Of a stretch of DNA of 64,000 nt, positions 1 to 64,000 are shown one piece after another (the stretch's first letter is position 1; the number at the start of each line of letters is the position of its first letter). The position numbers were made by a program, and so were the translations under genes. The notes below the pieces were generated by a model. That model did not search any database, had not been told where the DNA came from, and was given only the letters and a program-made list of their open reading frames with translations. The stretch comes from Anthopleura xanthogrammica. Lineage: Eukaryota > Cnidaria > Anthozoa > Actiniaria > Actiniidae. Location of the stretch: the NCBI GenBank assembly GCA_964019055.1, contig OZ025221.1:8028468-8092467 (forward strand), given 5' to 3'.

Positions 1-96
1 GACAAACTTAAAGTGCACATAACCTTTTTTTCAATGCCTGCAATACTGATTCTATATGAAGTAAATAGTTGAATGGTAAAATGTTTTTTGATCTGA

Positions 97-386
97 GTGA
101 TGCGTCTTTAAGATATGAAGGTTTATAACTCCAATATGTTAATGAGTGTGACGCGTCTACTAAGGTAATTTAGAGTATTTGTTTTGACTAGTGATACTAA
201 ACACTGGCCATTTTAAGAAAACAAATTTAATATACCTTTTATATAAACCATGAGTAAAATAATGATACTTTTTAGATACTGTTTGTGTGAACCAGATCAA
301 TTTTGTATATTTAATGAAGCCTTACTAGACATGACAGTCATTAACATATTGGAAGTATAAACCTTCATATCTTCAAGACGCATCAC
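97..386. repeat. Palindromic MITE-like element
   Basis: The arms at about 97-147 and 340-386 are near-perfect inverted complements; the outer ends read GTGATGCGTCTT and AAGACGCATCAC. The roughly 190-bp centre is AT-rich and has no coding potential. I infer a small non-autonomous foldback element. No target-site duplication was recognised. Confidence 0.6.
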
Positions 387-2080
387 TTAAATTAAGACCC
401 CATAAAATAACCAGTATAGCTGAGTGTTTCTAGTTCAGCAGATGTGTAGATCTGGGTGCACTTAGTTAAGTAATACTTCAATGGTTTTTGCGTTTTATCT
501 TCATCCTCCCCCTCCCCTCCCCTCCCCTCCCCTCCCCTCCCCTCCCCAACACCCACACACATTAACCCTGACGAAAATCAATAGAGACAACGTAACAAAT
601 TAAAAAGCTTTGCGCTTCTCAAAAACGTTGATTATTGATACGAAAAATATTCAGCATTTTAACCAAAGTTGCACAATTTACGTTTACAAAGGCACCAAAT
701 ATGATCTTATGACACGTGTAGGACCAATGTCTAATTATACCCAAAAATTTTCAGCTCGTAAAAATGGAATATTTTTTCATTAGATTAAAATAACTAATAT
801 TCTTTGTCTTAAAGAATTTTTAGCTAAAATATTTGCACTAAAGATTGCATATCTTACTTTTAAAAAGGCTTATAAAACTAAAATTAATTTCGACACAGAT
901 CGGCATATTTATAAAACTTTAAAGTGAATAAGAGTCTACTTAATTTCGTAGTTTTCTTAGCAAAATTAGGTGATTCTTGAAGATAGGAGGCGTATAAAGA
1001 ATGCAGCAAGGATAAAACCTGCAAAATTTCAATACGAGCTTACCTGCAAAGTTTCTAAATGGTCCCCTTTCAAGGTCTATTGGAATAGAACGATTGATCA
1101 AAATCGAACGATCTTACGAAATGCATCGCGGGATCACCTGATCCACAGGAAGCCCACCTCGTGAAACTACGTAGTTCATTATATTTTTCTTGCTATTTTT
1201 TCTTGTTTGCTTTTTCTTTAATTTTTATTTTCATCTTGATAAATATTGAGAGTAAAATAAGCCAAAAAAATACAGATATGACGAATTTGACAAGAAAAAC
1301 ATTTCTTAAGATTTTCTCCCAAAAAATGAATAATCAATTAATAGTAAACTAATAAGAATATCGTCATTAAAAATGTTTAAAATATCTAATTTATGGACTT
1401 AAAAGCCCGCAGATTCAGGTTATATAAAGACTTCATGTTGCAAGTTTTATTTGGGCTTCCTGTGTTTTTTCTTAACCGAGAGGTCCTCGAGCGGGTTCCT
1501 GTTTTGTTGTTACTAATCGTCACTCATCAATGTCACATGGAGTACGTTCTACGTTTTGGCATTTTTACGACTTTTTCTTCATATTTTGGTTAAAATTTGG
1601 ATCAAGGAAGACAAGTACAGTAATTTTATCTTAAGGAAATCAACTTTTCACTGATTCAACGATTAACTGGGCAACTTTATTCCAAAAACAAGAAAACAGT
1701 CAACGGAAGTTTACCGACTCACTGGAGAAATATGTGTAAAAAAACCTTCAACAATATGTTATGCTGTTCAAGAACTATATTATTCCTTCAATATCTTGAT
1801 ATGTGGTAAACCCTCCAGGTAGACCCAAGCGGTTTTCATAATACATGTTTTTTTTTCCGAGAATAATATAATATCAAATACGGTGAGATTTCTGAGAACA
1901 TTGCGTGACACGAGTTTTCTTGGAAGTGTACGACTTCCACTAAATCGCTTTTTTTGAACCGCCGATATTCAGCTGATCAATACTTTCGGAGAAGACAAAA
2001 AGTTGTTCAAATGTTAGTGTAAAGGAGCAGTGGAAGAACATTTCTTGGTTTGAGTTCGTTTTTATGGAAGTTTAATACAA
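387..2080. other. Intergenic AT-rich DNA with a CCCCT microsatellite
   Basis: There is no supported gene. The clearest structure is a (CCCCT)n polypyrimidine tract at about 505-547. Short open frames at 970-1593 lack splice context and recognisable protein features. The last few hundred bases presumably contain the promoter and 5' leader of the SOCS gene, but no TATA box or splice site could be assigned with confidence. Confidence 0.5.
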
Positions 2081-2653
2081 ATGTGTATGGATGAAAAGAT
2101 TCTGTCTTGTCACGATGGCGATGATGAAGAAGTGACATTCAAAGGACGTTCCTTTACGCAGTTATTGGAAAAATTATCAGAAAGTGGGCTGTACTGGCAA
2201 GGTTTAAGCAAAGAGCAAGCTGAATATCTTCTACGAGGAGCCATTGTTGGGGCCTTTTTATTAAGAGATAGTTCACATCCACGATACTTATTCACGTTGA
2301 CTTTCAAAACCTTCAGTGGAGTAATTAATATACGAATTGTCATGGAACACGGCAGGTACAAGCTGGAAGCGTATAACTCCAAGAAAACGAACATTCCAAG
2401 CTTTGAAACAGTGCTTATGCTGATAAGTCACTACGTAAAACTTTCTCGGAAAATCTCTGAGCAGATCAGAGTACAAGATGTTGAGAGGACAGGGCAACTT
2501 CATTTGACTAAACCTTTCTACAAAAAAGTGTGTTCCTTGCAACATCTTTGCAGAAGAACAATAAACCAATCCTTGAAATCCGGCAGCATACTTCAACTAC
2601 CAATTCCAGAAAAGACAAAAATCTACTTGTCTCACTATCCCTATCCAGTGTGA
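2081..2653 (+). CDS. SOCS-family protein (SH2 plus SOCS box)
   Basis: A single-exon 190-aa protein. Residues about 22-35 resemble the extended SH2 helix. Residues 36-126 are an SH2 domain starting at GLYWQGLS, with the phosphotyrosine-binding FLLRDS motif at 59-64 (Arg62). Residues 142-190 are a SOCS box, with an Elongin-binding BC-box (SLQHLCRRTI, 152-161) and a Cul5-box LPIP at 173-176. Family knowledge: such proteins bind phosphorylated cytokine or growth-factor receptors in the cytosol and recruit the Elongin B/C-Cullin5 ubiquitin ligase, dampening JAK/STAT-type signalling. The short N-terminus without a long extension fits the CISH/SOCS1-3 size class, but orthology to one vertebrate member is not decided here. 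The ATG at 2081 is followed three codons later by a second ATG. The absence of introns contrasts with its neighbours and is common in CISH/SOCS1-3-type genes. Confidence 0.93.
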   Translation: MCMDEKILSCHDGDDEEVTFKGRSFTQLLEKLSESGLYWQGLSKEQAEYLLRGAIVGAFLLRDSSHPRYLFTLTFKTFSGVINIRIVMEHGRYKLEAYNSKKTNIPSFETVLMLISHYVKLSRKISEQIRVQDVERTGQLHLTKPFYKKVCSLQHLCRRTINQSLKSGSILQLPIPEKTKIYLSHYPYPV

Positions 2654-4335
2654 AGATATTATGAATTATCGACAAATATTACAAATCTTTAATCGTATTT
2701 ATCTATAAGGAACATGGCAAACGTGTACGTAGGTAAAAATATCTTTGTTTGCTTTCACTTTCAACTTCAGTTTGGTTGTTCTCGACACCGCTAGCTTTTC
2801 CTGGAATTTTGGGACACTTGTGAAATTTTGCAAGTCAATTTTTTTCATGTAAAATTTTTCATGTAAAAAGTTTCTCCGAATTTCTAAGTGTTAGGCGGTA
2901 TTTTGTTTGTATATAATTTAGGGGAAATCCATAATTTGTCAAACCATAGTTAATATGGTCAAACGTTGATCAATAACACGAAAAATGTATTTTTATGCCT
3001 ATTTATTTAATATTGAACTATGATGATAATAAATATATATGACGGACTTAAACGAAAAGGCTTAACTGATGGCGCCACAAGTCGCAAAAATCTTTCTTGG
3101 AAATAACACATGCATTAAGAATACGGAAAGAGATTTTTACAGAAATTTTTCCTTCATTACAATATATCACGCCCTGAGTCATCAAACAATTCTTTCGGGC
3201 CGCATTTCTCTTATTGATGAAAAGCTCTTATTAATAATTTTGAAAAGATTTATGTAATTTTAATTGCATGTTTATACATGATATTGCCATTTGCCATAGT
3301 CGCAATACTAAGGACTCAACCCTTTTTTCTAGGAATCGATCTTCTTGACTTCCTGGGGGAATCCCCTACTACCTCGAAATCGGCATGATCAAACCTAAAA
3401 TTCCTTTTAAGGAATTTAGTGATTTTAATGGTTCTGCCCAGAAGACTAGCTAAAGAGAATTTGTCTTTCAATAAGGAGTTGACATCATAATTCAGTAATC
3501 AATACGATCCAAGGTCATCGACCTTGTACGAGTTCTGAGAAGCTAAAATATTAAATAATTGTGCTCTGTTCGTCATAGCAGTCATTACCTCGGGGGTAAA
3601 TTGAGTCGAGAATATTCGTTGTTACAACCCCGGCAGGTAGCGTTTTATTATGGACACAATTTTTCAGAAAAATCCAAATGAATGTAAGACGCACGACCTA
3701 TTGTGGTTTTCTCTATGAAAAATAAATATCAAGTGAATAAAGCGAAGTGCAATCTTTTCAAAGAAAACCGTAGTGATAGCCATGTATCGATGCTGGATGA
3801 TGTTTACTATATCTGATCACGAACGAAAATTCGCATCAGTTCAACCGGCTCGCGAAATAAGGAACATTTTTCAACCGCCTGACGAAACTTGTATATGTAT
3901 TTTTTTCTTTTCAAATAGTTATCATTGCAAGTCCAATTTTATATTTTCTGTCTTGTTTCGAAGTCCAAAAATTTTGCGCAGTAGCTATAGATCCAAATCT
4001 TTGCTTGGAAAAAAGTTAACGATCGAATAAAGGAAAATTCTATAAACGACCAGTTGGATATATGAAACTGATCGAGTGCTGTGGAATTGATTTCGGCGGA
4101 AATCCAAAGAATTCAAATGACGGCATTATATTTTCAGTCAGCCCTGCTATTTTTCCGGTTGCTGCTTGCCTCTGTCATCCATATGCATGTATACAACTTA
4201 TGCAATCTTCAAGCGGATTGAAACGGGAACATGAGCTATCCGATCATACATGCATTTGGACTCTGAAGAATTTGTGATGGATGTAGTGATTCGATCATCG
4301 ATCCACTATGCAAATGGCAACCATGCAAGTGCATG
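2654..4335. other. SOCS 3' flank and intergenic DNA without a recognised gene
   Basis: This stretch probably includes the SOCS 3' UTR. Open frames at 3069-3257, 3773-4030 and 4062-4277 show no family resemblance and no convincing splice signals. I see no gene here. Confidence 0.45.
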
Positions 4336-4339
4336 CAAA

Positions 4340-4690
4340 GATGATTCAGCTCGACCTGTACCTTTATTCCCTTAGGAATGATTACAATATCAGTGAGCAT
4401 CAATTTTATTCCCTTTAAGTATGATTGCAAATTAAACTGTCCGTATATTGCGCATCATCCATCAAGGCTGTCACTTTTATATGTCCCCTTAAGAATCATT
4501 GCAACTGAACTGCCTATTAATGAACATCATCCATCATATCCAACATTTCTATTTCCTTAGAAATGATCATAAGCTATCTACTATACAGTCAGCATCATCT
4601 ATCATGACTGCCAATTTTATATATTCCCTAAGAAATGGTTGCCAAACTACCTACGAGCAAGTATCATCCATCATCGCTCACCAGTTCGGA
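4340..4690. repeat. Degenerate ~70-bp tandem repeat
   Basis: About five diverged units are marked by a recurring CATCATCCATCA core near 4452, 4525, 4593 and 4662 (spacing 68-73 bp). Each unit also carries a TTTTATATTCCCTTAAGAA-like segment. The divergence suggests an old minisatellite. The overlapping open frames at 4378-4735 are products of the repeat. Confidence 0.55.
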
Positions 4691-5096
4691 TATACCCAAA
4701 TGGACTGCAATCGGGTTTCTCATGAAACTACTTAACAGATCGAACCCGGAACCTTATTTATTTTATTTATTTATCTGCTTTACAACTTTGATTTGAAACC
4801 AGTTGAAGGCATGATCAACAGGATAAGAAGTCCCATGCTAAGACCAGCCTAAAATTGGCGCGCGCCAACGAAACGGGAAAGTAACAGAACTGATTCTATT
4901 TTAAGAATACAGGGAAAAAGTTAGCAGGTTATTCCCTCACGAAAAGTCAGTTTTTTTAATTCGTAAATATCATTGCGCAAGTTTCGAGTGCGGTATAAAG
5001 CGACGCGACGGCTTCCAGGAAGTGAATACAGTCATCCATGCACTAAGCTTGTTTGGAACAAAAACGAACACTTCAAGAGACCTTAAAGTATTATGT

Positions 5097-5240
5097 ACTT
5101 ATTGACTGAGTGGGAGGTCCGAACGGGAAAATATTTGGCTCAAGGTCCTGAAGTACGGAACGAGCGCAGCGAGTTCCGTGCCAAGGACCGAGAGCCAAAT
5201 ATTTTCCCGTTCGGACCGACCTTAACTCAGTCAATAAGCA
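5097..5240. repeat. Near-perfect 144-bp palindrome
   Basis: Two arms of about 65 bp are inverted complements, for example GTCCGAACGGGAAAATATTT at 5118 and its complement near 5197. They are joined by a short centre at about 5165-5175. This is a hairpin or MITE-type element with no coding capacity. A partial related motif (GAGTCCGAACGG) recurs at 5333-5357. Confidence 0.7.
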
Positions 5241-6115
5241 TTTTATCATATGACCACATATAAAAAATCGATTTCAAAGCGTTTTTAATAAATGCGAATC
5301 AAAATGCGTAGTTTTTACATGATTGACGGCAGCGAGTCCGAACGGCGAGTCCGAACGGGAAATTATTACACTTTTCGGAAAAGCGTACTTTGTTTGCTGA
5401 CGACATTTTCCCCAAAGGTTTTTTTTAGAATCACGCGTACAGTGAAATACGGTCATATGATAATATTTATTTATGCGCGTTTAAAAGGGGTCAATAGTTC
5501 GTATTCCGTGTTCCGTATTAAGTTAACTGAATCTCAATAGCTTAGATATTTGGCTAAAATGCGCGCAAGATTAGCGCGCGCGGTTAGTCCGACTTGCATG
5601 GCAAGTTTAGTTTAGCCCTGTAAAATATTATAAAAACGACAGCAGGTAAAATATTTCCTTGTGATATTCAATAATCTGACAGGACAGGTTCGCATCAAAT
5701 TGCCAACCGAATTCCTAGAATCAACGCCCACGTATTCATATTCAGCCACACAGATTAAATGACTAATTTCCTAGAAATGGTATATCAACCAAGGTCATTG
5801 CCCTAGAAATGTCTCTTGTCTGGCGATATGTCACACGAGACAATTTGCAACAATAATTTTTCGCAGCGAAGTGTCCGACTTCTTTCATTAAAAATCACGA
5901 AAATCGAGACATGGCTAGAAAGTTATGATGTTTCCAGCAGGCAGTCTTGTTTTAGAAGTCCTAGCAGCGAACGCCTGGAGCTACGCAAGCATAAACAACT
6001 CTTCAGATGAGCTGGAATCGGGACCAACTGAGCGCCAAATTCATAGAATTTACTCTGCGTGACATTTATGCGCTGACTCCGTATGGGCTCCATAGCTTTT
6101 CGCTTATGCCTAGAA
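5241..6115. other. Intergenic DNA, no gene seen
   Basis: The sequence between the palindrome and the long-TIR element contains only short open frames without recognisable protein features. Confidence 0.4.
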
Positions 6116-6125
6116 CTGTCCATAG

Positions 6126-7386
6126 GGCATGGTCTAAAACATGGACTGGACTGGACCCGAGAAAACATGGACTGGACTCAGAAAACATGGACTCCGGTAG
6201 AAAACATGGACCCGGGGTCAAACACGAGTATTTACGTAATACGAGCATTTTATGAATACTTAATTTTAGTAATCCATTAACACTAAGGAATCAGACCACC
6301 GCTTGCATTGCGTTACGACAAAAGTGTCAACTATGACAATGTACAGAATACTTCTAGTACCAAACACTCATACGTGCAACGAAAAATAATTAAAACTCGT
6401 TCAAAAATATATATGCTGGACAAAATGATAGTATCGAACACGTTCTAGGATCATAACAGAGTGAAGCGGTATGCAAGTTCAGTCATCTCAGATGACAAAA
6501 ATAAACATTTTACGTGACATTAACACAAATCAGAACACTAGAACTGAGCAACAATAGAAGGTGTACGATGCTATCAACGAAGTGTCTTTGTCATTTTGTC
6601 TCACCCGTGAGTTCATCAAATTAAAAAAATATGTATATACCTTTATAAGGGACGGACCATTTGATATTTTATGGGTCGATCTTTTTTCCCGCTCTCAAGT
6701 GTTTTTTTTAATGTGCCAAATGCTAGCAGGATATTTTTTTTTTCATTTTTTTTTTTGATAGTATATAAATACTAACGACTGCATAGTTACATATCTCGAC
6801 TCTCCGTTCCTAATACAAAGTCTCAATTGAAAGTTGGTCAACGAAATACCAAAAAATCCAGACAGATTTTCGTAGGCTGGAGAAACTTCCCCTGCCCCCT
6901 GAGCGGCATATAAGACTTCCCTCAGAAGTCGGATATTCCATTTGGTTCAAAAGAAGTTGAATCTTGAAATTGAATTAATAAGCTCGCTCAATATTTTGTG
7001 TGCTGTATCTGAACGTTGAACGATATTATTTTTAAGAATCGAGACCTTGCTTGATATTTCTTGGGAGTTTTAACCCACCCACCCATCAAATATCCAAAAC
7101 ATAACTTACATGTGTTTACTAAATTTAGGCCGATTGAACATGCATTCTGTACATTGTCATAGTTGACACTTTTGTCGTAACGCAAGCGGTGGTCTGATTA
7201 TAGTATAAAGTATTGACAGTTAAGTATACCTAGCTCCTATTACTAAAATTAAGTATTCATAAAATGCTCGTATTACGTAAATACTCGTGTTTGACCCCGG
7301 GTCCATGTTTTCTACGGGAGTCCATGTTTTCTGAGTCCAGTCCATGTTTTCTCGGGTCCAGTCCAGTCCATGTTTTAGACTATGCC
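6126..7386. mobile_element. Long-TIR, Mutator-like non-autonomous DNA transposon
   Basis: The element is bounded by identical 10-bp direct repeats CTGTCCATAG at 6116-6125 and 7387-7396, read as a target-site duplication. The termini start GGCATGGTC and (inverted) GGCATAGTC. Terminal inverted repeats run about 225 bp (6126-6350) and 247 bp (7140-7386), with one small internal indel. The outer part of each arm carries direct subrepeats of the form AAAACATGGACTGGAC. The roughly 790-bp core has no transposase-like ORF. Long TIRs plus a 9-11-bp duplication are typical of Mutator-like elements; the superfamily call is inference because no transposase is present. Confidence 0.82.
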
Positions 7387-7396
7387 CTGTCCATAG

Positions 7397-8223
7397 TGAT
7401 TGGACAGCGGAGCGCGCGACAGAGGGCGGTGTAATTCTTGGAAAACAAAAGCCTGTCTGGAGTTGACAATCAATAAATGGCCATTGTGTCAGCCAAGGGG
7501 GTTGTGATATCCACGACGGGATAGTTTTTAATATGTATTGAGTTTCTCGGAGAACTGCATAGTTTTTCCTGGAAGGAAGGAAAGAAGATAGTTCCTATCG
7601 TGATGTCTGTCTGAAGCCGAACAGTCAGCCCAATGCTAACCAATCATTATAAATATTAAATTTCAATCGTCATGAAAATACTGAATAATGGGGAGAATGA
7701 AAATGGTGCTAGTTTTGAACTGGGAAAATAGGATTTCATGTATCGAACCTGAAATTTTGATCACTGGAAAATAAATGGGAAAGAAAATTGTAAGATTGAT
7801 TTCCCATGCAACATGTAAGTGCAAAGGCAAAGCGCGCGTGCGGTTAAAAACTTTTCTTTGGTCTTGGACTTACTTCTTGATTGTCGTCAAAAAAATTGCT
7901 TTGATAGTACTTAGATCTCGGATTCCTTAAGTCGAGAGGAAATGATTTGTCAAGTTTGTTTCAGTTTGTTTTTGTTAGTTTGCTTTGGAGGGAGTGGGAT
8001 CAATCTCGTTCCCAGAGCCCACGTTCCTCTTGGTCAGAAGCTCCATTTTATCGTACTGTCCCTCCCCTCCCTCTAACATCTGCGTTGAACCCCAAAGCCA
8101 AAGCCACACGTTGCATGATCACGTGTGTGAAATTGGGAAATTGCCGCGTAATTCGAGGACGTCTAAATAGATTTGCTTTCTTCTTGGTTGAATATCTTGT
8201 GATCAACGCTGTTTGTTCTTAGC
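7397..8223. other. SHMT upstream region and untranslated first exon
   Basis: No protein gene is seen here. A consensus donor AGC/GTAAGT at 8223/8224 pairs with the acceptor TTTGCACAG at 8421, seven bases before the SHMT ATG. The SHMT 5' UTR therefore appears split, with a noncoding exon ending at 8223. The transcription start was not located. Confidence 0.55.
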
Positions 8224-8428
8224 GTAAGTACCTCTTTCTCATACATGAGACTTAAGCAGTTCTAAGAGTGTTAACTTAGTTTTTTTTGGGCCGAAATTAG
8301 TTTTGTTCAGGAACACGTGAAGTTCAAAATCTTGCACTTAGCTGGCTTTTAAGCTCGTTTCTGGTTGATTGTGTATACGAATTCTTCGAAATTTGATCTC
8401 TTTTTACTTTTATTTGCACAGATAAATC

Positions 8429-10643
8429 ATGGCTGCTGCAAATGGTGATTTTGAGAACGATTTTCCTCGTCTAAAGCAAACACTGAGCGAGAATGATCCG
8501 GAATTATTCGAAATATTGAAGAAGGAAAAGCGCCGACAAATCAATGGATTGGAGTTGATTGCCTCTGAGAATTTCACTAGCCAAGCCGTCATGGAAGCTC
8601 TAGGGTCCTGTATGACCAATAAGTACTCTGAAGGACAGGTTGGGCAGAGATATTATGGTGGAAATGTCTATGTAGACGAGATGGAAGCTCTTTGTAAGAA
8701 GCGAGCCTTGGAAAATTACAGGTAGCTATACAAACATGAGCTTTTAGCTTATGCAAATAATTGAACTTTGACCATAATGATCAAAGTCCAATTCATAGTG
8801 AGATTTTTTTATTTACTAATTTATTTTTTGGAAAATGAGTATCTTATGACACAAATAGAATCTTAATATATTAAGTATATATTTAAAGTCTATAATCTTT
8901 TCAAAGGGAAAACAGGTCTAATTTTTTTACTGCAAATGAAATATATAACAGGTAGCCCAGAGTAGACAAATTACTGAGTATCACATTCTGAGTAGCATAA
9001 ACATTAATTCCTTGCACTTATTTTTTCATTTTCTCTCAGACTTGACCCAGAGAAGTGGGGTGTAAATGTACAACCATACTCTGGTTCGCCAGCAAACTTC
9101 GCAGTCTACACTGGTCTACTTAACCCGCACGACAGAGTCATGGGGCTGGATCTTCCAGATGGAGGTCACCTGACTCATGGCTTCATGACAGACAAGAAGA
9201 GGATTTCAGCCACATCAATCTACTTTGAGTCAATGCCTTATAAAACAGACCCAAAGACAGGCTATATTGACTATGACAAGTTGGCTGAGAATGCCCAACT
9301 CTTCCGTCCCAAAATGATAATTGCTGGTATTAGTGCGTACCCCAGGCACTTGGATTATGCGAGGTTTAGAGAGGTCTGTAACAATGTTGGGGCAGTTCTT
9401 CTAGCTGATATGGCCCACATCAGTGGTCTAGTAGCAGCTGGTGTTGTTCCAAGCCCATTTGACTATGCTGATGTGGTGTCAACTACAACACACAAGTCCC
9501 TCAGAGGTCCAAGAGCTGGGATGATCTTCTATCGAAAGGGTATCAAGGGATATAAGAAAAATGGTGATCCAATAAAGTATGATTTTGGTCCCAAGATTGA
9601 TTTTGCCTTGTTTCCTGGGTTACAAGGAGGTCCACATAATCACCAGATTGCAGCACTTGCCGTTGCTCTGAAACAAGCCAACAGCCCTGAGTTTAAAGCT
9701 TATGCCCAACAAACTTTGGATAACAGCAAGGCAATGGCCAAAGTCCTGATGGATAGAGGCTATACACTTGTGACTAGTGGGACGGACAACCATTTGATTC
9801 TTCTTGACCTCAGACCAAAAAGTCTGGGTGGAGCACAGGGGGAAAAGATCCTTGAGGAAATTTCCGTGACAGGTAAGTTTGAAAGATTTCTCCTTTCAAG
9901 AATAATTGATAATGCACTCATCCTACATGGAGTTACGGGGCTTAAAAAATGGCCAGTCAGTTGCCATTCATAACTTACTTTTAACTCAGTGATACCTTGT
10001 CTCTGGCTAAACAATAAACTGGTCAAAATGATCAGCAAGACAAAATTTTCACAAGACAAGTTCCAAATCTGGCCAGACATTAATAATAAATTATTGTTCA
10101 ATGACCGGTCATTATTTTAAACCCTGAGTTATGGGGCTGAATTAATGGACCTTACATGGACTGATAAATGGTTGCCTAATCATCAAAATGAGTAAACTTT
10201 TGCTTTGTAAATTGCTTTGTGTCATGGTTCCCTAAGCTTCTCTTGTGTTCTTTCAGAATGCTAGCTTGCAATGTGTTTAGATCTAAAAAGGAAAACTGTT
10301 TCATATTTATTACATGTATTGATTTGCTTGTTCTTTATATTCCTCAGTCAATAAGAACACTTGTCCTGGTGATAAGAGTGCTCTTCATCCTGGAGGCCTG
10401 CGCATTGGGGCACCAGCTCTAACATCTCGCAAGCTGAAGACCTCAGACTTTGAGAAGGTTGCAGATTTTATTGACCAGGGCCTCAAGCTGGGCCTTGAGA
10501 TTCAGGAAACTTCTGGTACTGATTACAAAAAGTTCCTGGAAACTCTCAAAACAGATCCTTTCCAAGGGAAGATAGAGGCACTAAGAAATTCTGTTGAAGA
10601 ATTTGCCAGCAAATTTCCAATGCCTGGGAAAGATGTTTTTTAA
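8429..10643 (+). CDS. SHMT: Serine hydroxymethyltransferase, cytosolic type
   Basis: Three coding exons (8429-8721, 9040-9872, 10348-10643) splice in frame at GT-AG borders to 473 aa. The enzyme uses PLP to convert serine and tetrahydrofolate into glycine and 5,10-methylene-tetrahydrofolate, feeding one-carbon metabolism. The Schiff-base lysine lies in [14 protein letters not shown] (about K250). Other family signatures are [15 protein letters not shown], a RYYGG motif, [26 protein letters not shown], and [11 protein letters not shown] followed by [13 protein letters not shown]. The length and an N-terminus ([11 protein letters not shown]) without an evident targeting peptide suggest the cytosolic isoform. 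One deviation is visible: the usual SEGYPG loop reads SEGQVG. A 5' UTR intron (8224-8421) precedes the ATG, and an AATAAA lies at about 11072, some 430 bases past the stop. Confidence 0.97.
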
Positions 10644-12073
10644 GAAATCTTAGTTTTGGAGACAAGATCATTAGAGTGCAAACAGTATATCCGTAAAATA
10701 CAAATCACTAAATAGCACAAAATAGTGCTAATTAAACAATAGAAAACAATATAATTTGTACAAATTTGTGCAATTTTGTTTTGCCAAATGTTCAGGTATA
10801 TACTATTTGCACTGTATGTACACACTAGCCAAGAAAGACCAGGAATTTAGTAAAAAATGTTGTTGTAACTGGTAAAATGTTATTGCAAGTAAACATTGCT
10901 TCCCAGATGTTTCAAAGTGCTCACATATTTGCAGCACACTTATATGCTGTGTTGAAGTTGATTTTTAGGAAGTGCTTTTGACTTTCCCTTAGTAATCATT
11001 GAGACGAAGAATACAATTTTTCTAGTTCATGCATTGAACTCAAACTTGCGAATGATGTCATGAATATATTAAATAAAATACATTAAATAATTGAGATACA
11101 TAGTCAAATCTAATAATATTAATATCTAAATGTCCTGTTTTTCTTATACCAAGAAAAAATTATAACAAATGCAATGCCTATTTTGTGTGTGATGTTAGTT
11201 ATGTGTTAATTATAATTATAAGGCTCAAGCTTATTAAAGCAATAAATGAGTCTGACAAGCAAAAAATGGTCAAGTTGTTGAGCTGCTTAGGGAAGCATGA
11301 CACTAAGGCAACCCAAGGTTTAATCCCGCTGGGCTCGGTGTTATATGTGAGTAGAGTTTCTAGTTCATTCTCTCCTGTGCTTCAAGGGTTTTTCTCTGGT
11401 TTTCCTCCCTCCGCAAAAATTAACTTCTAAATTCCAAATATTGGAATTTCAGTGGATGAATTGGCTACTCTGCAGAGGTGCCACTGCTAAATCCCATTTA
11501 TTTATTTATTTCAAAATGGAACCCATGCCCATGCAACTCTTAGCAGTGGCTTACTCAAAGCCACAGACTTGCGCTTGTTTTTCTCTGCCGATCAATATTT
11601 TTGTGTCCCCCCACGCACACACAGGAAGCCCAGAAATCTAGTCTGTTCATAAGTTTTAGTTCAAATTAATGATCTAGCTGGTTTATACACTCCCAAAACA
11701 ATATTACTAGGATTGTATCCACTATTTGGAAAGTGGTCAGTTTTAAAAAAGTGGTCTGGTTTTCTTGGGTAATAGATATTTTTTACAAGGGGAAAAAATG
11801 GTTCTGACAATAAAAAGTGGTCCGGCCAAACCAGCCAACTGTACTGGTAGCTACAGCCATTATTACTTTGTGTAAATGACCCTTGCCTAACCCTGTAAGC
11901 AGAGTCTCCTTTTAAAAGGAGCCTGCTCACAGGGTATCCTTGCCTAAATCAAAGAATGCTGACACACTGGAGGGGAAGGTTGTGGTGAAGGGAGGGTTGA
12001 GAATCAGCTGACTCGGTAACACAGGAAGCCCCCTGCAATTTGAGCCGGTCAGCTTGGGTCAGCGGTAGCTACC
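10644..12073. other. SHMT 3' UTR and intergenic spacer
   Basis: This spacer contains the probable SHMT poly(A) signal AATAAA (11072-11077), a possible SINE fragment (about 11316-11425), a short ATTT run near 11500, and a compact hairpin at about 11890-11935 built around CTCCTTTTAAAAGGAG. No further gene is apparent before the EME1 leader. Confidence 0.5.
11316..11425 (+). repeat. SINE-like fragment
   Basis: The stretch GTGAGTAGAGTTTCTAGTTC followed by a CTCCTGTGCTTCAAGGGTTTTTCTC-type block resembles the body of the tRNA-derived repeats at 25316-25482 (minus) and 59335-59470 (minus). The tRNA-like head is not clear here, so this is a 3' fragment at best. Confidence 0.4.
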
Positions 12074-12121
12074 ATGACTGCGGCGCGCCAAGTTGAAAAT
12101 GGCTTCCTCGATGGACATTGA
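12074..12121 (+). promoter_or_regulatory. Upstream ORF overlapping the EME1 start
   Basis: An ATG at 12074 (A at -3) opens a 15-codon frame that ends with TGA at 12119-12121, out of frame with and overlapping the EME1 start at 12099. If it lies in the transcript it would be expected to reduce initiation at the main ATG. The transcript start is not visible, so its use is unproven. Confidence 0.4.
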
Positions 12122-15100
12122 CAGTGATGATGAAGATCTTCTACAACCAAGTATCGCTTCTAAACCATGGATTATAACCCCAGATATGGTCGAGGAGGTA
12201 CTGGCTGTATGTCCAGATGCTAGTCGAGAAGTGATAAAACGTGATTTGTATCAAACTCGTAGCGTAACGTCAACTATTAACAGGATACTGGATGGCGAGG
12301 TGAGGGCGCACTTACAGGACTTTGTTTGAGTACTTCATTGCGTAAAGTTTGCTAAACTTAGTAAAAAAATACACATATACCTGCATATTGTTGTAAAATG
12401 GACCTGACTGCAAAACCTGGGTTTATACTGTTAAAACAAACCAAAAAGTGGTTGAATATCGGTAAAGAAGCTAGTCAGTCAGTTGGTCAAACATCAACAC
12501 AAACATTATTTTGTTCATAAATTAAAGCTTATAACAGCTGTACGTCATTTGAGGTTACAGTTTGTAACTAAATCTCATGTTTTCCATCTTATTATTTTGG
12601 GCTGTTGTACAATATTCACATGACTGCTATATACTAGCAGCAAGACTCATGGGAGGTGGCTATCGAGAAGTTGTAGACACGGATGTTAGGGACTGCTAGA
12701 TCTTTTTCCATTTTACGTGGTACTTTTTACCCTCTGGAAAATTTGGGGCAAGTGAGAAATACAAACCACCATGTATACCTATTTTTATAATTGCATTTTT
12801 GAAAATTAAATAGAGGACTGCTAACAACCTCAAGGTGCATAGGATTCTACAGAACTCCCTCCCCTCCCACCATGACATCAGCCTAAATGAGGCCCTATTG
12901 GGGTGGGGGTGGGGGTGGGGGTATTCATGTCCTCCATCCTATGGCTCAATATTAGAATGTTCTTGTGTCACTTGTGGAACTTTTGCCCCTAACAGAGCCT
13001 CACTGTTGGTAATTCATTAGAGTAGCTAGTCTGTCATTCATTGCTACCTTGTGGCTCTTGTGTTGCTGTTTCAAGGCCATGTCGCTTGTCAGAATTTAAC
13101 CCTGACAGCGCCTCCCTAATGCAAGCACATTGGAGCACCCTTGAAAGTGGGAGAGTATAGGGACTTCAAAATTATATTAGACTAGTATGCATAAGACTAA
13201 AAGATTGGGTTGAAAAAATGTAGTGGATATAGCAAAACGTGTAGAGGCTACAACCCCTAGCTTCTCCCCCTCTGTGGTAGTGCTAATCATGACAAAATGT
13301 TATATATCAGATACATATGCTGTTTGTACTCACAGGTTATTCCAAACAACACCACAGCTTTGCCTGATAACCCAATAAGAGAACTATCTGGAATTACAAA
13401 AAATTTGGCTTCCTCTTCGCAAGACAAGAAAACAATCAACTGTTTGAGTGACACAGAAGTTGATACAGACACTGATGATAGTGACATTGTTATTGTTGAT
13501 GAAAAAAGAGAAAATATTTTTACCTCTTTAAAAGAACCGGTAGGAAAATCCACATACAAAAATACAGATAGTTTGAAGAAAGAGGATAAGGATTATGATT
13601 ACTTGAGTAAGGACCTTCCTGATACAAAAGCAAATTTATCAAAAAATGGAAAAACAAAAACAAATAAAATGAACCGAACTAGTGAAATACAAGATTTTTC
13701 TTTCACCCATGAACTTTGTGAAAAAATGGAAGTTGATCATGAGGATGACGATGGTAGTGATGTTGTTCTACTCACTGTTGAAAGAGAAAAGCCAACTGTA
13801 AAACCTCTGGAAAATTTGTCCAAAAAGCAACCAAAGGATAGCCATAATATCAGTGAAATTATTGACTTAAGTTTTGTGGAACGTGAAAATTATGATGCTA
13901 ATGATTTAGCAATGAACTTGAAAGAGTACAATAAAAATGCTCCATCTTATGAAAAACTGGACACTTTGAATATTGATGTGAAGAAACAACAGGTTGAAGG
14001 AGTAAAATCAAGAGAAACTTCAAGTAAACAGAAATCGGATAAAAATATGTGTCTAAGGATAGAAAGTGATGATGATTCTGAGACTTGCGAAGCCAGGGTG
14101 ACAGATGTCTCTGAGTCTGAATCTGAGACAGAGGATTTGCCTTCTTTCTTTCCATCAATGAAACTTGGGTCTTCTAGTTCACAAAATGAAATGGAGTTCT
14201 CACAAGAAGAGTCTCATGAGGATGAAAACATCCCAAAGAAGAAAAAGAAAGGAAATGCAGAAGAAACAAGGAAAAGAAATGAAGAGAAGAAGGTAATGGA
14301 GTGAACTTCACAGTAGCGTAACAGGGGTGTGGCCACCCCCCTCCAAAAAAAAGTTTGATCTCGGCACCAGAATTTCATCATTTCATGCATGAACCATGTG
14401 GATATGGTGAAAAATAGTACATTACCACCCTAATCCCCCCTTTGATCGAGACCTCACTATGCCCCTTGACCTTTGTGTACAGCTGAGCTCTATTATTAAT
14501 GCATCGACATTATTATATGAACTCTCGCACGGTGCTATTAATCAATTTAGTTTATAAGCAAATGCAGTAGAACTTTTCTGGGATTATGAATATGGTGCAT
14601 TGTGGTCTTGCTACAGTACAAACTTCTTTTGTTCATCATACCTTATTTGGTGATGTTTGTACCCAAGCTACACCACAATGCATCATGTTTATCAAAATTC
14701 AGAAAAGGCCTACAAATACTGTATGTATTCTGTGAAGGCCAAAAAAAAACAAGCATTTGTGGTGGCTGGGTGTCTATACTGTATCATCTTGGTGTCTGTG
14801 AATTAGTGGGGTTTTATCATATTACTTGCATCATTCAAACTATAAACTGAACCCAAAATCTTTTTTTTTTCCACAGCTGTTGAAAGAAAGAGAAAAACAG
14901 AAAAAGAAGGAAATGGCTGCAAAGGAAAAAATTGAGAAACAGAAAGTTCTGCTTGCAAAAAAGAAACAAAAAAAGGTACAAAAGCCAGTATTTTGTAAAG
15001 CACTTTACCTGGATTGTGTATAAAGTATTTATAATTGTACTCGTATCCCTTCCTCTGATTTGAATTTTTTTTAAATTTAAATTAGAATACTTTTGGGCTG

Positions 15101-18100
15101 AGAATAGTGTGAACCAGGCTTTAGTAAAGCAAATGGTGCATCATTTTGATTTTGTGTCACCCCCTCCCCCTGCTCAATCCTAGATCAGCCCCAGCTAAAT
15201 GCAAATTATCAAAACTTTGACTTGTTTTTCTTGCCATGTTTTTTTGGTTGAAGGCAGATGCACTGAATCAAAAATCACAGAAAAAAGAGGATTGTATGAA
15301 GGTAAGAATTGTATTTTTAAATGATTTTAATCTTTTTGAAGATAGTTTAAATATTACAATCTATTATATGCATACAACTATAATTTTTGAAAAAGTCAGT
15401 GAAGATGCTGTTGCATGCTGCATGCTGCACTTTGCTTACCAAGCTTGGAATGTTGCATTCATACTTAGTTGAGTAAATATTATCAGCACAGAAGAAAATA
15501 TGCTGGAAAAATGGCCATAATTTTGGCCCCACCGGTCCCTCCAATAATTTTTAGGGGGGACTGGCCTTCCTACAAAATTCTTGGTTTTGATGTATAAGGT
15601 ATGCAGACTTCGTGTATCCCAGGGAACCCATCATCCATTATTTATTTCAATCTCATTTCTTTTTAGGTAATGGAAGTATGCATGGATCCAGGAGTACTTT
15701 TCAAAGGAGCAACTGATGCTGATGTTGATCCCATTATAGCCAAACTTGCATCCTTAGATGTTTCGTATTCCCTACATACCCAACCTATACCAAAGTGCAT
15801 TACTTGGAAACGTGCCACAGTTGAACACAAAGTTGGAGAAGATCTTGAAGTGAGTAGCATTTCTGTGTGTTTTTTTTTTTTTTTATCCATTTTGGATTTT
15901 TCTCAGTATTTCAGTATTTTTGTTTAAATTACTTCAAGGTTTCATTGGAGAAGATCGTTTTTTTAAATGTTAATAGCTAGACTCAAACTTTTTTTAATGT
16001 AAATAGCGTCCGAAACGTCAGTAAGTGATCTCTCAGCAAAATTATGGAGCTTGTCTCACAACATTGTTGCATTGCAAATCGCATAACTAAATAAATGTTG
16101 CTCGTATTACCGCCCCGAGAGTAGACAGAGCCTTCGATCACAAGGCGTAGTCGAGTGGGTACACAACTAATTTTGACCAACTTTTGACGTCATATCATGG
16201 TAAATAAGAGGACATACCACGCTAAACCATCGGATTTTTTATTTTTTATTTTTTTGCCATAAAAAAGTAAAATAAAAGAGCCAAAAGTTTAAAAGTTTGA
16301 AAGAAAAAAACGTTCACCGGCAAGCTCGCGCTGGATACGTGCGCGAGCAATTCTTCATTTTATCGGCATGTCCCCTTATTTACAACGGTTCTCGACCAAT
16401 CAGCGCGCGAGAAATTTCACAATTATGGTTAAGGAATAAAAAACAGTTTTCCGTGTATTATACTCTGATAAAGACACTTGGGATGTGGAGAGAACACGAG
16501 AGAAGCGTAGGAAACCACGACGCGTAGCGGGGCTTTTTGACCAATCAGAGCGCGCGTAATATCAAAGTTATTTTATAATAAAAAATGCTATCTAAAAATG
16601 CTTTAACTAACCAGGTGTCCGGTGCACGCACGAACCGACCAATCACAGCGCGCTTCGATGCTTAGTCAAGCGGCACTAGATCTGAGTCTCTTTCCAATAC
16701 AAAAGTACAAAAAATACAAATACAAAAATTAACGTGATGTATAGAAAACGATGGTGCATGTCGTTTTCTATCCTCATACTTTTATGTCTCAATTCATTAT
16801 TCTTGTGGGGTTCTGAGACGGCGTTCTATGCATGAGCTTCGCTCTGATGGATATCCTTTATCACTTTCTCTGGCACGTTGTTGGCCAGTTTTTTCTTTCC
16901 ACTTAATAGATGGACTCTTTGACCTTGTAATCTCAGTTTTCAAATTATCCTGAGCTTGATCGTCTTCCATAGTTTCTTTGGTTTCTTCGTTGTCTTCGCT
17001 CCCCAGTTTTTCTTCTAGACTCAGGCTTCTGAAGTGACAGTTGGAGTACCTTTTGTCTTCTTCTTCCAGTTCAAAAACAGGAGACCGACCCGGTGAAGGA
17101 GTGAGAAAGACATCACTAAGGTAGTTGTTGTCGACGCTGCTGCATCGGGATGGATTGGGCGAGGGGTATAGAGACTGGTTGTTCACTAAATTCTCGATTT
17201 TTCGCCGTGCGTTACATAGTAAGGCTTCGATTTCCGTATCCACATTCCCTGCAAAATATAATGTTATTGAATTAAAGGTTGATAACACTTGATCTCCGTT
17301 TTGGATTCGCCATTTGCCGCGAAGTAAATTAAGCCATGGATACACGGTGCAATATGGCGCGCAATGTTGCAGGCAATCGATGTTGCGACGCAATTTGGCT
17401 GCACGCAATGTTGCTGAAGTAGAAAATGATCTTACTTCAGCAACACTGCCTGCAATATTTCAGCAATGTGGCACCGTGCGTCCGCGCCTTTAGGTGAAGT
17501 GTACTTCAGTGGACTTCGGCCATTCCTTGTAAGACGTTTAACGAAGAAAGAACATGCGCTTTGATTGGATAATTATCGCTAGCGTGCTACCCATTTTCAA
17601 CTATGCTTGGAGAAATGCGATTTCTTTGAGCATGGGCTTTAAGAATTGATAGGGCTCTTGGGTCGAGAGTTCTACCTGTACTTGGTTTCTCAAACGTAGA
17701 TAGCTACATAGGTACCCATACGCACTTGGATGGTGTATTTCAGCGCGTGCTACTATATTTGAGAATTGCGTGAATTAAATTTTAATAGAAATTTGTATCA
17801 ATTATCTAGCCTACGCCTCGTACGATTCGTACGCCCTTGTGCCGTGTACGTAGCCTTCCGCGTGCTTCTGTACCAGTGTACTGATTGCCGAATTCCAGCG
17901 TCGCCATTTTTTCAAGAAATCTTCATAAGGTGGTCTTACCTGCTGGAGATGGTATATTAAAAGCAAATGAATAACTACCAATTGCAGGACTTGGCGGTGT
18001 AAAACTTTGATTCGATGGGTACTCATCATCGCTTCTTGAGTCCAGTCTTAAATTTCTTGAGCTTCTCATTCTGGGGGTTCTCGTTACCCCTGTACTGTTT

Positions 18101-21100
18101 TCTTGGTCGCACCTCAGCTCCACACCCTGGAAATTAAGAGGAAAAAATTTGTTTTTCTCTTTTTCTTCTCGACGAAATACGGGACTTATCAGCTGCAGCC
18201 TTAAACGTTGTGTTTATTTGAATTTAGAATAAGTTTTTAAGTATACTGCTTGAAATTTTGAACAACACTATCTTATGCATGACTGCGCAATCGTACAAAG
18301 AAGCTTTACTCTAACTAATACTTTGCATGTTAATCTACCAGAAGCACCGAAGTGAGAGGACCTCTAGCACCCAAGTAAACATCCAGGCAGCTAACTGCTA
18401 GACAAACAATGATAATTAACTCATAATGGATTCGTTACCTCTCTTATTGTATCAGAATTTCGTCGGGAGATAGTCGCCATATTTGGTAACAGAAAGCACT
18501 GATTTACTGGAGAATTTCTATCAGTTTTCGCCGAATCTGCTCTTCCTCGAATGATTAAAGAGGTCCTTCGATGTGATGACTTGGGACTCTTCGGCGGCGA
18601 GGGAACAAAGTACTGTTGGTGCTGTGGGACTGAGAAAGAACAAGGATGGCTACTTTCGTTTTCCGTTGGGCTTCTTCTTTGGAGAAGTGTTTCCATTCTA
18701 CAATCGATATTTGATGGAAAAGACGAAATGGGTGCTGATTCGCCTGTCGAAAGGTTGCCGTTGTTTTCTGTGTCTGGGAGCATAAAACGTTGGCTAGCTT
18801 GGACACCTCCTGGGGTGCACGGAGGGGTGATAACAATAACATGAGGATTTTCGGCCATTAGGTTGTCCGAACTCGAACTTTGGACTTTCTTCTTCGAAGG
18901 AACTGGAAATTTCATGAAACGCGAGCCGCAGCCCGGCGTTTGAGGTTCTGGAGATAATTCTGACTGCATAGCCTTTCCGGTATCAAGTGGTAATAATAGT
19001 CGTTTTAATTTAGGGAATGTTCGCTTTTTCCGTCGTTTTGGAGAGCGTTTTCCATCATTTCCTTCTATTTTCTTTGGGGTCTTATTTGCCTCTTTCATTG
19101 GCGAAGAAAGGCTTAAGTTTCTTGATAAGATTGAATCTTCTATTGGAGGTAGAATGATTTTATTTGGGGTTTGAGGTGAATTGCTCTTGGTTCGTCTCCT
19201 AGATTTACAAGTATGGAGTTGAAGTTCTTCACGAGTGGAACTGTTGTTCTTGATGTCCTCACTAGAAATCGTATTTTGAACCGGAAAAACGAAACTTGCT
19301 TTCCTTAAAAGATGTTCCGGCGTTGGAGGTGATCGAAGTCTTAAATGAGCAGAATTTTCTTCCCCACTTATTTTTGGAGAAAGCTTTCCTTCCCTTAGAG
19401 GGTCACGTACTGGTGAAGTGGACCTTGACAGATTTCGAGATCCTAGTGTTTCATTCACGGGCGAAGTGGACCTTGAAAGACTGTGAGACCTTTGTACTTC
19501 GTTCACTGGCAAAGTGGACCTTGATAGATTGTGAGCCCTGCATGTATGTGCTTCATTTACCGGCGAAGTGGACCTTGACAGATTTCGAGACCTTTGTGCT
19601 TCGGTCACGGGCGAAGTGCACTTTGACAGATTTCGAGACCTTTGTGCTTCGTTCACGGGCGAAGTGCACCTGGACAGATTGTGAGCCCTACATGTATGTG
19701 CTTCATTTACGGGCGAAGTGGACCTTGACAGATTTCGAGACCTTTGTGCTTCGTTCACGGGCGAAGTGCACCTTGACAGATTGTGAGCCCTACATGTATG
19801 TGCTTCATTTACGGGCGAAGTGGACCTTGACAGATTTCGAGACCTTTGTGCTTCGTTCACGGGCGAAGTGCACCTTGACAGATTGTGAGCCCTACATGTA
19901 TGTGCTTCATTTACGGGCGAAGTGGACCTTGACAGATTTCGAGCCCTTAATGTACGTGCTTCATTAACGGGCGAAGTGCGCCTTGACAGATTGTGAGCCC
20001 TACATGTATGTGCTTCATTCACGGGCGAAGTGGACCTTGACAGATTTCGAGACCTTTGTGCTTCGTTCACGGGCGAAGTGCACCTTGACAGATTGTGAGC
20101 CCTACATGTATGTGCTTCATTTACGGGCGAAGTGCACCTTGACAGATTGTGAACCCTGCATGTACGTGCTTCATTCACTGGCGAAGTGGACCTTGATAGA
20201 TTACCAGCCCTTTGTGCCTCTTTTATTGACGACGGAGATCTTGAAGGTTTATGAGTTCTTTGTGTTTCATTGACTGGCGAAGTTGGTCTCGATGGTCTTG
20301 GACTGCCTGTACCTTCAATTGGCGGAAGGATAATCTTATTCGATGGGGTTTGAGGTGAGTTATTCTTAGACACCTGTCTAGAACGTCTCCTCTCCCTGGA
20401 GTCACTGGTTGCCAGCGGAGATTCTTGCCGATTAAATCGTCTCTCTTTGGAGTCTTCCATAGTTAATGTTTCTGGTTTCGTTTCTATTGGAAAAATAAAT
20501 TTTTCTGCTTTTATCATATATGCAGGAGGCGATGTCATATGTCTGCGATGTCGGAAAGTTTCCTTTCGTCCTGTTTTCGGAGACATGTTGCGAGTTTGTT
20601 GTTGGTCATTCGTTGGGGAAGAAGACCTTGAAGCCCTCGGACTGTCTTGTCCCTCAATTGGAGGAAGAAGGATTTTATTTGGTGGAGTTTGAGGGGAATT
20701 GCACTTTGATCCTTGTCTTGAGCGTCTTCTCTCTTTTGATGCATTGGCTGCCAAAGGCCTTTGATTTTTATCATGATGTGTATCGCTGAGGTCAAATGGA
20801 GGACTTTTCCGGCTTTGTTTTCTTCGACTCTCCAGAGGGGGGAGAATAACCTTGCCTTTCGGTGAGCCAACCGGTGACGATTTTGCCCCTGATTTTGCGT
20901 TTGAAATTGAATCTCTTGGCTGTACTTCAACGTACTCGTCTCTCTGGGACCCTACAACCTTATCTGGAGAGTAATTAGGCTGTGGCAATTTCTGGTTAAA
21001 GGAATGCACTTCAGAAGTACTTCTTCTTCTTCCTCCTTCAATAGGTGGAAGAAGAAATCTTTCCGGAGTTGGCTGTAGTGCTGGCGAATCTGGAAATGCC

Positions 21101-24100
21101 AGTTCCATGTTCTTAATTTCGCTAGGAGCATCGAGTGGCGGAAGTGCATACGGTTTGGGCGTTTCTTTTCGTAATCTTTCATTTAATTTGTCTTTCCTTG
21201 GTTGTAAGTTAGTAGTGGACTGTTGTTCCTGGAAATGGTGAATCCTCCTTTCATTGTATTTTACGTCTGGGGTTGTTTCGGGGGAAGAGTGATGCCGAAG
21301 ATGCCTTCCACGTCTCGGGAACTTGCCTGGTCTAGGTATTACCTTTGGTATGGGCACCCAGGCTTCCTGTATTTGGCTAACGTTTGTTGACGTAGTTTGG
21401 CAGAACATGACGGTTGCAGAATGAGTACCGACTGTTTCCAAAGGAAAAGAGGATAGTCTTGCCAATCTTTTAGGCCTTTTCCATGCAGAATTTGGTGGAA
21501 CTGTCATTTGTGACAACGAAGTAGAAGGCAGAACTTTATTATCTGTATGAGTAGAGCTATGCAAGCCTACTTTTAGTGCATCGACGGACTCTGCAGCTCT
21601 TGGAAATTGCTTGTTTCTATTGGTATTCATGATTTGTTCTTGGATTCGAATTTGCCCAGTACTACCTCTTCGGGCCAGCTTGATTTTTGGTCTTTGTAAA
21701 GGACCATCACACGATATAAGAGTCTTGGGTTTTAAGATTTGAAATCCGTTCTCCCTCTCCAAACGGTCTCTGGCTTTTATTTGCAATAGCTCGCGGGGGG
21801 AATCTGATCTGTTTGTAAATGATGAAGACCTCCTCTCTCGTACAATAACGGGACACATACTCCGCACGCGCTTGTCCTTGTCTTCGTCGATTTCGGTTCC
21901 TAAATCAGATGCTCTTCTTCTCAGGGAAGATTTTTGGATTGTAGGTGGACTTGGTTGGTAGCGTTTCGGACTCTGTTCTTTGGATGTGTTCTTTACAACA
22001 CCACTAATTCTTTTGCCTATTTCAAGAATTTCATTTTCTTCACCAGTTTCATAATTCTTTAGCGTATGAGAATTACCATCTCTGACTATTTTAGCAGTCT
22101 TATTAGAAAAATTATTATTGCACTTGCTGTTATCTTCATTCTGGATTTTATCGTTCGCCTTCATATTTTCTTGACTAGATTTGTGCCCGCTTTTGTCCGT
22201 TATTAGCGGCCCAACATGATTGTTTATTTTCGTCTCTTTTAAAACACAAACCTTTGAATCGTTACCGTTGTAATTATTAGAACAATTCTTCACAGATGAT
22301 GGAATGAGAGTGTTCGGTGTTTCGTCCGTGGTCTTTTTCCTGTTGTTTTTTGAAAGCTTTATCGGTCCAGTTGTCCCATTTATTCCGTTGCTGCGATGTT
22401 CAGAATGAATTATTTTTGAACTGTTTTCTGTCGTTTCTTTGAAAGATGTACGAGGATCACTGTCCATGACAAAAGCCAAATATACGTCGATATTTCGAAA
22501 ACAAACTTTAGCCAAAAGAATCAAATTTCCCAAAAAATTACAGCCATAAAACCAAGAGAACTCTAAAACTGAAACATTTCTTCATTTTGAATTCCTATAC
22601 ACACCGGCGAGACTTGTCTAAAGATAAACCACGTATGAAAATAAAATTGTTCTTTGACTTGGAGCTCCGAGTCAAACAAGAATCATGATTGGCTAGTCAT
22701 GTACAGTTGCCATGGTAATCCTAAAAAATGTCTTTAGAGCACCATGGTTACTGAATTGACGTCATTGAAATGGCTGGAAATGGTTTATTTTGCATCGATC
22801 GATCCATGCTCATAGGAAAGGTTACTTTTCCTTGAATGAAGAAGCAAATTTTGTCGATTGTTTTTTTGTAAGTCAAAAAGATTTTCACCATTGGAATCAT
22901 CTGCTGTACGTGTACATCAAAGTGCTGTGGTCATGGCGTTTTAAGGTGTTCCCTTCCTGTTTCTTCAAACAACCGTACCGAAACATTTTGAGCGGCCGTT
23001 AAACTATTTTTACTAAGTTTGATTCTTATGAAATTCTAAAATATAAAATATCAATCCTAAAATATTCTACTTAGATTGAAGTTTATAAAAATGTAAAATT
23101 TAAAAAAATTCAAATTAAGATAGCGGCGATAAATACGAATCGTTCGAATTGAAATTGAATTGAAATTGTAATCGCTCAGAATTTAGGCCAAGCTGAATTC
23201 AAATATTCTTGTTTATTTCCACTATATCTATATTATATTAGAAAAAACCTACTAATGGTCTATCACCAATCGAGCCCTGTGATTGGCTGAGATACTAGGG
23301 GTCTATTAGTGATAGACCTCTAGTAGCGAAACGCGCCGGTTTTGAAAACCAAAAAATATATATTTAAAGCAAAATCCAAAACTTTTTGCATCCTTTTATT
23401 GGACCGATTAATAGGTTTTTACTAAAACAATTAGACCTCTCGCCCTCATGGCCATGACCATTCGGACTCGAGGACTAATTGTTAAATAGTCTAACCAGTC
23501 CCCGGTCTGTGCCACAAAATTGTCTCAGGGTGTTTACTCTCCAGCCAACTAAAGCCCGTAAATCACGAGAGTAAGTGTTAGTGTGATGCCTTTTGGGTAT
23601 CTCTGGCTGAGAGGTTCGCTCTTCACTAAACCAGAAATCAAAGTTTGTCTTTAAAACTCACGCTCGGCCAAATAAGCCACAGGTAGCCGCCATCTTATTT
23701 TATCCTCCTTTTCAAGTAAATTTACTGGATGACACTCGTGACACTCGGCACGTCCCGCGCTTCACGGCTAACTTCAAAGGAGGATTTCTTTTTTATTGCA
23801 GAATCGTTTGGTTTAGATCTAAAACAATTAGACCTCTCGCCCTCATGGCCATGACCATTCGGACTCGAGGACTAATTGTTAAATAGTCTAACCAGTCCCC
23901 CGTCTGTGCCACAAAATTGTCTCAGGGTGTTTACTCTCCAGCCAACTAAAGCCCGTAAATCACGAGAGTAAGTGTTAGTGTGATGCCTTTTGGGTATCTC
24001 TGGCTGAGAGGTTCGCTCTTCACTAAACCAGAAATCAAAGTTTGTCTTTAAAACTCACGCTCGGCCAAATAAGCCACAGGTAGCCGCCATCTTATTTTAT

Positions 24101-27100
24101 CCTCCTTTTCAAGTAAATTTACTGGATGACACTCGTGACACTCGGCACGTCCCGCGCTTCACAGCTAACTTCAAAGGAGGATTTCTTTTTTATTGCAGAA
24201 TCGGTTTGTTTAGATCTAAAACAATTAGACCTCTCGCCTTCATGCCCATGACCATTCGGACTCGAGAAATCGTTTGGTTTAGATTTACTTTTATAAAAGA
24301 CTAATGTTGAAGTAAATATCCTGCTACTCCTTTTCATCAAGCTATGACTAAAAGGAATTGCATTCATTTGTCAACACTGGCTAAAAAACAAAAATCAAAA
24401 CAAATGTCTGTGGTTCACGTGAACTGGTTGTAGATTTCAATCTAAATGGCAAACCAACTAGCTAGAAGAAATTAATACCTTAAAATCAAGTTAAAGTGGC
24501 GAGCAAACGGACTTTTTAAGTTCGGATAGCAAAATAATCAAAATAATCGAACTACGGAAAGTTAGTTTAACAGCCACTCAAAAAGGTTCGGTACGGTTGT
24601 TTGAAAACAGGAAAGAAACACCTTAAAAGAACTCCGTCTCTCATCGTAAAGAATTTTTCAAAGTTATTACGCCATTCCAACTACTTTAACGTCACAACGA
24701 AGAGTAGTTTTTATCATCATATTACGAAAGCAATTCGAGAAAAAATACTGTTCGATTTTGACGCGAGGACCCTGAATCTTTAATCAAGGTACACAGCGGT
24801 TTTTACAAATTCGAAAAAGGACTATCCTAAATTTATTCAGGGAATTTGCACTTAATCGAAGTAGGAAAAAAACGAGCGATAGAAACAGAAATGTTTTCTC
24901 CTATGTTATCAATGAATAATAATTGGTGTAAAAATAACTGTTGTAAATAAGACCACCGTTTTCTCTACTTTCAGATTAAATCTCATAAGACTTATTCAGA
25001 TGAAAACAACGTCATACTTCGGTTGGACATAGAAGCATTCATATTATTGGTCGATGAATTCAAAAATGTAAGTAATATAAAACTTCCTAATGATAACACA
25101 GACTGTTTAGGTTTGGCTGGCTTTACACGCGGTACCGGACGAATTTTTAACTGTTCAAAAACTTTTTTATTTATTTACCAGTTTATACCATTTACAAGGA
25201 ACCTTCTCTTTAATTTGCACGGCTAGGCGCGTTTGAATTCTTGTCCGAATAGCACAGTTTCGTGTAAACGAAACGCCTAAACGTAAAATTCGTCCGGTAC
25301 CGTGTAAGGCCAGCCTTAGGGTCGGTTTGAGAGGAGGGTGGAAAAACTGGAGAGCCGGAAAAACCCTCGGTGTCAGAATTAGAACCAACCAACTCAGCTC
25401 ACATGGGGCGACTGGGATTTGAACCACAGACCTCAGAGGTGAGAGGCGAGCGTTTTAACACCACGCCTTCCTGACTCTCCATATCCAGGATTTTTTTGTG
25501 AATCTAATACATTCGAAAGATTTAAACTTCAATCGGTAATCCAGGACGCAGATTCCTTTTCATGTTTTTGCTGATTTTTCCAGGCTCACTGCGGTTCTGG
25601 TGTTTTTCAAGTACCCACAATCGACTCATTCTGCTGTAATTTAACCAACACCTACCCAAATAAGACTGTCGCTGTAGTCATCATTGGTCTGGAAAAATAT
25701 TTCAGGTAAAACAACATTTTCAGTTTTTTTAGAAATCTAGGAGAGGGGCGTCGAGTTTTTTCAGTTAAAACAGAGGTTCTCTCTTATCTGTCCATTCAAC
25801 CCAAAGTTCTGCACTGAAGAAGACTGAAGGGACAATGAGAAGGGTGGGGAATGGCAGGGCTGGAGGAGTCTGGGAGAGGTTCATGAAATGTTTCTTAGCT
25901 AAAAAGGAATGATCATCTTTTTACCGATTTAATTGAAAGTTCTGCAACCGGAAGATAACTAAAAGAATAATGGGGAGTATCATTATGTACATTCCTTTGG
26001 AGAGATAATCAGTGATCGGGAAAATGTTGTTCCCGGCAACGCCTCAGAGCGGATACAGGTTGAGCGTTTAACGGCGCCGTTTGTCGTGATCGTTTCGACA
26101 ATTAAATTTGCACGTTTTCAATTATTTAATATTAGAAGAACGTGTTCAAGGCCCCCTAGAAACGTAATGCATTCTGCATGACAAGGTGCAAATTTAACTG
26201 TCGCGACAACGGCGCCGTTAAACGCTCAAACTAGAATCCGCTGTATCTGAAGGTACAGAGGCAACTAGCGGGCGATAAACACTTAAATCCTTTTTAAGGC
26301 ATATCCAGAATTTTTCCTTGACAAGAGAAAACAAAACACCCTCCCCTCCCCCAAAAAACACCTGCACGTGACAGGCGCCCTAAGACCACTCCATCTGGAT
26401 ACACCGCTGTTTCTTTTTTGTATGTCCGCCGGCCATTTTGAAAAACTGATCACTTTAATTGCATTTGATTAACAGGGACATCAAAACTAGGCAAGCTCGT
26501 CAGTTTAGGAATGCGGTGCGCGGAGATACTGATACGACAGAGAAAGCCAAGGGCAGATCACGAAAAACGAAAAACGCTCAAAACCCATCCGTTACCGTGA
26601 TTAAAGTAGTGGTTGAGGAACTACTGGTTTATCTGGAGCTGACTTCAAACATCAAAATCACTGTTTGTGAGACGGAGCAGGATTTTGCGGAATTTGTTGG
26701 AATGTTTACCAAGGCGTTGGCGGAGGCTCCTTTTAAGTGAGTGTTGATGGTCATGTGTCATTATTCTATCTGTTATCCAGCGGCAACGTAAACCGGGTTC
26801 TCTGGTTTTCCTCACTCCCCTAAAACTAACAGCCTACGCATACCTGACTTTGATCAGCACAGAGGTTGTTTCAGGCTTCAATCTGTGAGTTAGCCGTGCC
26901 CTGACTTTGATCAGCCCAGAGGTTGTTTCAGGGTTCAATCTGTGAGTTAGCCATGCCCTGACTAAGATCAGCACAGAGATTGTTTCAGGGTTCAATTTGT
27001 GATTTAGATATAAGAAACGAATCTACCGTTTTGATCGACTTCACTCAAAACTTAGTTGGAACTTTAGTGTCGTGGTGCTCGTGTGTAATTTAATAAAAAA

Positions 27101-29105
27101 TTTACAAAGAATTTGGCTACTAACTGCTTACTTTTAATTTCAGAAAAAGCCAGCCGGAAACGTTTAGCTTTTGCGTGGATTTTGGGAAGAAACCGCCTGT
27201 TAAGGTGTGTATAGTACTAGCACTGCTTGTAGCACTATTTGTTCCTCGCGAAACTGGCCCATTTGCCACATATAGTAAACTCGTAACTCTGACAATGTGA
27301 AATTTTGGACAGTGAGCGCCGATATCCTGGCAGCCCTGTGCCACAGGTTTTTCTCTTGACTCTGCTCTACTGAATTTTGAAAATAGTTAAAACCCTTTCT
27401 TACTGTCTCTAGCGCCATTGAACTGCTGGAAATGGCGCTATATAAATAAATTATCATTATCATTATATTATCATAAAATAACTATTGTGTATCGTGCGGC
27501 TTTCTGATTGGTTGATGGTGCGTGCATTATGAAAGCACACAGCACGAGCGCGCACGCGCGTGACAAAGTAGACGGAAATTCAATGTGAGAACTCTAAATG
27601 AATCAATTCAAACTTAATTTTTCCCGATCAACTTCAGGTTGCAAAAGATGGCAGTGGCCTTTTAAAGCTGTGGCAGCAACAGCTTCAGCAATACCACAAT
27701 GTATCAGCGAATATGGCGGCTGCCATCGTCTCTGTTTATCCATCACCTCAGTTACTGGTACAAGTAAGTTAATTTCTATTGCTATTTAGCCGCCTTCCTC
27801 TTGTACAGATTAACTAGTGGACTATTGCAAGTATTTTTTGTTTCACTTCAGACCAAGTGTCATTTCCTTGAGTATTATTTCTTTGTTTAACTGTTGCGCA
27901 TGAGAAGACACATGAATATGGATACAACTCAATGTTTACTATAGACCCCTTGCAGCACCTCTGAATGCAGCTCAATTTGCAGGACAAAACATTAGGTTCC
28001 AAATCTCTTTTACTACGCTAAGTAAATGAACGTGAAAATAAATAAGTTTGTACAATGATAGGATTTTCCAAGTTATTTTGCTGTCATTCATGTTATCTAT
28101 TCTCAGTGCCGGAAATAAAACATGAAATTAACAATAGATATCCCACAATCCTTTGCATTGTATAAATTACCACCAATCCTGTCTTCGCACGCAGTCTTTC
28201 ATTCCAACAACATCAAGATTGTGCGTAACCCGCCCACCCAACCCCAGGCATGATGTGGTGCGCGATGCCTGCAGTGTGCGTGGGTATACCGCTGTCCACT
28301 CTCGTGGACAGCAGCCATTTTTTGGCTACTATATTTTAATATATATTCATGTGCATTGTAGTCACGGGAAGCCCAAGCAAGGTTTTTGTACCTTATTACA
28401 AAGCCACATACATTCCTTTGTAATAAGGTACAAAATAATTGCTTGGGCTTCCTGTGTTGTAGACACTGAGAATAATAGATTCTTTCTTTCTTAAGGCTTA
28501 TAGACAATGTGCTGATGAAAAGAGCGCCTCCCTGTTGCTGAAGGACATCGTGGTAAGTCATTGAATTCTGATTTTTTTAGGGTCATGGAATTTTCGATCT
28601 TAATTTATGTCAGTGAATTTTTGCAATTTACCCAAAAGTCAGTAAAACGTCAGGGAATTTCTGTCAGACTTCACAAAATTGTTTAAAATTCGGAATTTTT
28701 AGTTGGGCTTCCTTTGGATGAACTAACATATATAAAAATATAATTTTTCGTAAAATAAGTGCCCAGTGTGGCCCAGGGAAATGTCAGGTAAAAGTCAGGG
28801 AATTTTAATTTTCCAGATGAGTGGGAACCTTGAGTGAATATCATTTGATCATAGTAAATGTTATAAAAATCTAGATTTATCTCAGATATGTAAACTTTTA
28901 TAAGTGAATTTTCGCAGTGACGTCATTCCTACGACACTATTTCAGATCAGCTGGAAATGTGATACAATTTCTAAATCATCTTCTCGTCCATCAGGTTCGA
29001 CGCGGTGAAGGAGTGCTATCAACCTCTCGTCGTATTGGTCCCGAGCTGTCACGTCAAATCTACATACTATTCAACTCGACGGATGGTCAAACGCTGACCA
29101 AGTAA
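12099..29105 (+). CDS. EME1: EME1-type subunit of the MUS81 nuclease, with N-terminal CUE-like domain
   Basis: Twelve in-frame exons give 772 aa: 12099-12299, 13336-14292, 14877-14975, 15254-15301, 15667-15849, 24975-25067, 25584-25705, 26476-26736, 27144-27204, 27638-27763, 28496-28552, 28995-29105. EME1 is the non-catalytic partner of MUS81 in the nuclear endonuclease that cuts branched DNA such as Holliday-junction and replication intermediates. Residues 27-67 look like a CUE domain ([16 protein letters not shown]). Residues 68-386 are acidic and probably disordered, with a SUMO-interaction-like DIVIVDE. Residues about 387-435 are a Lys/Glu-rich helix. From about 437 on is the ERCC4-type fold ([43 protein letters not shown]), ending in the helix-hairpin-helix [22 protein letters not shown]. 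Intron 5 (15850-24974) encloses a complete minus-strand gene. Exon 4's acceptor is the least certain border. Human EME1 is shorter and lacks the CUE-like part. Confidence 0.9.
12899..12922 (+). other. G-rich tract with quadruplex potential
   Basis: Within EME1 intron 1 there are four consecutive GGGGTGGG-type blocks (GGGGT repeated). The pattern satisfies a simple G-quadruplex rule on the transcribed RNA. The role is unknown. Confidence 0.5.
16797..22467 (-). CDS. Ser/Pro/Arg-rich repeat protein nested in EME1 intron 5
   Basis: I do not recognise the family. Three exons splice in frame (22467-18439, 18126-17940, 17248-16797) to 1555 aa. The start is the first ATG of the frame ([11 protein letters not shown]); the open frame extends 22 codons further upstream without an ATG. 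The protein appears disordered and basic, with no signal peptide or membrane segment. Three features recur. The first is an [16 protein letters not shown] block (three times, with further hhLPP[IL][ED] motifs elsewhere). The second is about 18 tandem units of [12 protein letters not shown] plus a variable HTCRAH or QRSR tail (residues about 726-1016). The third is many RxxSP/TP sites that could serve proline-directed kinases. The C-terminal exons are acidic and Ser-rich ([19 protein letters not shown]). It lies wholly within an intron of EME1 on the opposite strand. A cytoskeletal or scaffold role would be a guess. Confidence 0.85.
17332..17490. repeat. Imperfect palindrome in intron 2 and exon 3 edge of the nested gene
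   Basis: The arms contain ACACGGTGCAATATGGCGCG at 17341 and its approximate complement CACCGTGCGTCCGCGCC near 17472, with an inner TTGCTGAAGTA / TACTTCAGCAA hairpin. It is MITE-like and noncoding, lying just 5' (on the minus strand) of the last exon of the nested gene. Confidence 0.5.
19420..20290 (-). repeat. Coding minisatellite (48/54-bp units)
   Basis: Alternating 48-bp and 54-bp units, often forming 102-bp higher-order pairs, encode [16 protein letters not shown] repeats of the nested gene. Adjacent pairs are almost identical in DNA, implying recent expansion or homogenisation. The plus strand of the array also stays open for 223 codons, a by-product of codon-multiple unit lengths. Confidence 0.85.
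23424..24270. repeat. 397-bp tandem duplication, 2.1 copies
   Basis: Units start with AAAACAATTAGACCTCTCGC at 23424, 23821 and 24218, a constant 397-bp period. The first two copies are nearly identical; the third is cut after about 55 bases. No ORF is conserved across copies. It lies in EME1 intron 5. Confidence 0.85.
25109..25319. repeat. MITE with GGCTGGC..TACACGGTACCGGACGAATTTT ends
   Basis: The inverted arms at 25113-25150 and 25284-25319 share GGTACCGGACGAATTTT and its complement. A diverged relative with the same interior (GGCGTTTGAATTCTTGTCC) lies at 37411-37577. It sits in EME1 intron 6, next to a SINE copy. Confidence 0.65.
25316..25482 (-). repeat. tRNA-derived SINE copy
   Basis: Read on the minus strand there is a tRNA-like head with a B-box-like GGTTCAAATCCC near 25410-25425, followed by CATGTGAGCTGAGTTGGTTG and a GGGTTTTTCCGGCTCTCC block. 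A related copy occurs at 59335-59470, with probable fragments at 11316-11425 and 31245-31320. The dispersal supports a SINE rather than a tRNA gene. Confidence 0.65.
26049..26247. repeat. MITE with GAGCGTTTAACGGCGCCGTT arms
   Basis: The inverted arms at about 26060-26085 and 26204-26228 contain GAGCGTTTAACGGCGCCGTT and its exact complement. The outer GCGGATACAG and CTGTATC sequences are also paired. It lies in EME1 intron 7 and is noncoding. Confidence 0.65.
26835..27005. repeat. ~58-bp tandem repeat, three copies
   Basis: Three adjacent units contain TGACTTTGATCAGC.CAGAGG followed by TTGTTTCAGGGTTCAATCTG and TGAGTTAGCCGTGCCC. The same unit recurs as two copies at 36570-36690 and one inverted copy at about 31170-31216, so it is a dispersed repeat family. 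Confidence 0.7.
27417..27475 (+). repeat. Possible SINE 3' tail (GGCGCTATATAAATAA plus ATT/ATC run)
   Basis: A GGAAATGGCGCTATATAAATAA motif is followed by an imperfect ATTATC repeat, a tail type common to dispersed short elements in marine invertebrates. The element's head was not identified. It lies in EME1 intron 9. Confidence 0.35.
27845..27940. repeat. Single-arm copy of the 49.6-50.3 kb MITE family
   Basis: In EME1 intron 10 the sequence from GACCAAGTGTCATTTCCTTG to CATGAATATGGATACAACTC matches the interior of the MITE cluster at 49594-50295. Exon 11 of EME1 follows about 550 bases later. A copy of that exon also follows MITE sequence at 49852, which links the two loci. Confidence 0.6.
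28355..28462. repeat. Hairpin element just upstream of EME1 exon 11
   Basis: The arms GGAAGCCCAAGCAA (28367) and TTGCTTGGGCTTCC (about 28439-28452) enclose an inner TGTACCTTATTACAAA / TTTGTAATAAGGTACA hairpin. It ends roughly 30 bases before the exon 11 acceptor. Confidence 0.65.
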
Positions 29106-30114
29106 TCAAGTAATCAAGTAATCTCCATGGCAACTGTAACTATGAAATTTTGTATACGTCAAACATATTTTTTTATGGGAAGTGAAGATATTGCATGTGT
29201 TTTTATATCTTAGCTAAAAGGGAAAGAATGGCTTTGTTGTATTTATAGTCTAAAGTTGGTATTCAAGAGAACGAACGGGAGAGGGTGAATGGGGATTAGT
29301 CTTCTCTCCAGACCTCTCTCTCTTTTCTATGCGCAGGAAGTCCAAAACAAGACTTGAGAGTAGGGGTGAATGGGTTTGTAAATTCGAGCACATTGTGCGA
29401 GTTAAAAAAGAAAGCAGGGAGAAGGAGTAACATATAAGAGTAAGGGAGGGGGCGGGAATGGCTGATAGATTTATTTATTTTTGGGTTATATATCAATGAT
29501 CAATAATGGTACCTATTGACATATGAATGGCCATGAATGCAAGAGTGTTCCAATCAATTTGTAATTATCCGAATATTTGTTACCATGGTTACCATATGTA
29601 TAGTTATGTATATATTTTTGATTTTTTACTCAGTGAATTGCTCAATATATTTATACACAATTTATAAGAATATAGTGTGTTGAAATTTGGATGATTATTG
29701 AATTGCCATTGAATAATAATACGAGCTATTTCTGGAAGGACAACAAATTGTTCCCTTATAAAAAGACATTAATTACTATTTCTAGACAAATAGCTTAGAA
29801 AACCCGTCCTTTGGCATACTTTATTCGATTAAAAATACATTTATTGACGCACTTCACATCTTAATTGCGATAATATTTTTATTTCTGAGTTATATATAAC
29901 TTACATTCCTAATTATAACATTTTGTTTTTGGTCCACCATTCTAAATTTTTAGTTTCCTATAACAGTTCGTCGCTTGTTAGTCTTTTTTCCACGTTTTTG
30001 GCTTCAGTTTGTCGTTCCATCGTCGAGCTATTTCTATTTTGCGTACGAATTTTAAACAATTATACCTAATTACACTATATATACGTTGAATTCATTTTCG
30101 TAGTCTTTCTTATT
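29106..30114. other. Convergent spacer between EME1 and the neuropeptide gene
   Basis: The spacer must contain the 3' UTRs of both convergent genes (EME1 plus, HIRamide precursor minus). It is AT-rich and includes a short purine-rich stretch at about 29390-29450. No additional gene was recognised. Confidence 0.5.
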
Positions 30115-30948
30115 TCATTCTTGACTTGATTCCTGCAACGAAGAAATGAAAAAAATATGGTCAGTGTAAAATTCAAAATGGCGGTCAACAAATACATCAA
30201 CTTTATTACAAAATAGCCGAATTTCCCATGAGCCTTTGCTCTTAGTCACGTGTCATATTTCATGTGTTTTGGTTGGTTTCTTCGTGGATGATATTTTTTC
30301 CTGGCTCATAGTTTGCTGCTAAATATTTTGGGAATTTTTGAACACTTCATCATACATCGTTTTTATACTTACCCGTTTGCCTCTGATGTGGAAGAACGCG
30401 GGCTCAGTTAAGTCTACCAGTGGAGGATATTCTTCTCGTTTGCCTCTTATATGGAAATAGGCTGGTCCTCCCAAGAAAGGAGGTTGTTTAGCAACTCGTT
30501 TACCTCTGATATGAAAGAACGCGGGCTCGGTTAAATCTATATAAGGTGGACCCACATCTCGTTTTCCTCTGATATGAAAGTAGGCTGGTCCTCCTAAGAA
30601 AGGTGGTTGCTTAGCAACTCGCTTGCCTCTGATATGAAAGAACGCGGGCTCAAGTATTTCTTCATACGGAGGATTTTCTTCACGTTTTCCCCTGATATGG
30701 AAAAAGGCTGGCTGTCCAAAAAATGGTGGTTGCTTAGCAACTCGCTTGCCTCTGATGTGAAAGAACGCAGGCTCAGTTAAATCCACCAGGGGTGGACGGT
30801 TTTCTTCACGTTTTCCCCTTATATGGAAGTAAGCAGGCTGACCCAGGTCTACGATTGGTGGGAATTTTGCTTCTTTCTTTTCATTTGTTGCTATGACGAC
30901 TGCGATAAGCAGAGCGAAACTTAGAACATGTAGAGAGAATCGGCTCAT
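30115..30948 (-). CDS. HIRamide-type neuropeptide precursor
   Basis: Coding exons are 30948-30373 and, by inference, 30132-30115, giving 197 aa. The signal peptide is MSRFSLHVLSFALLIAVVIA. Eight copies of PA[FY]FHIRGKR follow. In each, Gly supplies the C-terminal amide after cleavage at Lys-Arg and carboxypeptidase trimming, so the released peptides end in FHIR-amide. Acidic-spacer copies (DLTEPAFFHIR) mostly alternate with VAKQPPF-spacer copies (GPAYFHIR). The Glu/Asp and X-Pro residues preceding the active part fit the unusual N-terminal processing described in cnidarians. Peptides with HIR-amide ends have been reported from sea anemones (recalled, not checked). A perfect donor (CGG/GTAAGT at 30372) joins to TTCGTTGCAG/GAATCA, ending ESSQE-stop. 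Without that splice the frame would run 17 codons further, to 30319. An acceptor CTCTTCAG lies 10 bases upstream of the ATG, so the 5' UTR is split. Confidence 0.93.
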
Positions 30949-30958
30949 ATTTCGATTT

Positions 30959-32187
30959 CTGAAGAGAAAAACAATAAAGCAATATTCATTAAGTGGGCTT
31001 AAAAGAAAAATAATTTTGATAACAATTTACCCGGCAAAAACATCTTCAGTTTTATTAATCTTTAGGGAAGCGTTTGAAGATGAGAGTTTATCTTTGAAAA
31101 CCGGTTATTCGTCACTAATGGCTGCTTGAAAGCATCTCCACGAACAAACATGTTTCAATCTTATCGATACACTGAAACAACCTCTGGGCTTATCAAAGTC
31201 TGGGCATGGCTAACTCACGCATCCAATTGGAATTAGCGTGTTTGGTTTTGCGTAGAGAGCAAAACCGGGGAACCCGGGGAAAAATCCTCGAATCTCGAAG
31301 GGAGATTACTAGCAAACTCAGCTCGCATCAGATGATGCTTGAGGTTGGCAAATGGGTTAACAATGGTCGACTTTCGATATTATGGTTGAGTGATTACGTA
31401 CGAAGCAATTCATGGCGAGGCTCCGAGGAAATAAAAGAATATATTAGGATTACTTCATTGCTTTCCCGGAGCCTCGTCTTGAATTGCTTTGTGTGTGATC
31501 ACTCAACCAGAATATCGAAAGTGGGCTATTGACCAAATAGCAATACAACCCAGCCCCGCATAAAGCGTGTTTTTTAAAATTGATATTAAAGAAATAGAAA
31601 CTATGCCAATCAAAATTAAATGTCTGACAGAGTACATTTAAAGGTTTTGAAAGCGATATGAATCCATTACAATCATATAGGTTTTGCTATATGACATATT
31701 TGTAAAAACAACAAAACGAGGCTAGTCAGTCCAACCCTCAAGTTTCCAGTTGAATCTTCTTTATGTTATAGCCAAATTTTGAGCTTTCTAAGACTGTTAT
31801 TTATGTGGGGTTTTTGATGGCAATGTTTGTATAATTTATTGTTGAAATCTTTAGTATGGTCGCGCCATATTTCGATTTTAGAATGAAAATAAAATTCAAA
31901 GAGTGCATCGAAAGAAAATAGCAATTTTTTTTATCAGGAAATCGAGAGAAAAACGTAATATTTGGGTGAAAAAAATTATATTTTTTAACAAACTTTGGTC
32001 GAAATAGCCATGGGTAATTTTGGACAAGGGACGAAAAAAGTTATGTAGTAAAAAAAAGCAATGGATGCTGCCATTTATGATTCAAAATTCTTCGCTAAAA
32101 CTAGAATAATACTTCTACAATGATACAAATTTAAAAAAAACAAGAAACTATTTTTAATTTTAGCTGAAAATAGTTAAACGCTTTTAC
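30959..32187 (-). other. 5' UTR intron of the neuropeptide gene
   Basis: The inferred intron lies between the noncoding first exon (donor AAG/GTAAAAG at 32188/32187) and the coding exon (acceptor TCTTCAG at 30959-30961). It contains a palindromic MITE (31368-31524), one inverted unit of the dispersed 58-bp repeat (about 31170-31216) and a SINE-like fragment (about 31245-31320). No other gene is visible. Confidence 0.55.
31368..31524. repeat. Palindromic MITE
   Basis: The arms ACTTTCGATATT.TGGTTGAG (31370) and CTCAACCAGAATATCGAAAG (about 31501-31522) extend inward through GGCGAGGCTCCG and CGGAGCCTCG. The element sits in the 5' UTR intron of the neuropeptide gene. Confidence 0.7.
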
Positions 32188-32282
32188 CTTCGGTTTTGCT
32201 TTAGTTGAATACGTAGTTCCTGGACCTCCCAGCCAGTTTCTTTGAGTATCTTCACTTCCAAGCCTGCTCAGCCAGAAACAAT
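32188..32282 (-). other. Probable untranslated exon 1 of the neuropeptide gene
   Basis: About 25-30 bases downstream (minus strand) of the TATAAAAG box the sequence reads through to AAACCGAAG followed by a donor GTAAAAG. The start is estimated from the TATA spacing only. Confidence 0.45.
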
Positions 32283-32303
32283 GCTAAGTTCTCAAAGTAG
32301 GAT

Positions 32304-32311
32304 CTTTTATA
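32304..32311 (-). promoter_or_regulatory. TATA box of the neuropeptide gene
   Basis: On the minus strand GTGTATAAAAGATCC is a strong TATA match, placed upstream of a plausible donor-bounded noncoding exon and in the correct orientation for the HIRamide precursor. The promoter assignment is inference. Confidence 0.5.
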
Positions 32312-32850
32312 CACTGCTAAATATTCTAATTATCATCATCATTTAGCTGACATAGTTTCTTATTGCCAACGGCCTTCCCCTTGAAGCTGTCAATTGAGCT
32401 CAAAGTGACGTAGCTTCCTACACATGTGGGAACAGCGCAAGCTCGTTATCGGCCGGATTTTTTGTGTGTAATAGACTCGTGGCGTGTGCTACATTTGTTT
32501 GACGGGAAATCGTTTTTTTCAATCAATTAAAAGAATGCCTCCGGTCTTATTGTGTGTTTTATTGCTACGAAAGAATCAGAAAATAACGGACGGCTTCTTG
32601 CATTTAGCTCCCGTGAGATGTGTTTTGTATTTTGTACAGCTCTTGGGTTTTGCGGGTAAAACAGGAAGAATCGTGCTACGCTATTTCAAAACAAATAGAT
32701 AGAGACCTCATAGCCAGCGTTAAAACATTAAGAAACAACTGTAGACAAAGCACTGACACTGGAATCAAAACATAGGGTCTTATATTTAATCTCACTCTGA
32801 AAAAAATCTGAAATATTTCGGTTTATCTTTTTTCATTTAAGTTAATTGAG

Positions 32851-33902
32851 CAGCCGGTTTTGATAGATAAATTTCAAAAAGAAAAGCACGTTGGAGATTT
32901 TGAGTTTCAAGTAAGGCATATAATCCTATCTACAATGTTATCTTTATTTCAAGTTTATACCATTCTGAGGAAAGATATAACATGCTTTTAGTCTACGATA
33001 AAACGATTTTAATGGTTTCTAAAAATGGGCTGTGATGTTATGTCAAATGTACACGATTTTGTGTTGTGTTCAATTATGTTCAAGAACGTATAGAAGAAGT
33101 TCTCGATTAAAAATTTCATGTTATGTATTTTGCGTGCCTGCCAGTGATATTTGCACTTGAAAGGATTGCAATTTTTGTTTTTTAATGAATGAACGACGAA
33201 AGGTTTGCTTAAAAAATGACATTAAACCTCGAAGAATGAACATTTTTTTTTGTCCCTAACTCCTTACCTCTTTTCATTTCAAAAAGCAACGCGAAATTGC
33301 AGCCAAAAACGAAGTGTTAATCTAGTATTTCTTTGACATTGTTTTTTTGGGATAGAACTTCCGTTTTTTTCCGCAGGAGTCCTCGTTGTGTAGGTGTTAA
33401 TTTAGATCATAATTATTAAGAAGGAAGAAATCAAAAATCGTCTTGCCACGTTTTTATGTATCTTGCATTAAGAAAACGCGTGCTATTTGTCCGAGAAAAA
33501 CATACCAAAGACATGTTTCAAACCGTCCGTCTCAAAAAGGCTTCAAGTTTAATTCCCTTACTGATAATTCTCAAGATAACACGAAGGCTAGCTACGACTT
33601 GATGTTCGGAATGTTACTTTTAACAAATGAAAAAGTGAAGTTCCACGAACTAATGTCAAAAGTGAGTAAACAAACCTTCTTTCTGATACAATATATTTCT
33701 TTTTCATGAAATTAAAGAAAGCGATTATTTCAGAATTGAGTATATATTCCCTCCCTTTCAGGTAACTTTTTCACAATTTTCCGGCGTTCACTCGCTTGCC
33801 ACCTCAAAAACCAAACATATCACCGAACCCAAAACTATTCGGGTATTAATTGGAAAAGATCTACGACCGGAGGTTGAATCAATACCATTCTACTCCAATT
33901 AG
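32851..33902 (+). CDS. Possible small unknown gene, 5' incomplete
   Basis: Three exons can be joined in phase 0: 32851-32910 (QPVLIDKFQKEKHVGDFEFQ), 33473-33661 and 33762-33902 with a stop. Each ends at a plausible GT donor and starts after AG, giving about 129 codons. The last exon (VTFSQFSGVH ... RVLIGKDLRPEVESIPFYSN) has a natural-looking composition. I do not recognise the family. No signal peptide or cysteine pattern is visible, and the initiating exon was not found. An ATG frame at 32535 (MPPVLLCVLLLRKN) is a weak candidate. The exon at 33473 has a poor polypyrimidine tract. It could also be a decayed gene. Confidence 0.35.
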
Positions 33903-36726
33903 TAGATAAAACCTGCCAGTCGTTGAGTAAATAACGGATTCTTGACCACCCATAAGCATTCCCATTAAGTCTTACTTCAAATATTTAATCGACCTTCGTA
34001 TATTTCGGGCCGATATTTTTCATCTTCGTTTCAGTAAACAAACTCTCCTGGACAAGTTTGTCAATCAGGAACACTTGAAAGGCTTTTTGTATATTGATCG
34101 TTATGATCTTCAATTCATTTTTGACTCCACGTAAAGAAAAGTCAATTTTATATTAGGAATTCGAGTTGGAATGGTCAAGTATGTCTCACGTTTTTGAAAG
34201 GTGTTTATCATTCATCAGTTTTTGTTCTCGTTATCTTTAAGACTAGTTAGCTACAAACGAAAGCCATGTTTACAACGGCTTCTTGTGTAGCCCCCGTTTT
34301 TGCTATCATTCTGGCAGCCGAAGAAAAAAAATTGATAAAATTCCTGTCTAGAAAAAGTCCATTATTCTTGATAGAAAAGCAATGTTTTGGTTGAGTTTAA
34401 GGTTATTTCAGTCAGTTGTCTGGCTTATGTTTTATAAAACGGTTTCAAAACCTTTTAAATCATTAGGTGCATATCAACTTGTGTCAGGAATAACTGGTTT
34501 ATATATATGTGTATACGCACTTGTTTGGGATTTTTAGCCTTTGTAATGAGTGATGACTATGCCATACCTCTTTGGAAATCAAAACAAATCACCTTTAGGG
34601 TTTTCTCTTTCCAAAGACATTAAAAAATGACAGAGGTCTTGGTTGAAAAGGTAAACAAAACATGGAAAATCAGTGAAGTTATTTGGTTTGAACATGGTGT
34701 AATGCGTTGTACCTGCTTACATCTTTTCATTTTATTTCTCTTCTTTTTTTTTAGCTTCTTTTTCTTTCTTTCTTTTTCCTTCTTTTTCGTTTCATTGTCT
34801 ATATTGTGTATCCATTGATAATGAGTTTCTGTATAGTAAGCTTTATTTCTTTCCTTTTTTCTTTGTCTATTTTTCTTTGATTTTTTCTTTCATTACTTAT
34901 ATTGTGTTTCATTAATATAAATTTTCCAAAACTAATTTCAAATGGTGTATCTTTGTTTCCATATCTACAAATGATATCTTCCAAAGGTAAAAACAAAATA
35001 GTGTTAAAAAAGAGTTTAAGATCTGTGAAAATTCTTAAAAGGTCAAGAATTATTCTAAAAATTCTATACAAGGCAAACTTAGGAATTTTTTTATTTTCAA
35101 ATTATTATAGAAATGAAAATAAATTGTTGAATAAGGGATGAATTTGTGCTAGTAAGATTTCCCGATTAAAAATAGTTTACATTAGCATGATGTAAGAAGA
35201 AAATAAAAATTAAAAGCATGAAAGAAAAAGGAAAAGAAAGGAAGGAAGCCAGTCAATCATTGAATGTTTCAACAATCTAAAAATAAATGGATGGATAAAA
35301 AAAGGAAAGAAATTGAAAATTAAAAGAAACGACGAGAGATGTATGAAAAGAAAAAACAAAATGGAGAGATAAATCAACCAAGGAATTTAGAAAGTTTTAT
35401 GTAAGAAATACTCAGGAATAAAATAAGAAAGATAGAAGAAAAGAAAGGATACAGAAAATCAAGGATAATAGCTTACATGCAAAAATCATTATTTCTTAAT
35501 TCGAGAATTCCCCAATGGTTTTGACATTTAGCTCAAGTGAGTGAAATATTTTAGAACTATTGTAGTCTAACCGTTCTAATTCTTTTCAGTCCGGCTTCCA
35601 ATAAAGCTTCACATGCGCCGATCTTTCGTATGTTGTTCGTCTGGGTTTTTTTTTCGTTTTTTTTTTTTTGTAGGGAGGGGTAGGAAAGAAGAGGAATATT
35701 CGTCGTTTCTTTTGATAAACAGCGTCATTTATATTAAGTTCCTTTCTATACTTTTGTATAAAAGTTTCAGCTTATCGACTCCAATAAATCGGACTAGGAA
35801 ATATTAATTTTCGAGCTACGAATAAAAGTATACGTAGTATAAAGTGGCAAGTAATAATGATAAATAGAAAAAATAAAATGAATTTGAATTCAAAGGAAAC
35901 CGTTTGAATAACAACTATTTATTTTCAATTTTATTGCAGTTATTTAACTGTATATTTAAGCTTCACTGATGGTTTTCCATAAGGTTTTTTAAACTAACTT
36001 TTCGTCAATGCACGTTGGTATTCCATCGTGAACTAGCTAGTGTTGGTCCGTCTGTGTTGCTGGTCAGCAGCCCTCCCTATAAGAAGCAAACTAATATTAG
36101 ATTTTTAGCGTATAACGAAGCGTGACGTAATCCTTCGGCACTCATTCGTCTTTCCGAAGTTCAAAGAAGGACTAGTGACGACCTCGCGGTGCGCATAGGA
36201 TTATGGGGCTGTAATTCGGGACGAGATAATCTGGACATTTGGTTTCCAAGACAACCTATTTCCCTGGTAACTTTTTATTATCTTTACAAATATGATGGTC
36301 AATCGAATCAGTTTAAAGGATTATTAAGCTATTATCTTCTTCGTTTAACTCCGTTTGAAAACAGTTTTATCTGAATTATCAACTTGGGCCAAGAAATACT
36401 TTTTTCTTTTCTACGTTTTGCCGGAGAAAATTACTAATTTCCCCTGCTCATAAGCATGGCTGCAATCTCGTTTCAAAGAAACTGAATGCAGCAGAAAGCC
36501 ATACCAACTAGAAACTGTACTTTGTGGTAAACTACCAAAAATACAATTTTGATAGTTTCATATTATTGTCTGTGAGTTAGCCGTGTCCTGACTTCGATCA
36601 GCCCAGAGGTTGTTTCAGGGTTGGATCTGTGATTTAGCCGTGCCCTGACTCTGATCACCCCAGAGATTATTTCAGAGTATCGATAAACTTTTAAGTTTTT
36701 TTCTTTCTAGAAAATGAAGTCTTACC
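33903..36726. other. Intergenic AT-rich DNA without a recognised gene
   Basis: The stretch holds T-rich and A-rich runs at 34730-34900 and 35190-35460, and two copies of the dispersed 58-bp repeat at about 36570-36690. Open frames are short, low in complexity and without splice context. No gene is supported. Confidence 0.5.
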
Positions 36727-37842
36727 TTACTTGCAGACGGTTCTACATTTTCTCAGTGTTTCAAAGTTGTTCTCGTTCCCACCACATCCAGTGTATGTGA
36801 ACTCAACACACTTTTCCGTGTCTTTGTCATAGAAATACCTGGAAAACCTTTCTTTGCAATGGCCCTCGTCCTTAGGGAGTTGGCAGTGTTCCCTTGTCTT
36901 TCCACCCAGGGATAGCTGTACACCTTGAATTGAATTTAAAGCAAGTAAATTGAAATGTCATGAACTAATGAGTTCGAGTTCGAGTTCAAGTCCATCGATT
37001 TCTTATTTCTGCGGCCCACATGCCAACAATTTGAGCATCATTTATTTCTTCGTCGGTAAAACGTACAGTACTTTGTATAGTAAAAAGTGAAAAAATGAGG
37101 TCGATGAACTTAAAAAAAGCACCGTGAAAAGTAGGAAAGCGAATAAAACATAGTTAAACTTATGAAAGAATGAGAGTAATTTTAGTAATTTTAATTTAGA
37201 ATTGGGAACAAAAGAAAATAGAAAGGCAAATAAGACGAGACAAGGAAATGAAGACCAGAGCCATTTTCCAACTCCTTAAGGATAAAAGGAAAGTAACACG
37301 AATGTAAAAGAAAGAATATTGAGGTTGTGACAATTAGATGAAATCAGATAGAACATATAGAAAATAGGGATAGAAAATGCTAGCGGCTTCATTCCCAAAA
37401 GATACAATGTCTAAGGCTGGGTTCATATGGTACTGGACGGATTTTTAACCGTACAAATCTTTGACCAGTAACACCATTTACACGAAACTAGGCCCCAAAT
37501 TTGCTCTGCTAGGCGTTTGAATTCTTGTCCAGATAACACCTCAGAAAACGTACAACTTTTTGAACGGTTAAAAATTGTATTAAAGGCACATTAACGACGT
37601 ACTCGCCAGTAGCTCAGTGGTAGAGCGTCCGACTAGTACACGGATGGTCGTGGGTTCGATTCCCATCTGGGGCTCAGAATGTTTTAGTGGAAACCCAACC
37701 AGAGTTCAAGACCTGATGTCAATATTCAAGTTTTCTAGTTTAGTAATTGTTATAATACTAAGATATTTAAGTTTCTTGAAAACAAAATTAAAATCAACTC
37801 ACATGCAAAAAGCAGAAGTGTCACCAAAACTATTCTTTTCAT
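36727..37842 (-). CDS. Secreted single-domain Kunitz protein
   Basis: Two exons (37842-37803 and 36923-36727) join in phase 1 to a 78-aa preprotein. Exon 1 encodes the signal peptide MKRIVLVTLLLFAC; exon 2 encodes one Kunitz domain with six cysteines in the usual spacing and the GCGGNENNFET signature. The likely P1 residue after Cys2 is Lys (GHCKERF), compatible with trypsin-like protease inhibition. In cnidarians the same fold also serves as venom potassium-channel blockers, and the sequence alone does not separate these roles. A second GT (TAAG/GTAAG) lies directly after the stop, so an alternative 3' exon is possible. The intron holds a MITE relative and, on the plus strand, a tRNA-like element. 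It is the downstream member of a three-gene Kunitz cluster on this strand. Confidence 0.87.
37411..37577. repeat. Diverged relative of the 25.1-kb MITE
   Basis: It begins CTAAGGCTGGGTTCATATGG and shares ACTGGACGGATTTTTAACCG and GGCGTTTGAATTCTTGTCC with the element at 25109-25319. The right arm is incomplete. It lies in the intron of the single-domain Kunitz gene. Confidence 0.5.
37603..37673 (+). repeat. tRNA-like element (SINE head or tRNA pseudogene)
   Basis: It contains a good A box (TAGCTCAGTGG), a good B box (GGGTTCGATTCCC) and a loop with anticodon AGT, which would read threonine codons. The acceptor stem has mismatches at positions 1 and 3 and the anticodon stem is imperfect. A functional tRNA gene is therefore less likely than a tRNA-derived repeat. 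It lies inside a Kunitz intron on the opposite strand. Confidence 0.5.
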
Positions 37843-39282
37843 CTCTGATATCGACGTTTTTTTACGCGAGTTTCTTCCGTAACTGTTTGAAGAAAGATTT
37901 AAGACAATCTGTCCCAAATGTGTGTATTTATTTGCTTCCAATTATAATTATTTGTAATCAATGCATTTTTGCTGCGATTTACTTGGTCCTCATAGTAACT
38001 TCTGAATTGGTACTAAATTAATTTTGAAATAATTTTTTGTGGCGAACCTTTCTCCAAATTAATTCTTATCTCAGTTCTCTTTTACCACTCGCTGATTGAA
38101 CCTATGTTGTCACCATGAATGTGCAAAAACCGTTTTCATATTTTCCCCATAGTTTTAACTATAGTTTTAAACAGTTTTTAAACATATTTAAAACTTAAAA
38201 GTTTTAAATGAGATAAGCCTATAGATTGGGTTTCTTGGCAACTCAGAGGTTAATCATTCAAATCCTAGAAAATCTAGAGAGATCTTTCTTTATGATAAAG
38301 GTGTTGATTAGAAAGGCCAGTTATTTTTAAAAAGGTAATGTCGAGTGAATAAATTCGATTCAAGTGGGCACAAAAAGAAAAACCATCCGAAAACCATTAC
38401 TAAAGCCTTAAAAAGGATCAGGAACGAAATTTTTTTTTGACATGGAAATTTTAAAGATATCTTTTTTTGCTGATCGAAATTTAGAGAAGGACTGGTAACG
38501 AGCACCTCCCGCAAAGCATTCTGGGGCTTATTTTTTGGAGCTTGTACTAACACGAACAGTTAAAACCTGTGTTCTTTATAGTTCTTTACTTATTTAGGTT
38601 TCTCTTTCAATTACATACGTTTCCTGTTAGTATATTGAGTACAAATGATCTATTGATATGCAGTCTTTTGCATTTTTATTAAGTGATTCTTATAGTTATC
38701 TAGAGATTTTCTCAATTATATACCTTACTTCTACAACGTTTCGACAGCCATCCTTGGGCTGTCTTGCATTTTTATTTCGTTATTTTATATTACTTATTAT
38801 TGGCAGCTCAGTCGGGTTTTTCCCGTTTCTTGAAACTTCAGGAAGTCATGCCTTAAGAAAAAATAAATAATACATGAAAAAGAAATACAAGGGAGTAAAG
38901 GGAGATTGAGTCTCAAAAGGAGTCTTGGCAGACAAGGCACACTTTGAACTATTACTGCGATTCTAAATATTCTGCGTTTGAATTTGGTTCTTCTATGCCG
39001 CCAGTCAAAAAATATAAAAGGTACCGACTGATTAGTTTTGATTGACGGCAGCGAAAAACTAATTTCGCAACAAACCATTGAAATGTCTGAGTTCGCAGAA
39101 TATTGAGAATCACAGTAAACTATGAAAATATTAAAAGAAGTTGGAAAAGGTGGCCTCAATTTGGAGGACAAAACAAAAAAATTTCAATCTCCTGAGAATT
39201 GGAACCTTGTTTTGTCCTCCAAATTGAGCTGCATTCCGACTTGCTGCAAGGGGTCTATAGTAATTTTTCACTGGTTCCTACC
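37843..39282. other. Spacer between Kunitz genes
   Basis: No gene was recognised. A short hairpin at about 39150-39235 pairs CTCAATTTGGAGGACAAAAC with GTTTTGTCCTCCAAATTGAG. Confidence 0.45.
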
Positions 39283-42200
39283 TTAGATAAAGTGAACTCG
39301 GCACCCTATCAGGCATTCATCCTTGGTTTCGAAGTTGTTCTTGTTTCCGCCACACCCGCCATAATCAAAGGTCTTGCATTGCTTGGGACCGTTGTCATAG
39401 TAATATCTGGTGATTTTTTCTTTGCAAGGTCCAGTCGCGGGAGAGAAGAGACAGAAGCCTTTGCCTAGGAAGTATTCAAATAACAGAACTTAATTAGATT
39501 AGCTACTGGAGCTCCCGATTCTAATGGCTGACAGAGATGTGTGGAGAAAGGTTGTACTTGCAGTCTCGCTGAGGCTGAAGGATGAGGAGGAGGAGTAGGA
39601 GGAGTTACTGAATGGATAGATGGAAGAACGATTAAAGATGTGAATGATAAAGAAATGCATCGGAGATGTGTGGAGGAAGGTCGTACTTGTAGTCTCGCTG
39701 AGGCTGAAGGATGAGGAGGAGGAGTAGGAGGAGTTACTGAATGGATAGATGGAAGAATGATTAAAGATGTGAATGATAAAGGAATGCATCAGATGTGTGG
39801 AGGAAGGTCGTACTTGTAGTCTCGCTGAGGCTGAAGGAGGAGGAGTAGGGGGAGTTACTGAATGGATAGATGGAAGAATGATTAAAGATGTGAATGATAA
39901 AGGAATGCATCAGAGATGTGTGGAGGAAGGTCGTACTTGTAGTCTCGCTGAGGCTGAAGGATGATGATGATGAGGAGGAGGAGTTACTGAATGGATAGAT
40001 GGAAGAATGATTAAAGATGTGAATGATAAAGGAATGCATCAGAGATGTGTGGAGGAAGGTCGTACTTGTAGTCTCGCTGAGGCTGAAGGAGGAGGAGTAG
40101 GGGGAGTTACTGAATGGATAGATGGAAGAATGATTAAAGATGTGAATGATAAAGGAATGCATCAGAGATGTGTGGAGGAAGGTCGTACTTGTAGTCTTGC
40201 TGAGGCTGAAGGATGATGATGATGAGGAGGAGGAGTTACTGAATGGACAGATGGAAGAATGATTAAAGATGTGAAGGAATAAGAGAGGGCAATATGTGAA
40301 CGAATGATGAAGGAATGTATATGACTGGTTAGATTGATTGATGAATGAATGGATAGATGGGATGGAACAGATTGATAGAATGAATGAATTCGATGGATGA
40401 GTGAATGGGATAGCTGGATGGATGGATAGGAGTGGATGGGTGGGATAGGACGAATGAATGGATGGGATAGGCAGATGGACGGGTGATGGGATAGGTGGAT
40501 GAGTGGATGGATAGGATAGATGGATGGATGGATAGATGGATGGAAAAAGGTGAATGGATGGATTAGCTGGATGGATGGATAGAATAGGATGGATGGATAG
40601 GATTAGTGAATAGATGGATGGATGGAAAAAGGGTGAATAGATTGGATAGCTGGCTGGATGGATGGATTGAAAAAGGGTGAATGGATGGAATGAGTGGATG
40701 GATAGGATAGAACAGATGGCTGGGATCTGAAATAGGAACCATAGACGAGCGGAATACATCACCCCTCAATACTTACCCATACATGCATCCTTGCATTGTT
40801 CTCTTGTTTCAAAGTTGTTTGCATTTCCCTGGCAGCCGGTGTAGTAAAACCTCTTACAGCTGTCTGCAGCTTTGTCATAGTAGTATCTTTCGATGTGCTC
40901 TTCACAGTTACCGGCAACCATGGCCTTGCTGCACCTCATCCTATCATCTTTGCAGTTGACAATAGACGAGTCTATCAAACAAACGGAAATTGCTTCACTT
41001 AATATTTATATGCATAGCCCATGTCAGCTGATGGCTCTTTTTGTATGTGCAAGCTATGTTTAGGATCCATTGCCTGATTTCATACCGTGAGGGCCTGGGT
41101 ACGAGTTCCTAAATTTTGATGATGACAACACAAAACTCCCATATCGAGCTCTACAAAATTCCCAAGTTTGCACGGCTGTTTCATTTCAAAAGAAAGTGGA
41201 CATTAGGTTCCAGGCTCTCCAGCGCACGCTTTGCACGGTTGATTTTCATGAAAACGAGGTTTCACTTACCGAGTTCGACCCGTCGAGTTGAGTTTTAAAA
41301 GGGTTGTAAAAAATAGCGTTATTTTGCTTCTTCAAATCGTAAAGTATACATTTACTCTCAAGAGAAGTTTGCTATTTATCATGAAAGTATATCTGAAGAG
41401 TTGGAATGTCGATTTTCTACGAAAAAAGTGATTTTATGGGATTAAGCGAAGAGAGCTTCGTTGACGACAAAAATGGCGGCTTGGACAAATGAGCTTCAGA
41501 AGCATTTTAAAGCAGAGAATAAATCGAACTTAGGAAGTTTTTCATGAGTCAGGTGAGTGCACTTTTAATTCAATACATATTTCTTTCCATAGTTCTTTCA
41601 ATATTTTAGTACTAACTATTTTTTAAGAAGGTAAAATTAAGTTTAATTTGTAGCTTATAATTCGAATAGTTGATCGATCAAAAGAGCATGTTTGTCCATT
41701 TCTGATCTTTAGACTATAATGTATGTGGTAGCTAGAAATAACATACTTGATTTATTGGCACATTAATAAGAGGTGGCCTGATTGCATTATTGTAAAGTTT
41801 GGCCTTTGATAACACAGAACCAGCTGCTTTAAATCTTTGATTGTCTTCATGAAGCATTTTAACTGTTCTAGGTGGACTTGCTTTTCTCTCTGACTTTGGT
41901 ATGGCCATTTCATATTGTGTAATTATACACCAAAGGCAGCAGTGTCTTCCTAAAAAAACAAACATTTAAATCAATCAAAACCACATTTTATATAAATTTT
42001 GTCAGATTTTGGACAATACACAGAACTTTTTAATTTTTTCCTGTCATGCCAACCACTAAATACAACTAAACTTTCCTTTTCATAGAATATTATCTACTTA
42101 CCACTTGCTCCAGAAATGCCATATAATGCACACAGAAATGCATAATCACCAAATACAAAGAGTCTGATAGACCATTTCCTGTAGGAAAAATCAGGTTCTT

Positions 42201-45200
42201 AACAAGGTATGCTATTTCCTGTTAAAGGGCATACATCTATATGTACAACAAAGGCAACTAATAAGGCCAAATGCTCAGTGTTAATTCTAATAGAACAACC
42301 TAGAAATAATAGCAATATTATTTAATGACATCATACCCCCACTTAGCTTCCTGTAGAGAATCAAAATCACTGATGTAGCGTTGTAACCCAAGATGTAGGT
42401 TGTGAGGGTTGTCTGGTGCCTCAAACATGGAAAAAACTATGGTATTCCTTGTGGAGTTGGGGTTTTCAGTATTGGCTATTTCAAATGCCATCTTGAAACT
42501 GCCACCTTAATATAATAAAATATACACACAGTATAAGGTTTTCATCACCTGTATTAAAATTATTGAGGTGAAATCAAGACTACTAAGTGCTTTTACTCCG
42601 ACGAAGTAAAATTTAACTTTTTATCACAACTGTTTCATTAGAAACACCGACACAGCCCACACTAGCTTACCGCTAGTTATCATATCACTACTAAGGATAC
42701 ATAAGTTTAAACGGTTTGCTGAAGTAGTTATCTGGGATTTTATTTACCTCCCTTATCCCCTCCAATCTTTAGCCATATTTCATTTGCTGGTATTAAATTG
42801 TCATGCCATGTGAGTCTTTGATACCTAAAACACAAAAGCATTCACACTTTAATTTATGCATTGTTATGAGTGTTTGCATTGCCTATAAAAGCTTTTGAAT
42901 GATTGTCAATAATAACTAAAACTTATTACTTCTTGTTCTCTTCCAGATGACCATATATCAAGGCCTTTAGGTTGGAAACTTGGGCACAAACTGCCAAACG
43001 AATTTCAGTTTTCTCTTTGGCTTTAGAGAATACAAAGGGCATGACATCACAGCACACCTGTGTACAAAAGATAATGCTTATGTATTACATCCAGAAATAC
43101 AGGTATTGTAAAATGGAAGTGAAAGCTTTTGACTAACTTCGTCAAACTTGTGATCCTTCGCAATAGATCTTTGCTTTTTTTCACTGGATAGCTGGACACC
43201 CCAACTTGATAACCACCTATAAGAATTTTAATTTATATTAACTGTTGCAAAACAACTTCAATAAAACTTCAATATTACTTGATATACATAAAGTCCACTG
43301 ATAAGCTGATTTTTCAGAAGTACAATTCTACTAACTAGTACTGAGACCATTGCTTAACCAACCTTCGTATATGCTGCATTTTGTTCCAGGGTATCCCAAG
43401 GTCAGACTTCATTGCAAGGCCTTCATCAGGTGGAACTTCCAAGCTCAATCCAGCCTGAGGAATTTATAGACAAATAAACTTTATTAAGCATGCCTATCTC
43501 TTTGCAACTTCTGATTTAATTTGTAATACCTACCTCTTGAACAATTTGTTGCCTTTCCTCTCGACCAACTCTTCTCAATTCAGACAATTGTTGAACCGCA
43601 AAGTCTTCATCGGATCCACCACTAATAGCATGTCTTACTTTCTCTGTTGCAGAAGCCCTCCGCTGAACTGTTTTTAGACTTGCCTCTGAACTGTTTTTGC
43701 GAACAGAGCTTATGATAGAAAGCTTGAGGGGCTAAAAGCAATAATATTGAAAATGATCCAGCATTATGAAAGAAATGTTAGTCAGAATTGAGAAAATTCA
43801 TTTATATTTTTGGATTGGGGGAGGATTGTGGTTTTGGGTAACATGTGTCAAAAATTTTACATAACCCCCTTTGTTTACACATTTTTTAAACCTGACCCCT
43901 CTCTACATATATATACTTTTCAATTGACCCCTCCCCCTCAAAAATGGCAGTGCATTACTGTTGTTACTGAGAATTATGAATTTTATAAAACGATGAAAAA
44001 AACCCTGAGAATAATTGGGTCATAAGTTTTCTATTTTTAAGATAGTACTGGTTTATAGAGCTCTAATTTGTGACGTGTCTGAATCGAATTATTCGTGAGA
44101 GTGACTAATTATTCTAGGCCTATATAATGTAGTGGTAATCTTAACTCTACCCACCGTTCCTCCTGTTTTCAGAACAACTTGAGATGACTTTGCCAGTTGA
44201 AGTTTTCTTTTCATTAAATGTGTAGTTACTGTCTCTTCAATAGTTGAAAGGGGTGTGGTAATAGGGGTATCATGAACTTGGGTCAGGGGGATGCTGCATG
44301 GCTGGGCGACATAATTGCTACACTGGTTTTCGTGGGACTCTAATCGATCAAGGGGAACTGCAGACTTGCACGACACGCACGTTACACAGAGTGAACCCAA
44401 AATGCTCAAGAAAACTCTAGGAACTTTGGAAAGGGTCGATGCTGTAATTACTTGAGTACAAACGGGACACTTGGAACTTTCACCTGTGTGTTCCAGCCAG
44501 GCACGTATGCAGTTGTAACAAAAGTAATGTTGGCAACTTGACTGTACAGGCCGCTCAAAAATTTCTTTGCATATACAACATACAAGGTCTGCAGGTGGAT
44601 TTAAGAATCGATTGATTTCCGGCATGACGCTGATTATAGGAATTGGCACGATTGCACTAGATATGTTTATAACATTGACGGTTTCTGCATGATTCGGCAT
44701 GGTAGATTTCTTTGGTCTGCCCCTTCCCATAGTACCTTTCCGTTTCCTCCCTCCACGTTGGTCCTTGTGGAATTTCTCACATGTACAACAGTAATGATCT
44801 TCATGTTTTTTCCAATTGAATGCTTCCATGATGGTATTGTAAGCTGGATCTCTTTGGCCTTTCATGCATTTTGCATAACAGTTGTTGCAAAGTTTTGTAG
44901 GGTGGATATTGGGATCGTCATTCCCAACATCCACCCCAAAAACTTGCAAAACTTTATTTCCTAGGTCGTTATCATTCAGGTTATATTTGTACTCGGTGCA
45001 TTTCTCTCCCTGGTAAACACCGCAAACTCTACACGTTTTTTCGAGGCAAGCCAGGTGAAAAGCCAATGTTGACATTTTCTGAAGTATTATAATTGAAACA
45101 ATAGAAAAAGGGTTTGAAAAAGTGCTTATAAGTTGTTGAGAAAAATAGTTAGCTCTAAAATATTGGCAAATACTTAAAATACATCATCATTAATTAACGG

Positions 45201-48200
45201 AAAAGCCTTACCGTTTATCAGAAAAAGTTCCGGTGGTTATCTAGAGGGCGCTTCAAATTGCCGGTTTTAGGGAAAAAAGTGAAAAGACGTAAGACGATCG
45301 TCTGAAGTATCGGACGTATTTCTGAAATTTTACATATTGTTATCGAAAAAAAACTGATTGAACGAGGAAATATTTCGTATATGAAGGTTCATAAGGGTCT
45401 TTTTTGATTACTTGTAAAGTGAAGTGGCTAATTTAAGCATAAATTAACCAAAAAAAATATTTCAAGTTTGCCGCCATCTTGGTTGCTACGGCTTCATTTT
45501 TGCATAGCAACGAAATATGACCGCGCGGTAGCCTGGAACCTAATGTCCATCGTGAAACATACGTGTTTGGTGTAAATCGGATCAATATTGAACGACTTAC
45601 AGACGTTCAAAAACGTTAGAATTTACAAAGAAATGTATGGTGTCCGGACACAATTTCCGGACACCATACATTTCTTAGAAGTAAGTCGTTCAATATTGAT
45701 CCGATTTACACCAAACTTGGGAATTTTGTAGAGCTCGATGTGCTCTTTCTGATTATGGGAGTTTTGTGTTGTCATCATCACAATTTAGGAACTCATACCC
45801 AGGCCTTCAAGGTATGAAATCAGGCAATGAACGACTAACCAGCGATCGGTGATTACACGACAGAAAGGAATTGTGGGTAATAAGAATGTCTTCATTATTC
45901 ACATCTTAAATACCTAAACAATAATGCCTCCACCATTCAGTGAAAACCTTAGATGACATTGTGTAGGTATTTAAGAAATAAATACTATGAAAAAATTCTT
46001 ATTAACCCACATATTCTTCTGGTATTGCAATCCACAATAACCGATCGGCATTCGCCCATTCAACATTTTTTGAAATAGCTGTAGACTATCACGACAGATT
46101 GCAAAACAACGAGTTGAGAATGAATAAAGTGCTCGGGGGATAACTTAGAATGGCCCCATCACTAATAAAACGAATTAACGTAGCCAATCAGAATGCACAA
46201 TTTCTAGATAATAACATTTTCAATGGACTCTAAAAATAGATTGAAAAGTTCAAGTTTAATCGCAAAGCTTCATGGGATTGAAATACAGACAAACACATAG
46301 CTTTTGCGTCCACCTTGTAAACTGTAAAGAATAATGCAGAAAATCCATAGTTTTTTGTCGAATGGTTTAGAAGTCAGCCCATAGAAAAGCTCTCCAAACA
46401 AATATTCTAGTACAAATGACTATCCAACTAATGGCTTAATGGCTTCTTGTTATTGCATTTATTCTCTTCCAACACATCTAAAGTGCTTGTTATTTCATCT
46501 TATTTTAGTCCCACACAGTGGCACAGCGAGAAAGGGCGAGGGGGGGGGCACCTCCCCTAAAATTTTCGGATCGAGCCTTTTTTCTTAGATGTATAATGTC
46601 AATGCCACTAGCATAGGGAGGGGGGGCAGGCACGTGCTCTTTCCACAAATTTTTGGTAATTAGTTTTTTATTCTAGGTGCCCCCCCCCCCCCCCCCCCCC
46701 CAGATCCTAGGTCCTCGCTGCGCCACTGGTCCCACACCGCGAGCAAAAATCAAGAATCGAGACACACAATGAGCCTATTATTCATTGTATTTTATGTTTC
46801 TGACTAAAAATAGCTGATACTGTCTCCTTACTACGTGTTTGTTATCATCCTCTAGAAAGACCCTTCACCTTGAAAGAGGAATCCAGTCATAACAATAACA
46901 GATTCAAACGCTAGACGTAAGAAAAGCTAGAAAAGCTATCTTATTATTGAATTGTTTTCATTAAATTGTTTTTCAACAGAGTTCGTTATTAAAAATGCTG
47001 CATAGGAATAAGGTTCATTGGTTTTAAACCTGATTTTTCGTGATAAATTTGTCAAAAATCGAATTCGTTTCTCTTTGCTTTGGCCTTTCGTTTACCTAGC
47101 ATTACGTCACTGCTGGATATCTCCACGTGACGTCATATCCGCTTAGCATATTAGCCAACATGCGCGCACACTAGTAACATTGCATCCCCACCCCTCTCCT
47201 CCCTTAAGGGAGATTCTTACTACAAAACTGGTTGCTTCAGAAACAAGACATAGATTTTGGTATACCTTTGTAATATAGTTCTAGACTTTAATTAATTATT
47301 ACCGTTATATGTTATTATACAAAACTGGTTGCTTCAGAAACAAGACATAGATTTTGGTATACCTTTGTAAGATAGTTCTAGACTTTAATTAATTATTACC
47401 GTTATATGTTATTATACAGTTATCCGACATGCACGCAAGTGGACAAACACTGGCTAAGATTATAGGTTCTCCAAATGTCTCGTATAATATTGGTAGAAGG
47501 AAAAAAAAGAATCATTTCTATAGAGAAGCAATTAGGCTCCTATAGACTAGTTTAAGAGGAATGCTGCCCATTTTAGGAAATACCTTCACTTCAAAAACAA
47601 GAGTTCTATTTGGAAAACAATTGGGTTTCCGTGAATAGATATAATCACTTTGGAAATCGTTTTAGAGGAGACGTTTACTCGTGGAAAAAAAAAGAGTTTG
47701 GAAAACAATTAGGTTTCTATGAAAAGGAATAGCAAGTTTGGGAGCAATGTTTCCAATTTAAGATAAAACGTTTGCTCGAAAATAAGAGGTTTCTTAGAGC
47801 TTCATTTATGAATTTTTCTAAGTATTCGTGTTTTTCAGTTATTCTGGAATAACATTACATAAAGATTTCAAAGTAAGAGTTCTTTTTGAAAAACAGGAGT
47901 AGTTTCCCATTTAAGACAAGATGTTTGCTTGATGAAGATAGTACATACACATGGAATCTTTCTGATTATTCTTATTATTTCCAGGTATTTTTGGACTACA
48001 AGTAGATATTATAAAAGTTTTCTTTCTGCTTTCAATTAAAAGATAAGCAAATAACCCTTAATATTGACTATGGAATTCATATTTATCCTGTTCAAGGTCC
48101 TCTTTAAAGGGGCACTTAAACTTATCTATATGGACCCAATAGTAGCCAAGAAACATTTTCTTCACAGTCAAAATTTGCGGATAAAAATTTTTTTTTTTTT

Positions 48201-48465
48201 TCAGCATCTAAATTGTGAGTAAATGACGTCATTTACTCAACCAAACTGCGAGAAGCTCCCAGGCTAAAATTTTTGCCAATCTGGTTTTCATAATGATTGA
48301 GTCATATTATTCTTAAATACTTGAACTATTCGGACTTTCAAAATATGGGGCGTTTTCAACCAAGTGCCCCTTTAAGAAAACATCAACTTAAAAAGCATTA
48401 AAACCAAGTAATGATACGAAATCCAACTTACATATGACCAGCAAGAAGAAGACGAGTACTCGCAT
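39283..48465 (-). CDS. Secreted two-domain Kunitz protein, intron 1 carrying a RAG1-like transposon
   Basis: Three exons (48465-48432, 40971-40777, 39464-39283) join in phase 1 at both introns to 136 aa. Exon 1 encodes the signal peptide MRVLVFFLLVI. Exon 2 is Kunitz domain 1 (six Cys, GCQGNANNFET); exon 3 is Kunitz domain 2 (GCGGNKNNFET) and the stop. The P1 position is Glu in domain 1 (GNCEEH) and Lys in domain 2 (GPCKEK), so only the second looks like a classical trypsin-type inhibitor. A potassium-channel toxin role is also possible for this family. The 7.46-kb intron 1 contains the 4.76-kb TIR element at 41068-45831; the 1.3-kb intron 2 is almost wholly minisatellite and microsatellite. 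Linking exon 1 across intron 1 is inferred from phase and from the identical architecture of the neighbouring Kunitz genes. Confidence 0.8.
39530..40285. repeat. ~125-bp minisatellite, about six copies
   Basis: Units run from GAGATGTGTGGAGGAAGGTC through GTCTCGCTGAGGCTGAAGGA, a variable GGA/TGA block and GAGTTACTGAATGGATAGAT. They start near 39532, 39661, 39787, 39910, 40040 and 40166. The purine-rich block varies in length between copies. The array lies in intron 2 of the two-domain Kunitz gene. The long low-complexity frame on the minus strand is a by-product. Confidence 0.85.
40320..40735. repeat. GGAT/GAAT-rich microsatellite
   Basis: Irregular GGATGGAT and GAATGAATG runs extend the preceding minisatellite up to Kunitz exon 2. 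It is noncoding. Confidence 0.8.
41732..45075 (-). CDS. RAG1 N-terminal-like RING/zinc transposase, C-terminus apparently missing
   Basis: Nine exons keep one open frame (45075-44155, 43731-43534, 43454-43363, 43216-43138, 43057-42930, 42824-42748, 42505-42337, 42178-42102, 41949-41732), giving 652 aa. Residues 15-98 hold paired zinc motifs (CRVCG, CNNCYAKC, CCTC). Residues 117-123 contain an AT-hook core GRGRPKK. Residues 166-206 are a C3HC4 RING finger (CCICKEIFERPVQSSCQHYFC ... CPVC), followed by a C2HC-like finger at 230-252; this order matches the RAG1 N-terminal region. Asp496 (KIGGDKGGGSFK) and Asp566 (VFGDYAFLCALYGISG, then CLWC) look like the first two acidic residues of an RNase H-fold transposase; this is inference. 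A third acidic residue is not found: the frame stops shortly after INQV, where CAA/GTATGT could be a donor, but no following exon is recognisable before the TIR. It may be an inactive or domesticated copy. Confidence 0.8.
45567..45716. repeat. Palindrome inserted in the right TIR
   Basis: The arms TTGGTGTAAATCGGATCAAT and its complement (ending at 45716) enclose an inner AAGAAATGTATGGTGTCCGG hairpin. The left TIR lacks this block, so it was probably inserted after, or is specific to, this end. Confidence 0.7.
45843..46052. repeat. Imperfect hairpin element
   Basis: The arms share GCGATCGGT.ATT, GGGTAATAAGAAT and CTTAAATACCTA with their complements near 45962-46052. It lies directly next to the right end of the RAG1-like element. 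Confidence 0.5.
46517..46728. mobile_element. 212-bp MITE with 9-bp target duplication and a 22-base C run
   Basis: The inverted ends AGTGGCACAGCGAG and CTCGCTGCGCCACT are flanked by exact 9-bp direct repeats GTCCCACAC (46508-46516 and 46729-46737). The interior carries a G9 tract and a C22 tract (46680-46701). The 9-bp duplication suggests a Mutator-like relationship (inference). It lies in Kunitz intron 1. Confidence 0.8.
47221..47417. repeat. 97-bp tandem duplication, two copies
   Basis: Units start with TACAAAACTGGTTGCTTCAG at 47221 and 47318 and differ at about one position. It is noncoding and lies in Kunitz intron 1. Confidence 0.85.
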
Positions 48466-48738
48466 GTTTGCACTTCTTTGGGTGTTGTTTCAGAGTTCAA
48501 TGTTGTAGAGGTCTTTCTCTTGGTAGCTTGTGTGGAAGAGTGGGAAAACACGAATGGGGCACGGCGGTATGTGGCTTGGTACCACGTGACTGATACACGT
48601 GATGCCCACATGCACGGGATGTTACTACTCAGACTGACAATAACATTTAATAAAGCATATTAATATTCATATATATTATTTTATTCTATTTATTATCTTC
48701 TATACTTTGAATACGTCAGTGCATCTTCAAACCTAGTG

Positions 48739-49121
48739 TGTTTACCATTTACAATAAAAATCCGGAAATTCCGGTTGGAATAACCGGTTTTTAGTTCCTT
48801 CAAATGGAAAGCAAATATCTCGAATGAAAAAAAAAACCCGCTTGGGATTCGAGTGTTCCATTTACAACAAAAGCCCCAGCATCGTACCCAGGGCTTTGCC
48901 ATTTGATTGATGAGGGTCTGGAACTAGTAGGGAACTGCATGGAATATAAAAATGGTATACGAACCGTCCATTTGGAAATTCCGACCGGGAAAGAGGCCCA
49001 CCTTTTCAGACCATCCAATCATTTTGGGAATTTTCCACTTGGTCGAACCTAACAGCTAGCGTTTACCATTCACCTTCCAACCGAAATTTCCAGATTATTT
49101 TTTTCGTTAATAGTAAATACC
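48739..49121. repeat. MITE-like inverted repeat
   Basis: The left arm GTTTACCATTTACAATAAAA followed by TCCGGAAATTCCGGTTGGAA is approximately complementary to the right arm CCTTCCAACCGAAATTTCC (about 49074-49121). Several internal CCATTTGG/GGAAATTCCG pieces are also shared. Confidence 0.5.
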
Positions 49122-49593
49122 AATATTTTAGTGCTTATTGGTTTTTGACAATGTTTTTGATCGAGCTGAGATAAATCTGTTTGCTATTATACATATTTCC
49201 CCACCCCTCCCCTCCCCCCCCCCTTTCAGGGACCTCTGTTGCTTCAGTAACTTCAAGATAATATATAGGCAGTCAGCGTTTATTGATCTACTACTTTGAG
49301 GTGTTACTAATTTGTTTTAATAGTGTAAAATAGAAGACTTTGTAGCAGCACAGGCTTCGTGGTACACGTACTCATCCTGTTAAAAGAAAGAAAAAGTCAG
49401 GTAAGTCAGCAATACTCCAGAATTTCGAATTCTCTGTTGCTCAGGAAGACTTGATTTCGTGTAGATTCATGTGTTCCAGTGAAGGTCCGTATGATTGTAA
49501 AGTGTTTTGCGTTGTTTTTCAACGAGGTTTTGCATTCTGTACTTTACTAGTGGTATTTGTGAATATGAAGCTTTTCGGCTTGGGTGTAATGTT

Positions 49594-50295
49594 TTCCCAT
49601 TTTAAACCACGTGTCATTCCCTTGAGAATAAGATTCTTTGTTTTACTTGTATCCATATTCATGTGTTTTCTCATGCGCAACCTTTCAACAAAGAAATTAT
49701 ACTCTAGGGAATGACACGTGGTCTGAAATGAAAAAAAAAAAAACGTTACATGTCATTCATTATTACTTATTATTATCCTGAAAATGAATAAGTTAGTAAG
49801 ATAATTTGATTTCCCAAATAATTATCTATTTCTTTCTTTTAAGAAAAAAAGGCTTATAGACAATGTGGTGATGAAAAAGCGCCTCCTTTTAATTGGCTGA
49901 AAGACGTGGTAAGTTTCACTTACAATGAATATTGATACAAATCAAACAGAATATTATTCTCAAGAGAATGACACGTGGTCTGAAATGGGAAAATATGACA
50001 CCCAAGCTAAAAGGGTCTATGAACCCAATCCACTTAGGCATAATATTTTTCCATTTCAGACCACGTGTCATTCTCTTGAGAATAAGATTCTTGGTTTCAG
50101 TTGTCTCCATATTCATGTATCTTCTCATGTGCAACCGTTAAACAAAGAAATAATACTCTAGGAAATGATACGTGGTCTGAAATGGGAAAACATTGCGTTG
50201 TATCCATATTTATGTGTCTTCTCATGCACAACCGTTAAACAAAGAAATGATACTCTAGGGAATGACACGTGGTCTGAAATGGGAAAACATTACGC
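49594..50295. mobile_element. Cluster of CACGTG-containing palindromic MITEs
   Basis: At least three interleaved palindromes share the arm TTTTCCCATTTCAGACCACG followed by TGTCATTC, and its complement. Arms are seen near 49594, 49715, 49960, 50044, 50160 and 50262. Each arm contains the palindrome CACGTG. One single-arm relative lies in EME1 intron 10 (27845-27940). Confidence 0.7.
49852..49908 (+). pseudogene. Captured copy of EME1 exon 11
   Basis: The 57 bases AYRQCGDEKAPPFNWLKDV correspond in length, frame and flanking splice sites (AAAAAAAG/GCT and GTG/GTAAGT) to EME1 exon 11 (28496-28552), which encodes [19 protein letters not shown]. It has no neighbouring EME1 exons and is surrounded by MITEs, so it is a gene fragment and probably not expressed as EME1. 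Confidence 0.8.
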
Positions 50296-50310
50296 TCAAG
50301 CTAAAAGGGT

Positions 50311-53300
50311 CTAGAAATACAGTATCAAACCTTTGGTATAGCTTCGGCATGCTTTGTAGCAAGCTTCCAGTGATAGAAAGTTGTTGGCGTTTCCTTCGCA
50401 TCCGCCGTAGATAAACTGTTGACATGTTCGTGTTTTGGAGTTGTAGTAGTAGCGTGGAAAATAGCCATCACAGGGACCGATGACTTTGGGTAAAAGACAA
50501 ATGTTTACTTCACCTTAAAAAGGAAGGAAGGAAAGAAGAATGGATAAATAAGTATATAAATAATATAGATAAATAATAAGTGAGTGAATGAAAGATAATG
50601 AATAAAAGAGGGAATGAAGAATGAATGAAAGGATAGATGAATGAAACAAAATGATAGAACAAAAGCATAAGTATAAATGAATGAATGAAAGGAGAAATAA
50701 AATATAGAATTTATGAGTGGATGAATGAATGAATGAATGAAATATAGATTGAAGAGAAGAAGAAAGGAAAGAATAACGACAGAATGAAACAAAATTTCAT
50801 TAGTGTAAGTCGAGACATGCAGATCTATATCGACATGTATATCTTCTGCTCAGCTAGAATTTTTTGTCCATTAGGAAATTTTTTCCAACACGCCACGCTA
50901 AAAGACAGTCCAATCTATCGTAAGAACAGTAAATAGACTTTTTATGACTACGAAATCTTATGTTACGGACGTGACGTGTCCTGTTAAAGCGTTTTGATTA
51001 GTTTCGTCAATTCGTATCGTGACCGTGTCGTTTTGCGTGATTTTTTCGATTGTCACGAAATCTAGTGTTACCCCCAAGTTGTTGCAGATTTTTTGAAATC
51101 TGCCTATACGTTTATAGCTAGCATCAGTTTTATTACTACTGTTTTCTATGCTATGCGTTGATCAAGACAACAGTCGTGACAGGGAAATCAGACAACACAA
51201 TGTCATCAGTCAAACAAATTGTTCGGTACCTTTTCATACTCTGATTGACGGCAGTGTATAGAGGCTTTGCACCATCACGTGATGGCATAACAATAGAGTC
51301 TTTTTTACCTGGGAAACTGAATTATTTCTCAGTAAATCAGATAAGACCAGATTCAATTGTTCCTGCCTCCTGTCATGGCTGCCATCACGTGATGGTATAA
51401 AGCCTCTATTACCTGATTTCCGTGTCGCGCGGATTTCTCGATCAGCGCGTATAGTAATGAAAAGAGTGGTAACAGTAAAACTGCCAGATTTTTCACAGCT
51501 TGCTACTTACACTTGCAAGTCTTCTCGCATTCCTCGAGTGACTCAAAATTGTTAGCATTTCCTTTGCATCCACCGTAGAAAAACTTCTCGCATTGTTTAG
51601 TTTCTGATATGTAGTAGTAGCGTGGAAACAACGCCTCACAAGGACCAACGACTTTTTGTAGGAGACAGATGTTGGTGTACGAATCGACGTTACAATCGGC
51701 CAATAATGATGACAAACCTTTGACAAAAAATGGAACAAAACAACGCGGGATTAAAGTGCCTAAAACCCCTACTAGTCCCTTTCATAGTTCCCTGCGCCAT
51801 CTTGAAAGGGAGCCGTGCCTTTGCATCGAAGCGAGACGAACAATAAGCTTGCAATGATAGAGACCTTTTTGACACCTTGGACAATTATTCACATACATCT
51901 ATGATGGCAACCTCACCGTTCATCTCGCTTCGATGCAAAGGCATGGTTACCTTTCAAGATGGCGCAGGGAACTGTGAAGGGGACTATTTATAACTTTCAG
52001 TATTGATTCTACATTAAGTGATTAGGTTAATGGTGAAATATTTCTTGGATTGAATAAATCAGGTTGTTGGCAGGTAGTCCTGAAGGAATTGAAATGGGAT
52101 TTGCTGAAAAGATGGGATTTGAGGTTCTGGGAATGAGATTAAAATGGGAAATAGAAGCGACAACATAGGATCTCGCGCAACTTTATAAGATCTGTGGCTC
52201 AATATGTAGGCTAGTTTGGGATTGGAACCCTTCTTTCAGAACTGGGTTGAAGAGGAATAAAAGAAGAGGAATAAGTAAATTAAATAAATAAAAAAAGAAT
52301 CTAGATGAATCAGTTTAGAAAGATGTAATCATTCAAAATCTTTGAAAAATCGCATTTCGTGATTCTTATTATTCTTATAATTTTAATATTGATTATAGAG
52401 TTTCGCGCGCTGTGATTGGTCGAGCGACCAGTGATTATGAGACGATATTTACTACTCGAGCGATGATTATGAAGTTTGCCAATGTTTGCCAGAGTGGAAG
52501 TAATACTAAAACGCTTTTTTAGACAATTATTCACCAAAGGCAAAGTGAATATTGGTGAATTTTTACCGAGAAGTAGTCGAGATTTTCACCATATTCACTG
52601 AGCGTGAGGTGAATAATTGTTAAATATTTGGCCATATAAAATTGTGAAGAGTCTTAAAACTAATAAATATTTAAAAAGTCAAGTAAAATTCGTTTCATGA
52701 AGAAATACATATTATATGATAAAAATAACCATGAGGCAAGTTGCATAGCAACGTCTTCGCGAGTTTCCATAGTATTACTTGTAATTAGTCTTCATACAAT
52801 TGAATTCAATATCAAAACACTTCAAACTTTATCACTCAGGTTCTCTATCCTTGGATGCAGAGTACTATTTTCAAAATTATTGAACTGAATATAATTCTGT
52901 CTTTGTCGTCTCAGAGCAAAAATGATCGTGAATATATAGGTACTGTATACGTAAAAAAAATCTAAAAGTAAAAAAATCTAAAAGTAAAAATTATAACGCC
53001 AAAGCTTTTGACCAAACTTAAATATAGCGAGTGTTTGAAAATCTTTTATTGAAGGTTGGTCACGAAAACAGAAAAACTAAAACCAACTAATAACTCCCAA
53101 GTTGCGATGTATTTTCTAGACTAATGGCCTCTTGTATAAGAATGCCCTAGAAATAGTTAGTTTGCAGATTTGATCTTATTTCCATTGTTTTCTCTTGTGT
53201 GTACTTTGAGTATTACACATTGACCAGGTTTTGTTTCAGGGGTAAAAGTAAAAGTAAAATCACTCTAATAAATTACAAGTTGGGCTGTCCTTGTTTTCTC

Positions 53301-53374
53301 GGGAGCTTCCCAGCCTTGCATGCATTCTACTCACTTGTTGCGGCCAAGACCAAAATCACATACAAAATCCCCAT
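50311..53374 (-). CDS. Secreted two-domain Kunitz protein
   Basis: Three exons (53374-53335, 51717-51511, 50513-50311) join in phase 1 to 149 aa. Exon 1 encodes the signal peptide [13 protein letters not shown]. Exons 2 and 3 each encode one Kunitz domain with six cysteines ([22 protein letters not shown]). The P1 residues are acidic in both (GPCEAL and GPCDGY), so classical trypsin inhibition is unlikely; other proteases or ion channels are possible targets. If the donor in exon 2 (AAGT/GTAAGT) is not used, a TAG six bases further ends a single-domain protein, so both one- and two-domain products are conceivable. The architecture, phases and strand match the Kunitz gene at 39283-48465, indicating local duplication. 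Intron 1 holds a MITE (51774-51982), intron 2 a short MITE (about 51256-51413) and an ATGA-type microsatellite (50520-50790). Confidence 0.85.
50520..50790. repeat. ATGA/GAAT microsatellite
   Basis: Irregular GAATGAAT and GAAGGAAAG runs directly follow (plus strand) Kunitz exon 3. The purine-rich plus strand gives the minus-strand exon a long pyrimidine tract at its acceptor. Confidence 0.75.
51256..51413. repeat. Short MITE with CATCACGTGATGG ends
   Basis: Inverted ends AGAGGCTTTGCACCATCACG and CGTGATGGTATAAAGCCTCT flank about 110 bases. CATCACGTGATGG is itself palindromic. Confidence 0.6.
51774..51982. repeat. MITE with CACAGTTCCCTGCGCCAT ends
   Basis: The left arm TTCATAGTTCCCTGCGCCAT and right arm ATGGCGCAGGGAACTGTGAA enclose paired GCATCGAAGCGAGACGAAC sequences. 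A second copy is at 63546-63735. It lies in Kunitz intron 1. Confidence 0.75.
52380..52625. repeat. Hairpin-rich repeat (ATTCACC palindrome)
   Basis: CAATTATTCACCAAAGGCAA at about 52525 pairs loosely with TGAGGTGAATAATTG near 52602-52618. The preceding CGCGCGCTGTGATTGGTCGA resembles pieces at 16380-16650. It is probably a decayed MITE. Confidence 0.4.
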
Positions 53375-53575
53375 TGCGTTAGTTGTGTCTTCTATTCAAG
53401 CGAGAAAATAAGTAAATTATAAGATTGACGTTCTCTGCGATTATTTTTGATCCAAATCACGTGATTTTACAATTACGACTTTAATATTCAGTCACGTGAT
53501 CTGAGTTAATACAATGACGTCATTAGGGACCACAGAGCATGCGTGCGTAGTATAGTATAAATAGAAGGTCAAATA

Positions 53576-53980
53576 CCGTAAATCCTCTATTAAACCTCCC
53601 GGGGGGCTTATTTATTTCAGGCACTTGGGGGGGGGGGGGGGTCTTATTGGAGAGGGGGGCTTAAAAGAGAGGGGGGCTTATTGATTTTTAGCACAACACA
53701 ACACGGTAAGCTCAGGATTAAACGGAAGTATTACTATTGGCTGTCTTGCATAATCTATAGGGAAGTTTTAAGACATGGTATATGCATTGTTCAAATTACA
53801 CAATATTTTCAACATTTGATTCACTTTTGTTAGTCTTTCAAGTATGATTTACAATTATTGTGTTGTGAAGGGGGAGGGGGAGGAGAGGCTTAAAAGAGAG
53901 GGGGGCCTTAATAAATTGCTTCCTTTAAAAAGGGGGGGGGGGGGCTTATTTGAGAGGAGGGCTTAATAGAGGATTTACGG
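53576..53980. mobile_element. MITE with CCGTAAATCCTCTATTAA ends and G tracts
   Basis: The inverted termini CCGTAAATCCTCTATTAA and TTAATAGAGGATTTACGG are followed by GGGGGGCTTATT-type runs. A second copy in the opposite sense is at 56473-56885. Both contain long G or C homopolymers of differing length. Confidence 0.8.
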
Positions 53981-54103
53981 AAGACTGAAGGACGCTTTAT
54001 TCTCAGTAAAGAACAACAGATAAGTACAATAACATGTAACATTTGTTACAAATTCACAAAACGGCTTGGTCCTAGTGCCCTTGCATCAACCAAAAAAAAA
54101 ACG

Positions 54104-54461
54104 GCCAATACTCCAGTTTCACGTTCGATGGAAACCGCTGTTTTTGAAGACCACAGACTCATTTGTACAGGCTTAGCCTCGTTTATAAGTCATCTATTCA
54201 AAGGCACCATTAAAAGTCCGTGGGATTGGTATTATTCAACTTGCACATTCTTTACATTACAGTTGGCTGTTGCTAATGATTTGCATAAGTCAACCGTAAT
54301 GTAAAGAATGTGTAAGTTGAACAATACCAATGTTTGGAAATCCCACGGACTTTTAATGATGTCGTTGAATAGCTGACTTATAAACGAGGCTAAGCCTGTA
54401 CAAATGAGTCTGTGGTCTTCAAAAACAGCGGTTTCCATCGAATGTGAAACTGGAGTATTGG
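54104..54461. repeat. ~358-bp near-perfect palindrome
   Basis: The arms of about 175 bp (54104 on and up to 54461) are inverted complements, from CCAATACTCCAGTTTCACGT to its counterpart. A few small mismatches and a short centre lie at about 54280-54295. It is a foldback or MITE element upstream of the large ectodomain gene. Confidence 0.85.
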
Positions 54462-54736
54462 AAAAAGTTAAAGAGGTGAATTATGTTTCTTGAAGCTACA
54501 TTTTCTCGGGGAAAATATCAAATGTCACAAACAAATAAAACACAAGTCCGCTTTCCAGATCCATTCCGCGTTTTCACTAAGTCCTGTTAGCACAGTGTTA
54601 CTTCTTTGCTTCGCATTGCAGTTTGCTTAGTCAGCTGTAACTACTTGTTGTGGCTTGTTTTTAAAGTGAAAGTTGCACCAGGGATACATCATTGCGAGTG
54701 CTCCTGCTTTGGAAACACAAACACTATTCAGTAGAT

Positions 54737-57280
54737 ATGAGATTCAAACTCGATGTTACCAATGCTACATCCAGGAGTGTCATCTTGGCAAATGCTTTGG
54801 TCTTCATCCTTTTATGTGTGGATCTCGCGAGGTGTTCTCACTTTAGGGGAGCAACACTCAGTTGGAAACCCGTAAATGCGAGCAGCACGACAGACAAAAG
54901 GGTAAGAAACTTGTGTTAACTCTACCATTGATCCTACTTAATATCATAGACATTTACATCGTAGCATAAACATGGTTTAACATCAAAGAAATTTTAAAAT
55001 TAATCCTAACAGCCTCATTTAAATCCGAGTCTAGAATGTATAATTTGATAATTTAGTTATTACTTACTAAGGAATCTAGTTACAGTTTGTTCTCGTACCA
55101 CAGTCACGTTTAGTCACGTCTATCGTGTGCAGATTTGAATACGATCCAAGAACTTTCTTAAAAGACTGTGTGAAGATTGTTATATTTTGAGGACATGATG
55201 GGTCAATTTATTTCGAAACTTCATGATTCCTTGTGAATTGTTTATGTTATGGTTTCGCAACCCCCTTCCCTGCTAGCAGAGTCTCAGGTAGACGGATACA
55301 GAATATGAGCCCTTGCGAACCATGCTCATTACTTCATGACCTCCGATATATTTCCTTATAGCTGTAAGACGACACATATCTATTTATCTCGAGACTGCAT
55401 TATTACTTTGACTTTGCTTTAATTATTGTCGAATTTTTTACCTGAGACGTTCATAAAGCAAAGCGGTAAGCTAATAGCGATTCTAAGATTGACGTTTCTC
55501 TTGATAACCGGAAAATATCTCGTAACCTAAGACCCAAGACCAGGTATAAAGATAAATGATGGAAAATAAGTGAAAAATGAACAGAAAACAAAAAAGCTCT
55601 ATTATTAGCAAAGTCTGATTCAGACAGAAGATTTTGACAACCTTTATCCTGACTAACAATAATATTAAAGTTAAGTCAATTACGTCGTAGTTGAAAATAA
55701 ATAAACAATTCCGAATTCTTGACAGAACCTATAAAGGCCGCTATTACGTGATAATCATGGTATTCTAAAATTGTATTCAGTTGAGTTCCAAAGTTATTTT
55801 ACACGCAGCGACTATACAGTCCGTAGTTAGAACCAGTTCGCAGAATTCAGAAATTGACACAATATATCAAGCAAGTTCAACAGTTCCAAGAAAATGTTGC
55901 AGTTTATAACCAATATAGTTTATAGAATTGCTTGACCTTTTGAAACAAAGATAGAACAGTCTAAGTACACTTTATTTAGTTGATTGTTTTGTAAAATTTG
56001 TCCATTTTCTATTCTGCCAGGCATTTAGTTTTCAGTTTTTTAGTTTTTAGGGGTTTTTTTTAACGATCATTCCGAAACAGCAAGCGGTGTTTATAACTTT
56101 TCTCGGAATTCACGCTCGCTGATTTCCCAATTAGGAAATGACTTTTTAAAATTCCGCGTAGTAAGATACTTCAACCAGAAAGACCCTCAGTATTTCATGT
56201 TAATATACAAGAAAAATAGCTGAACATGCTTCGTGGACATCAGGCTTTTTAGCTTCTGTCCATGAAAAAATTACTATCAGATCTAAGATTATTCTTGGAG
56301 TACAACCACATGACTCAAAATCCCTTGAGATATAAATAACAACAATGAAACAGCCGCCATGATGGTTTAACGACTCTACTGATTTCAAAAGAAGGGGTTT
56401 CATATTTAAGAGGTTAGGCGCTCTCATTCCAGAGGGAAAGGGTTTCCGGAGCGCTCGTGGTGTAGAACCGTACCGTAAATCCTCTATTGAGCCCCCCCCC
56501 CCCCCTTTTAAAAGGAAGAAATTTATGAAGTCACCCCTCCCCTCCCCCTTCACAACTAAATTCACAATAATGGTAAATCATACTTGAGCCACTAATACAA
56601 GTTAATCAAATGTTGAAAATAGCATATTCAATGCCCCTATAGATTATGCGAGACAGTCAATAGTAATACTTCTGTTTAATCCTGAATTTACCGTTTTGGA
56701 ATAAAGTTATCATATTATATTCTGATAGCGTAGAACTTACAGCGTTTCGGCTAAAAATCAATTGCAATAAGCCTCCCCTCTCTATTAAGCCCCCCCCCCC
56801 TCTCCAATAAGCCCTCCCCCCCCCCCCTAAAAAAAACGTGCCTGAAATAAGTAAGCCCCGGGGGGCCTTAAAAGAGGATTTACGGTACTTCTACAATCGA
56901 TACTATAAAATAAAATAAATATGCATGACGTCACTTTTGACGTGATCAAATCAACCGGTCTAAGAATATATATGATGTCATAGCTCCGGCCAGAAATCGA
57001 TCAATCACAACCCAGCACCGGCGCAAAACTGACCCTCATTTAATCTACTGAGGGATATTTCCTTACCTTGCGACTGTTGAGAATATGAGCATGTGCGTAA
57101 TTTTAACTTTTCATATGAAAAACTGGGGCAAAAAAAAAGTCTTAAGTTGTTTCGTTGCACAGTCTGTGTCCCGTGGATTTCTAGATATAATTTCTATATC
57201 ATAATTGAAAGATTTAATTTCTAGATTTAAAACTCTTGGGAAGCAACCATTAATGAAGCTCATTGAAAGTATTCTCTCTC

Positions 57281-57320
<40 letters not shown>

Positions 57321-60300
57321 ATATCTAGGTTGTTATTTCGTTTCGAATCGCCTGGCGGAGATCATCTGGCAATACAAACTGTGATCAATCCACGATAAAT
57401 TCCGGCAATCTCATCGGCCCTAGCGGATCAAGTCTCCAGTGTCGCTCAGGCTGCTGGGGCAACGTTGGCAGCATGGATTACAAATGTACAGATTTCAGCA
57501 TACGAGAGGATTGGTCAGCCGGTGGAAGGAACTACACCTATAGATTTCCTGATATTCATCCTCCACTTTACCAGGCGAGGTAAATAGGGGGCTGAGACAA
57601 CGGGGACAGCTTGTCATAAATTATTCGAGATAACGCGCTCTTGAGCTATTCTCTTTCTCAAGACCTTGGTTTAGATGGGTAATTATAATTAACTAATCGT
57701 ACATAAAAATCCCTAAATCAAAATCCTTACATCCCTTTAGTTTTACCGGTGGAAATTGGATCTCCCTGGTTATCGGAGGTGGAAGCTGGGAGGTGAGAAT
57801 GTACGTCAATCTGACGAAACGAAACGACACTGGGCTCATAAATACATCGCCAACTGCAGCAATGTCACCGATCGTCAGACTGCAATATGGATGTAACCAC
57901 ACCATTGTCATACCAGGTAAGTCTGACTCGTATATCAGCTATCAGCCACGTACAGATTTACAGAATGCACAATTTGGTATCTTAGTTTTCTATAAATGAT
58001 GTTCTGTTTATTACACAGTGAGTGATGCAGATAAGGATGACATACGATGTCGATGGGCTGAATCAAGTAAACGTGAATGCGCCGGTGTGTGTAGGACCTT
58101 CCCTGGAGCCATCCTAGACGAGGTACGAATCAGTTTTGTAAATAAAACAAAAGCATTTTTCCTTACTCAGCATCTTTTCCAGTTTTTACAGCAAGGACCG
58201 AATAGTGGAAAGTGCCAAAGTTTTCAAAGCTGGCTTTCGTCTCGCCGAAAACGGTGATATTTCAGCAACTTTATGCGCGTCGTATATGTATAGGGAACGA
58301 GAAATGACGCCCGTTTACAGACCTTGTCATTAATAAAAATGAAGTTGAAATTTCGGATGTCACGTCTCCGTCCTGGATTTTCTGATGTTGAAGCATGTTC
58401 CCTATTGTGTCCGTTATTCGTGCATGCGCACTATAGACCAACGAGACACAGGTCAACCGCATTTATTAAATACAGCGCGACTGACACATTTAATATGTGA
58501 AACATCTAATGTTGGGCTTTCAGAACACGTAACAGAAAATACTTGTATTTTATTCAGCGAAAATGTCAAATAAAGTATTTGGCCACCAGAAGTACTGGTT
58601 GGTACGCTGTTGCTATCATGGTCGAAGATTTCACAGATCGTCTATCAAGTAATGCTCTTAGCAGCATCCCTATTCAATTCTTAGTCCAAGTGTTCACATC
58701 TAGCGCACAATGCACTAGTAAACCAGAATTTAGTGGAGAAACAAGAAAAGATGGATCGTGCATTGGAGTTCCACATGGCTCAACATTGAATGAACGCATC
58801 ATTGCCAAAAGCCAAGGGACAAGAAACAGGTATTGTACTGTAACGTTGTTCGCAATCATTCCCAAGAGGACAAAATATCAAAAATATTATATCGGCCATG
58901 TTTGCTGATATAACAAGGAAGGGCAGTGCCATCAGGACGACACTAAAGGCCCGTTTACAGACTAGCGATTTTTGTGGCGATTTTTGCTGCGATTTCTGCG
59001 GCGATTTTTGAAAATGTAAAAAGGACAGTTGTCCATGTGATTTAATGTCCTGAATAAAACTTCACAAGTTAATCTTTTGCCATTTTTGACTATAACTAAA
59101 ATCGCCGCCAAAATCGCATCTAAATTGCCTCAGAAATCGCTAGTGTAAACGGGCCTTAACGTCTTTTAAAGCATGTATGACTAGTTTCCCCGGCTTCATT
59201 GTATATCAAAAAATATGTATTACGCTTTGGCAGTTGTATGCATAACGTCCCACATTCACAACAGAGCTATATGCGCCAAACTAGATGAAAGCCCAGAGAT
59301 AGAATTGGAATTTAGAAGTTTAGAAGTTTTAAGGAGGACGGAAAACCGGGAGAAAAACCTTCGATACACAGGAAAAAACTAACCAGCATTTCTACTCACA
59401 AATGGCGCGTCCATGAATCGAAACCACCGAGCACAGCGGTGAGAGGCGACGCATTAACAGCCCACACCATGCACCCATGAGTACTTCCCTATATTTAAAG
59501 AGACCACTAGGTCTGATATTTCCAAATTTAAATAGAATTATAGAAATCAAGACGATCAGCCCCTCTGGACTCACCAAGTCTTCTTTGGCTCAATATTCTG
59601 CACACGAATGGTACGTGAATGTTACATGGACTCCAAGTCGATCACAAGTTGACCCAGTCATATTCTGCTACACTGCTATTGATGCCAATGGGTAAGTAAC
59701 CAAATAAGGAAATAAATATGGAAGGGAAATAAAAGAAATTAAAACGTGAGCAAAGTAGAGAACGAAAAATAGGAAAAGATCACGAAAAGATGCATGCGTC
59801 AATGAATTGAAAGAAACAATTTCATAAAAGTGATTCCATCTTACTTTGTTTATGTACAGATTATCATCCGACCAGAGCTGTGTCACACTCTTGGCTGGAG
59901 GTAAATGTTCAACGCCATGCTAGTTACTTATGCTTTTAATGCAATTTCCACTATATATGTTGTTTATATATTATAGTTGCACCTCCATATATGGTCAATG
60001 GTTCCCACTTTCCAACTGGTCTGATTTACCCAAACAATCAAAGATGGATCGTAAACTTTGACAAGGAGGTACGTACGTTTTTGAGAGACATCTTACACCT
60101 TGAAAACTTGTTCGTAATTTTGGGAGTGGCTTGCTATTGTTTAAAAAAAAAATCGCTTAAAATTATCTAAGCGATTTTTTTTAACAAAAGCAAGCCTCGC
60201 CTGAAATTACGAACATCGTAAAATCCTCAAGCGAGTCATTGCAGTTTACTTGGAAAATAGGTAAGAGGAAAGTGATATAAAAAAAATATCTCCTTTTTTC

Positions 60301-63300
60301 TTAGTTTGTCAGGCCTACAAGAAGTCGCTACATCAGGATTTTCAGATCGGATGGCACCGAGGTCTACACTGTTGATGTTTCAATCTCCCATAACGTCATC
60401 TACCCGGCAGGCTCACTGGGTCGAACACTTGAGTTTAGACCGTCATTCAGATTTATCGAGAAAAGCACTTACTACGTTCTTCTTGATCCAGGTGAACGTT
60501 TAAAATTACACGATTAAAAATAGCTGTTAAATTTTGACGCTATTTATAATATTTTTTTATGTTTTTTAAATATGGAGGTATGTCCTAAACTTTAAACAAC
60601 AGATGGAACTAAAGATTAAAACGAATGCGCAACAGGTCCCCCAGGGGTTTCGTCAAGTCCTTGCCGAGTTGTGCCGTCCCATGTCGTGCCATATCCACTT
60701 GGTCGTCGTGATATCTAATCCTTTTTTAGATAAGACCTATCCACTCTTGGGCGCGTTTCCATCAGTCTCATTTGTTAGACATGCAGCAATTATTTCCAGT
60801 GGACAGTTTTACAGGATGCATTTTGATCTTCTTTACATGTTCTGTCTCACAGGTATCGTACAAGGAACTAAGTTTTGTGGTCCAGAATCGCCACCAATGA
60901 GAGACCCCTATTACTGGAGATTTAAAATCAGTAAGTAATGCATTAGTCCGAGGGCGCCACTTCTTTGATCAGTGCCCTGTATATTTCGTCATTTTTCTAG
61001 CCGATATCGAAGGTGTTAAACGTACAGGGCCTTATTAACCTGTCATTCCATGAACGTTACAGGAGATGTCACGCCTCCTGTGGTAACATTCACATCGGCC
61101 CCTTCAGTAACCAGGAACGCTACAACAATCACATGGCGTATAGACGAACCGGCTACCACTCTGTGTACTGTCACTGGCCCGACAAAAACGTCCGTATTCG
61201 CTTGCAATGCATCGTGGGTAGGTTCAGGATTGGCTGAAGGATACTACAGAATTTCTATCACAGCTACTGATGCTGCTGGTAACATTGCACGGCCTGTCTT
61301 CCATTCATGGAATGTTGGTGGGTAGTTTTTTAGAAATGATTTCATTGAATTATTTCGTATTTTTTTCCCTAGATGTCAGCGGATCAAAGTCGGTATTTTC
61401 AGCTGAAAAATTGTAACGCGTTTGGATAAAGGAGTCCCAGGCCTCTGGCCCAGTTCGTCCCCAGTTCCCAATCAGGAAGCTTTAGCACGAGTTAGGAAAA
61501 ATCTTGGATATGAGAAATATGTGCAATAGAACCTTAATTATATGTTATGAAATATAAAGAAATTGATTTTATCTGTTTGTGTCCACAGATTTAACACCAC
61601 CAGAGCCATACCTTACCACAAAACCTCGAGCCGTTTCCAAGGAAACAACAAGTACATTCCGATTCAGCTGTCGAAGAGACAGCAGGTGTTATTATGAATG
61701 TTCAGTCACTCAAGTTGGCGCCAATCCAACGTACTCTCCTTGCTACGGATCAGGGTTCTCTGCTCGTAATCTTGCTAATGATGTTGTGTACGTCTTTCGG
61801 CTCAAGGCACGTGACGGTGTGGGAAACCAGGCCCAAGTTTTGACGTACAGGTGGAGAGTAGGTGAGTTATTTCATTAAATCAAATCAAACTTAATTCTAA
61901 GTGGTTAGAGCTGTGCTCCCGGGTCATGTCGGTGGCGCCTTCTCAATTCTTTATTTCGTTTGACATTTTGACATCTTCATTGTATTTGACGTCTTGCTCC
62001 AAACGATCCACCGCCGATTATTTTATCTGGCTACATCAGTTATTTTGCTACGCTGTGCAACACAAAAATATATATAAGCATTCCATATGCATATTCAACG
62101 TCATAGATACGACAGTATTTTTCACTGTTTTCTTTAATATGTTACACAGATACCAAAATACCGACAATTTCAAACGTGAAAATCCTCTCAGTGAGCTGCA
62201 CCAGTGACCTGAACCCATTAGTCATAGGGAAACCTTCTGTAACAGACAACGAAGATCCCAATCCCAGGATGATGTACAAAGATTTACAATCACCTTCCGG
62301 GTGTGGTGTACAACGAATATGGACCGTTACTGACCGCGCTGGAAACATAGCAACAGCCACTCAAACCATCAACATACAGAGATCGTTGGCACCAATTATT
62401 AACTACGATGATAACATTATTGTTGCTTGTCAAACGCTTTTAACGATGGAAAATGAGATCAAGAAGACAATTAATGTCACCCACCCTTGTGGTATTCCAA
62501 CTAGTATAAGCCACAATGACTCAAAAGCAGTGATACAATGTGGATCTTCTCTTGATAGAACTTGGACGGCGAGGGATAGTTGTGGGCATTTCACAACTGT
62601 GGTACAAACTATTAGAATCTTGGCCCTTCAGCTTCCAGATTATCCTAAGAATGGACAAGTCAACGTCAATCTAAATCAACACATTAACTGGCCACAATAC
62701 CCAGGTGCGGTCAGGTACAAAGTGTTCATATGGAAATCTACAGCAACGAAGCCCACAACACCAACAGCTGTAACAACATCTAGGGTATTTTACCCATCAT
62801 CTGGTCAGTTCCCACATGGAACAAAGATGCTCTGGCAAATAGAGTACATTATAAGTTCTGGTCAAATCATTCCAAGCCCTGTCTGGGGTTTCATCACGAG
62901 GCATTTCCCAGACTTTCAAACCGATAGGATTTCATTACCAACGAATGCTTTCTCGGGACAGACCGTTAGTGTTTCGTGGACCGTTCGGAACGTTGGAGGA
63001 ATCGGTAACACAGCATTTCGTTGGCTAGATAGAATATACATTGGCCGAACGACTTCTATCTCACAGTCTAGGTGGATGTCAACAGTTAGCCAAGAAAGAT
63101 TTCTTGCTCCAAATGATGCTTACGTTGGACGTGCAACACTCCAGTTAAGAGATGATGATATTGGTGTTTTCTACGTTTTTGTTGTGACCGATGCCTCGCG
63201 TCAGGTAAAGTATGTGGCTGTTACAAAATTTATTACAGAAAACTACAAAAATGATTTATACTCGTCCTTCCGCTTACCAATTTTCTTCTTAGACCAAAGA

Positions 63301-63949
63301 ATGAAAATCCTTTTTTCCTCTTTAGATCCAAGATATTGATCGTTCAAATAACATCAAAGTAAGTTCTAGTTCCATGACGGTGGCTTTAACACCTCCTCCC
63401 AATCTAAAAGTGGAATCCATTGTTCTTCCATCAACTACTTACTCAGGTAAGCAATCTTTGTCATACTATTCAAAGTTGGTCCTTTTTGCCATATTTCTTT
63501 ATTATTGGTTTGGTTGGGCTTTCAGCGAAAAAAATCGTAATAGTTCCTTTCACAGTTCCCTGCGCCATGTTGGAAGGTAGTGAAACATGTTGAAACTGTG
63601 AGCTTGCAACGATAGAGACTTTTTTAACACCTTGGACGATTATTCACATGTCTCTATCATTGCAAGGTCACCGTTCGTCTCGCTTCGATGCAAAGGCACG
63701 GCTACCTTTCAAAATGGCGCAGGGAACTGTGAAGGCAAGTATTGTAATTTTCGAGTGTCACATTTTTCAGGATTCACTTACTTCTGTATATAGTATTGCC
63801 TGCTTCTTAAGAACCGTAATAAGAAATTGCACTTGATATTGAAGGAAACTCCATAACTGTGAAGTGGACTGTGGCGAATCGAGGAGTTGGTATTACTGGG
63901 AATGCGCAATGGCTTGACCGCCTATTCTTCTCCAGGAACGATATACTTG
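54737..63949 (+). CDS. Large extracellular multidomain protein (SbsA-like, HYR-like, CARDB); 3' end outside window
   Basis: Fifteen exons keep frame for about 1110 codons: 54737-54901, 57329-57579, 57741-57916, 58019-58122, 58558-58829, 59536-59691, 59860-59900, 59977-60068, 60305-60491, 60853-60930, 61063-61317, 61589-61861, 62150-63204, 63326-63446, 63845-63949. Residues 1-33 form a signal peptide. Residues about 40-330 are a Cys-containing ectodomain that I recall from large invertebrate proteins but cannot name (FTGGNWISL, VSDADKDDIRCRW, STGWYAVAIMVEDF, SSIPIQFLVQV). An SbsA-like Ig fold (about 389-500), Ig-like modules starting TPP (about 510-680), and HYR-like modules (WTVTDRAGN, WTARDSCGH) follow. 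Then come an FN3-like segment and at least two CARDB domains (WTVRNVGG.GNTAFRWLDRIYIG; WTVANRGVGITGNAQWLDR). Many Cys and N-glycosylation sites suggest an adhesive or matrix role at the cell surface. Whether it has a membrane anchor is unknown. The acceptor of exon 15 is weak. Confidence 0.85.
56473..56885. mobile_element. Second CCGTAAATCC MITE copy, with TA duplication
   Basis: The ends CCGTAAATCCTCTATTGAGC and AAAGAGGATTTACGG are flanked by TA on both sides (56471-56472 and 56886-56887). The element is inverted relative to the 53576-53980 copy. TA duplication suggests a Tc1/mariner-type mobiliser (inference). Confidence 0.78.
57285..57316. repeat. (CT)n microsatellite
   Basis: CT repeats end about 12 bases before the exon 2 acceptor (ATATCTAG) of the ectodomain gene. 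Length changes could affect the splice-site context. Confidence 0.85.
58944..59158. repeat. MITE with AAAGGCCCGTTTACA ends
   Basis: Inverted ends TAAAGGCCCGTTTACAG.CTAGCGATTT and AAATCGCTAGTGTAAACGGG flank about 150 bases. It lies in intron 5 of the ectodomain gene. An inner GCGATTTTTG/CAAAAATCGC pairing is also visible. Confidence 0.75.
59335..59470 (-). repeat. tRNA-derived SINE copy
   Basis: Minus-strand reading gives a diverged tRNA-like head (GCGTCGCCTCTCACCGCTGT, then GGTTTCGATTC) and a downstream GTGAGTAGAAATGCTGGTTA block, related to the copy at 25316-25482. Confidence 0.55.
60100..60212. repeat. Hairpin element
   Basis: TTCGTAATTTTGGG.GTGGCTTGCT pairs with AGCAAGCCTCGCCTGAAATTACGAA-type sequence about 80 bases on, around an AAAAATCGCTTA/TAAGCGATTTTTT core. 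It lies in intron 8 of the ectodomain gene. Confidence 0.65.
63546..63735. repeat. Second copy of the CACAGTTCCCTGCGCCAT MITE
   Basis: The ends TTCACAGTTCCCTGCGCCAT and ATGGCGCAGGGAACTGTGAA match the 51774-51982 copy. It lies in intron 14 of the ectodomain gene. Confidence 0.75.
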
Positions 63950-64000
63950 GTAAGTTAAAGATAAAATATGTAGTCGTTGAGGAGTCCTGCCTTGCCCACT

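Follow-up and report, generated by a model that had tools for sequence, protein, structure and literature searches.

What kind of mobile element carries, at this locus, a gene whose product begins like RAG1, and where does that element end? The window analyzed here is a 64,000-nt stretch of Anthopleura xanthogrammica DNA (contig OZ025221.1, assembly GCA_964019055.1), in which the first-pass annotation had described an element running from 41068 to 45831 between terminal inverted repeats, with a RAG1-like transposase of its own, in a Kunitz intron. We conclude with high confidence that the window instead holds a recent, non-autonomous cut-and-paste transposon of the Chapaev superfamily, of the type with Chapa and RING regions, inserted in a MITE beside Kunitz exons (Table 1).

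The outer inverted repeats are long and well matched (76 nt, 95%), as an element with an intact transposase ending there would have them. When matched against the genome, however, they proved to belong to a MITE. The outer stretch at 41068-41170 alone is covered by 43 of the 48 genome matches listed and lies at no fewer than 34 places, the window's own right arm excepted; at eight or more of these, both arms occur in opposite orientation, 271-496 bp apart (both counts are lower bounds, with 40 of 113 candidates scored). Because the MITE recurs elsewhere without the gene, its repeats are not the ends of the element. Paralogous MITE sites that lack the element read AAGTTTGGTG. The sequence from 41171 inward matches at 100% at four other places, and the true ends, 41171 and 45565, give termini CACG...CGTG within a 4-bp target duplication, TTTG. 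All four family-A copies in which both ends are present have perfect 4-bp duplications (TTTG, CTGT, GGGC and TCCA). The inner ends with these duplications, the empty MITE sites and a frame that lacks exons 10-15 make the wider, intact element virtually untenable. The placement in a Kunitz intron is putative: a pair of Kunitz exons follows closely downstream, on the strand of the gene, and the exon evidence covers that side only.

Table 1. Features of the window, in window coordinates.
Feature	Position	Strand	Basis or remark
Second Kunitz exon	39286..39489	-	PF00014, 68.3 bits
Kunitz exon downstream of insertion	40769..41005	-	PF00014, 69.9 bits
Host MITE, left part (left repeat of the first-pass annotation)	41068..41170	.	
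Target-site duplication, left copy, TTTG	41167..41170	.	End comparison; empty site in paralogous MITEs
Chapaev element, family A, 4,395 bp, internally deleted	41171..45565	- (gene strand)	Copies with same ends on C3, C7; ends and duplications
Long end (gene 3' side): CACGGCTGTTT + 19 nt + CATTAGGTTCCAGG, block nt 31-44	41171..41214	+	
Junction of ~3-kb internal deletion, exons 10-15 missing	41700..41701	-	Comparison with C2 copy L031
Exon 9, CLWC	41747..41949	-	Frame then VCYF*, stop 41732-41734
Exon 8, second Asp motif GDYAF	42102..42178	-	Splicing; family B comparison
Exon 7	42337..42505	-	Splicing; family B comparison
Exon 6, first Asp motif GGDKGG	42748..42824	-	Splicing; family B comparison
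Exon 5	42930..43057	-	Splicing; family B comparison
Exon 4	43138..43216	-	Splicing; family B comparison
Exon 3	43363..43454	-	Splicing; family B comparison
Exon 2	43534..43731	-	Splicing; conserved in family B
Exon 1: zinc motifs (Chapa / RAG1_imp_bd), basic stretch, RING, second zinc finger	44155..45075	-	
Short end (gene 5' side): CACGTATGTTT + 9 nt + CATTAGGTTCCAGG, block nt 21-34	45532..45565	-	
Target-site duplication, right copy, TTTG	45566..45569	.	End comparison
Host MITE, right part (right repeat of the first-pass annotation)	45570..45831	.	Outer boundary approximate

The gene itself is much as first described. Nine minus-strand exons join through GT-AG introns into a frame of 652 aa, in which Pfam recognizes the paired zinc motifs (RAG1_imp_bd, 25.6 bits, cut-off 23.3) and the C3HC4 RING (31.9 bits, cut-off 21). 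The zinc finger that follows the RING is seen by alignment with RAG1 and is named by no Pfam model; the core with two Asp motifs and CLWC is also present. The proposed AT-hook is less secure: GRGRPKK resembles one by eye only, and Pfam finds no AT-hook in the window protein at E ≤ 1. The frame runs on into intron 9 because exon 10 has been deleted.

The deletion that removed exon 10 extends through exon 15 and takes with it the H(4)H motif and the catalytic Glu, so that the product, previously called a transposase, is an incomplete one. A copy on C2 (7,037 bp) retains exons 10-15, with GLLGEQGVEAIHHE, and is collinear with family B. The deletion is common to three copies: that in the window, one on C3 (same ends, 99.7% identical, 14 mismatches and no gap in 4,395 bp) and one on C7 (same ends, 98.9%, 15 mismatches and a 32-bp gap). 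This sharing indicates that the deleted form moved in trans, and a copy without Glu and H(4)H would not be expected to cut DNA itself. If made, the 652-aa product would retain its zinc/RING part and could perhaps serve as a competitor. Selective retention of the truncated frame, as a repressor or a domesticated host gene, would fit both the multiplication of the deleted form and the open frame of the C3 copy, but we consider it improbable: the C3 copy differs by six nonsynonymous and three synonymous codons, with no sign of constraint, the C7 copy has lost part of exon 9, and the copies are too young for selection to show.

A second family, B, supplies a complete element of 6.42 kb that is 44% identical to family A over exon 1. 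Its copies are 99.84-100% identical over their aligned lengths, and in one (L034) the frame is open for 974 aa. Target duplications flank three of the five distinct complete B insertions that have both ends, with L036 and L042, whose flanks are the same, taken as a single insertion; the flanks of the other two, L034 and L037, do not match, which counts against our reading. A frame of 1,962 aa at C10:12160847 was discarded, being a stretch of N next to a B copy that is truncated.

Both families score above the cut-offs for RING and for PF12560, which stood in for the Chapa model. The Chapaev hallmarks given in the cited part of PMC4079192 are CAC/GTG ends, a 3- to 4-bp duplication, and the motifs C(2)C, LH and H(4)H; in family B the motifs appear as CLWC, GLHIS and HFLEDH, respectively. 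Of the three, C(2)C alone remains in the window copy, and in the C2 copy the first H of H(4)H is Q. Chapaevs with Chapa and RING were published in 2015 from lancelet and starlet sea anemone (Kapitonov & Koonin, PMC4411706, where Kapitonov & Jurka 2007 is cited). Families A and B are new; their class, as that article's cited passages describe it, is already known.

The ends of these elements are bipartite and unequal. In all 10 complete A and B elements read, the termini are CAC...GTG and the first letter of the inner block CAYTAGGTTYCA is nt 21 on the gene's 5' side and nt 31 on its 3' side. Genome-wide, all 29 exact-pattern matches have a gap of 9 or 19 nt, of 31 values allowed, and the control gave 0. 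A looser pattern gave 34 matches, of which 13 have gap 9, 6 have gap 19 and 15 have some other spacing; with a control count of 10, most of these 15 are close to background, and one of the looser matches, at C21:8677186, has a gap of 20 and resembles a long end. The pattern search returned 0 matches for an A-type short terminus with long spacing. In old copies the terminal CAC has been lost (AAC in L049, CAT in L053 and GCC in L040), and the best end of L044 has a gap of 12 and 5 of 11 terminal letters only. In the flanks of L052, L040, L053 and L051 we did not find the opposite ends of the L028, L040, L053 and L049 families. We considered and dropped a nonamer-like, A-rich stretch of the long ends: family B matches at 7 of 9 positions, L049 at 6 and A at 5, and a score of 7 is reached by 5.5% of shuffled A spacers. 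We found no description of unequal 21/31 Chapaev ends in the literature searched, Repbase Reports lying outside that search.

Because the inner block on the gene's 3' side lies deeper by one helical turn, the transposase probably pairs one short with one long end, much as a 12RSS is paired with a 23RSS by RAG. In such a scheme, the transposase core of full-length relatives would cut at the terminal CAC and the enzyme would join the element to a target staggered by 4 bp, while another DNA-binding surface would grip CAYTAGGTTYCA; a part for this block in binding or cleavage is our guess. The 21/31 spacing could instead be plain inheritance without function. All of the families are related, the sequence-distinct long ends are only three (A, B and L049), and one possible end, that at C21:8677186, has a gap of 20. 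Seven sequence-distinct short ends, however, all keep the 9-nt spacing while their 9-mers take six widely varying forms (CACGATGGA, TGTTCTGGA, CACGTGCAA, CGACTACGC, CAGAGCGGT and CAATTCGGA, some sharing GGA), and we find inheritance alone somewhat doubtful.

The likeness of the N-terminal region to RAG1 is specific. For the first 250 residues of the family A protein, RAG1 is the best match among solved proteins (E 7.7e-11); the corresponding value for family B is 6.2e-15. In hhalign the N-terminal match scores 99.5% with E 2e-22. RAG1 was the top match in each of five solved-structure searches, ahead of other RING proteins; in single-sequence searches, weaker RAG1 chains were interleaved with other RING proteins. 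Beyond the zinc fingers, the RAG1 entries 6dbi, 6dbv and 3jbw align to profile position 380 in one profile search. The stretch after the zinc fingers was rejected as a homologue of the RAG1 nonamer-binding domain: a seven-sequence profile retrieved no RAG1 chain at E ≤ 10, and its four matches were all other proteins. A GGxP motif after the zinc fingers resembles that of RAG1 by eye.

The catalytic core behaves differently from the N-terminal region. By phmmer, the RAG1 core and the family B core give no match at E ≤ 1000. Among the 60 of 133 core-profile matches (E ≤ 10) listed, the best stretch of each RAG1 chain is the RING or starts there. Against the mouse RAG1 core, hhalign gives family B a probability of ~1% (P 0.04 to 0.12 per piece), which is weak; the three best pieces are nonetheless collinear and match six of seven named RAG1 residues, missing D600. 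The candidate acidic residues of family B are those of GGDKGG, D572 and E921, the latter two aligning with D708 and E962 in these weak pieces. Putative equivalents of RAG1 D708, C727, C730, H937, H942 and E962 are weakly shown.

A Transib or RAGL (ProtoRAG-type) transposon, directly akin to RAG1, would account for an N-terminal region that matches RAG1 first and for unequal bipartite ends that recall ProtoRAG and the RSS. The target duplication, however, is 4 bp rather than 5 bp; the RAG1-type core model PF12940 finds nothing in A or B at E ≤ 1 (nor across the whole genome, where the control was equally silent); and the RAG1 core stays beyond phmmer. Beyond the B gene (element nt 5312), frames on both strands stay at or below 62 aa, so no plain RAG2-like gene lies there. 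We judge such kinship very improbable and place the element with Chapaev, not with Transib or RAG1.

What, then, does a Chapaev element say about the origin of the RAG1 N-terminal region? The bearing on that origin holds as first claimed, although the class was in print by 2015, as cited above. Two views exist, as the cited passages put them: the region goes back to an ancestor shared by Chapaev, Transib and RAG1, and some lines later lost it (PMC4411706), or it was joined from an N-RAG-TP-like element (PMC8355894). In an identity comparison that leaves out P0002 and P0004, which lack the full N-terminal part, N-terminal similarity to RAG1 falls inside the range seen between Chapaev families while the cores barely align, and this suggests that the region and its Chapaev counterpart are a shared module. 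The uneven similarity of the two halves to RAG1 favors exchange, as judged from sequence comparison. We offer tentatively the fuller proposal, that the RAG1 N-terminal region is a Chapaev module which entered or left the RAG1 lineage after the cores had parted, and that a 12/23-like rule governs Chapaev ends. If so, a mobile deletion copy like that in the window would be a ready carrier of the module, and it illustrates one possible route to an N-RAG-TP-like element. The ends of this family, and its relatives, bear on the origins of the N-terminal region and of the 12/23 rule, and family B, with near-identical copies and an open frame, is suited to a bench test of end pairing.

Among known systems, the Chapa and RING Chapaevs, so far as the cited passages describe them, share with A and B the Chapa zinc region, the RING and a putative catalytic core; the window copy differs from them in its internal deletion, and A and B in their unequal 21/31 ends. 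N-RAG-TP of Aplysia is likened here by description only: the cited part of PMC8355894 presents it as mobile and RAG1 N-terminal-like, without a full RAG1 core. ProtoRAG and RAGL elements, in the portions of PMC8289069 and PMC7204232 cited, have a 5-bp duplication, a RAG2L gene and spacers of 27/31, and the RAGL of the cnidarian A. aurita is reported to lack the RING region (ZDD); with Chapaev A and B they share unequal bipartite ends starting with CAC and N-terminal zinc motifs. Vertebrate RAG1 has the same N-terminal order as A and B (zinc motifs, RING, zinc finger), whereas its core is out of phmmer's reach from B, and A and B are mobile, make 4-bp duplications and, in B, carry no RAG2-like frame. 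In the RSS the nonamers start at nt 20 or 31; the Chapaev inner block starts at nt 21 or 31, a difference of one helical turn.

The first-pass annotation took a pair of matching inverted repeats as the ends of an element at 41068-45831. When the 290-Mb genome was searched with window positions 41068-41268, 43 of the 48 matches covered query positions 1-103 only, and positions 104 onward matched at 100% at four other places. This split sets the transposon borders listed in the table. After merging of pairs, the outer stretch lies at no fewer than 34 other places besides the window's own right arm, and at eight or more of these both arms are present, separated by 271-496 bp. The outer repeats thus occur elsewhere in the genome without the gene, and are not element ends but the arms of a MITE, of a palindromic family, that received the transposon. 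The empty site, read from other MITE copies and from the second arm of the host MITE, is AAGTTTGGTG; the occupied site reads AAGTTTG-element-TTTGGTG. Elsewhere in the window, an open frame of 235 aa contains eight repeats ending in PA(F/Y)FHIRGKR and looks like a neuropeptide precursor that would yield amidated ...FHIR peptides, long GGAT-rich tandem repeats adjoin the Kunitz exons, and there is a serine hydroxymethyltransferase exon. Among the best 120 of 8000 matches to this exon, the closest that carry a species name are Nematostella vectensis (84%), Acropora palmata (82%) and Montipora capricornis (81%), and the host is very probably an anthozoan cnidarian.

Features of the window and of related loci, with target duplications of family A copies
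Feature	Position	Strand	Target duplication
Open frame, FHIR repeats	30319-31026	-	
tRNA-Thr gene	37603-37675	+	
GGAT-rich tandem repeats	39600-40750		
Host MITE, left part	41068-41170		
Family A transposon, window copy	41171-45565	-	TTTG
Host MITE, right part	45570-45831		
Family A copy, both ends present	C3		CTGT
Family A copy, both ends present	C7		GGGC
Family A copy, both ends present	C2		TCCA
Family B copy L036	C2:1167400-1177300		
Family B copy L042	C2:2637000-2646900		
Divergent relative L028/L050	C2:16314322		
Near-miss long end	C21:8677186		

The nine-exon frame proposed in the annotation was borne out: nine GT-AG exons encode 652 aa, with RAG1_imp_bd, RING and DUF1280 above Pfam cut-offs. 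The family is mobile and duplicates 4 bp of target. Five further places carry exon 1; identity is 99% at four of them and, across half the exon, 86% at the fifth. A junction inside intron 9 is identical in the window, C3 and C7 copies, and the C3 copy differs from the window copy by 14 mismatches across the full 4,395 bp. The C2 copy (7,037 bp) has ∼3 kb extra at this point, including six exons collinear with family B, and lacks parts of exons 4 to 6. No intact family A copy was seen among those found in the genome. Because copies have the junction in common, we read the window copy as a young derivative that was already deleted when it was mobilised in trans, for which the enzyme would have come from a full-length member of family A or B.

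The sister family B was first detected by exon 1 (44% identity, seven matches of equal score). Its element is ∼6,421 bp, the compared copies are 99.84-100% identical over aligned lengths, and copy L034 has an open frame of 974 aa in 12 exons. A 4-bp duplication flanks three of the five distinct insertions with both ends (TAGT, CCTA and CCAA) and is absent at L034 and L037, where both ends were read. Copies L036 and L042 have identical flanks, so that either the stretch was duplicated in the genome or the assembly holds it twice.

The proposed likeness to the RAG1 N-terminal region also held. In searches against all solved structures, a RAG1 chain was the best match for residues 42-249 of family A (E 7.7e-11) and 29-260 of family B (E 6.2e-15), as well as for sponge protein P0001 (E 2.5e-5) and P0046 (E 4.4e-6); below the top of these single-sequence searches, shorter RAG1 chains were mixed with BRCA1, TRIM31 and like RING ligases. 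A profile was built from 29 proteins, of which 24 have a sponge label and the others none; P0003, in the latter group, is almost identical to exon 1 of family B. This profile matched RAG1 101-399 with E 2.3e-30, and its 14 best distinct matches were all RAG1. The window product found 11 database proteins, mostly from the freshwater sponge Ephydatia muelleri, and a wider profile found 94, nearly all of that species or with an 'Em' label read as such. Among eight sponge proteins scanned for RAG1_imp_bd, four of them picked for an already listed match, the domain was over cut-off in P0012, P0018, P0020 and P0045, under it in P0001 and P0016, and not found in P0002 and P0007; it reached E<=1 in 3 of the 17 members of a set picked for the core. 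The Chapaev-like proteins P0046 (984 aa, domain above cut-off) and P0038 (1028 aa, just below) are both full length and belong to other sequence sets. A literature search by title found no paper on sponge Chapaev.

The core behaves differently from the N-terminal region. The RAG1 core gave no phmmer match to 10 Chapaev cores (three partial) at E<=1000, and at E<=100000 four appeared, all with negative scores. With a profile of 21 aligned cores, which hhalign filtered down to 15, the three best hhalign pieces lie all in one order (P 0.12, 0.043 and 0.07 from N- to C-terminus), each with a probability of ∼1% or less by hhalign's own estimate. Seven named RAG1 residues were compared: in these weak pieces D708, C727, C730, H937, H942 and E962 align with family B D572, C591, C594, H895, H900 and E921, and D600 lies outside them. 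Because six of the seven align unprompted, the comparison speaks for remote homology of the two cores, each piece alone being weak.

In 14 of 15 Chapaev pairs (which are not independent) similarity is higher in the core than in the N-terminal region, whereas RAG1 has the opposite pattern; this measured contrast may be new. The RAG1 N-terminal region scores 59.8 bits against B and 45.2 against A, where other distant Chapaev regions score 43.4 to 90.4 and 42.3 to 78.1; with sponge and other queries RAG1 comes at or close to the foot of the ranking (in last place for P0038 and P0005). Over 265 kept columns RAG1 is 20-28% identical to nine Chapaev regions and distant Chapaev families 20-33% to one another, placing RAG1 in the lower part of the Chapaev range. 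Aligned with eight of the nine by hhalign, it gave 99.5% and E 2e-22, and a small tree without RAGL N-terminal regions grouped it with P0046 and P0038, at weakly supported nodes (0.203 and 0.708). Since N-terminal similarity falls in the Chapaev range and the core is barely alignable, these comparisons fit an exchanged N-terminal module better than a protein inherited simply as one piece. Exchange is a fair possibility only, because zinc ligands alone conserve such regions and the set is small and without RAGL.

Both families end in a terminal CACG..TGTTT plus an inner CAYTAGGTTYCA. Searching the genome for the exact blocks at any gap from 2 to 32 gave 29 matches, 17 with gap 9 (short ends) and 12 with gap 19 (long ends), mostly from near-identical copies and amounting to five short and two long sequence-distinct ends; no other gap in this range occurred, and the reversed control gave none. 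The short end lies 5' and the long end 3' of the gene in 10/10 complete A and B elements (9 distinct). In L049, the remnant of a third family that includes coding sequence for LPGEQGIESIHSEF, the 3' end likewise shows gap 19. With gaps 0 to 40 permitted in divergent copies, the best end had gap 9 in L028, L047, L048, L040 and L053, with N-terminal coding adjoining it in L028, L040 and L053; that of L044 had gap 12 and a poor terminus. The divergent relative L028/L050, which is interrupted by stops and 28% identical across the zinc/RING region, has a gap-9 end starting CACAGCTG, nearer the RSS heptamer. On C21, CTGTTT and CATTAGGTTC lie 20 nt apart, the sole near-miss to 9/19 resembling a real long end. 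In the proposed mechanism, cleavage would fall at the terminal CAC, the inner block would be bound by protein, and one short end would pair with one long end.

Chapaev with Chapa and RING is a published class (PMC4411706). Asymmetric Chapaev ends were described in none of the titles listed outside Repbase Reports, the likeliest venue, and the asymmetry may be new. According to PMC8289069, most Transib families have symmetric ends and ProtoRAG spacers are 27/31; by the RSS layouts 7+12 and 7+23 given there, nonamers start at nt 20 or 31. For the Chapaev inner block, counted from the element end, these starts are nt 21 or 31.
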